NCBI GenBank assembly: GCA_005809105.1
Contig: SYLI01000070.1
Coordinates: forward strand, 1-35,045
Reading direction: 5' to 3'
Source: Verrucomicrobiales bacterium
Lineage (GTDB): Bacteria; Verrucomicrobiota; Verrucomicrobiia; Limisphaerales; UBA1100
DNA: 35,045 nt
Below are positions 1-35,045 of the stretch, one piece after another. The notes below the pieces were generated by a model, which saw only the letters and a list, made by a program, of their open reading frames with translations, was not told the DNA's origin and searched no databases. The translations under genes were made by a program, and so were the position numbers. How positions within the stretch are numbered: position 1 is the stretch's first letter; every line of letters begins with the position of its first letter.

Positions 1-761
1 GAGAAGATGCCCCCCGCGATGCGCAGCGCCGCCGCGCCCCGCGAGTCGCCGATGGCAACACCTATGATACATGGGCCGGCCAGATCGCTGGGCAGGAAGA
101 GCAGGATGCCGAGCATGATGATGAGCTCCACCGAAATGAGCAGCGTGCCGATGGACATGCCCGCTTGCAGCGGAATGCCGTAGCAGGGATAGCCCCTGCC
201 CTTGAGCGCCGCAAAGGCGGTGCGGCTGTTGGCAAAGGTGTTGACGCGAATGCCGAAGGCCGCCACGCCGTAGCTGCCAAGAATGCCCACCACCGAACAG
301 AGGAGGATCATCACCACCTTGTAGGCACCCAGGCCGTGGCCACCGTGGCCGTCGGGTGTCAGGAACCCAAAGTAGGCCACCATGACGGCGGCAATGAGCA
401 CCCAGAGAATGGACAGGAACCGCCCCTGCGTGTGCAGGTAGGCGCGGCATGTGGCGTAGATGAGCTCCGAGACATCCAGCATGGATTTGTGCACCGGCAG
501 GTTTTTGATCCGGCTGTAAATCATGAGCCCAAACACAAACCCCAGCGCGCACACCACCAGACCACCGAGCAGCAAGTCGTGGCCCGAATAGCCGAGGAAC
601 TCGACTTTCACGGTCTCATTCTTCAAGTCGGGAAGCACCAGGTTCGCCTCGCCGCCGCCCACATGGGATTGGGTGGCGTTGGCATTCGCGGCCGGGCAAG
701 TCGCAGGCGCCAGAAAAAACCCGACGGCACAAAGAAGCGAAAGCAGGCGAAGTGTATTCAC
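1..761 (-). CDS. hppA: Membrane-bound ion-pumping pyrophosphatase, N-terminal part (cut by window start)
   Basis: This family couples hydrolysis of pyrophosphate to H+ or Na+ pumping across the membrane. Reading from a GTG at 759-761, the first 253 residues are visible. They comprise a signal-like hydrophobic start (NTLRLLSLLCAVGFFLA), a linker, and then successive membrane helices. Between the helices are segments typical of the family: LDVSELIYATCRAYLHTQGR, FGIRVNTFANSRTAFAALKG, AGMSIGTLLISVELIIMLGI and GPCIIGVAIGDSRGAAALRI. The catalytic DxxxDxxxD region lies outside the window, so H+ versus Na+ specificity and K+ dependence cannot be read. A loop rich in His and Gly (DGHGGHGLGAYK) follows an early helix. 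No good Shine-Dalgarno sequence precedes the GTG, so the exact start is moderately uncertain. The gene follows the metK operon on the same strand after 133 bases. Confidence 0.9.
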   Translation of the reverse strand, partial: MNTLRLLSLLCAVGFFLAPATCPAANANATQSHVGGGEANLVLPDLKNETVKVEFLGYSGHDLLLGGLVVCALGFVFGLMIYSRIKNLPVHKSMLDVSELIYATCRAYLHTQGRFLSILWVLIAAVMVAYFGFLTPDGHGGHGLGAYKVVMILLCSVVGILGSYGVAAFGIRVNTFANSRTAFAALKGRGYPCYGIPLQAGMSIGTLLISVELIIMLGILLFLPSDLAGPCIIGVAIGDSRGAAALRIAGGIF

Positions 762-763
762 TG

Positions 764-777
764 TTTGGAGTTTGGAG
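764..777. repeat. Two tandem heptamers (TTTGGAG) just upstream of the hppA start
   Basis: The plus strand reads TTTGGAG twice in a row, immediately upstream of the GTG start of hppA on the other strand. A similar heptamer array (AACTTTG) lies in the thiD-polX divergent region. The function is unknown. They could be slipped-strand repeats or a regulatory site. Confidence 0.6.
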
Positions 778-839
778 GTTGTCTTGGGTTTCCGCGAACA
801 TCCCGCACGCGGGAAGCGGTAGAAGGCAAGATGGACAAA

Positions 840-852
840 GGCTTGTCAAGCC
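840..852 (-). promoter_or_regulatory. Inverted repeat containing a -35-like TTGACA upstream of hppA
   Basis: The 133-base gap between metK and hppA contains GGCTTGACAAGCC, a perfect 6-1-6 inverted repeat with a consensus -35 hexamer at its centre (844-849, minus strand). No convincing -10 box stands at 16-18 bases; the best TA-containing match is 19-20 bases away. It could be a promoter with an overlapping operator, but this is weakly supported. Confidence 0.25.
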
Positions 853-894
853 ATTCATGACCTGCAGGCTTCCAAGTGGGAGTGCTTCCCAATT

Positions 895-2085
895 CTAGCC
901 GACCTCATTCACCAGCGCGCGAGCCTTTGGCGCACACCCCCTGCCGCCTGGTGACCAGCACTCCCAGGGAAGGTGCGCGTCGCTCCACGGCCCCCATGCC
1001 ACGAAGGGACGAAACCGCACTGCCGCAAGCCCGAGGTCCCGATGGGAACCTGCAAGCGTAAGGTCGTAGCCCGAGAGCCATCGGTGCGCAAGACGAGGCT
1101 CGAGCGGCCGGCCGTCGCTCTCGATTGTCACTTGTGCCGGCGCGCTGCCCCCGGGCACGTAGGCGAAGCGAACGAGAGCGTCGCGGCAGAGGCCGGAGGC
1201 CACGAGGTGTTTGGCGATTTGCCGGGCCCGAAGCGGCCCACAACGATCCACCTTGTGAGGGTCCTTGCCGCAGAGCGCACCGCCCCCAATGGGAACCGCC
1301 GGCCCGTAGAAATCGACGACGAGCTTCTTGCCCGAGAGACCGTTGTCGCCGTAAGGACCGCCAACGGCAAATGCTCCCGCGCCGTTGATACGCAGGACTT
1401 CGGGGCCGAGATTGCCTCTGCCCAGCGATGGAAAGGCACGCTTGGCTCCCTCAATCCACATTTCGACTGCACCGCGCGCAAGCCGGGCGACCTCCACGTC
1501 ATCCGCGTCTTGGGCGTGGTGCGCCGATACCGATACGATCCTTAGTGTGGGAGCCTCAGGCTGGCCCCCGATCGCAACAAGAACCTTCCCGTCCGGCCCC
1601 AGCACATCGGGGTGTTCGCACCGCACCCGATTCAACTGCTCGGCGAGAGTCCGCGCGAGGAAGTGTTCTACAGGGAGGAAGTTGGTCCGCTCGTCACCGC
1701 AGGCGTAGCCCATCACCACCGATTGGTCATCTGAGACTCCGCGAATCTCGCGCTCGCCGTCCTGCAAGTTATCGAGGCACAGATCAGAAACGATCCGAAG
1801 CTCGGCTGGAGCTGGCTGCCAGCGGTCGTAGCCCACTTCCGCGAAGACGTCACGGACGGATCCCTCCACATCAATCCCCGTGGCTTTGTTCCCGGCAATG
1901 CGCCCATCGACAAACACCACGTTGCGATGCACGGCCACCTCCACCGCCACCAGCGCATCGGGGTCGCGCTCGCAAGCTGCATCAACGAGCGCGTCGGCAA
2001 TCGCGTCGGCCAGACGGTCGGGATGACCGGGCAGCACGTACTCCGCGAAACGAACATTTTCAACTGTAGCAGGTTCAGTCTTCAT
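895..2085 (-). CDS. metK: Divergent S-adenosylmethionine synthetase (methionine adenosyltransferase)
   Basis: MetK makes S-adenosylmethionine from methionine and ATP. The 396-residue product has the family's length (about 380-400) and layout. Visible are GHPDR (H21, D23), E49 in VAVEV, the gating-loop segment VSDDQSVVMGYA, K167 in GPDGK, GGPYGDNGLSGKK (D247, K254) and GGGALCGKDPHKVDR (K274, K278, D280). These correspond to the catalytic residues of the E. coli enzyme. Several normally invariant positions differ: HPDK is HPDR, GRK is GKK, and the stretch before GGGA is rewritten. This is a clearly diverged lineage that still looks active. The ATG at 2083-2085 is chosen because AAAGGAAAC lies just upstream; it overlaps the end of the VWA gene by 11 bases. 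It is the last gene of a four-gene operon behind a SAM-I riboswitch, which fits end-product control. Confidence 0.88.
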   Translation of the reverse strand: MKTEPATVENVRFAEYVLPGHPDRLADAIADALVDAACERDPDALVAVEVAVHRNVVFVDGRIAGNKATGIDVEGSVRDVFAEVGYDRWQPAPAELRIVSDLCLDNLQDGEREIRGVSDDQSVVMGYACGDERTNFLPVEHFLARTLAEQLNRVRCEHPDVLGPDGKVLVAIGGQPEAPTLRIVSVSAHHAQDADDVEVARLARGAVEMWIEGAKRAFPSLGRGNLGPEVLRINGAGAFAVGGPYGDNGLSGKKLVVDFYGPAVPIGGGALCGKDPHKVDRCGPLRARQIAKHLVASGLCRDALVRFAYVPGGSAPAQVTIESDGRPLEPRLAHRWLSGYDLTLAGSHRDLGLAAVRFRPFVAWGPWSDAHLPWECWSPGGRGCAPKARALVNEVG

Positions 2086-3460
2086 TGTTTCCTTTCTTGA
2101 TCGGTAGCTCGACGAACTTGCGTGCGATGCCCTCGAGTTGCTTGCGATCGCCACCCGGTGTCAGCGCCACGTCCAATCGCGCGCGCGAGCGTGCAAGCCA
2201 CTCGCGATGCATTTTTGGAACAGGGCCCACATACCCATCGGTGAGTAAGAGAGCGCGGGAGATGCGATGCTCCAACATGTGCGCGGTGACGCAGGCCATG
2301 TCGGTGCCTCCTGTCGTATAGACCCGCCCAAGGCTTACGCCCCGCCTGTCTAGGTCGACGACACCTCCGCTGAAGCAATGCACCACGCAGCTGCCACTCC
2401 TCATATGCGGGCGCACCGCCGCAAACAGGTCGGCCTGGTAGGGGCCAGTGCTGCCGCTCACGTCCACGTACACATGCACGAGCGCAGGTGTGGGCGTGGC
2501 CTTGGGCTGTGGCAACTCGGTCTGGAACAAAAGTGGTGGTGCGCCAAGCAGCCCTCGCACCACGGCCCTGCGATCGCGCAGTTGCGGGATAGGTGTGCTC
2601 GCCACGCGATCAACAAGGCCTTGCTTCGTGCGTTGGGTCGTGCCCGCACCTTCAATCGCCAGCGTGTGGAACATGCGCCTCAAAAGTGCGATGGCACTAG
2701 GGATACCGCGCCGCCATGCAACAAGGGTCTCTCGAAGCTCGCCCCCAACGCTCCTGCCGTGCCCTGGATCGGGAGGCGTCGGCCACTTCTCGACCACCGC
2801 GCGGATGGCATCAAGCAGCACCGACGCGCGAGCGGCCTCGAGGGAGCGTCCTTCTCGTCCCTCTTCGGGGCCATGGTCGCCGAGGAGAATCCAGCCCAAC
2901 TCGAACACATCTTCGCAGGCGGTTTGCTCGAGGATACGGAAGAGCTCGCTGTAGCCGACGCCGGCCTTGCCATAGAGCGCTAGCACGACCTCGCGAACAC
3001 TCTCGGGAAGGGTCGCTGGCGGTTCAGGGTGCAATGGCCAGCCGGGAGGCGGCCGCAACAGACAGGACGGAAAGGTGTCGGCGGCGTTCATCTTCTCGAA
3101 AAAACCACGGTACGCCTCGCTTGGAAACATGTGACAAAGCAGCGAATTGATGACCGCGTCGAAGGCAATGTTTTGCGCCTCGGTGATGCGCGGAAAGAGC
3201 CGCGTATGCCCGAGCAGGACGTGGTGAACCTCGTGCATCACCAGCATCAGAAGGTGCTCGTCGCTGCGGCAGTGGCGTTCAATGAAGCCGGGATTGAGCA
3301 GCAAACGAGGGGTCGTCCGGCACTCGACGGCGGCTGACTCGACCGAGTCGTCGAGGCCGATGTCCAGAAGCCCAAGCAGCCCGTCCATCGCATAATGTGC
3401 GGCGGGGAAGCAGTTCAGGATGCGGTGCCGAAGGTTCCCGGGTGCAGAGCGGTAGCTCAT
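2075..3460 (-). CDS. VWA-like protein with N-terminal HExxH metallopeptidase-like domain (DUF2201 type)
   Basis: The 461-residue product appears cytoplasmic, with no signal peptide. The N-terminal half carries HEVHHVLLGH (H76, E77, H80, H85), the HExxH pattern of the putative metallopeptidase domain found in DUF2201 proteins. The C-terminal part has a complete MIDAS metal site of a VWA domain: DVSGS (D333, S335, S337), GGTD (T386, D387) and LLTDG (D408). Proteins of this build usually work with MoxR-type AAA+ ATPases, and one is encoded two genes upstream. The ATG at 3458-3460 overlaps the previous stop as ATGA and has GGAGGT upstream, which strongly supports this start over a longer open frame reaching 3652. 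The substrate is unknown. The link to MetK, encoded next, could be assembly, metal loading or turnover, but this is only inferred. Confidence 0.85.
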   Translation of the reverse strand: MSYRSAPGNLRHRILNCFPAAHYAMDGLLGLLDIGLDDSVESAAVECRTTPRLLLNPGFIERHCRSDEHLLMLVMHEVHHVLLGHTRLFPRITEAQNIAFDAVINSLLCHMFPSEAYRGFFEKMNAADTFPSCLLRPPPGWPLHPEPPATLPESVREVVLALYGKAGVGYSELFRILEQTACEDVFELGWILLGDHGPEEGREGRSLEAARASVLLDAIRAVVEKWPTPPDPGHGRSVGGELRETLVAWRRGIPSAIALLRRMFHTLAIEGAGTTQRTKQGLVDRVASTPIPQLRDRRAVVRGLLGAPPLLFQTELPQPKATPTPALVHVYVDVSGSTGPYQADLFAAVRPHMRSGSCVVHCFSGGVVDLDRRGVSLGRVYTTGGTDMACVTAHMLEHRISRALLLTDGYVGPVPKMHREWLARSRARLDVALTPGGDRKQLEGIARKFVELPIKKGNNED

Positions 3461-3912
3461 GGTTGACCTCCAGAAATAAAGCGGGCATCTCGGGTGACGA
3501 GTTGGCGACAAAGCGTCTCCCGATCGAGCCGTGGCGTCTTTTGCGCGACCCACACGATGTCGGAAGACTTCGACAGGAGAACGAGAGCGAGCGGCAGATC
3601 GCAAAGGAGTTCGGGGCTCAAGTTCGCCAACGGTCGGCAGACCATCGCGCACCCGGCAAGCCCGCGCGCCTCGACTTCGCGCTCGATTCGGGTGCGCAGC
3701 GCTTCGATCGGATCATGCGAGCGTGGCTCGCCGAGGCGGTAGAGTAACCAAGCTGCCAGGTCTTCTGAATTGAGGCGCTGTTGTGCCTCCGGCCCCAAGG
3801 TCGCAACGGCAACGTACGCGGCACCGCATCTTGGCGGGTGAATCTGGACGGGCTCCATGGTCACATAGTACCGCGACGGGCAGCCATAGTTCCGCACAAG
3901 GGGGTAGGTCAT
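3457..3912 (-). CDS. Conserved-operon protein of unknown function, 151 residues
   Basis: I do not recognise this protein. It has no signal peptide, membrane helix or obvious catalytic motif. The middle is predicted helical and charged (EALRTRIEREVEARG), and a hydrophobic strand LPLALVLLSKSSDIVWV lies near the C-terminus. It is locked into the operon by ATGA overlaps on both sides: its start overlaps the AAA+ stop and its stop overlaps the VWA start. AGGGAGG upstream of the ATG is a good ribosome binding site. The position between an AAA+ ATPase and its VWA partner suggests an adaptor or third subunit of the same complex. This is inferred from context only. Confidence 0.8.
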   Translation of the reverse strand: MTYPLVRNYGCPSRYYVTMEPVQIHPPRCGAAYVAVATLGPEAQQRLNSEDLAAWLLYRLGEPRSHDPIEALRTRIEREVEARGLAGCAMVCRPLANLSPELLCDLPLALVLLSKSSDIVWVAQKTPRLDRETLCRQLVTRDARFISGGQP

Positions 3913-5396
3913 GATAAGGCCTCCCTCCCCCAGCCAAAGAGCTCCACCAACTCGCGGAACCAGGTGAGGATCGACGCCGGAACGAAGTCCCCGTCATCGC
4001 GCTCGAATGCCACGAGAAGCGCGTTGTAAAGGGTTCGGTCAGCAACCGATTCCTTCTTCAATCCCACCAGCTCGTGCTGGATCTCTCGCAAGAGCTCTGT
4101 GCGCCGCGACCCCTGGATCGGACTGAACTTGCGTTCCCCGGGGTGCTCGATTCGTTTTTGGACCTCGGCGATGACCTCGAATGCGGTGGCAGTCAGGTTA
4201 ACCTTGGTTGAGACGACAGGATACAGGGCGGCTGCGAACATCACGCGCTTGGCAGGCGCCAACTCGGCGTAGGCGTCGAGCACGAAAGTGGACAGATCGG
4301 TTGCGCCCAGCCCGACGCGCAAGCCCAGCCCCACGCGCCGCACGGGATCGGGTTCAGAGAGCACAAGGCGTGTGAGATCGCTTTGCGGAAGGCGCGCAAG
4401 CGCCCATGCCTGTCGGTGCGCGGCCAGCACCTTGCCGCTGTCGAGAGCGCGGCCGATGGCCGGCTGCGGGAGGCCACACCGTAACGCAAGGTAGGCCGAT
4501 TCTCCCGGATCACACGACGCATCTACGCACACTCTCGCGGCGTGGACGGCGATGACGGCGTCGTGGAGGTAGCGCGCCCGGCGAGGACTGATTTTCCTTT
4601 GCATCTTCTCAAGCAGCGGCAGCAGTGCGCCCACGTAGTCGCACGCGGCCTCGCAAAGCGAGGCACGAACGGCAGGGAGCAATCGGCGGACAGTCTCTAC
4701 CTCCAACCGCAGTCGAGCGGCCGCGTCAGGCTGAACTTCATCGGAGGTACCGCCAATAACCGCCCGCCGCTCAGTCTCGGTCATTGTGCGGAAGTCGGGC
4801 GCCTCGAGAACGAATGGAAAACGGTCGGCCAATGCCGGGTCGAGTGGCTCCGAGCCACGGTAGACATCGACGCCCTCCTCCTCTTCTTCGCCGCTCTCCG
4901 GCAGCGCCGGCGGGTTCATGGCGGCCCATCTGAACCTCAGCTTTGGAAGCTCAAGCCCCTGAACCACGCGCTCGTGGATGATGGGAAAGAGCTTGTTCTG
5001 AAGGTCAACTCGGCAGCGCGAAATCTCGTCAATCAGAACGGACTCAACGTCCCAGATCGAGCTGGCAGTGGGCACGTAGACGAGCTGGGTGCGGTCGTCG
5101 GAAGGAACGGGATAGCCCACGAGGTCGTCGAAGTTTAGAAGCGAGGCGTTGTAGTGCCTGTGTCGAAGCCCCAAGGCACCTGCAAGTCGGTTGAGAAGAA
5201 GCGACTTCGCAGTGCCATGCGGGCCGATGAGAAGAACCGGCTCCTCTGTCGCCAGCGCGGCGACCACCACCGGCTCCATCGCGCGCCATCCGAAGATGCC
5301 CAGGGAGGCCAACGCCCCGGTTCCAGCCGGCGGGCCGTTCCTGCGCGCCACGTCCTTCTTGCTCTCCGCACCTTTCGTTTTTCTCGCCACAACCAT
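3909..5396 (-). CDS. MoxR-family AAA+ ATPase
   Basis: MoxR ATPases are hexameric chaperone-like machines that remodel or metal-load target proteins together with VWA partners. The 495-residue product has Walker A GPHGTAKS (G58-S65), Walker B VLIDE (D123, E124), sensor-1 AAMNPP (N161) and the DPALADRF arginine-finger segment (R192). An acidic insert EEEEE lies before the finger. The C-terminal 250 residues are helical and unassigned. The start is ambiguous. ATG at 5394-5396 has GGAGG only one base away, whereas GTG at 5388-5390 is spaced seven bases from the same GGAGG and may be the true start. The open frame continues to 5495, but that part lies in the riboswitch leader. It is the first gene of the SAM-controlled operon. 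Confidence 0.87.
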   Translation of the reverse strand: MVVARKTKGAESKKDVARRNGPPAGTGALASLGIFGWRAMEPVVVAALATEEPVLLIGPHGTAKSLLLNRLAGALGLRHRHYNASLLNFDDLVGYPVPSDDRTQLVYVPTASSIWDVESVLIDEISRCRVDLQNKLFPIIHERVVQGLELPKLRFRWAAMNPPALPESGEEEEEGVDVYRGSEPLDPALADRFPFVLEAPDFRTMTETERRAVIGGTSDEVQPDAAARLRLEVETVRRLLPAVRASLCEAACDYVGALLPLLEKMQRKISPRRARYLHDAVIAVHAARVCVDASCDPGESAYLALRCGLPQPAIGRALDSGKVLAAHRQAWALARLPQSDLTRLVLSEPDPVRRVGLGLRVGLGATDLSTFVLDAYAELAPAKRVMFAAALYPVVSTKVNLTATAFEVIAEVQKRIEHPGERKFSPIQGSRRTELLREIQHELVGLKKESVADRTLYNALLVAFERDDGDFVPASILTWFRELVELFGWGREALS

Positions 5397-5446
5397 TCCT
5401 CCGCGATGCGGCCGCGCGGACGTGTGGTGCGCCCCAAAACGTAATC

Positions 5447-5473
5447 GGCCCCCCTCGCAGTGCAAGGGAGGCC
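5447..5473 (-). terminator. Leader hairpin downstream of the riboswitch (likely attenuator)
   Basis: On the minus strand GGCCTCCCT and AGGGGGGCC can form a 9-bp stem (one G-T pair) around a nine-base loop, 14 bases after the aptamer and about 50 bases before the AAA+ start. The following TTACGTTTT is a weak T-tract. The layout aptamer-hairpin-gene is the usual one for SAM-I attenuation. A CCTC in the first arm could pair with GAGG of the aptamer's closing stem as an antiterminator. The mechanism is inferred. Confidence 0.55.
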
Positions 5474-5487
5474 GCCGTCTTTGGCGT

Positions 5488-5602
5488 CCCCTCATCGTCT
5501 GCGAGGCCTTGTGAGCCTCGCACCAGGCGTTGCCACCTTACCCGTTGGGCAGGTTGGCCGGGTTTCGCAGGGCCTTAGTCCCTCCACCCGTCCTGATGAG
5601 AG
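5488..5602 (-). ncRNA. SAM-I (S-box) riboswitch aptamer
   Basis: Reading the minus strand, the SAM-I core is recognisable in order. The P1 5' arm is CTCTCATC (5595-5602). The conserved GGGTGGAGGGACT is followed by GGCCCTGCGAAACCC, CGGCCAACC, AAGGTGGCAACGCCTG and a P4 hairpin GCGAGGC/GCCTCGC. The P1 3' arm is GATGAGGG, giving eight pairs (one G-T). Small departures from consensus are an extra C in the CGGCAACC segment and GC for CT after AAGGTG. This element binds SAM and typically shuts down downstream methionine/SAM genes when SAM is high. Here it precedes an operon whose last gene is a SAM synthetase. Confidence 0.92.
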
Positions 5603-5644
5603 CCGTTACCTAAAACTTGTTGCCGGACCTAGCCGACGAAGTTG

Positions 5645-5673
5645 AATGTGCACGAAGACGCACCACCCGTCAA
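5645..5673 (-). promoter_or_regulatory. Candidate sigma-70 promoter of the SAM-riboswitch operon
   Basis: On the minus strand TTGACG (5668-5673) and CACATT (5645-5650) are separated by 17 bases. This puts the transcription start near 5638, about 35 bases before the aptamer. The -10 box is poor (three of six matches). The rest of the 5603-5772 gap shows nothing else I can name. Confidence 0.4.
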
Positions 5674-5772
5674 ACGTAATTATCTCGCTCAATACGAAAT
5701 GAGCCTTTGGTGGATATGTGCTGTGCGATTGCGCCTGCCAAGACCTGCGCGTTCAAGCTTGTGAAGATAGAA

Positions 5773-5847
5773 TGGCTCCAGAGGTAGGATTCGAACCTAC
5801 AACCACACGGTTAACAGCCGCGTGCTCTACCATTGAGCTACTCTGGA
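5773..5847 (-). tRNA. tRNA-Asn (anticodon GTT)
   Basis: The minus strand folds as a full cloverleaf. The acceptor is TCCAGAG/CTCTGGA, the D stem GCTC/GAGC, the anticodon stem CGCGG/CCGTG with loop CTGTTAA, and the T stem GTAGG/CCTAC with loop TTCGAAT. The discriminator is G and the CCA is encoded in the DNA (5773-5775). GTT reads Asn codons. A promoter-like sequence lies just upstream at 5862-5890. Confidence 0.97.
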
Positions 5848-5861
5848 ATCAGAGAGCCGGA

Positions 5862-5890
5862 AAATTATCGGCCGGTCAAAGCAGAGTCAA
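5862..5890 (-). promoter_or_regulatory. Candidate promoter of tRNA-Asn
   Basis: On the minus strand TTGACT (5885-5890) is followed 17 bases later by TAATTT (5862-5867), or 15 bases later by GATAAT (5864-5869). Both -10 choices lie about 15 bases before the mature tRNA 5' end. Confidence 0.5.
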
Positions 5891-5918
5891 GTGCGCCCTC
5901 CCGCACGGCGCGCCCGCA

Positions 5919-6347
5919 TCACCGTGCGTAGCGCAGTCGCCCCGGCAGCACAAACGCATTGGGCCAATGGCTCACTTCGCAAACACGCTCCGCATCGAGA
6001 CGCACCTCCACAATGTCGAAGCGAAAGGCCACCTTGGGGTTGCCCAGCAGGCGCAGGTAATCCAGAGCCGCATGCGCCAGCGCGAGACGTTTCCTGGCAT
6101 CCACCGCAGCCGCCGGGCGAAGGAGTGATCCCACCGCGCGCGTCTTGACCTCTACAAAAACAAGACAGTCGCCCTCACGGAATACCAAATCAATTTCACC
6201 ACGACGCAATCGCGCGTTGGCGGCCAGAAACTTGAGGCCGATGCCCTCCAAGTGCGCCCGGGCCGCACGCTCTCCGAGCCTGCCTGTGCGCAAATGAGCC
6301 GCCATTGGCCGACGCACCAGTCGCCTGAGCCATGCGCCCCATTCCAC
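5919..6347 (-). CDS. YraN/UPF0102 family endonuclease-like protein
   Basis: The 142-residue protein is of normal length for the YraN family, which has a restriction-endonuclease-like fold and no firmly known role. The fold's active-site pattern is visible: GEIDLVFREGDCLVFVEVKTR, with the D and the E-x-K in the expected order. The N-terminal GRLGERAARAHLEGIG is also typical. The ATG at 6345-6347 lies four bases past the rnhB stop with AAGGTGA about ten bases upstream; an internal ATG 14 codons later is possible. The rplS-rnhB-yraN order is widely conserved in bacteria, suggesting a genome-maintenance or housekeeping role. Confidence 0.9.
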   Translation of the reverse strand: MEWGAWLRRLVRRPMAAHLRTGRLGERAARAHLEGIGLKFLAANARLRRGEIDLVFREGDCLVFVEVKTRAVGSLLRPAAAVDARKRLALAHAALDYLRLLGNPKVAFRFDIVEVRLDAERVCEVSHWPNAFVLPGRLRYAR

Positions 6348-6351
6348 GACT

Positions 6352-7050
6352 TCACCTTAACGTGGCCTGGTCTTGCCGCAAGGGCGCAAAGCTGCGCCGG
6401 TGGAGGGGGCACGGCCCGTGCTGTTGGATTGCCGCCAGATGCGCCGCCGTGCCGTAACCTTTATGCCGGACAAATCCATATTGCGGCCAGCGCGCATTGT
6501 GTTCCTGCATGAGCCGATCACGTGTGACTTTGGCAATGATGCTCGCCGCAGCAATCGTGTAGCTGCGCGCGTCGCCCTGCACCAGTGCCGTCTGAGCAAA
6601 CCCCAAGTCTCGCACAGCCAATCCATCCACGAGCACATGCTGCGGCCTCACCGGCAGCGCCGTCAACGCTTGGCGCATCGCTGCATGAGTGGCTTCAAGA
6701 ATATTGATGCGGTCGATGATCTCGGCCTCCACCACCGCCACGGCGCGGGAGATGTGAGTGTCGGCAGCAAGGATTTGGAAGAGTTCCTCCCGGACACGTG
6801 CCGAAAGTTGTTTCGAATCGTTGAGGCGCGACAGAGCCGGCGGCACTCCCGCCTTGAACCACTCATGGGGAAGGATGACGGCCGCCGCCACCACCGGCCC
6901 GGCCAGTGGCCCGCGTCCGGCTTCATCCACTCCTGCTAGGCAACGGACGCCACGGGCAAACAAGTCGCGCTCAAACTGAAACCGGTCTGTCTCCTGCTTC
7001 CGCACCTGCCTTTTGTGGCCAGCGTGCCACGGTTTGGAAAAGCAAAACAT
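6352..7050 (-). CDS. rnhB: Ribonuclease HII
   Basis: RNase HII removes ribonucleotides and RNA primers from RNA:DNA hybrids. The 232-residue protein contains GVDEAGRGPLAGP (D42, E43), NDSKQLS, VDG (D142), GDARSYTIAAASIIAKVTRD (D160, D178) and the C-terminal YGFVRHKGYGTAAH. The catalytic acidic residues are present. The first 30 residues are not conserved in the family. The ATG at 7048-7050 has AGGGG only two bases upstream, so a GTG 15 codons inside (near 7005) is an alternative start. It lies downstream of the rplS terminator and four bases before yraN, so it probably forms a unit with yraN. Confidence 0.93.
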   Translation of the reverse strand: MFCFSKPWHAGHKRQVRKQETDRFQFERDLFARGVRCLAGVDEAGRGPLAGPVVAAAVILPHEWFKAGVPPALSRLNDSKQLSARVREELFQILAADTHISRAVAVVEAEIIDRINILEATHAAMRQALTALPVRPQHVLVDGLAVRDLGFAQTALVQGDARSYTIAAASIIAKVTRDRLMQEHNARWPQYGFVRHKGYGTAAHLAAIQQHGPCPLHRRSFAPLRQDQATLR

Positions 7051-7052
7051 AT

Positions 7053-7071
7053 CCCCTGCTGGATGCAGGGG
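7053..7071 (-). other. Hairpin covering the rnhB ribosome binding site
   Basis: On the minus strand CCCCTGC and GCAGGGG form a perfect 7-bp stem with a five-base loop. The second arm includes the only Shine-Dalgarno-like AGGGG of rnhB and ends two bases before the ATG. It could reduce rnhB translation, or act as a weak second terminator because T-rich sequence follows inside the gene. Confidence 0.5.
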
Positions 7072-7106
7072 TGGGGACTTGGGCTTGGGGGACGCGGACG
7101 CCCACC

Positions 7107-7131
7107 AAAAATAGGCGGGCTGGGCCGCCTA
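7107..7131 (-). terminator. Intrinsic terminator after rplS
   Basis: Immediately after the rplS stop on the minus strand, TAGGCGG and CCGCCTA form a 7-bp stem around a six-base loop, followed by five T residues (7107-7111, with one T shared with the stem end). This is a standard intrinsic terminator and probably ends the rpsP-khpA-trmD-rplS transcript before rnhB. Confidence 0.75.
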
Positions 7132-7133
7132 GG

Positions 7134-7508
7134 CTACTTCGCAGCCGGGGCGGGGACTGACTTGTCCTCGCGCACCGTGACGGCCGCCCTGCCCGTGCGC
7201 TGCCTAAGGTAGGTCAGCTTGCCGCGGCGAACCCGTCCGCGGCGCTCGACTTCCACGCGCTCCACGAAGGGGCTGTCACAGGGGAAAATACGTTCAACCC
7301 CCTGGCCGTAGCTGATGCGCCGGACGGTAAAGGTGGCGTTCACGCCGTGTCCTCGGCGACCGATGACGATGCCGTTAAACACCTGGGTGCGCTCTTTGTC
7401 GCCTTCCCTCACGCGCGTGTGCACATGCACCGTGTCGCCCACATTGAATTTCAATGCGCTCTTGCGACGGTAAGCCGCCTCAATCTTGTCTAGCAATGCC
7501 TGGTTCAT
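7134..7508 (-). CDS. rplS: 50S ribosomal protein L19
   Basis: L19 sits at the 30S-50S interface. The 124-residue protein shows the family signature: [35 protein letters not shown] and [20 protein letters not shown]. Near the end is [14 protein letters not shown], with a short Lys/Pro/Ala tail. The start overlaps the trmD stop as ATGA, so it is translationally coupled to trmD. An intrinsic terminator follows directly. Confidence 0.97.
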
Positions 7509-8218
7509 GATATGCCTTCGTCATTCGCCGGCGCATTCGCCGGCCCTAAATTCTCCATCAAATCCGGACGCTGCTGGCGCGTCCTTGTCAGCGCCTGTTC
7601 GCGCCGCCACCGCGCAATGGCCGCGTGGTTGCCCGAGAGCAGCACCGCCGGCACGTCCATGCCGCCAAATCCCGGCGGACGCGTGTACTGCGGATACTCC
7701 AACAGCCCGTGGCTGAAGGATTCGTCCTCGGCGCTGGCCTCGTCGCCAAGCACGCCCGGCAGCAGCCGGGTCACCGCGTCAATCACCACCATCGCCGGCA
7801 ACGCGCCGTTGGTCAGCACGTAGTCGCCGATCGACAACTCCAAGTGCACCAGCCCCTGCCGGATGCGCTCGTCAAATCCTTCGTAGCTGCCGCAGAGCAG
7901 CAGCAGGTGCTCCTCGGCCGCCAGTTCGCGCGCAACCGGCTGCACGAACGGGCGCCCCGAGGGCGTCATCATCACCACGCGCGTGGCCGGCCCGCTCAGT
8001 GCCGCCACCGCTTCAAATACTGGCTCGCACTTGAGCACCATGCCCGGCCCGCCGCCGTAGGGCAAGTCGTCGACCGTACGGTGGCGGTCGTGCGCCCAGT
8101 TCCTCAAATCATGGACGGCCAGCTGCAGCCGCCCGCTCTCGCGGGCGCGACGCAGGATGCTCTCATCCAGCGGCCCTGCGAACATCGCAGGGAAAAGCGT
8201 CAGCACGTCTACCTTCAT
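7505..8218 (-). CDS. trmD: tRNA (guanine-N1-)-methyltransferase
   Basis: TrmD methylates G37 of tRNAs using SAM and prevents +1 frameshifting. The 237-residue protein has the normal N-terminus [13 protein letters not shown] and the [12 protein letters not shown] segment. The SPOUT knot region is also present: [16 protein letters not shown] and [20 protein letters not shown]. The C-terminal domain includes YPQYTRPP and [16 protein letters not shown]. It is encoded between khpA and rplS; rimM, often found directly upstream of trmD, is absent here. Confidence 0.97.
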
Positions 8219-8259
8219 GGACCGGTCCTTCCTTTAGGCCCGCCCAGTCACCCAGTCAT

Positions 8260-8502
8260 CTAGCGTCCGTCCTCGTCCACCAGGTCCACCTGGCAGCGAA
8301 TCCCCTTCTTTGAGCTGCCCGCCTGTACCAGGGCGCGGATGGCATTGATGGTCATTCCCCGGCGGCCGATGATCCTCCCGGTGTCGGCGGTGTCCACCCG
8401 CACTTCGTAGAGAGTGGTGCCCGCGCGTTCCACCGGAGTGACGGTCACTGCCTCGGGCTTGTCCACAAGGCCCTTGATGACAAACTCGACAAATTCCTGC
8501 AT
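8260..8502 (-). CDS. khpA: KH-domain RNA-binding protein KhpA
   Basis: This 80-residue single-KH protein matches KhpA (YlqC family), an RNA-binding protein that in Gram-positive bacteria partners KhpB and affects cell division. The KH GxxG loop is seen in GRIIGRRGMTINAIRALVQA, preceded by the start MQEFVEFVIKGLVDKPEAV. Its position between rpsP and trmD is a common arrangement in bacteria. No khpB partner is in the window. Confidence 0.93.
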   Translation of the reverse strand: MQEFVEFVIKGLVDKPEAVTVTPVERAGTTLYEVRVDTADTGRIIGRRGMTINAIRALVQAGSSKKGIRCQVDLVDEDGR

Positions 8503-8517
8503 GACCGGATCCTCCGA

Positions 8518-8790
8518 TCAAGCCTTGGCCGCGGCAGGCACGGCGGCAGCTCTGCGGGCTTTGCGGATGAAGCTGCGCACGGTATCGCTGGGCTGGGCCC
8601 CACATTTCATCCAATGCTCCGCTCGCGCCAGATCGAGGGTGTAATTGTCGGCCCCCTGGCGCAGCGGCCAGTAGGTGCCCAACTCCTCAAGAAACCGCCC
8701 ATCGCGCTTGGTGCGGCCATCGGCCACGACAATGCGGTACACCGGCGTGTTCTTCATGCCGACGCGCTTCATTCTGATCTTTACTGCCAT
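8518..8790 (-). CDS. rpsP: 30S ribosomal protein S16
   Basis: The 90-residue protein begins with the family-typical [20 protein letters not shown], followed by [14 protein letters not shown] and [20 protein letters not shown], then an Ala/Lys-rich tail. The ATG at 8788-8790 is chosen because MAVKIR is the conserved N-terminus; an ATG five codons upstream is in frame but not conserved. It is the first gene of the rpsP-khpA-trmD-rplS operon, with a good promoter candidate about 75 bases upstream. Confidence 0.97.
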
Positions 8791-8865
8791 GTTGAATCCC
8801 ACCATGGGCTCCAGGCTGCTCCCGCACGTGCGGAAGTTGGCCTTTGCCCGACGAAAAGGAGCGTG

Positions 8866-8894
8866 AATTTAGGCAGCGTCCATTTGGAAATCAA
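8866..8894 (-). promoter_or_regulatory. Candidate sigma-70 promoter of the rpsP operon
   Basis: On the minus strand TTGATT (8889-8894) and TAAATT (8866-8871) are spaced by exactly 17 bases, with four or more matches in each box. Transcription would start near 8859 and leave a leader of about 70 bases before rpsP. That leader contains the palindrome CCGCACGTGCGG (8822-8833). Confidence 0.6.
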
Positions 8895-8933
8895 GCTTCA
8901 TTTTAGCCCAGTGGAGTAAGGCCTCACAGGCGC

Positions 8934-9920
8934 TTATGGCACCACCACGCGCAATGCCTTGGGCGCGACCGTGATGGTGGCGGGCAATTCGCCCACGGCG
9001 TCGCCATCCATTTCCAAGGGCACACGCTCTGCCGCCGTCAATTCTACTGTGGCGCCCTGCGCACTTTGCGCACCTGCCAATTGGGGCAGCCGGTCGCGCA
9101 GGGCGGCCCAGCCGTATTGGAGCAGGCGGCTGCGGCGCACCTCCTCAATCACCAGCACATCCAACAGGCCATCGGCCATCTGCGCCTTTGGGAAAAGCAC
9201 GTTGCGGCCGCCGTAATACCGCCCATTGCCAATCAACACGAGCTGGCCAGACAACTCGTGTCCACCCACTCGTGCCGTAATGCACGGCAACGCACCACCC
9301 AACGCCTGCCAGCCGGCCCACACATAGGCCAGATCGCCGAGGCGTTTCTTGAGATCCCATCGAACCAGCTCCACGGCGCGCGCGTCGAGTCCCGCCCCGG
9401 CAAGCTGCACAAAGCAGCGGCGCTGCGCCTGTCCCTCCTTCCGAAAATCGGTCCAAAGCAAATCCACGCATCGCTCGCGCCCTGCATCCATGACCTTCCA
9501 TGCATCCGCCGGGTTCTCCGGCAGTTGCAGTTCCTTGGCGAAGACGTTGACCGATCCCCACGGCAGCACCGCCAGGCGAGCTCGGCGCAGCCCGTCGGGC
9601 ACCGAGGCCATTCCATTGGCGACTTCATTCACCGTCCCGTCGCCTCCGGCGGCCACCAGCGTGTCAAATCCCGCTTCCAGCGCGGCCGCCGCAAGCGCCA
9701 CGGCTTCGCCCGGCTTTGTGGTGGGGAACAGCCGGCACTCACCCTGCAACGCCGCAAGCGTGGCAAGGCGACGCCGCGCACGCTCTCCATGCGCCGTCGG
9801 GTTAAAGATGCAGGCCACAGGCACGGGGGTATTTGCAATCGTTCGCGGCGGCGAGTCGAGCAGAAGCGGCCCCTTAGCCTCCCCGGAGGTATTGAAGAAC
9901 GTACTCGCGCGCGGGGACAA
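8934..9920 (-). CDS. Diacylglycerol/lipid kinase family protein (YegS/DagK-like)
   Basis: The family transfers phosphate from a nucleotide to lipids such as diacylglycerol. Up to 328 residues are encoded. Visible are IFNPTAHGERARRR (nucleotide-binding start of the fold), the signature AAGGDGTVNEVANGM, LPWGSVNVFAKEL, and C-terminal VLIGNGRYYGGRNVLFPKAQ and DGLLDVLVI with LEMDGDAVGELP. The N-terminus is uncertain. The longest frame starts with TTG at 9918-9920, which has GAAGG at good spacing but overlaps thiD by 47 bases. A GTG at 9822-9824 would give a 296-residue protein closer to family length. Its specific substrate cannot be told. Confidence 0.88.
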   Translation of the reverse strand: MSPRASTFFNTSGEAKGPLLLDSPPRTIANTPVPVACIFNPTAHGERARRRLATLAALQGECRLFPTTKPGEAVALAAAALEAGFDTLVAAGGDGTVNEVANGMASVPDGLRRARLAVLPWGSVNVFAKELQLPENPADAWKVMDAGRERCVDLLWTDFRKEGQAQRRCFVQLAGAGLDARAVELVRWDLKKRLGDLAYVWAGWQALGGALPCITARVGGHELSGQLVLIGNGRYYGGRNVLFPKAQMADGLLDVLVIEEVRRSRLLQYGWAALRDRLPQLAGAQSAQGATVELTAAERVPLEMDGDAVGELPATITVAPKALRVVVP

Positions 9921-10626
9921 TGGCGGCCTTCAATGTCACGCCACGTGCAAGGCCCGCGGCAATGGCCGCGGAGAGGCGGCAGCCCGTTCCCGGGCGCGAC
10001 GCTCCCTTCCAACGTGTGGATTCAAACCACACTTCGCCGTCGGCATCGTAAAACACGTCGGCACAAATTCGCCCCGCAATGTGCCCGCCCTTGAGAAGCA
10101 CCGCGCAGCCCAGTTGCTCGTGCAGCTCCCGCGCCACCCTTGCCATTGCCGCTCGGGTTCGGATGGGCCGACCTGTGAGGCGGCTGGCTTCCGGCGAGTT
10201 GGGAGTGATCAACACCGCCCGCGGCAGCAGGCGTGTCTTGAGCACGTGCAGCGCGCCTGCCTCTAACAACGGAGTTCCACTGGTGGAATCGAGCACAGGA
10301 TCAACCACCAAGGGCGGCCTGTCGCGGCCCTGCCACCATTCCGCCACCAACTCCACCGTGCGTCGGGTTGCCAGCATCCCCGTCTTGGCCGCCCCCACCC
10401 TGCCATCGGCGAAGGCGGCCTCCAATTGCTGCTGGATCATCCTGCTGCGCGCCGGTTCCATCGCCAGCACACGACCCGCACGCTGTGCGGTGAGGGCGGT
10501 GATGACGGACATCCCGTGGACATCGAAGGTGGCAAAGGTTCTGAGGTCGGCCTGCAATCCTGCGCCACCGCTGGAATCCGATCCGGCGATGGTGAGCGCC
10601 ACAGGGGTGGGTCGCGTTGGGTCCAC
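9874..10626 (-). CDS. thiD: Hydroxymethylpyrimidine/phosphomethylpyrimidine kinase
   Basis: ThiD phosphorylates HMP and HMP-P in thiamine synthesis. The ribokinase-like fold is clear: VALTIAGSDSSGGAGLQADL, GAAKTGML, PLVVDPVLDSTSG, LITPNSPEASRLTG, LLKGGH and the C-terminal GTGCRLSAAIAAGLARG anion-hole motif. The GTG at 10624-10626 is preferred. The frame continues to ATG codons at 10687-10692, but that extension is not conserved in kind. It also contains a heptamer repeat and would start only six bases from divergent polX. No thiamine riboswitch was seen upstream and no other thi gene is near. Confidence 0.9.
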   Translation of the reverse strand: MDPTRPTPVALTIAGSDSSGGAGLQADLRTFATFDVHGMSVITALTAQRAGRVLAMEPARSRMIQQQLEAAFADGRVGAAKTGMLATRRTVELVAEWWQGRDRPPLVVDPVLDSTSGTPLLEAGALHVLKTRLLPRAVLITPNSPEASRLTGRPIRTRAAMARVARELHEQLGCAVLLKGGHIAGRICADVFYDADGEVWFESTRWKGASRPGTGCRLSAAIAAGLARGVTLKAAIVPAREYVLQYLRGG

Positions 10627-10652
10627 GCCGGAGGTTACGCTAGGCGGGCCAC

Positions 10653-10672
10653 AACTTTGAACTTTGAACTTT
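10653..10672. repeat. Nearly three tandem heptamers (AACTTTG) between thiD and polX
   Basis: The plus strand reads AACTTTG, AACTTTG, AACTTT in a row, in the divergent thiD-polX region. It resembles the TTTGGAG pair near hppA in unit length and in lying close upstream of a gene start. It may mark non-coding DNA, which supports the shorter thiD. Confidence 0.65.
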
Positions 10673-10698
10673 CGCCCGTCCACCGACATCATCGCGCC

Positions 10699-12465
10699 GT
10701 GAACAATGCCGAGGTGGCGGCCGTGCTGGTTGAGATTGGTGTGCTGCTGGAGCTAAAGGGCGAGAACCCGTTCAAGTCGCGTGCCTACGCCACAGCAGCG
10801 CGGATCATCGAGACTCTGCCCGAGTCGCTCGGGATGGTCATCGGCGAAGAACGTCTGCGCCAAATCCCAGGCATTGGAGAGGCGTTGCAGGAGAAGATCA
10901 CGCAGCTCGTCACCACGGGCCGTCTTCCTTACCACGAAGAATTGAAGGCAAGCATTCCCGCTGGCCTGCTGGACTTGCTGCAGATTCGAGGTCTGGGGCC
11001 AAAGAAGGTTCGCAAGGTTCATCAAGAGCTTGGCGTGGCCACTGTGGATGAGATGGAGCAGGCGTGTCGGGATGGACGCATCGCGGCACTGGACGGATTT
11101 GGCCTGAAGTCTCAGGCCGGCATTCTCGAAGCCATCGCGTTTCGCAGGCAGTTTGCCAGCAAGCATCTGCTCTTCACCGCGCTGGCGGCAGCCGAACCCC
11201 TGCTGGAGGTTCTGCGCGGGCACCCTTCTGTCGTGCGTTGCAGCACTGCGGGCAGTCTGCGACGCTGGAAGGAAATCATTGGCGACGTGGATCTGCTGGC
11301 CTCCTCGCAGGATCCCGCGGCGGTGATGGGCGAGTTTGTTTCCCAAGAGGGAATCCACTCCGTGATTGCCCAAGGTGAGACAAAGGCCAGCGTCATCCTC
11401 TCGGGCGGCATTCAGGCCGACCTGCGAGTGGTGAGCGACACAGAATTTCCCTTCGCGTTGGCGTACTTCACGGGCAGCAAGGAGCATAACATCGTGATGC
11501 GGCAGCGCGCCATTGCCCGCGGCCTGCGCCTCAATGAGTACGGCCTGTTCCGTTCCAGCGAGGAAACTCGCGACCCCGCGCTGCGGCTGCCCTGCCGCAC
11601 CGAGCAGGAGATTTTTGAGGCGCTCGACCTGCCCTACATCGAGCCTGAACTGCGCGAGGACCACGGCGAGTTTGAAGCCGCGGGCGACGGTGTGCCTGCT
11701 GCCCGGCTGGTGGAATGGACCGACCTCAAGGGTTCGCTTCACAATCACACCAACTGGAGCGACGGCACCGACACGATTGATGACGCCGCAAAGGTCGCGG
11801 ATCATGCCGGCTGCGCCTACTGGGCCATCACGGACCACTCGCAGGCGAGCTTCCAGGCCAGCGGCCTTTCCGATGAACGAGTACGCGCGCAAATCGCGGC
11901 CATCGCAGTGGCAAACCAGAAATTGGCTGACTCGGGCAGCGCCCTGCATTTGTTCGCCGGCACGGAGGTGGACGTGCTCAAGAGCCGGCTGGACTTCGAT
12001 GACGACCTCCTCTGCCAACTGGATGTCGTGGTGGCAAGCCTGCATGTGGCTGGAAGCAACGAGACCGACAACACCCAGCGCCTCATTCGCGCGGCCGAGA
12101 ATCCCTTCGTGCACATGCTCGGCCATCTCACCGGCCGATTGCTGCTCGACCGTCCCGCCTACCCGGTCAACCAACACGCGGTGATCGACGCCTGCGCGGC
12201 CACGGGAACCTGGATCGAACTCAACGCCAATCCGCACCGGTTCGACATGGACTGGCGACTCTGGCAGTACGCCCGCTCCAAGGGCGTGAAGTGTGCGATC
12301 AACTGCGATGCCCATCGCCCGGAGCATCTGGGATTTCTGCGACTGGGCGCGGGCATTGCGCGCAAGGGCGGACTCACCAAAGCCGATGTCGTCAACACCC
12401 TGCCGCTGGAAGCGCTTAAAAAAGCGCTGGCGATGAAGCGCACGCGCCATGGTTGCGCCCGCTAG
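10699..12465 (+). CDS. polX: DNA polymerase X with C-terminal PHP domain
   Basis: Bacterial PolX proteins are repair enzymes with a polymerase part and a PHP phosphoesterase part. The 588-residue product has an N-terminal helical domain (GENPFKSRAYATAARIIETL) and helix-hairpin-helix motifs (IPGIGEALQ, IRGLGPKKVRKVH). The palm motif TAGSLRRWKEIIGDVDLL has its metal-binding DVD, and DLRV supplies the third acidic position. The PHP domain shows LHNHTNWSDGTDT, AITDHS, GTEVDVL, VASLHVAG and NCDAHRPEHL. The GTG at 10699-10701 is chosen because NNAEVAAVL matches the usual N-terminus; the open frame upstream to 10426 lies antisense to thiD. It is divergent from thiD. Confidence 0.93.
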   Translation: MNNAEVAAVLVEIGVLLELKGENPFKSRAYATAARIIETLPESLGMVIGEERLRQIPGIGEALQEKITQLVTTGRLPYHEELKASIPAGLLDLLQIRGLGPKKVRKVHQELGVATVDEMEQACRDGRIAALDGFGLKSQAGILEAIAFRRQFASKHLLFTALAAAEPLLEVLRGHPSVVRCSTAGSLRRWKEIIGDVDLLASSQDPAAVMGEFVSQEGIHSVIAQGETKASVILSGGIQADLRVVSDTEFPFALAYFTGSKEHNIVMRQRAIARGLRLNEYGLFRSSEETRDPALRLPCRTEQEIFEALDLPYIEPELREDHGEFEAAGDGVPAARLVEWTDLKGSLHNHTNWSDGTDTIDDAAKVADHAGCAYWAITDHSQASFQASGLSDERVRAQIAAIAVANQKLADSGSALHLFAGTEVDVLKSRLDFDDDLLCQLDVVVASLHVAGSNETDNTQRLIRAAENPFVHMLGHLTGRLLLDRPAYPVNQHAVIDACAATGTWIELNANPHRFDMDWRLWQYARSKGVKCAINCDAHRPEHLGFLRLGAGIARKGGLTKADVVNTLPLEALKKALAMKRTRHGCAR

Positions 12466-12558
12466 CTCCGCCACTGAGTATTGGGTTGCAAAGTCATCGC
12501 CCCTGCTCTTGGATTCAGCCTGCGCAAGGAGAAGTTCCCTGCCGAAATTCAGATTCCG

Positions 12559-14222
12559 ATGGAGAGGCTCTGGTTTCGTCCCAAGCTGCTGGAGCATGTA
12601 TCCAGCTACAACGTCGCGACGTTCCGTCACGATCTGGTTGCTGGGCTTACGGTGGGTGTCGTGGCGTTGCCGCTGGCGATGGCCTTCGCCATCGCCACGG
12701 GCGTAAAGCCCGAGCAGGGGATTTTCACGGCCATCATCGCCGGCTTTCTCATCTCCGTGCTGGGCGGCTCCCGGGTGGTGGTGGGCGGGCCGACGGCGGC
12801 CTTCATCGTCATCCTCTCCGGCATTCTGCAAAAATACGGCGCGGCCAACCTCGCCCTCTGCACGATGATGGCCGGGGCCATGCTGATGGTCATGGGACTC
12901 GCGCGGCTGGGCGGCATCATCAAGTTCATCCCCTACCCGCTCACGATGGGTTTTACCTGCGGCATCGCGGTCACGATTTTTGGCACGCAGCTCAAGGACT
13001 TCTTGGGCGTGGAGCTTCCCCATCCCCCGGCGGAATTTCTCCCAAAACTCATCGCCACGCTTCCCAGGATTTTCCACGGCCATCTCCCCACGGTCGCCAC
13101 GGCCATGGCTTGTGTGCTCTTCATCGTCCTCTGGCCCAAACGCCTCGCGCGCTGGATTTCCGGATCCATCGTCGCGCTGATCCTGGCCACAGCCATGACG
13201 GTCTTGTTCAACGAGTCCCAAGGCTGGCAGATCAAAACCATCGGCAGCGTGTTTGGAGGCATCCCCAGCAGCATCCCCGCGTTCGCATTTCCGCAGGTGG
13301 ATTGGAGCACCCTCAAGGATCTGTTGCACCCGGCGCTCACGATTGCGCTTCTGGCCGCCATCGAATCGCTGCTCTGCGCCGTGGTGCCGACGGCATGATC
13401 AATGACCGCCACGATTCCAATCAGGAGCTCATGGCGCAGGGCGTGGCGAACCTGGTGGTGCCGCTCTTCGGGGGAATTGCCGCCACGGGCGCCATCGTCC
13501 GCACCGCCACCAATGTGCGCAACGGGGCCCGCACGCCCGTCGCGGGCATGATTCATGCACTGACCCTTCTGGCCATCGTGCTCGTGGCGGCGCCGCTGGC
13601 GCGTCACATTCCCATGGCGGCACTGAGCGCCGTGCTCATGGTGATGGCCTACAACATGGGCGAATGGCCCCTCTTCTCCCGATTGCACCGCTGGCCTCGC
13701 AGCGACATGGCGATCTTCCTGGTGGCCTTCGGACTCACGGTGGCGGTGGACCTCGTGTGGGCGGTGATCGTCGGACTGCTGCTTGCCGGCGCGCTCTTTG
13801 TGCGACGCATCGCCGAGACCACGAAAATCACCGGCGAGGGCAGTGAGTTTGCCGAGAAGGGCGCCCCTGCGCCTGATGGCGTCGTGGTCTTTCGGATCTT
13901 TGGCGCCTTCTTTTTTGGTGCCGCCGACAAGCTCGAGGCCGCACTGGAGGCGGCTCAATGTGAACCCGAGGTGCTCGTGCTACAGATGCGTGAGGCACTG
14001 GCACTGGACGCAACCGGGCTGGCGGCGCTGCAGGGACTGCATGACCGTCTGCGTCATCAGGGCAAACACCTCATCCTGTGCGGGCCGCACACCCAGCCGA
14101 TGTTTGCGCTGCAACAATCGGGCTTTCTGGATCGCCTCGGCATGGACAACCTTTGCGGCACGATCGAGGAGTCCTATGCCCGCGCACAGGCGCTCATGAA
14201 AACGCAGAAGACCAGCGCCTGA
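12559..14222 (+). pseudogene. SulP-family anion transporter with STAS domain, broken by a one-base frameshift
   Basis: SulP proteins carry sulfate, bicarbonate or other anions. From the ATG at 12559 the first frame gives LVAGLTVGVVALPLAMAFAI, GGPTAAFIVI and many membrane helices, up to ESLLCAVV, and then hits a stop at 13396-13398. The family continues here as VADGM; inserting one G after 13386 restores VADGMINDRHDSNQELMAQG. The second frame then runs without interruption through the last helices and a C-terminal STAS domain (VVVFRIFGAFFFGAADKLEA onward) to 14222. The break is thus a single-base deletion in GTGGTGCC. No slippery heptamer is seen, so programmed frameshifting is unlikely; the cause is recent inactivation or a sequencing error. 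The upstream TTG at 12481 is a less likely start. Confidence 0.88.
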
Positions 14223-14230
14223 CCGCCGGT

Positions 14231-16348
14231 TCAAGGGCTGGCCAGCGCGGCAACCTCACGGGCATTGAGCGCGCGATTAAACACCGCCACTTCGTCCAGC
14301 CGGCCTTCCCAGTTGGAGTGGTTGTCGCTGCGACCCCCAAGGAAGATTTGGTCGAAGCTCTTTGGAAAATCAGCCGCTGCCTGCGTCTCTATTTCCAAGC
14401 GGCCGCCAACATAAACCCGGACCACACGACCCTCACGCACCAAGGCGACGTGGCGCCACTGCCAGCGCGGGATGACGGCCTGACCCACGGCAGCCCTTTG
14501 CGAATCACCGCCATGCTGGAATAAAATCTTGCCAGCGTCCGGGCCTATCCCGGCAATCCCAAGGTGGTCACCAAATTCACCCAGACTGTGGTCGCGGTCG
14601 CGTGAAAAAAGCCATCCACTCACGCTTCGCGCGTCGTTGGGCATGCCATTCCAGAGCCAGAGCGAGACCGTGTAACGGTCGGCCATGGAAGCCATCCTGG
14701 CACGAAGGCGCGCGCCCACGAAGTGGGGTGCTCGATTGGTCTCGCCCTCGCAGAACGCCTCAGAGTGCGGGCCTGCCAGATAAAATGTGATGTCCGGCTC
14801 ATAGACGGCATGAGCGCCAAGGCCCGAAGCATCGGCTGCATGGGGCCCGGTGAATTCGTTGAGACGCCAGTAGGCAGAGGGCTTCATCGCCCCAATGGCG
14901 CGCGCCCCCCTGCCCTCACTGAGCTTCCATTCCCGCCGCGACTTGTCCGAGACCGACTCCAAAAGGCCAATGGCCGCCTCGGTGATTTTGGGCTCGGCAT
15001 CGACTTCAAGCCCGGCGGATCGCGCAGCCCAAGTATTGTACCCGCCAAACCGGTGCTGCTCCGGAGGCGGAATGTAGCCATCGCCACCATTGGCCAGCTC
15101 GATCACCATGGTCTGGGATAAGGGACTGGCCGCTTTAATTTTGAGGCCCGTGATGGCATAGGTCTCCGTCGGCGTCGTCGCGATGGCGATTTCGCCAATG
15201 CGCAGCGCCTGCACAACGACTTCGGTTTGCTGCATTTCATGGAGGAGAATCTGTTCGCGCGCATAAACCTCCGTGGTGGTATTGGGTGCCCGATTGGTCA
15301 TGGTGGCAACCACCCGACGCGCCCACTCCAGCCGCTGCGCATCGGGAACGCGGTACTTGAGCGTCATGCGAGTTTCGGCCATCGCTAGGTTCACATCGGC
15401 GCGGTACTGGATTTTCGAGATGGCGTTGGTCGCAATCTCAAGGAGGCCGCGTGTGTAATCGTCGATGGACAGCTTGGCGTTCCACTCCGCCTCGGGCCGT
15501 GTGTAGTCGCGTCGCCAGATGTCGCCGCTGCAACCGTGTGAGAGCATGCCGACAAAGGGCTGGCGGCCCTCAGCAACCTGGTGCGCGAGACGGGCCTTCA
15601 ATCCCTCCGCAAAAAGCCCGAAGTAATCGGCGCTGATGTCCGCGTCGCTGAAGTAATGCATAGAGAAGTTTCCGAGCACGGTGATGGGCCGGCCATCCCG
15701 CGATTGAATGGAAATCAGCGACAAGTCCGGGTCTTCCGGCCCAGCCTCACCTGTCACATCGTCCCAAACCCTACCCGCATGCATGTTGGCGCGCACACTG
15801 CGGTTGCCAAAGGGGTCCAGTTCGATGCGGTCGGGGCGCCGAATCCACTGGCGCAGCGCCGTATAAGCCGCCGCGTCAGCCTTGGCAAAGCCAATGCGAG
15901 CCGGCTCTAAATTGGCCTGTGCCGCAGCGATGGCCCGCACCAGCCGCTCGCGCAACACCGGCACGTAGGCGGGGTCGGCATCGGTGCCGAGGCATCCCAT
16001 TGACGCGGGCGCGCTGTGCGTGTGCGTCGCCGAAATCAGGATTCGATTTGTGGCAATCCCCGTCCGCACCGAGGCCAGTGACTTGGCCTCATCGAGCAGC
16101 ACGCGGCCCATCATGCAACTGTCCACCACAACGAGCGCAACCTGAAGCTTGCCATCGGAGAGCACCACGGCGCGAGCGTGGACGCGCGTCTTGATCTTTT
16201 CCAATGCGCGGCTGAGCATGCCGCCGTTCACCAGCACGGGAAGTTTTTCCGGCGTGACATCCACCACCGCGGCGCCCGCCTTGAAGTCGGCGCGCACCGG
16301 TGCCAATGCCAGCCATACGGCGGCGGGAAAATAGAGAAACCGTTTCAT
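14231..16348 (-). CDS. Secreted neutral/alkaline ceramidase-like protein with C-terminal LamG domain
   Basis: The 705-residue protein begins with a signal peptide (MKRFLYFPAAVWLALAPVRA, cleavage probably after ARA-like VRA). Residues 20 to about 450 match the neutral/alkaline non-lysosomal ceramidase N-terminal domain: AAVVDVTPE, LVVVDSCMMG, ILISATHTHSAP (metal-binding His pair), NFSMHYFSDADIS and MLSHGCSGDIWRRDY. From about residue 485 there is a LamG/concanavalin-like domain: YWRLNEF, YTVSLWLWNG, WQWRHVALVREG, VYVGG, and the typical end LDEVAVFNRALNAREV. Such secreted fusions are common in Planctomycetes and Verrucomicrobia. The real substrate (ceramide, glycan or other ester/amide) cannot be inferred. 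It is convergent with the broken SulP gene, only eight bases away. Confidence 0.88.
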   Translation of the reverse strand: MKRFLYFPAAVWLALAPVRADFKAGAAVVDVTPEKLPVLVNGGMLSRALEKIKTRVHARAVVLSDGKLQVALVVVDSCMMGRVLLDEAKSLASVRTGIATNRILISATHTHSAPASMGCLGTDADPAYVPVLRERLVRAIAAAQANLEPARIGFAKADAAAYTALRQWIRRPDRIELDPFGNRSVRANMHAGRVWDDVTGEAGPEDPDLSLISIQSRDGRPITVLGNFSMHYFSDADISADYFGLFAEGLKARLAHQVAEGRQPFVGMLSHGCSGDIWRRDYTRPEAEWNAKLSIDDYTRGLLEIATNAISKIQYRADVNLAMAETRMTLKYRVPDAQRLEWARRVVATMTNRAPNTTTEVYAREQILLHEMQQTEVVVQALRIGEIAIATTPTETYAITGLKIKAASPLSQTMVIELANGGDGYIPPPEQHRFGGYNTWAARSAGLEVDAEPKITEAAIGLLESVSDKSRREWKLSEGRGARAIGAMKPSAYWRLNEFTGPHAADASGLGAHAVYEPDITFYLAGPHSEAFCEGETNRAPHFVGARLRARMASMADRYTVSLWLWNGMPNDARSVSGWLFSRDRDHSLGEFGDHLGIAGIGPDAGKILFQHGGDSQRAAVGQAVIPRWQWRHVALVREGRVVRVYVGGRLEIETQAAADFPKSFDQIFLGGRSDNHSNWEGRLDEVAVFNRALNAREVAALASP

Positions 16349-16411
16349 GGGACGAAAGTGAGCATGCCAGCCTCTCGCAGCCTGACAACCAAAACTCCGC
16401 CCCGGTGAAGA

Positions 16412-17644
16412 CTATCGTCTACGGCGTGAAGGCCCGAAGTGGTAGCCGCGCCCAACCCGGCTCATGCGCATCTTGGATTCCCTCGCTGAACGGCCCGACT
16501 GGGCGGCGTCAAAGAGCACCGTGTAGCGGTAATCGAAGCCTTCGAGCTTGGTGCGCTCAATTCGCCGGCTGATGAACCGCTCGATGGCCTCCACGTGCAG
16601 GGCGTCCTCAGCCACCATCAGGGTGAACGCGTCGCCGGAGGCAGCCGCCCGTCCCGTGCGGCCGATGCGATGCACGTAATCTTCCGGGTGCTGTGGCACG
16701 TCGTAGTTGATAACGTGGCTCACGTTGGCGATGTCCAGTCCGCGCGCCGCGATGTCGGTGGCCACCAGCACCTCGAAGCGGCCGTTGCGAAATCCATCCA
16801 GTGCCTGTTCACGTTCGCGCTGCGTGCGGTTGGAGTGCAGCACCGCCACGGCATGATTGTTGCGCTTGAGCAGACCGGCCGCGCGGTCGGCACCGTGCTT
16901 GGTGCGGCAGAAGATGATGACCGAGTCGTAGTGCAGATTTTCAAGCAGCGCAATGAGCAGGTCTGACTTCTGTGCGTCGGCAACCGGATAAATGAGATGG
17001 CGCACCGTCTCCGCCGGCGAGCGGCGCATACCGATCTCCACGGCCTCGGGATTGCGCATGGCCCAGTTGATGAGCGTCTCAATTTCCGGTGGGATGGTCG
17101 CTGAGAAGAGCGAGGTGTGCCGCTCACGCGGGCACTTTTCGAGAATGCGCCGCACGTCGGGAAGGAATCCCATGTCGAGCATCCGATCGGCTTCATCCAG
17201 CACGAGGTATTGCACACGATCCAGCCGGCAGTTACGCCGCTCGATGTGATCGAGCAACCGTCCCGGCGTGGCCACCAAGATGTCGACGCCACGCTGCAAT
17301 GCTTCGTTCTGGGCCCCGTAGCCTACTCCACCGTAGATCACCGCAACGTCCAGGCTGGTGTGGCGTGCGTAGTCGCGAAACGCCGTCTCCACCTGGGCAG
17401 CCAACTCGCGTGTCGGCTCCAAAATAAGGGCTCGCGGGGCGCCCATGTGCGCATCGAGCTTCGAAAGGATGGGAAGGGCGAAGGCCGCCGTCTTGCCGGT
17501 GCCCGTCTGGGCGCTGCCGATGACATCACGGCCGGAGAGGATGAGCGGAATGGCGCGCAGCTGAATGGGGGTGGGTTCACTCCAGCCCATGGACTTCACG
17601 CCCGCCAATACTTTCTCGGACAAACCCAGACTTTGAAACGACAT
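16412..17644 (-). CDS. DEAD-box ATP-dependent RNA helicase (RhlE-like)
   Basis: The 410-residue protein has all DEAD-box motifs in order: the Q motif with PTPIQLRAIP, AQTGTGKT, PTRELA, GG, TPGRLLDH, DEAD (VLDEADRMLDMGF), SAT, then in domain 2 VIIFCRTKHGAD, VATDIAARGLDI and HRIGRTGR. The C-terminal tail is short and basic, ending in SRRRR, as in RhlE-type helicases involved in ribosome assembly or RNA decay. ATG at 17642-17644 gives the family start MSFQSLGLS; a TTG 13 codons upstream is in frame but not conserved. No clear Shine-Dalgarno sequence is seen. It is divergent from tRNA-Pro. Confidence 0.93.
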   Translation of the reverse strand: MSFQSLGLSEKVLAGVKSMGWSEPTPIQLRAIPLILSGRDVIGSAQTGTGKTAAFALPILSKLDAHMGAPRALILEPTRELAAQVETAFRDYARHTSLDVAVIYGGVGYGAQNEALQRGVDILVATPGRLLDHIERRNCRLDRVQYLVLDEADRMLDMGFLPDVRRILEKCPRERHTSLFSATIPPEIETLINWAMRNPEAVEIGMRRSPAETVRHLIYPVADAQKSDLLIALLENLHYDSVIIFCRTKHGADRAAGLLKRNNHAVAVLHSNRTQREREQALDGFRNGRFEVLVATDIAARGLDIANVSHVINYDVPQHPEDYVHRIGRTGRAAASGDAFTLMVAEDALHVEAIERFISRRIERTKLEGFDYRYTVLFDAAQSGRSARESKMRMSRVGRGYHFGPSRRRR

Positions 17645-17732
17645 AGAGGCGCACACTAAACATCTTGCACCTTCTGGAGGCAACCAATTTCTATATTGAG
17701 CGGCTGCAGGCTCCGGTCTAACTTGCGCCTGT

Positions 17733-17810
17733 CGGAGCGTTGCACAGTCTGGTTAGTGCGCCTGCTTTGGGAGCAGGAGGTCGTGAGTTCGAATCTCACC
17801 GCTCCGACCA
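17733..17810 (+). tRNA. tRNA-Pro (anticodon TGG)
   Basis: The acceptor is CGGAGCG/CGCTCCG, the anticodon stem CCTGC/GCAGG with loop TTTGGGA, and the T stem GTGAG/CTCAC with loop TTCGAAT. The discriminator is A and CCA is encoded (17808-17810). Five T residues and the ATG of the next gene follow at once. Upstream, TTGAGC and TAACTT spaced by 17 bases could be a weak promoter. Confidence 0.97.
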
Positions 17811-17815
17811 TTTTT

Positions 17816-18850
17816 ATGTCGGCACCTTCCGACCTCATCGCCAATGAGGCTCAATTAGACGACGTGCTCACCACGCCGCGCCCGGAGCTTTGCGAGTTCA
17901 TCAAGAAGTTGAGCAGCCCGCTTCTGGTGCTGGGCGCTGGTGGCAAAATGGGCCCTTCGCTGGCAGTGCTGGCGCGACGCGCCGCCGCCGCCGCCGGACA
18001 CCCCCTGCGGGTGATCGCCGTCAGCCGATTTGCAACGGCAGCGTCCCGTCAATGGCTTGAACACGAGGGAGTGGACACCGTTGCGTTCGATCTGCTCGCG
18101 CCGGATTGGTCGGCTTTGCCCGACAGCGCCAACGTCATCCATCTGGTTGGCCTTAAATTTGGCACGGTGCAGAATCCTGCCCTGACTTGGGCCACCAACA
18201 CGCTGGTGCCCGCCGCCGCGTGCCGGCGTTATCGCGATGCCCGGATGGTGGCTCTCTCCAGCGGCACCATTTATCCACTCATGCCCATCGAGGGCGGCGG
18301 ATCGGTCGAATCCACGCCCCTCGATCCGGTGGGTGAGTATGCCCTTGCCTGTCTTGCACGCGAACGCATCTTTGAACATCAATCGCAGACCTTGGGCTGC
18401 AAGCTCGCAATCCTGCGCCTCAACTACGCCATCGATCTGCGCTACGGCGTTCTGCACGACATCGCACAGCGCCTCTGGCAGCGCACTCCCATTGACCTGA
18501 CGATGGGACACATCAACTGCATCTGGCAGGGCGACGCGAACGAATTCATCCTGCGCAGTCTGGCACTTTGCGAAAGTCCGCCGGCCATTTGGAATCTGAC
18601 GTCGCCTCAAATCCACCCCGTTCGAAACCTCGCGCAGGAATTGGGAAATGCTCTGGGCATCGAGCCCTCATTCACACGCGTGGAAAGTCCCACATCCTTA
18701 CTGAGTAATCCCGCGAGACTCATCGCGCGGCTCGGGCCCCCGCCCACCTCACTGGAGACCATGCTGAGCTGGACGGCGCATTGGATAAAATCTGGCGGAA
18801 ACTCGCACGGCAAGCCCACACACTTCGAGGTGCGTGATGGAAGATACTAA
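17816..18850 (+). CDS. NAD-dependent epimerase/dehydratase family protein with atypical active site
   Basis: The 344-residue extended SDR protein has a Rossmann dinucleotide site at LLVLGAGGKMGPSLAVLARR and the central ALSSGTIYPLMPIEGGGS (S148/S149). The usual YxxxK reads Y175-ALA-C179, so the catalytic lysine is replaced by Cys in VGEYALACLARERIFE. This suggests a subfamily with altered chemistry, or a regulatory or binding role. The substrate is unknown. The ATG lies five bases after tRNA-Pro with no ribosome binding site; the N-terminal segment up to the Rossmann motif looks like genuine protein, so the start is kept. It leads a plus-strand set with ispF, a 91-residue protein and a GATase-like hydrolase. 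Confidence 0.85.
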   Translation: MSAPSDLIANEAQLDDVLTTPRPELCEFIKKLSSPLLVLGAGGKMGPSLAVLARRAAAAAGHPLRVIAVSRFATAASRQWLEHEGVDTVAFDLLAPDWSALPDSANVIHLVGLKFGTVQNPALTWATNTLVPAAACRRYRDARMVALSSGTIYPLMPIEGGGSVESTPLDPVGEYALACLARERIFEHQSQTLGCKLAILRLNYAIDLRYGVLHDIAQRLWQRTPIDLTMGHINCIWQGDANEFILRSLALCESPPAIWNLTSPQIHPVRNLAQELGNALGIEPSFTRVESPTSLLSNPARLIARLGPPPTSLETMLSWTAHWIKSGGNSHGKPTHFEVRDGRY

Positions 18851-18916
18851 CGCCTCACTTCCAGACGTGTTCGGGATTTTTCTGGCCACGCCGCCTTCCC
18901 TCCCTAGACTTCGCGC

Positions 18917-19396
18917 ATGATTCGCGTGGGCATCGGCTATGACGTGCACCCTCTGGTGCCGGGCAGGCCACTCATTCTGGGAGGAGTTTCCATACCGCAC
19001 ACAAAGGGGCTGGACGGCCATTCTGACGCGGATGTGCTCATGCACGCCATTTGCGACGCGGTGCTGGGTGCGCTGGGACTGGGCGACATCGGCCAGTTTT
19101 TTCCGAACACTGATCCGCGCTGGAAGGGTGCGCAGAGCAGGATCTTCCTAGTTGAAGCCGCCCGGCAGGTCGCCGCGCGGCGCGGGCGCATCGTGAACAT
19201 TGATGCCACCCTCATCGCACAGGCGCCGCGGGTGTTGCCCCATGCTGCGCAGATGAAAGCCAATATTGCCGAGGCGCTGGGCATTGACAGCGGACGCATC
19301 GGCATCAAAGCCACCACCAACGAGCATCTCGGATTCATCGGCCGCGAGGAAGGGATTGCCGCGATGGCGGTGGCCGGTGTGGATCTTAACGACTGA
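18917..19396 (+). CDS. ispF: 2-C-methyl-D-erythritol 2,4-cyclodiphosphate synthase
   Basis: IspF forms the cyclic diphosphate in the MEP isoprenoid pathway. The 159-residue protein is full length: [20 protein letters not shown] (metal-binding D and H), [20 protein letters not shown] (third metal His), [12 protein letters not shown] and [21 protein letters not shown]. No clear Shine-Dalgarno precedes the ATG. The 66-base gap upstream shows no obvious terminator, so co-transcription with the epimerase gene is likely. No other MEP-pathway gene is present in the window. Confidence 0.97.
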
Positions 19397-19397
19397 C

Positions 19398-19673
19398 ATG
19401 GGCGCCAAGGCGGAAATCGCATGGACCCGCCACGATGAGGAGGGCCGCAAGGTTCATGTCTGCGCACGGCGCGTGGGCGGCGACTGGAGGTTTTCCCTGC
19501 AGGCCAACCGGTTCGACCAGTGGGAGCCACTCGCTCAACCGCCCCTCGAGGACTGGCTTGCCTTGTTGGACGCGGTGCGCCGGCGCATCCAACGCCGCCT
19601 CCTGCGACCCGAGGAAGCCGCCAGCGTGGAGCGGCGGATTCACCAGTACTTTCCCGGCACCACGTTGGACTGA
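19398..19673 (+). CDS. Small protein of unknown function, 91 residues
   Basis: I do not recognise this protein. It is cytoplasmic, Arg- and Trp-rich, and without membrane helices. The N-terminal part looks like beta strands (AEIAWTRHDEEGRKVHVCAR, DWRFSLQANRFDQW) and the C-terminal part like a helix (WLALLDAVRRRIQRRLLRPE). The ATG at 19398-19400 follows the ispF stop by one base, and the stop is three bases before the next gene. This tight coupling argues that it is real. A longer open frame beginning at 19266 overlaps ispF in another frame and is rejected. Confidence 0.75.
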   Translation: MGAKAEIAWTRHDEEGRKVHVCARRVGGDWRFSLQANRFDQWEPLAQPPLEDWLALLDAVRRRIQRRLLRPEEAASVERRIHQYFPGTTLD

Positions 19674-19676
19674 TCC

Positions 19677-20426
19677 ATGCGTGTTCGCCCGCTCATTCTT
19701 GTGACACCCTGTCAGCAGGGGCACGGCGCGGAATTCTCCGACGCATCGCTCTCGCTCTCCAACCGCTACACGCAGGCGCTGGCCGACCATGGCGGGATGC
19801 CCGTGGTGATGCCGCTCACGGCCGCGGCGGAGGACATTGCCCAATGTGTGAGCAGAGCCGAGGGTGTGTTGCTCACGGGCGGCGAGGATGTCGAGCCCAA
19901 GCATTACGCGTCCGACCTTGCGCCAGCGCTGGCGGAGCAGATGGGCCCGACGGAGCCCGCACGCGATGTGCTGGAGCTCGCACTCATCGCCGAAGTATTC
20001 CGGCAACGAAAGCCCCTGCTCTGCATCTGTCGCGGCCATCAGATGCTCAACGTCGCACTGGGGGGCACTCTCATCGTGGACATTCCCACACAGATTGCCG
20101 GCGCGCTTTCGCACAAGCAGATGGCGCGAAAAATGGAGCCTGTGCATGACATCATGCTGGCGCACGACTCACAACTGGCGGCACTGCTTGCGGCCGAACG
20201 CCTCGGTGTCAACAGCACGCATCACCAAGCGGTGGATCGCGTGGCGGCTCCCTTGCGCGTCACGGCCACGGCGTCCGACGGCGTGATCGAGGCCATGGAA
20301 CTCAAGGACGCGGCCGCCCTTCCCTTCCTGCAATCGGTGCAGTTCCATCCTGAACGGCTCTACGAGCGACATCAGAACTTCGCCGCGCTGTTCCGCGAAT
20401 TTGTCAACGCCTGCGCGAGGGCTTGA
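19677..20426 (+). CDS. Class I glutamine amidotransferase-like hydrolase (PuuD/peptidase C26 family)
   Basis: Family members hydrolyse gamma-glutamyl bonds, for example gamma-glutamyl-GABA in putrescine breakdown. The 249-residue protein carries LLTGGEDVEPKHY and the nucleophile elbow PLLCICRGHQMLNVALGGTL. It also has VNSTHHQAVDRVA and VQFHPERLYER, which supplies the catalytic His and Glu. All triad residues are present. No putrescine genes are nearby, so the specific substrate is open. It is the last gene of the ispF set and its 3' end overlaps the convergent inositol monophosphatase-family gene by 23 bases. Confidence 0.9.
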   Translation: MRVRPLILVTPCQQGHGAEFSDASLSLSNRYTQALADHGGMPVVMPLTAAAEDIAQCVSRAEGVLLTGGEDVEPKHYASDLAPALAEQMGPTEPARDVLELALIAEVFRQRKPLLCICRGHQMLNVALGGTLIVDIPTQIAGALSHKQMARKMEPVHDIMLAHDSQLAALLAAERLGVNSTHHQAVDRVAAPLRVTATASDGVIEAMELKDAAALPFLQSVQFHPERLYERHQNFAALFREFVNACARA

Positions 20427-21249
20427 TCGCCCTTTCCAACTGACCGCGCAGAAGTCCATTGGTAGCCCACAGGCGATAGGTGAACCGCTGCGACAGAGGC
20501 TCGCGGTGGAATTCGCCCCCGGCGCATTCCAGAATGAGTCCGCCTGCCGCAATGTCCCAGAGACAGATGCCTTCCTCACGATAGGCGTCCAGCCGCCCCG
20601 CCGCCGTCCACGCCAGCGCCAACGCCGCGCTGCCCATGATCCGCACCTTCATCACCCGACTGCACAGGCGCGAAAACACGGGCAGATTTCGCCGCACGCT
20701 CGCGGCACTCTTGGCGAATCCCAAGGTGACCACCGCGTCGCGCAACTGGCGGGTGTCGCTGACGGCAATGACCCTGCCATTGAGATGCGCCCGGGCGCCG
20801 CGGCGCGCCGTCCACATTTCCTCAAGGAACGGATCCCACACGACGCCCACCACCGACTCGTAGCCGTCCCATCCGGAAGAGCCCGGCAAGCGCCGCTGCA
20901 ACGCGATGGAGACGCACGCATGAGGAATGCCGCGCGTGAAGTTGACCGTGCCATCAATGGGATCAACCACCCAGCGCCATGCGGCAGCCGGATCGCCCAC
21001 GTTGCCTTCCTCACCCAACACGGACACGTTTGGAAACTCCCGTCGCAACAGGCGTTCGATGAGCCGCTGCGTGCGCCTGTCAAGTTCCAGCTTGATGTCG
21101 TGATGTGCCTTTAGGTCGATGCGCTTGGGTGCCGCGAGATGGCGCAGGAGCAAACTGCCTGCGCGCCGTGCCACGCGGGTGGCGCATCGCAGTGCCTTGG
21201 GGATATCTGATGCGTTCACGGTGTCGTCGAGACCCCAGGTGCAATCCAT
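20404..21249 (-). CDS. Inositol monophosphatase family protein
   Basis: Members are Mg2+/Li+-sensitive phosphatases of inositol phosphate, fructose bisphosphate, PAP or histidinol phosphate. The metal-binding motifs are present: GEEG (normally GEES/E), WVVDPIDGTVNFTRGIPH, and C-terminal LWDIAAGGLILECAGGEF. The ATG at 21247-21249 is given. A GTG at 21217-21219 overlaps the stop of the upstream YdcF-like gene as GTGA and fits the family N-terminus as well, so it may be the real start. The exact substrate cannot be read from the motifs. Confidence 0.88.
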   Translation of the reverse strand: MDCTWGLDDTVNASDIPKALRCATRVARRAGSLLLRHLAAPKRIDLKAHHDIKLELDRRTQRLIERLLRREFPNVSVLGEEGNVGDPAAAWRWVVDPIDGTVNFTRGIPHACVSIALQRRLPGSSGWDGYESVVGVVWDPFLEEMWTARRGARAHLNGRVIAVSDTRQLRDAVVTLGFAKSAASVRRNLPVFSRLCSRVMKVRIMGSAALALAWTAAGRLDAYREEGICLWDIAAGGLILECAGGEFHREPLSQRFTYRLWATNGLLRGQLERAIKPSRRR

Positions 21250-22022
21250 CCACGCGACCGGTAGTACCACCAGCCCACCTGCTCATGCAGGTAGCGGTGC
21301 AACACCTGAAGCTGTGCGGATTCCGGCAGCACAGTCACGGCCGACCACCATGACTCGCGGATGGGATAGCCCACAAAGTCGCAGCCGACGGGAATGGCGT
21401 CCACGCCAGCACTACGAAACACCGCCAAGGCGCGGCGCATGTGCCATGCCGAGGTGACCAGATGCACCCGCGTCCATTGGTTGCGGCCCATCAACTCCGC
21501 CACCCGCCGCGCTTCCTCGTGGGTGTTGGCGCAAATGCCGGTGGAGTGGATCGTCACGTTCTCCTCGCAGATCCCCCACCTTTGGAGCAATCGGGCAACG
21601 GGCTCGGCCTCTGGAGTGGGGCCGCTGCGCGCACCAAACTGTCCCCCACCCAAAACTAAGTGTTGCGATTTCCCACGATGCAGCAGCTCAACCCCGGCCA
21701 CCAACCGGTCGACTGCTTCATTAAAATCAATCCCGCCGGCCTCCTCCGTCCCACTGTGTGCATGGACAAATCCGCCCAACACCACCACGGCGTCCGCCGG
21801 TGGTACGTCATCGAGTGATCCTCGATAGTAGGGAACTTCCAGCGTCGCAATGATGCGCTTGGATAACGGCATGCCGGCAAAGAGCAGCAGGAAGAGCACG
21901 ATGAGACCATTGATGTAAGCCCATCGGAATTGCTTTCGGCGGATCTGCCAGACAAGCATCGCCAGCAAGGCCAGCCAAAGAACTGCCAAGGGATCCAGGA
22001 GCAAATGCGCCAGCCGGGCCAT
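21216..22022 (-). CDS. YdcF/ElyC-family (DUF218) membrane protein
   Basis: The 268-residue protein has two N-terminal membrane helices (LLLDPLAVLWLALLAMLVWQ and INGLIVLFLLLFAGMPL). A DUF218 domain follows, with ADAVVVLGGF, LVLGGGQFG, NTHEEARRVAELM, VHLVTSAWHMRRALAVF and VGCDFVG. Relatives such as ElyC and SanA act in envelope integrity, so a periplasmic-side or envelope role is likely; the reaction is unknown. The ATG at 22020-22022 follows the valS stop by seven bases. The open frame runs further upstream but overlaps valS antiframe and is not protein-like. Confidence 0.85.
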   Translation of the reverse strand: MARLAHLLLDPLAVLWLALLAMLVWQIRRKQFRWAYINGLIVLFLLLFAGMPLSKRIIATLEVPYYRGSLDDVPPADAVVVLGGFVHAHSGTEEAGGIDFNEAVDRLVAGVELLHRGKSQHLVLGGGQFGARSGPTPEAEPVARLLQRWGICEENVTIHSTGICANTHEEARRVAELMGRNQWTRVHLVTSAWHMRRALAVFRSAGVDAIPVGCDFVGYPIRESWWSAVTVLPESAQLQVLHRYLHEQVGWWYYRSRGWIAPGVSTTP

Positions 22023-22029
22023 GCTTGAG

Positions 22030-24918
22030 TCAGGAATCCGCCAACAAGGCGATGGATTCGGTAAGACGCCGATGCTTGTCTTGCCAATCGTCCAAGCGCT
22101 GCTGGTGCTCGGCGAGCACCGCGGGGGGGACCTTCTGTGTGAAGCCGGGGTTCCCAAGCTTCTCCTGCACCTTCGTAATTTCGACCGCGATTTTTTCCAA
22201 CTCCTTGCCAAGCCGTGCGCGCTCGGCTTCAAAGTCCACCAGGCCAGCCAGGGGCAGACCCAGTTCACCCAGCACATTGCGAGCGGTCGGCGTTCCGCGG
22301 GCGAATGGGACACCATCGGACTCGAGCTTCTCAGCCCCCAGCAGCAAGCCCATCACCTCCAATTCGTACGGAGGCAGCTCGCCAGCAGGATGGAACAGAA
22401 AGGTGACACGCTTGGAGGACAGATTAAACTGCGCCTTAAGATTGCGACCGAGCGTGACAAGTTCGTGCTTGGCATTGGCGAATTGTTCATCGCTCTCGTC
22501 CAGCCCGTAGTTGGCCTTGAATTCATCGCCCAGCGGCTTGGGCCAATGAGCGGTCATGATGGTTTTTCCACCCTGCTCTGTCGGCATGTCGGTGGCGAAT
22601 CCCATCCCGTGCCACAGCTCTTCGGTGATGAACGGCAACAACGGATGGAACATCCGCAGCGTGTGATTCAGCACGAAATCCATCACGGCAAGCGTGTTCG
22701 CTTTGCGCGCCTCATCACCTCCGTGCAACACGGCCTTGCTCGCCTCGACATACCAGTCGCAATACTCGCTCCAGAAAAACCGGTGAAGCGATTGCACGGC
22801 CGCCGCGAAGTTGTAGCTTGCCAGCGCGTCGTTCACGTCGGCGATGGCGCGGTCCAGTCGCAGCAGAATCCACTTGTCGTCGCTCGTGAGCAGGACTGGA
22901 TTGATCTCACCCTCGGTCTCTCCCCCCTGCATCTGGCGGAAACGACAGGCGTTCCAAAGCTTGGTGCAGAAGTTGCGGCCCAGTTCGACGTCCTTCTCAT
23001 CAAAGAGCACGTCCTGGCCGAGCGGCGCGCTTCGCATGGTGCCGAAGCGCAGGGCGTCCGCGCCATACTTGGCGATGAGTTCGAGCGGGTCAGGTGAATT
23101 GCCCAGCGTCTTGGACATCTTGCGACCCTGCTTGTCACGGATGATGCCGGTGAAATAGACATTGCGGAAAGGCATCTCTCCCATGAACTCGTAGCCGGCC
23201 ATGATCATGCGCGCGACCCAGAAGAAGATGATATCCGGCCCGGTCACGAGGTCGGTGGTCGGATAAAACTTCCTGAGCGTGGCAGCCTGCTCCGGCCAGC
23301 CCATCGTGGCAAAGGGCCAGAGCCAAGAGCTGAACCACGTGTCGAGCACGTCGGGGTCTTGGGTGAAGCCGCAGTCCTCGAAGTTCTTGATTAGCGTGGG
23401 TGAAAGTGTCGCGACGAAAACGTCATATTCGCCTTCGTCCTGCCTCAACGCGGGGGCCATCGGTTGAACTTTAGGATCAACCTCCTTTCCGTCTGACACC
23501 CGGATCAATCTGACAAAAGTTGTTTCGTTCGGATCAGACACCGCGTGCCGTTGCCAGTTGCCTTCAACCCACTCATCCCAGCCCCACGGGAGAAGTTCAT
23601 CCACCCAGTTCTCTTCGGTAACGTGAACCCGCTTGTGCCACACCGGCACCCGATGCCCCCACCAAAGCTGGCGGCTGATGCACCAGTCTTGAATGTTCGA
23701 GAGCCAGTGGTCATAAACTTTGGCCCAGCGGTCGGGATGAAACTTCATCTGCCCCTCCGCCACGCAGGCCTTCGACACCTCCACGCTCGGATACTTGAGA
23801 AACCACTGCTCGCTTAAACGCGGCTCAATGGGCACATCCGCACGTTGGCTAAAGCCCACGTTGTTCTCGTAGGGCTTCTCATCCACGAGTGCGCCCAGTT
23901 CGCGCAACTTTTCCACCGCCACCTTGCGCGCGGCAAATCGGTCCAACCCGTTCAAGTCCGCACCTGCAAGCGTGTTCATCGTGCCGTTGGCATTCATGAT
24001 GTCCACGACCGGCAGCTTGTGGCGCTGGCCGATGTCAAAGTCCGCCTTGTCGTGCGCGGGCGTGACCTTGAGCACGCCGGTGCCGAATTCAAAATCCACA
24101 TGCTCGTCGCCCACGATGGGAATGAGCTTTTGTTTGCTCTGCAATTCCGCAGGCAGCGGCCGCACAATGTGCTGGCCGATAAGATGCGAGTAGCGAGTGT
24201 CCTTAGGATTCACCGCCACGGCGGTGTCGCCGGGAATGGTCTCCGGTCGCGTCGTGGCGATGGTGAGCCACGTGCCGGGCGCTTCGGCCACCTCGACCTT
24301 GAAGTGATACATGAAGCCTTTCTGAGGCTTCATCTCCACTTCCTCATCGGAGAGCGCGGTCTGTGTGGCCGGACACCAATTCACCATCCGCTTGCCGCGG
24401 TAGATGAACCCCTTCTTGAAAAGCTCGACGAAGACCTTCTGCACGCAGCGCACGTAGTCGGGGTCCATCGTGAAGCGCTCGCGGCTCCAGTCGCACGAGC
24501 AGCCGAGCTTCTTGAGTTGCTCGATGATGATGCCTCCGTGCTTTTCCTTCCATGCCCAAACGCGCTTGAGAAATTCCTCGCGCCCGAGATCCTGCTTGGT
24601 CTTCTTCTCCTCCTTCTTGAGCTGCTTGGCCACCATGCCCTCGGTCGCGATGCCCGCGTGGTCAGTGCCGGGAAGCCAGAGAACCTCCTTGCCGTCCATG
24701 CGCGCTTTACGGGCAAGGATGTCCTGAATGGTGTTGTTGAGGACGTGCCCCATGTGGAGCATTCCCGTGACGTTGGGCGGCGGGATGACGATGGAGTAGG
24801 CCGGGCGTTTCTCGGAAACGCGCGCGGGGTCGGCGGTGAAGCAGTCTTGCTTCAGCCAGAATTCATACCACTTGTCTTCGACTTCCCGTGGCTCGTAGGT
24901 TTTGGAAATATCGGCCAT
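22030..24918 (-). CDS. valS: Valyl-tRNA synthetase
   Basis: ValRS charges tRNA-Val. The 962-residue protein is of normal class I length. It has the HIGH-type PPPNVTGMLHMGHVLNN, WLPGTDHAGIATE, the editing-domain TIATTRPETIPGDTAVAVNP, FGTGVLKVTPAHD, the zinc-free CP core, KMSKS as GRKMSKTLGNSPDP, and a C-terminal anticodon-binding domain ending in a coiled-coil arm (EAERARLGKELEKIAVEI). ATG at 24916-24918 gives MADISKTYEP; the frame continues 17 codons further but would overlap cimA's end. It lies 31 bases after cimA on the same strand, which joins valine charging with branched-chain amino acid synthesis. Confidence 0.97.
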   Translation of the reverse strand: MADISKTYEPREVEDKWYEFWLKQDCFTADPARVSEKRPAYSIVIPPPNVTGMLHMGHVLNNTIQDILARKARMDGKEVLWLPGTDHAGIATEGMVAKQLKKEEKKTKQDLGREEFLKRVWAWKEKHGGIIIEQLKKLGCSCDWSRERFTMDPDYVRCVQKVFVELFKKGFIYRGKRMVNWCPATQTALSDEEVEMKPQKGFMYHFKVEVAEAPGTWLTIATTRPETIPGDTAVAVNPKDTRYSHLIGQHIVRPLPAELQSKQKLIPIVGDEHVDFEFGTGVLKVTPAHDKADFDIGQRHKLPVVDIMNANGTMNTLAGADLNGLDRFAARKVAVEKLRELGALVDEKPYENNVGFSQRADVPIEPRLSEQWFLKYPSVEVSKACVAEGQMKFHPDRWAKVYDHWLSNIQDWCISRQLWWGHRVPVWHKRVHVTEENWVDELLPWGWDEWVEGNWQRHAVSDPNETTFVRLIRVSDGKEVDPKVQPMAPALRQDEGEYDVFVATLSPTLIKNFEDCGFTQDPDVLDTWFSSWLWPFATMGWPEQAATLRKFYPTTDLVTGPDIIFFWVARMIMAGYEFMGEMPFRNVYFTGIIRDKQGRKMSKTLGNSPDPLELIAKYGADALRFGTMRSAPLGQDVLFDEKDVELGRNFCTKLWNACRFRQMQGGETEGEINPVLLTSDDKWILLRLDRAIADVNDALASYNFAAAVQSLHRFFWSEYCDWYVEASKAVLHGGDEARKANTLAVMDFVLNHTLRMFHPLLPFITEELWHGMGFATDMPTEQGGKTIMTAHWPKPLGDEFKANYGLDESDEQFANAKHELVTLGRNLKAQFNLSSKRVTFLFHPAGELPPYELEVMGLLLGAEKLESDGVPFARGTPTARNVLGELGLPLAGLVDFEAERARLGKELEKIAVEITKVQEKLGNPGFTQKVPPAVLAEHQQRLDDWQDKHRRLTESIALLADS

Positions 24919-24949
24919 GGGCGCGTGCAATGTCGGAGACACTAGAAGC

Positions 24950-26512
24950 CTATGAGCGCAGCAGCGCAAACTCCATCGAGTCCACGAGCGCCTGCAGGCT
25001 GGCCTCGATGATGTTCTCGCTCACGCCCACCGTGCCCCATTCGCGTTTGCCGTCGGTGGAGGCGATGAGCACTCGAGTTTTGGCACCAGTGCCGGCTACG
25101 CCATCCAAGATGCGCACCTTGTAGTCGGTCAGCGTCACTCGCTTGAGCTGCGGAAAGGATTTCACCAAAGCCGAACGCAGCGCGCCATCGAGCGCGTTCA
25201 CCGGACCGTCTCCCTCGGCGACCGTGTGGTGCACCGCCTTGCCCACGCGCACTTTCACCGTCGCTTCACAGACAGATTCCTTCGTGTCGCGGCGCATCGA
25301 GACGTGGTAGGCGTCCACGCTAAAGAGCAGCTCGGGCTTGTGGTCAAGAATGCCGCGGATGAGCAGCGAGAGCGACGCCTCCGCAGCCTCATATTCGTAG
25401 CCGTCGTGCTCGCGCTGCTTGATGGTGTCCAGAATTTGCCGCAGCTCGGGTGTGTCGTTGGTGAGCTTGAGGCCAAGCTCGCGCGCCTTGAGGACGATGT
25501 TGCTGCGACCGGCCAGATCGCTGATGAGCACGTTGCGCTCGTTGCCGACGAGCGAAGGCTCAATGTGCTCGTAGCTTGCCGCAAGCTTCTGCACGGCGTT
25601 GACGTGCGTGCCGCCCTTGTGTGCGAAGGCCGACGCGCCCACCCACGGCTGGCGCGGATTGTGGCGGATGTTCGCAATCTCATCCACAAACTGCGACAAC
25701 TCCTTGAGCTTGCGCAGCGAAGTGGCAGGCAGGCACGCGCGGCCCATCTTGAGCTGCAGGCAAGGGATGACGCTGGTGAGGTTGCAATTGCCCGTGCGCT
25801 CGCCGTAGCCGTTGATGGTTCCCTGCACGTGACACGCACCCGCCTCGATGGACGCAAGCGCGTTGGCCACACCCACGCCGATGTCGTCGTGCGTGTGTAT
25901 GCCGACCTTGCCGCTCAGGTTCCCGATAGCGGCGCGGGTGATATCAGCAACTTCTGCCGGCAGGCAGCCACCGTTGGTGTCACACAAAACCACCATGTCA
26001 GCGCCGGCCTTCTCGGCGGCCTGCCACGTGGCGAGGGCGTAATTGCGGTCGAGCTTCCAGCCATCAAAGCAATGCTCCGCGTCATAGATGACGGTCTTCC
26101 CGTGGTCCTTCAGGAAGCGCACCGTGTCGCCGATCATGCCGAGGTTCTCGTCGGGGGTGCAGCGTAGGACTTCCTTCACGTGCAACATGGAAGTCTTGCC
26201 AAAAATCGTGACCACCTTCGTGCCCGCGTCGAGCAATAGTCGCACTTGGTCGTCGCGCTCGACCATCACACCCTTGCGGCGCGTGGAGCCGAATGCGGCA
26301 AGCTTTGCGTGCTTGAATTTCCGGCGCTTCGCCTGCGCGAAAAACTCAATGTCCTTGGGATTGCTGCCCGGCCAGCCGCCTTCGATGTAATGAACCCCGA
26401 AGGCGTCGAGTCGCTCCGCCACGCGAAGCTTGTCCGCGACCGAGAAGTTGACACCCTCACCCTGCGAACCGTCGCGCAGGGTGGTGTCGTAAATCTCCAC
26501 GGGCTTCGCCAT
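24950..26512 (-). CDS. cimA: Citramalate synthase
   Basis: CimA condenses pyruvate and acetyl-CoA to (R)-citramalate, the entry to threonine-independent isoleucine synthesis. The 520-residue protein has the HMGL-like TIM barrel IYDTTLRDGSQGEGVNFSVA, the CimA-type GGWPGSNPKDIEFF, VLCDTNGG and GIHTHDDIGVGVANAL (metal-binding HTH), and GTINGYGERTGN. A C-terminal regulatory LeuA-dimer domain (VKVRVGKAVHHTVAEGDGPV, YKVRILD) is where isoleucine would feed back. The GGWPGSNP pattern and overall length fit the CimA/2-isopropylmalate-like subgroup rather than LeuA. A small basic-protein gene lies 60 bases upstream and may be co-transcribed. Confidence 0.93.
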   Translation of the reverse strand: MAKPVEIYDTTLRDGSQGEGVNFSVADKLRVAERLDAFGVHYIEGGWPGSNPKDIEFFAQAKRRKFKHAKLAAFGSTRRKGVMVERDDQVRLLLDAGTKVVTIFGKTSMLHVKEVLRCTPDENLGMIGDTVRFLKDHGKTVIYDAEHCFDGWKLDRNYALATWQAAEKAGADMVVLCDTNGGCLPAEVADITRAAIGNLSGKVGIHTHDDIGVGVANALASIEAGACHVQGTINGYGERTGNCNLTSVIPCLQLKMGRACLPATSLRKLKELSQFVDEIANIRHNPRQPWVGASAFAHKGGTHVNAVQKLAASYEHIEPSLVGNERNVLISDLAGRSNIVLKARELGLKLTNDTPELRQILDTIKQREHDGYEYEAAEASLSLLIRGILDHKPELLFSVDAYHVSMRRDTKESVCEATVKVRVGKAVHHTVAEGDGPVNALDGALRSALVKSFPQLKRVTLTDYKVRILDGVAGTGAKTRVLIASTDGKREWGTVGVSENIIEASLQALVDSMEFALLRS

Positions 26513-26572
26513 AGGACAGAAAACGGGCGAGAACTTCTACGCCAAGCCGACGCTGATGGCAAACCTCAAAAC

Positions 26573-26782
26573 TCATGCCGCCCAGGGCAACTCTGACTGC
26601 CGCACCCGGCGCGGAGCCACCGGCTTCGCAATGGTGGATCGCTCAACGGCTCGCCGAACTTGAGCAAACCACCATCCGGCGCGCTCCAACACCTTCCGGC
26701 CTCGGGCTGGCGCTCGCCTCCTTGGAGCATCATAAACCAGTTCTAGTTGTCCGTGGGTGTTTGACTTGAATCGTTCCTTCAT
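26573..26782 (-). CDS. Small basic protein of unknown function, 69 residues
   Basis: I do not recognise this protein. It starts MKERFKSNTHGQLELVYDAP and continues Arg-rich (RRRAPARGRKVLERAGWWFA), with no membrane helix. Support for a real gene is the near-perfect Shine-Dalgarno AAAGGAG seven bases before the ATG and its same-strand position 60 bases upstream of cimA. The 137-base gap to the divergent pseudouridine synthase contains an inverted repeat (GGGAC/GTCCC) but no clear promoter. The second half has low-complexity Arg/Val/Pro content and could be less constrained. Confidence 0.6.
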   Translation of the reverse strand: MKERFKSNTHGQLELVYDAPRRRAPARGRKVLERAGWWFAQVRRAVERSTIAKPVAPRRVRQSELPWAA

Positions 26783-26919
26783 ACTTGTCTCCTTTCGCGC
26801 TCAAGACTACGCCGCCACCCGGGACAAATGCAGTCCCACCCTAAACATGGGCTGCCATTTGATAATGGCCTTTGAAGTCGAAGCGAGCTTGGCTCACACT
26901 TGCCTCGGAGCGCTCACCG

Positions 26920-27489
26920 ATGCTCATCGCCTTCCACAAGCCTTTTGGTTTCCTCTCCCAATTCACGCTGCCGGCCGGTTCCCGTTGGAACACGCTGGCC
27001 GCATTCGGATTTCCCCCGAGCGTGTATCCCATTGGCCGACTCGACGCCGACAGCGAAGGACTCTTGCTGCTGAGCGACGAGCCGTCATTGAACCAGCGAC
27101 TGCTGCACCCTCGGCAAGGCCACCCACGCGAGTACTGGGTGCAGGTGGAAGGCGTTCCCACCGAGGCTGCCCTGAAAGCGCTCTCCGTCAGCATGGTGAT
27201 CCAGAGCCAAAAGAGACGCGCGGGACACGCGCGTCTGCTCACCCCCCAGCCGCAAATTGCCCCGCGCGATCCTCCCATCCGATTTCGCAAACACATCCCG
27301 GATTGTTGGATCGCCCTTGAGTTGACTGAAGGCAAGAATCGGCAGGTGCGCCGGATGACGGCCGCTGCAGGCCACCCCACGTTGCGCCTGATTCGCGTCC
27401 GACTCGGGGGATTGCTGCTGGGTAATCTGGCGCCAGGCCAATGGAAGCGCCTCTCCCCTGCTGAACGCGCCGCCCTGCTGGATTATTAG
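26920..27489 (+). CDS. 23S/16S rRNA pseudouridine synthase (RsuA/RluE family)
   Basis: The enzyme isomerises a uridine in rRNA to pseudouridine. The 189-residue form from ATG 26920 has FHKPFGFLSQF, the catalytic YPIGRLDADSEGLLLLSDE (catalytic Asp D42), HPREYWVQVEG and LTEGKNRQVRRMTAAAGHPT. It lacks an S4 domain, which fits the short RluE type (U2457 of 23S RNA in E. coli) better than RsuA. Target assignment is by length only. An upstream in-frame TTG at 26872 is possible but less family-like. Confidence 0.9.
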   Translation: MLIAFHKPFGFLSQFTLPAGSRWNTLAAFGFPPSVYPIGRLDADSEGLLLLSDEPSLNQRLLHPRQGHPREYWVQVEGVPTEAALKALSVSMVIQSQKRRAGHARLLTPQPQIAPRDPPIRFRKHIPDCWIALELTEGKNRQVRRMTAAAGHPTLRLIRVRLGGLLLGNLAPGQWKRLSPAERAALLDY

Positions 27490-27540
27490 TTTACGCTTTT
27501 GATTCCCTCACGGGGCCGCTAGCTTGCAGCGCTGTCCGAC

Positions 27541-28944
27541 ATGTCGTTGAGATTGTTCAACACCCTGACGCGCTCCATCCAGCCGTTCACCCCCCTCGAT
27601 CCGGCCGCCCGCAGCGTGGGCATGTACTGCTGCGGCCCGACCGTTCACGACTACGCCCACATCGGCAATTTCCGCACCTTCGTCTTTGCCGATCTGGTTC
27701 GACGATACCTTCAGTTCAGCGGCTACAACGTGCACCACGTGATGAACATCACCGATGTCGAGGACAAGATCCTGCGGCGCGCACGGGAATCCAACCTCGC
27801 TTTGCGCGAGTTCACAGGCCGCTACGAGGCGGCGTTTCTACAAGACTTTGACACGCTCCTGTGTAGGCGCCCCCACGCTCTGCCACGCGCCACCGACCAC
27901 ATCTCGGAGATGATTGCGATCATCGGGCGGCTGGTCGAAAGGAGCATCGCCTATCGCGCCGCCGACGGCTCCGTGTTTTTTAACATCGAACGTTACCGCG
28001 CCTGCGGCTGCCAGTACGGGCGGCTCGTCCATTTGAATTCTGAAGCCCTTCGCCCAGGTGAGCGCGTTGCCAGCGACGAGTACGAGAAGGAATCGGCCGC
28101 CGATTTCGCGTTGTGGAAAGCGCGCGTTCCCGAGGACGGCGACGTTTTCTGGGAAAGCCCGTGGGGCGAAGGCCGTCCCGGCTGGCACATCGAATGCAGC
28201 GCGATGAGTATGAAGCTGCTGGGAGAAAGCTTTGATCTTCATCTGGGCGGCGAAGACCTCGTGTTTCCCCACCATGAGGATGAGATTGCGCAAAGCGAAG
28301 GCGCCACGGGCCGCCCTTTCGTGCGACACTGGATGCACGGAGCTCACCTGCTGGTTGAGGGCAAGAAGATGAGCAAGAGCTTGGGAAACTACTTTACCCT
28401 GCGGGATCTCTTGGAGAAGGGATACACCGGGCGCGAAATCCGGCACCTCCTGCTCACCGCCCACTACCGCGAATCGTTTAATTTCACGCTCGACGGACTG
28501 GCTGGCTCACGCGCGGCACTGGCGCGCATCGATGAATGCCTGGCCAAGCTCACAGAGGTTGCGGCCGAGGCCGACGCCCCGCCCGACGCCAAAGTCGTGG
28601 CCCCTTTCAAGGCCGCCCTTGACGAGGATCTCAATCTGTCCGCCGGCTGGGCTGTCATCTTCGACTGGGTGCGGGAATGCAACCGGGCCATGGCAGCCGG
28701 CCAACTTGGCGCCGAATGCGCGGCCGCGGCCCTGTCGGCTTGGCGGCAGATGGATGACGTGCTGGGCTTGGGTTTGAAGGCGGCCCAATCCGCGCCCAAA
28801 GAGATGCTCTCGCTTCTTGATCGGCGCAATCTTGCCCGCAAGGCAAAGGACTTTGCACTCGCCGACGCGTTGCGCGACGAGCTGCGTTCCGGCGGCTGGG
28901 CCATCGAGGACACTGCCAAGGGCGCGCGCCTCAAACGCCTGTGA
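27541..28944 (+). CDS. cysS: Cysteinyl-tRNA synthetase
   Basis: CysRS charges tRNA-Cys. The 467-residue class I enzyme has YCCGPTVHDYAHIGNFRTF (zinc Cys and HIGH-like HIGN), MNITDVEDKI, GWHIECSAMSMK and GGEDLVFPHHEDEIAQSE (remaining zinc ligands), and KMSKS as GKKMSKSLGNYFTLRDL. The C-terminal part holds the anticodon-recognition helices with RRNLARKAKDFALADALRDE. Its stop overlaps the tmk start as GTGA, so the two genes are translationally coupled. Confidence 0.97.
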   Translation: MSLRLFNTLTRSIQPFTPLDPAARSVGMYCCGPTVHDYAHIGNFRTFVFADLVRRYLQFSGYNVHHVMNITDVEDKILRRARESNLALREFTGRYEAAFLQDFDTLLCRRPHALPRATDHISEMIAIIGRLVERSIAYRAADGSVFFNIERYRACGCQYGRLVHLNSEALRPGERVASDEYEKESAADFALWKARVPEDGDVFWESPWGEGRPGWHIECSAMSMKLLGESFDLHLGGEDLVFPHHEDEIAQSEGATGRPFVRHWMHGAHLLVEGKKMSKSLGNYFTLRDLLEKGYTGREIRHLLLTAHYRESFNFTLDGLAGSRAALARIDECLAKLTEVAAEADAPPDAKVVAPFKAALDEDLNLSAGWAVIFDWVRECNRAMAAGQLGAECAAAALSAWRQMDDVLGLGLKAAQSAPKEMLSLLDRRNLARKAKDFALADALRDELRSGGWAIEDTAKGARLKRL

Positions 28945-29567
28945 AACGCGGCGCGTTCATCACCTTTGAAGGCACGGAAGGTGCAGGCAAGTCCACCCAC
29001 CTGCGGCTGCTCGCGGCCCATCTGCGGGACGCGGGACATCACGTTCATGAGCTTCGCGAGCCCGGTGGCACGGAGTTGGGGGAGAAGATTCGCCACTTAC
29101 TCAAGCACGATTCCGCGGGGAAAACCATGACGCCCGAATCGGAGCTGCTGTTGATGAACGCCAGCCGCGCACAGCTCGTGCGTGAAATCATCCGACCCGC
29201 GCTGGCGGCCGGCAAGGTGGTGTTGTGCGACCGGTTTTGTGATTCAACCACGGCGTATCAAGGCCATGGTCGCGGGCTTCCCTTGAATTTGGTGGAGGCG
29301 ACCATTGCCGGTGCCGTGGGCGACACGCTTCCCGACCTCACGCTGCTGCTGCATGTCTCCACGCAAGTGAGCGAAAACCGCCGCAGCCGGCGGGCTGACT
29401 CCGATAGGTTCGAGGAAGCCGGGCCGGACTTCTTCCGTCGCGTCGAAGAGGGCTTCGCGCAGATTGCCGAGAAAAACCCCGGCCGTGTCCGGTGGATTGA
29501 GGCCGACAGGCCCGTTGAGACCGTCCAGTCAGAAATTCGGCGGCTGGTTGCCCAGCTCTTGAACTGA
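28941..29567 (+). CDS. tmk: Thymidylate kinase
   Basis: Tmk phosphorylates dTMP to dTDP. The 208-residue protein has the P-loop FEGTEGAGKSTH, the DRX motif REPGGTELGEKIR, VLCDRFCDSTTAYQGHGRG (substrate and LID region) and DRFEEAGPDFFRRVEEGF. It begins with GTG at 28941, overlapping the cysS stop by four bases. No clear signs of special regulation are seen, so expression probably follows cysS. Confidence 0.96.
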   Translation: MKRGAFITFEGTEGAGKSTHLRLLAAHLRDAGHHVHELREPGGTELGEKIRHLLKHDSAGKTMTPESELLLMNASRAQLVREIIRPALAAGKVVLCDRFCDSTTAYQGHGRGLPLNLVEATIAGAVGDTLPDLTLLLHVSTQVSENRRSRRADSDRFEEAGPDFFRRVEEGFAQIAEKNPGRVRWIEADRPVETVQSEIRRLVAQLLN

Positions 29568-29597
29568 TGTTGCGCTTTAGTTTTTGCGAACTCTCCG

Positions 29598-29625
29598 TTG
29601 ACTTCTGGGGGCGATTGGCTAAGGT
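29598..29625 (+). promoter_or_regulatory. Candidate sigma-70 promoter of rpsT
   Basis: TTGACT (29598-29603) and TAAGGT (29620-29625) are spaced by 16 bases in the tmk-rpsT gap, giving a start about ten bases before the ribosomal protein gene. GGGGCG and CGCCCC in the same gap could also pair as a hairpin across the -10 region. Confidence 0.45.
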
Positions 29626-29643
29626 TCGCGCCCCTGACTGGTT

Positions 29644-29946
29644 ATGGCAGAAATCAAGAAAGTCTCTCAGATGAAACCGCTGGAGCGCCGGCGTTGGAAG
29701 CGCCGCATGCTCAAGCGCAAGGGCCTTCGCAAGCGTGCCATCAATCAACCCATTCGTAACAAGCTGGCAAGCCTCAAGCGCGATTTCAGAAAGCGGCAGG
29801 AGACCGGCGACAAGGCCGCCAGCGAACAGGCCATGCGCGCTTTGGTTTCCGCCATGGACAAGGCCGTCAAGAAGGGACTCGTGCATCGCGGCACCGCTGA
29901 TCGGCGCAAGTCTCGTTTGGCCCGCCAACTGGCGAAGCTGAAGTAG
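29644..29946 (+). CDS. rpsT: 30S ribosomal protein S20
   Basis: S20 binds 16S rRNA early in small-subunit assembly. The 100-residue, strongly basic protein ends in the family hallmark MDKAVKKGLVHRGTADRRKS followed by RLARQLAKLK. The middle has the expected helical ALVSAMDKA pattern. The N-terminus (MAEIKKVSQMKPLERRRWKR) is slightly longer and more divergent than the usual MANIKSAKKR. No strong Shine-Dalgarno sequence is visible before the ATG. It is convergent with the large secreted-protein gene, only ten bases from that gene's stop. Confidence 0.93.
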   Translation: MAEIKKVSQMKPLERRRWKRRMLKRKGLRKRAINQPIRNKLASLKRDFRKRQETGDKAASEQAMRALVSAMDKAVKKGLVHRGTADRRKSRLARQLAKLK

Positions 29947-29956
29947 TTCGCTTCCT

Positions 29957-32900
29957 CTACAGAACCGTAATCAGTCCAGTCGACCTATTCTGGTCGCCGG
30001 CTGAACGAAGGATGATTGCGGAGTTGGCTCCCAACCCTGACCACGCTGCAGGAATCGCGGCACTGTTGATGATGATCTGCGTGCCATTGCTGTTAAAGGC
30101 GTAACCCGCCGGAGGCGCATTCGCATCAACGGCTACCGTGCCACCGACAACCTCCAACATCGTCGTATTGTTGTAGAAATAGACGGTTTCAACCCCGCGA
30201 AAATTGCTGCCGGTGATGATTAGGTTGCCGGCCGATCTCGTGTAGGTGGCGGCACCGTCAAACCCACCCCCTGCGAAAGTTGCCGCAACCGTTCCCGGGA
30301 AAGCGGGCGTCGCTGACACGGTGATGGCACCCACGGGCGGAACGATCGCTGTGGTTGAGGTCACGATACCAAAGGGAGTGGTGATGCGAACCCGGCGCCC
30401 GGCACTCGTGGCAGAGTCTAGGAGCGAAGTGACACTCGTCCACCCTGGAGCATTTGCGGCAATCGTCAAAGCCGTTGCCGTAACGGTGATTCCCGTCGTC
30501 GGCGTCACCGGCAGTGCGTTGGGGATGTTGATCCCGTTCGCATCAACCATATCCACCCGTGTCACCATCCCAAACCCTGTGCCGTTCAGGATCATATTGT
30601 CAGAGTCCCGGCGGTAGTCGCTGCCCGTGATCCCGGTGATGGAGGTAAAGCCCGGTGGCAATCCCACCGCAAAGCGCTGTGCCAGCGGGCTGGTCGCTGG
30701 ATCCCTGGCGCTGATGAGGTGGAAAATGCGGTGAGGATCGCTCACGGTCGTGTCGGCGGTGGTTCCATCGGAAAACTGAATGAGTTGGGTGTCGACCAGA
30801 ATTTGTGTGTCCGTCACCTGAACCCCTGCGTGAGGGAGGGGAATCCGTGGAACGGGCGTCAAGGCCGAGCCACTGGCATTGTGGATTTGAATTTCCGCCA
30901 CCGCTTTCAGGCCGCTTCCCTGGATAATGATGTCATCTCCCACGGTCTTGTCCCGGTTGAAAGCCCCCGCGCTGTTGAATCCGCCGATGCTGACAATCAC
31001 GGGCTGCACATTGACAGCGAAGAGGACGCTGGCATTGATGTCCGAAATACCGGCGGCATTGTAGAGCCGGAAGGCCCGTCGGCCGGTGAAATTACTGTCG
31101 GCGTCGGCACTGACCATGGTGTTGGCCGCCATCAGAAGCCGGGTTCCGTTGTCCTCCACAGAAACCGCAGGATTGGGAAGTTGAACAAAGACCGGGGCGG
31201 GAAAGGACGTCCCGTCCTCGCGCACCAGCTCCAGTACGCTGAGCGTGTTGAGGCCCGTGCCGTTGATTTCCAGAACCCGGTCACGCTTGAACATTTTTGT
31301 CGTCACCAAAACGTCTTCCCATCCACCTGCAGCAGTGACCTGCGCCACCGTAGACACGATTGGCTTGGAGGTGATAGTCGCAATCAGTGGATTGTTGGCC
31401 GGGCTCAATACGCTACTGACATCCTGCGGAGGCACCACCGTGCGGCGCGCGACACGAAGGCGACGGTTGGAACCGTCGGCCCGGAAATTAACCGCGTTGA
31501 TGGGAATGACCGCCATCGTGTCCGAGAGCACCTCGAAGGTGACGGCTGTCGGCAGACCGGTGGACGCGCCGCCCGCCTTGTTGCCGTTGTCAAATACCGA
31601 AGTGCCCTGACTGTCATCCACACGCAGATGAGAAAGCTTGAGCGCGGCGGCATCCTTGCTGCGAAATCCGAAGCCGCGGATGACGAGCGTCTGCGCGCGG
31701 TCATAAACGATACCGTCGGCGGCCGTCGCTCCAATCACAGGCCTGCCCGTTTCAATGTTAAATTTCTGCGGGCTCTTTAAGCTGGGCCCCACCGTGTTCC
31801 AAACGCGGATCTGCCGGTCTGTGCCCTCGACGGCGTCGCTGAACACGCCCGCCGGGATGCGGAGCATCTGGTTTGAGGCGACGTAATCATCCACCGGCCA
31901 GATGGTTTGCAGCACGATGTCGCCACTCAGGATTTCCACGGCCGTCGCGCTGGCCAGTTCATTGCCGATGATGGTCAGGGTTTCCTCCGTGCGAGTGTAG
32001 GTTTTTTGCTCTATCGGAGTCTGGCCGGCGTCGTCGCTCACCATTCCGATGGTGGGCACCTCGACATCCGGCGCGATGGCGTTCTCCAGCCGCCACGTCG
32101 TGGCATCGCGGGGAAACACGACGACATCGTTGGGTCCTGGCCCCCGGATATGGCCCCAAAGCGAATAGCGCTGCTGGTTGCCGACCATGCTGGATTCACC
32201 GCTCCAGATGACCTCAAAATGATCGCTGAGCTTGGTGAACGTGTACGTGATGGGCGAGTCCAGATTGATCACGCCCGGCCCCGCCGCCGCCGCCGTGACC
32301 CAGTTGGCATAGCCCAGATTGAAGGCGGCGTTGTTCGACCAGTTGTTGGTGCCGGTGCGGTCGTAGGCGATGGGCACGCCATCCACGGACGTTCCCAGAT
32401 TGTCGGCCACGAAGAGAAAGTCCGGATCCAGAACCGTGCGCCCCAAGGTGCGCGTCGCAAACTGCCAAAGCTGCTGGCCAGACCAGACCGCCGCGCCCTG
32501 ATTGGTGTTGCTCAGATTGCCCACCTGGAAGCCGTTGGGCGCAATGAAGGTGTCCTTCCAGAAAAAATTGGTGGGGGTGAACACGCTGCCGAGGAGCGAA
32601 TCGAAGGGTTGATGATAGAACTGGAGGGTGTCGATGCCCCCGCGCAAGACCACCGTGGAAGGCCCCACGTTGCTGGGGTTCATGCTCGCTCCGCCCTGCC
32701 AGCCAATCACCGGCTGCCCCCAGATGGGCGAGGTGATGGGCACGGCGGGAATGATGCTCCCCGCGCCTCCGGCCGGGGCGCGGCGCGGCCAGAATGGGAA
32801 CTGCTGGCCCGTGGGGTTCTGGAAGAGCAAACCTGCCGGCACCCCCGACCACTGGGTGTTTAATGCCTGCATTTGCCCGCGCGTGGTGGGCAGCAGTTGC

Positions 32901-33865
32901 GCTGGAATGACCAACTGCACCGCCGGATCGTAGGCCTCCCACGCGTAGTTGTTGGTGCGGTAGAGGTATTTGAGCGCGCCGGCGTCGTCGTACGTCATCA
33001 CATGGCGCGGCTGCGTCTGCCCCCCCATTGAATTGAGCCCGTCATAGTACACGCCAAAGCCAAAGAGCGTGGGCTGGTCCGACCAGTAGAGCGATGTCTC
33101 GCCATAAAACGCGTCCGTGATGCCCGCGACGGCCGTCCACGCATTGCCGCTGGTGTCGGCCGTGAATTCCTCCATGTCCATGACGGTGATCGTGGGAAGC
33201 GCACCCACGGTGGGCAGGCCGTCATGAATGAGCCGATAGGCGTACTGGACGCCGTTGATGATGTCGGTCTCCTTCCACGTCATCGGGTCGTAATTGCGCA
33301 GCTTCACGTGGAAATTAAACTGCGTCTGCGTCGCGTTGGTGCTCAGGCCAATGATCGAAAATGCATTCCGGTGCGGGTTGCCGATGCCCAGTTGGTTCAT
33401 CAGCATGCCCAGCGTCAGCGACTTGATGTCGATGATCTGGGCGTTTTGCGCGGTGGTGTTGGCCCACGTCGTGTTGTAATTGCCAAAGAAACCGTGCTTC
33501 ACCAGGTCGATCTGGGTGACGCCGCGGTAGCTGCCGTCGGCCGGCACAAAGAAGTCGTTGATGGCCCGGAAGGCTTCGTTGACGGCGCCGACGCCTTCCA
33601 GCCCAAAGTAGCTGACGAAGCTCGCATCGAACGAATAGGTCAACTGCGGGATGTTCCAGCGGAAAAACTGCTTGATGTCCTTGGGGCCTCCCAGCCCGAA
33701 AGGCTCGCCGGCCCCGTTGACGATGTTGTTGTTAATGCCACCGGGGTTCACCTCGGCTGGGTCCGGCGGCCCCGCCAGCACAAACGCACAAGCCGAAGGG
33801 GCAATCCAAAGCACGCCCGCAAGCGTAAGCAGAACGCACCAATGAGTTCCCTTTGTTCCCCTCAC
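29957..33865 (-). CDS. Very large secreted protein with C-terminal IPT/TIG-like repeats
   Basis: The 1302-residue protein has a signal peptide (VLLTLAGVLWIAPSACA, cleavage near ACA-F). About 600 residues follow of a domain I cannot name (FRWNIPQLTYSFDASFVSYF, EAFRAINDFFVP). It resembles secreted matrixin-like proteins at the start but has no HExxH motif, so peptidase activity is not supported. From about residue 630 there are at least five loosely repeated Ig-like units, each with a phrase like LVIRGFGF, LEINGTGL, IIIQGSGL, MILNGTGF or LIITGSNF, as in IPT/TIG domains. The GTG start at 33863-33865 has AAGGGGGGAT upstream. Base composition looks like the neighbours. The role is probably extracellular or cell-surface binding. 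Confidence 0.85.
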   Translation of the reverse strand: MRGTKGTHWCVLLTLAGVLWIAPSACAFVLAGPPDPAEVNPGGINNNIVNGAGEPFGLGGPKDIKQFFRWNIPQLTYSFDASFVSYFGLEGVGAVNEAFRAINDFFVPADGSYRGVTQIDLVKHGFFGNYNTTWANTTAQNAQIIDIKSLTLGMLMNQLGIGNPHRNAFSIIGLSTNATQTQFNFHVKLRNYDPMTWKETDIINGVQYAYRLIHDGLPTVGALPTITVMDMEEFTADTSGNAWTAVAGITDAFYGETSLYWSDQPTLFGFGVYYDGLNSMGGQTQPRHVMTYDDAGALKYLYRTNNYAWEAYDPAVQLVIPAQLLPTTRGQMQALNTQWSGVPAGLLFQNPTGQQFPFWPRRAPAGGAGSIIPAVPITSPIWGQPVIGWQGGASMNPSNVGPSTVVLRGGIDTLQFYHQPFDSLLGSVFTPTNFFWKDTFIAPNGFQVGNLSNTNQGAAVWSGQQLWQFATRTLGRTVLDPDFLFVADNLGTSVDGVPIAYDRTGTNNWSNNAAFNLGYANWVTAAAAGPGVINLDSPITYTFTKLSDHFEVIWSGESSMVGNQQRYSLWGHIRGPGPNDVVVFPRDATTWRLENAIAPDVEVPTIGMVSDDAGQTPIEQKTYTRTEETLTIIGNELASATAVEILSGDIVLQTIWPVDDYVASNQMLRIPAGVFSDAVEGTDRQIRVWNTVGPSLKSPQKFNIETGRPVIGATAADGIVYDRAQTLVIRGFGFRSKDAAALKLSHLRVDDSQGTSVFDNGNKAGGASTGLPTAVTFEVLSDTMAVIPINAVNFRADGSNRRLRVARRTVVPPQDVSSVLSPANNPLIATITSKPIVSTVAQVTAAGGWEDVLVTTKMFKRDRVLEINGTGLNTLSVLELVREDGTSFPAPVFVQLPNPAVSVEDNGTRLLMAANTMVSADADSNFTGRRAFRLYNAAGISDINASVLFAVNVQPVIVSIGGFNSAGAFNRDKTVGDDIIIQGSGLKAVAEIQIHNASGSALTPVPRIPLPHAGVQVTDTQILVDTQLIQFSDGTTADTTVSDPHRIFHLISARDPATSPLAQRFAVGLPPGFTSITGITGSDYRRDSDNMILNGTGFGMVTRVDMVDANGINIPNALPVTPTTGITVTATALTIAANAPGWTSVTSLLDSATSAGRRVRITTPFGIVTSTTAIVPPVGAITVSATPAFPGTVAATFAGGGFDGAATYTRSAGNLIITGSNFRGVETVYFYNNTTMLEVVGGTVAVDANAPPAGYAFNSNGTQIIINSAAIPAAWSGLGANSAIILRSAGDQNRSTGLITVL

Positions 33866-33982
33866 CCGTTATCCCCCCTTGATGGCTCCAAAGAATGAGA
33901 GCCGTAACCGGGCAGGAGCAAACCAGACTATTCACTCCCTGTCAATAACTAGACCCCAAGGGCGAAGGGCCAGCGGTCGGAC

Positions 33983-34408
33983 TTGGCCCAGATGGATCGC
34001 AACTCATGGGTCACGAACGATTCCAGCCGTGCGGCGCCACCGACCGCGAAGGCGCGTACGGTGATCGTTTACAATAATTCCACCAGCTCCTCGACGCCCA
34101 CCACCGAGTCCATCACCGCCATGTGGAAGGATGGCCGCGTGGGAACCTATCGCGGCGTCAAAGAGGGAGCCGTCAAATACAGCGCGACGGTGTTCGGCGA
34201 CAAAGGCGTCTCCACGGCCGGCATCTATGGCCAGGGTGTCCCCGTCAACGGAGTCGTGCCGACGAACGACAGGTTCTTCAAGGGCGGCCCCGTGCCGGTC
34301 AGTCCCGCCGAGACGCTGGAAATCTTTGCGCTCATGCAGGCCGCGCAAGAAAGCAAAGCCCAGAACGGCGCCGTTGTCCGTCTCAAGAATCTTTGGGAGG
34401 CAAAGTAG
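33983..34408 (+). pseudogene. C-terminal remnant of a Gfo/Idh/MocA-family oxidoreductase
   Basis: From about residue 40 of a 141-residue open frame, the sequence matches the end of Gfo/Idh/MocA sugar/alcohol dehydrogenases: SITAMWKDGRVGTYRGVKEG, YSATVFGDKGV, and FFKGGPVPVSPAETLEIFAL followed by MQAAQESKAQNGAVVRLKN. The whole NAD-binding Rossmann domain (normally 120 or more residues) and most of the central domain are missing. The residues before 34090 (SSRAAPPTAKART, YNNSTSSSTPTTE) are degenerate. No ribosome binding site precedes the first ATG. It is best explained as a 5'-truncated, decayed gene; expression of a small protein cannot be excluded. Confidence 0.75.
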
Positions 34409-34472
34409 TGGGGATATTCACAAAGGTTCTTTGCCTTTGCTAATAGACACCCCGCTGGATAGGGGCAGCCAC

Positions 34473-35045
34473 ATGATGAACCCACTCTCACTCGCCCCCC
34501 GCGGCCTGAGCAGCCCTCGCTTGGGAATCCTGCTGCTGGTTGCGGGGATCATGGCCATCGGCTGCGGCAAGCCCGAGCAAGCCCCCACCGGCACCGTGCC
34601 GGTCATCAAGGTCAAGCCCGAGCAACTGTCGGATCCAAGCCAGGCTGCCAACGCCCTGTTTGTGGAGGCCTCCCTGCTGTTTGCCCAGTACAACGAGGCG
34701 GAAGGCGACCTCGAAAAGCAGTATCCGCTGGCCAGTAAAGCCATGCAAAACCTCGAAAAGATCATCACCACCTATACGCAGACCGAGATGGCGGTGAAAC
34801 TCATCCAAGGCCAGGCCATCATCAATGGCAAAGCTTTTTCCCTGCTCTCAGAAAAGTCGCGTTTCAAGAAACTCGAGTTGCGCTTCAACGCATCGACCGT
34901 CCCGAGTGCTCTTCTGCTCTTCATCGCCGGGAAGCTGGAGGGTAAAGATAAAGCCCGTGCGTTAAGCTCGATTGCTTCTGCCATGGCGCGAGCGGGCGAC
35001 AAGGCTGGGGCCAAGGTGGTGTTCTCAAACGCCCTTGCCATCGCC
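34473..35045 (+). CDS. Lipoprotein of unknown function with helical repeats (cut by window end)
   Basis: From ATG 34473 (AGGGG eight bases upstream; a second ATG follows directly) the visible 191 residues begin with an N-terminal signal LGILLLVAGIMAIGC that ends in a lipobox-like AIGC. A lipidated, envelope-anchored protein is likely. After a Pro/Thr-rich linker come helical segments (ALFVEASLLFAQYNEAEGDL). The last visible segment IASAMARAGDKAGAKVVFSN resembles TPR-like repeats seen in planctomycete and verrucomicrobial proteins. The frame is open to the last base. The 64-base gap before it holds a CAAAGG/CCTTTG inverted repeat. Confidence 0.75.
   Translation, partial: MMNPLSLAPRGLSSPRLGILLLVAGIMAIGCGKPEQAPTGTVPVIKVKPEQLSDPSQAANALFVEASLLFAQYNEAEGDLEKQYPLASKAMQNLEKIITTYTQTEMAVKLIQGQAIINGKAFSLLSEKSRFKKLELRFNASTVPSALLLFIAGKLEGKDKARALSSIASAMARAGDKAGAKVVFSNALAIA

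What the first reader, a model, noticed from the sequence alone, without database searches (positions are those of the whole stretch)
895..5602. A SAM-I riboswitch controls an operon of MoxR ATPase, unknown protein, HExxH-VWA protein and a divergent SAM synthetase
Directly seen: a well-formed SAM-I aptamer (5488-5602), a hairpin with terminator geometry, then four genes locked by ATGA or 11-base overlaps with strong ribosome binding sites, ending in metK. Known: SAM-I riboswitches shut down methionine/SAM genes at high SAM, and MoxR/VWA pairs remodel or metal-load protein targets. Inference: the ATPase, the 151-residue protein and the HExxH-VWA protein act on or with this MetK lineage, for example in maturation, disassembly or metal loading when SAM is low. 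I know of no described system combining these parts. An alternative is a conflict-type module that uses SAM or a SAM-derived compound.
Basis: partly seen in the sequence, partly recalled or inferred. Interest (0 to 1): 0.85.

Follow-up and report, generated by a model that had tools for sequence, protein, structure and literature searches.

The report
SAM-switched MoxR–VWA–variant MetK operon
A rare but widely spread bacterial gene set, apparently switched off by the methyl donor SAM through three different kinds of RNA sensor, pairs a protein-remodelling machine with an unusual SAM-synthetase relative whose methionine pocket has been rebuilt, which suggests either an emergency way of making SAM or a new adenosyl-transfer reaction.

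Summary
A SAM-I aptamer (window 5489-5602, minus; Rfam 71.4 bits) precedes four overlapping genes: MoxR AAA+ ATPase, a 151-aa protein, an HExxH + VWA protein, and a divergent MetK (MetK2). This is no local oddity: MoxR–p151–VWA–MetK2 recurs in the same order in Verrucomicrobiota/Kiritimatiellota/Lentisphaerota, Planctomycetota, Myxococcota and Acidimicrobiia. The four genes co-evolve (distance r 0.83-0.98) but hardly with the host's ordinary MetK (r 0.32-0.40), so the unit moves as a block. Of 30 operons with an intact leader, 22 have a well-supported SAM aptamer and 6 more a supporting one, of three kinds: SAM-I, SAM-I/IV and the unrelated SAM-II. 21 of 22 carriers checked also have a canonical metK. 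MetK2 is one clade (100/100). It keeps the ATP/phosphate residues but has lost the methionine-binding Glu (to Arg or Cys), the Ile of YAIGV, and the gating-loop motif described as universal in MATs. Best explanation: a SAM-shortage module in which a NorQD/CbbQO-like MoxR–VWA machine acts on MetK2. Client and reaction are inferred, not shown. No described system with these parts was found in the papers searched.

The parts
5489..5602 (-). SAM-I (S-box) riboswitch aptamer in the leader of the operon
   Evidence: Rfam RF00162, 71.4 bits, E 5.7e-15, full-length match; one of only two SAM-I aptamers in the 3.0-Mb genome
5446..5474 (-). 13-bp GC-rich hairpin, candidate transcription terminator of the expression platform (imperfect U tail)
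   Evidence: terminator scan, folding; 0.8 such sites expected by chance, so weak on its own
3909..5396 (-). MoxR-type AAA+ ATPase, 495 aa (an alternative GTG start at 5390 fits the GGAGG ribosome site better)
   Evidence: Pfam AAA_5 5.6e-10, bpMoxR 2.8e-5; alignment A4 of 16 relatives
3457..3912 (-). p151: small fast-evolving protein, start overlaps the MoxR stop; family motif HNMSxPPR ... CxDPxLTLAILSRxSGNIYxxxR, degenerate in this copy
   Evidence: slot filled by an overlapping ORF in the loci aligned; no Pfam match; AlphaFold2 model pLDDT 83, pTM 0.77 with no PDB match
2075..3460 (-). HExxH (DUF2201_N-like) + VWA protein, 461 aa
   Evidence: DUF2201_N 5.6e-5; H76, E77, H80 invariant and MIDAS residues conserved in 19 sequences; model residues 323-456 match VWA domains, VIA Z about 11, best Foldseek hit NorD of the NorQD complex, E 2.6e-4
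3221..3235 (-). HEVHH zincin-type motif (residues 76-80)
   Evidence: invariant H, E, H in alignment A1
2450..2464 (-). DVSGS: first part of the MIDAS motif of the VWA domain (residues 333-337); T386 and D408 complete it
   Evidence: alignment A1
895..2085 (-). MetK2: divergent SAM-synthetase paralogue, 396 aa; start overlaps the VWA stop by 11 bases
   Evidence: S-AdoMet_synt N, M and C domains; monophyletic MetK2 clade, support 100/100
1900..1902 (-). Arg in place of the methionine-binding Glu (E. coli Glu56, human Glu70)
   Evidence: residue table over 29 MetK2 and 20 canonical-type MetK sequences
1741..1767 (-). site where the gating-loop motif QSPDIxQGV of ordinary MetK is missing
   Evidence: absent in 29 of 29 MetK2, present in the canonical-type sequences compared

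Best explanation
A SAM-shortage module. While SAM is plentiful it binds the leader aptamer and the operon stays off; when SAM falls, four proteins are made together. MoxR (a hexameric AAA+ motor) and the HExxH-VWA protein form a remodelling complex of the NorQD/CbbQO type, with p151 as a dedicated adaptor or lid. Their client is the co-encoded MetK2, which keeps the ATP-cleaving half of SAM synthetase but lacks the gating loop and the usual methionine contacts, and so plausibly needs the partners to become active. Its product raises, or stands in for, SAM. Shown here: the parts, their conservation and co-evolution, the three SAM aptamer classes, and the residue changes. Established for the families: SAM-I, SAM-I/IV and SAM-II as SAM sensors; MoxR-VWA pairs as remodellers. 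Inferred: the OFF direction in this organism, MetK2 as client, the role of p151, and the reaction of MetK2.
For: (1) In 30 operons with an intact leader a SAM aptamer is well supported in 22 and supported in 6 more. SAM-I: window, L013. SAM-I/IV: most others. SAM-II, an unrelated fold: L158, L160 above cut-off; L156, L157 by P1 + pseudoknot motif, 0 such hits in 847 kb of shuffled sequence. In 9 of the 30 genomes searched the operon's aptamer is the genome's only SAM-I/IV match. (2) Gene order MoxR-p151-VWA-MetK2 holds wherever the VWA scores 200 bits or more and the contig is long enough, except the f30 variant with a canonical-type metK in front. (3) Pairwise distances of the four proteins correlate at 0.83-0.98, against 0.32-0.40 with the host's canonical MetK. 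(4) The trio is tied to two different MetK lineages (MetK2; canonical-type in L034, L035) with the same aptamer class. (5) The VWA domain's best structural match is NorD of NorQD; MIDAS and HExxH are intact. (6) ATP/phosphate motifs are kept in MetK2.
Against: No experiment exists. MetK2 has lost Glu56 and the gating loop, both tied to methionine use, so making SAM is doubtful. The client could be the housekeeping MetK or another protein. An intact HExxH suggests a peptidase, which NorD and CbbO are not described as. The trio with a canonical-type MetK in f30 argues against a need to rescue a loop-less enzyme specifically. The window's terminator hairpin is imperfect.
Confidence: 0.5

Rival explanations
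1. MetK2 no longer adenosylates methionine but another acceptor (for example a methionine analogue without the free amino group, or a peptide or protein thioether). The operon then makes a SAM-like product or modification when SAM is scarce.
For: Glu56 becomes Arg (27 of 29) or Cys (2), the gating-loop motif including methionine-contacting Gln99 is missing in 29 of 29, and the Ile of YAIGV (human Ile322, which contacts SAM, PMC3793261) is Pro, while the ATP/Mg/phosphate motifs stay. Glu70, Gln113 and Asp258 hold methionine in human MAT2A (PMC6850014). The clade sits on a long stem branch with 100/100 support. All but one carrier have an ordinary metK for SAM.
Against: Repression by SAM fits a SAM-making enzyme more simply. 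The f30 operons carry a MetK with the ordinary methionine site. The Q113A mutant of MAT2A still makes SAM at about 75% (PMC6850014).
Confidence: 0.22
2. The trio acts on the housekeeping MetK or on SAM-consuming proteins (freeing, remodelling or clipping them through HExxH), and MetK2 is an independent low-SAM isozyme that merely shares the switch.
For: Intact HExxH. Canonical MetK is present in 21 of 22 carriers. The trio pairs with a canonical-type MetK in L034 and L035.
Against: Strict gene overlap and tight co-evolution of MetK2 with the trio, but not of the canonical MetK with them.
Confidence: 0.15
3. MetK2 is catalytically dead and serves as a SAM/ATP-binding sensor subunit of the MoxR-VWA complex.
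For: Loss of the gating loop: the S114A loop mutation in MAT2A stops SAM formation (PMC6850014).
Against: The motifs carrying the ATP-cleaving and tripolyphosphate-binding residues are kept across phyla, which is unusual for a pseudo-enzyme.
Confidence: 0.08
4. A conflict or defence module triggered by SAM depletion, for example by phage SAM-degrading enzymes.
For: MoxR-VWA pairs occur in predicted conflict systems (PMC7159879). The unit moves horizontally. SAM loss would derepress the operon.
Against: No PADLOC match beyond 14 bits; flanking genes are ordinary and differ from locus to locus; no toxin-like or nuclease effector in the unit; the conflict-system paper shows no hit for metK, SAM synthetase or riboswitch.
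Confidence: 0.05

Closest known systems
NorQ/NorD (MoxR-VWA chaperone that inserts iron into nitric oxide reductase)
   Same: MoxR AAA+ plus a VWA protein with MIDAS, serving an enzyme client; best Foldseek match of the VWA domain is NorD (mechanism in PMC13036017)
   Different: the N-terminal part carries HExxH/DUF2201; the extra p151; the putative client is a MetK; control by SAM riboswitches; metal insertion not shown
CbbQ/CbbO rubisco activase (PMC4660213)
   Same: MoxR-VWA pair acting on an enzyme that becomes inhibited
   Different: client and trigger; no HExxH or p151 counterpart known to me
MoxR-vWA ternary conflict systems (VMAP, iSTAND, FtsH, beta-propeller; PMC7159879)
   Same: MoxR, VWA and a third protein
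   Different: none of the four named third components is recognised here; no effector; no MetK or riboswitch in that paper
MetK / methionine adenosyltransferase (TIGR01034)
   Same: three-domain family match, ATP- and phosphate-binding motifs
   Different: 198.6 bits against a cut-off of 309.4; no gating-loop motif; Glu56 to Arg/Cys; separate clade
SAM-I, SAM-I/IV and SAM-II riboswitches upstream of metK
   Same: the aptamers themselves; metK genes are frequent targets of SAM riboswitches (PMC2864571)
   Different: here they head a MoxR-VWA operon; three classes converge on one operon type

Membership tests
SAM-I riboswitch (RF00162) | match to the covariance model above the gathering score | tested here: met
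   71.4 bits against 44.4
SAM-I riboswitch (RF00162) | binds SAM and lowers expression | not testable with these tools
   needs in-line probing and a reporter assay
Methionine adenosyltransferase (MetK, TIGR01034 equivalog) | score over the curated cut-off | tested here: not met
   198.6 bits against 309.4
Methionine adenosyltransferase (MetK, TIGR01034 equivalog) | ATP, Mg and tripolyphosphate residues (GHPD, DQ, PDxK, GD, GKK, GGGAxxGKDxxKVD) | tested here: met
   conserved in MetK2
Methionine adenosyltransferase (MetK, TIGR01034 equivalog) | methionine-binding Glu and gating loop with QSPDI | tested here: not met
   Glu to Arg/Cys and loop motif absent in 29 of 29; the loop is described as present in all MATs (PMC6850014)
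MoxR-VWA remodelling pair (NorQD/CbbQO type) | MoxR-clade AAA+ ATPase next to a VWA protein | tested here: met
   Pfam AAA_5 and bpMoxR; VWA fold 323-456; adjacent in the operon
MoxR-VWA remodelling pair (NorQD/CbbQO type) | intact MIDAS in the VWA domain | tested here: met
   DxSGS, T386, D408
MoxR-VWA remodelling pair (NorQD/CbbQO type) | VWA finger in the AAA+ pore; ATP-driven remodelling of a client | not testable with these tools
   needs a complex structure and biochemistry
DUF2201 metallopeptidase-like proteins (PF13203) | match above gathering score with HExxH | tested here: met
   23.3 bits against 23.2, only just; HExxH invariant; peptidase activity not tested
MoxR-vWA ternary conflict systems | third component VMAP, inactive STAND, FtsH or beta-propeller | tested here: inconclusive
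   MoxR scores below the bpMoxR cut-off (23.7 against 27); p151 and the VWA protein show no such Pfam domain
Known anti-phage defence systems | match to PADLOC models | tested here: not met
   only a 14-bit mad8 trace for the AAA+ protein

The most novel reading that the evidence does not exclude
MetK2 founds a new enzyme class: an ATP-dependent adenosyltransferase that has swapped methionine for another acceptor, works only in a complex with a MoxR-VWA machine and p151, and is made only when SAM runs low. A second reading of like novelty is the first MoxR-VWA 'activase' of SAM synthesis.
Probability: 0.3. Interest if true: 0.92.

Novelty: new variant of a known kind. Interest (0 to 1): 0.8.

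Why it matters
SAM is the main methyl donor of all cells, and its synthase is taken to be uniform, with a universal gating loop. A widespread second synthase-like enzyme without that loop, locked to a protein-remodelling machine and to SAM sensors of three RNA classes, points to an unknown layer of SAM homeostasis or to a new adenosyl-transfer reaction. It also gives a MoxR-VWA pair a concrete, soluble and assayable candidate client; few such pairs have one.

Tried and rejected
(a) Peptidyl-methionine adenosylation of p151 at the Met of its HNMSxPPR motif: suggestive, but the window and L013 copies have Tyr or Leu there; dropped. (b) Mobile-element cargo: no VWA match on plasmids; phage hits are generic phage MetKs, at most 36% identical. 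(c) Defence island: not seen. (d) Fold of p151: Foldseek finds nothing below E 1 in the PDB and VIA-align nothing at Z 2 or more; no fold is claimed, new or known. (e) Literature: no paper in the held library has both 'SAM riboswitch' and 'MoxR'; other queries gave no description of this operon. (g) The 351-aa ORF between metK and MoxR in L034 has no Pfam match and may be spurious. (h) Covariance model R2 (SAM-II) gave no independent support for L117 (E 2.8), and L159 reaches only 24 bits in Rfam; both are counted as weak.
Full report
WHAT IS IN THE WINDOW. On the minus strand a SAM-I aptamer (5489-5602, 71.4 bits) precedes a 13-bp hairpin (5474-5446) and four overlapping genes: MoxR AAA+ (3909-5396), p151 (3457-3912), HExxH-VWA (2075-3460) and a divergent MetK (895-2085). 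The same genome has an ordinary metK on another contig (556.8 bits). The genome's two SAM-I aptamers lie at this operon and in front of a threonine-synthase-like gene, and it has no SAM-I/IV match, so no aptamer of either class was found at its ordinary metK.

IT IS A CONSERVED UNIT. A scan of genome contigs of 84,980 species with short MetK2 peptides gave 18 loci; every one with enough flank has MoxR, VWA and MetK2 in that order, with a p151-type ORF between MoxR and VWA in those aligned. Independently, a VWA profile was run over 388 + 246 + 237 + 246 genomes of four phyla. Loci at 200 bits or more (6, 5, 9 and 1 genomes) have the whole unit where the contig allows; in L117 and L118 the p151 slot gave no profile match. 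Loci below about 150 bits have MoxR and a DUF2201-VWA gene but no MetK; one at 150.8 bits, L161, is cut off inside the VWA gene and carries SAM aptamers. Two operons of one family (L034, L035) carry a canonical-type metK in front of the trio instead. So the unit is rare, roughly 2% in these phyla (seed genomes are counted in), but spread over Verrucomicrobiota in the wide sense, Planctomycetota, Myxococcota and Acidimicrobiia.

IT EVOLVES AS ONE. Pairwise distances of MoxR, p151, VWA and MetK2 correlate at 0.83-0.98; with the hosts' canonical MetK only at 0.32-0.40. The window's MetK2 is sister to a Polyangiaceae copy (77% identical, support 98/99), while its canonical MetK groups with those of its own class. 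Horizontal transfer of the whole unit is the simplest reading.

SAM CONTROL, THREE TIMES OVER. Thirty operons have an intact leader. SAM-I: window and L013. SAM-I/IV at or above Rfam's score: L014, L016, L018, L019, L020, L023, L024, L026, L030, L033, L119, L161. Further SAM-I/IV copies found by a model not trained on them, with no match elsewhere in 275 kb: L015, L017, L027, L031, L034, L115 (E 5e-11 to 0.005). Sub-threshold SAM-I/IV at the right place: L032, L035, L116, L155 (31-38 bits). SAM-II above score: L158, L160, plus a second, weaker aptamer in tandem in L161. SAM-II by structure: L156, L157 (9-bp P1, 5-bp pseudoknot, 0 such hits in 847 kb shuffled). Weak: L159 and L117. L160, L161 and L119 end inside the VWA gene on their contigs, so MetK2 is not seen directly there (for L119 it is on fragment L120 of the same genome). 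The SAM-I/IV set shows strong compensatory change (10 of 14 pairs with double changes; 93% of cells paired against 30-46% when slid; the structure was derived from this alignment). Genome-wide, 12 of 23 RF01725 matches in 30 genomes are at this operon, and in 9 genomes it is the only one. SAM-I/IV and SAM-II are unrelated folds, so SAM control of this operon has arisen more than once.

METK2 IS NOT AN ORDINARY METK. MetK2 forms one clade (100/100). Across 29 sequences it keeps GHPD, the Lys and Asp motifs of the ATP/phosphate site, and the K+ site Glu. The Glu of the GGE motif, whose human counterpart Glu70 binds the methionine amino group (PMC6850014), is Arg in 27 and Cys in 2. The gating-loop motif QSPDIxQGV is missing in all. 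GLTGRK has become GLSGKK. YAIGV has become xxPGx, losing the Ile that contacts SAM (human Ile322, PMC3793261). The gating loop is described as present in all MATs, and loop residue Ser114 as essential for SAM formation but not for phosphatase activity (PMC6850014). 21 of 22 carriers checked have a canonical metK over the cut-off, so MetK2 is an extra enzyme.

THE MACHINE. The C-terminal domain of the VWA protein is a VWA fold (VIA Z about 11) and Foldseek's best match is NorD in the NorQD complex (E 2.6e-4). MIDAS and HExxH are conserved. NorQD twists a client to insert metal; CbbQO frees inhibited rubisco (PMC13036017, PMC4660213). In such pairs the client is typically encoded alongside (from my knowledge of the families), which makes MetK2 the first candidate. 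p151 is fast-evolving, has a confident model (pLDDT 83) and no PDB match. An adaptor, or a lid in trans for the loop-less MetK2, is a guess. An extra gene of about 75 aa with weak similarity to DUF6538 precedes MoxR (or metK in L034 and L035) in part of the family; the window lacks it.

VERDICT. The regulation and the MetK link are strongly supported by comparative evidence. The client, the role of HExxH and p151, and above all the reaction of MetK2 are open. I commit to a SAM-shortage module with MetK2 as client of the MoxR-VWA machine (0.5); the chief rival is a MetK2 with a different acceptor (0.22).

Noticed in passing
L001 1501-1618 (G000:C38:2563-2680): The genome's other SAM-I aptamer (82.2 bits) ends 77 nt before a 419-aa ORF (L001 1696-2955) that reads like a threonine-synthase-type PLP enzyme (family judged by eye).
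   Followed up: partly
L062, L063, L065: A third MetK paralogue group (about 350-375 aa, GWGDQG motif). In L062 it lies between a ParB/DNA-methylase-like gene and terminase-like genes, so probably in a prophage; in G202 (L063) a SAM-I/IV aptamer lies about 95 nt upstream of the match.
   Followed up: partly
L015, L018, L020, L031-L035, L115, L155: Small gene of about 75 aa (HHLWNNNGTWWCHYTLH...SLGTxxxxEAxxLRDxL), weakly like DUF6538, between the riboswitch and the first large gene of the operon; function unknown.
   Followed up: partly
L161 1237-1312 and 1447-1594: Tandem leader: a SAM-II-like aptamer (28 bits, below cut-off) followed by a SAM-I/IV aptamer (47.5 bits) in front of one MoxR gene.
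   Followed up: no
L033 9755-9884 (minus): A second SAM-I/IV aptamer a few kb downstream of the operon, on the other strand; target gene not determined.
   Followed up: no
L121-L124, L162-L164: Broader class of MoxR plus HExxH/DUF2201-VWA pairs without MetK nearby; their clients are unknown.
   Followed up: no
window 14231-16348 (minus): 705-aa protein with a neutral ceramidase N-terminal domain and a laminin G-like domain.
   Followed up: no
window 5776-5847 (minus): A tRNA gene lies about 170 bp upstream of the aptamer, a possible landmark for insertion of the transferred unit; no attachment repeats were looked for.
   Followed up: no
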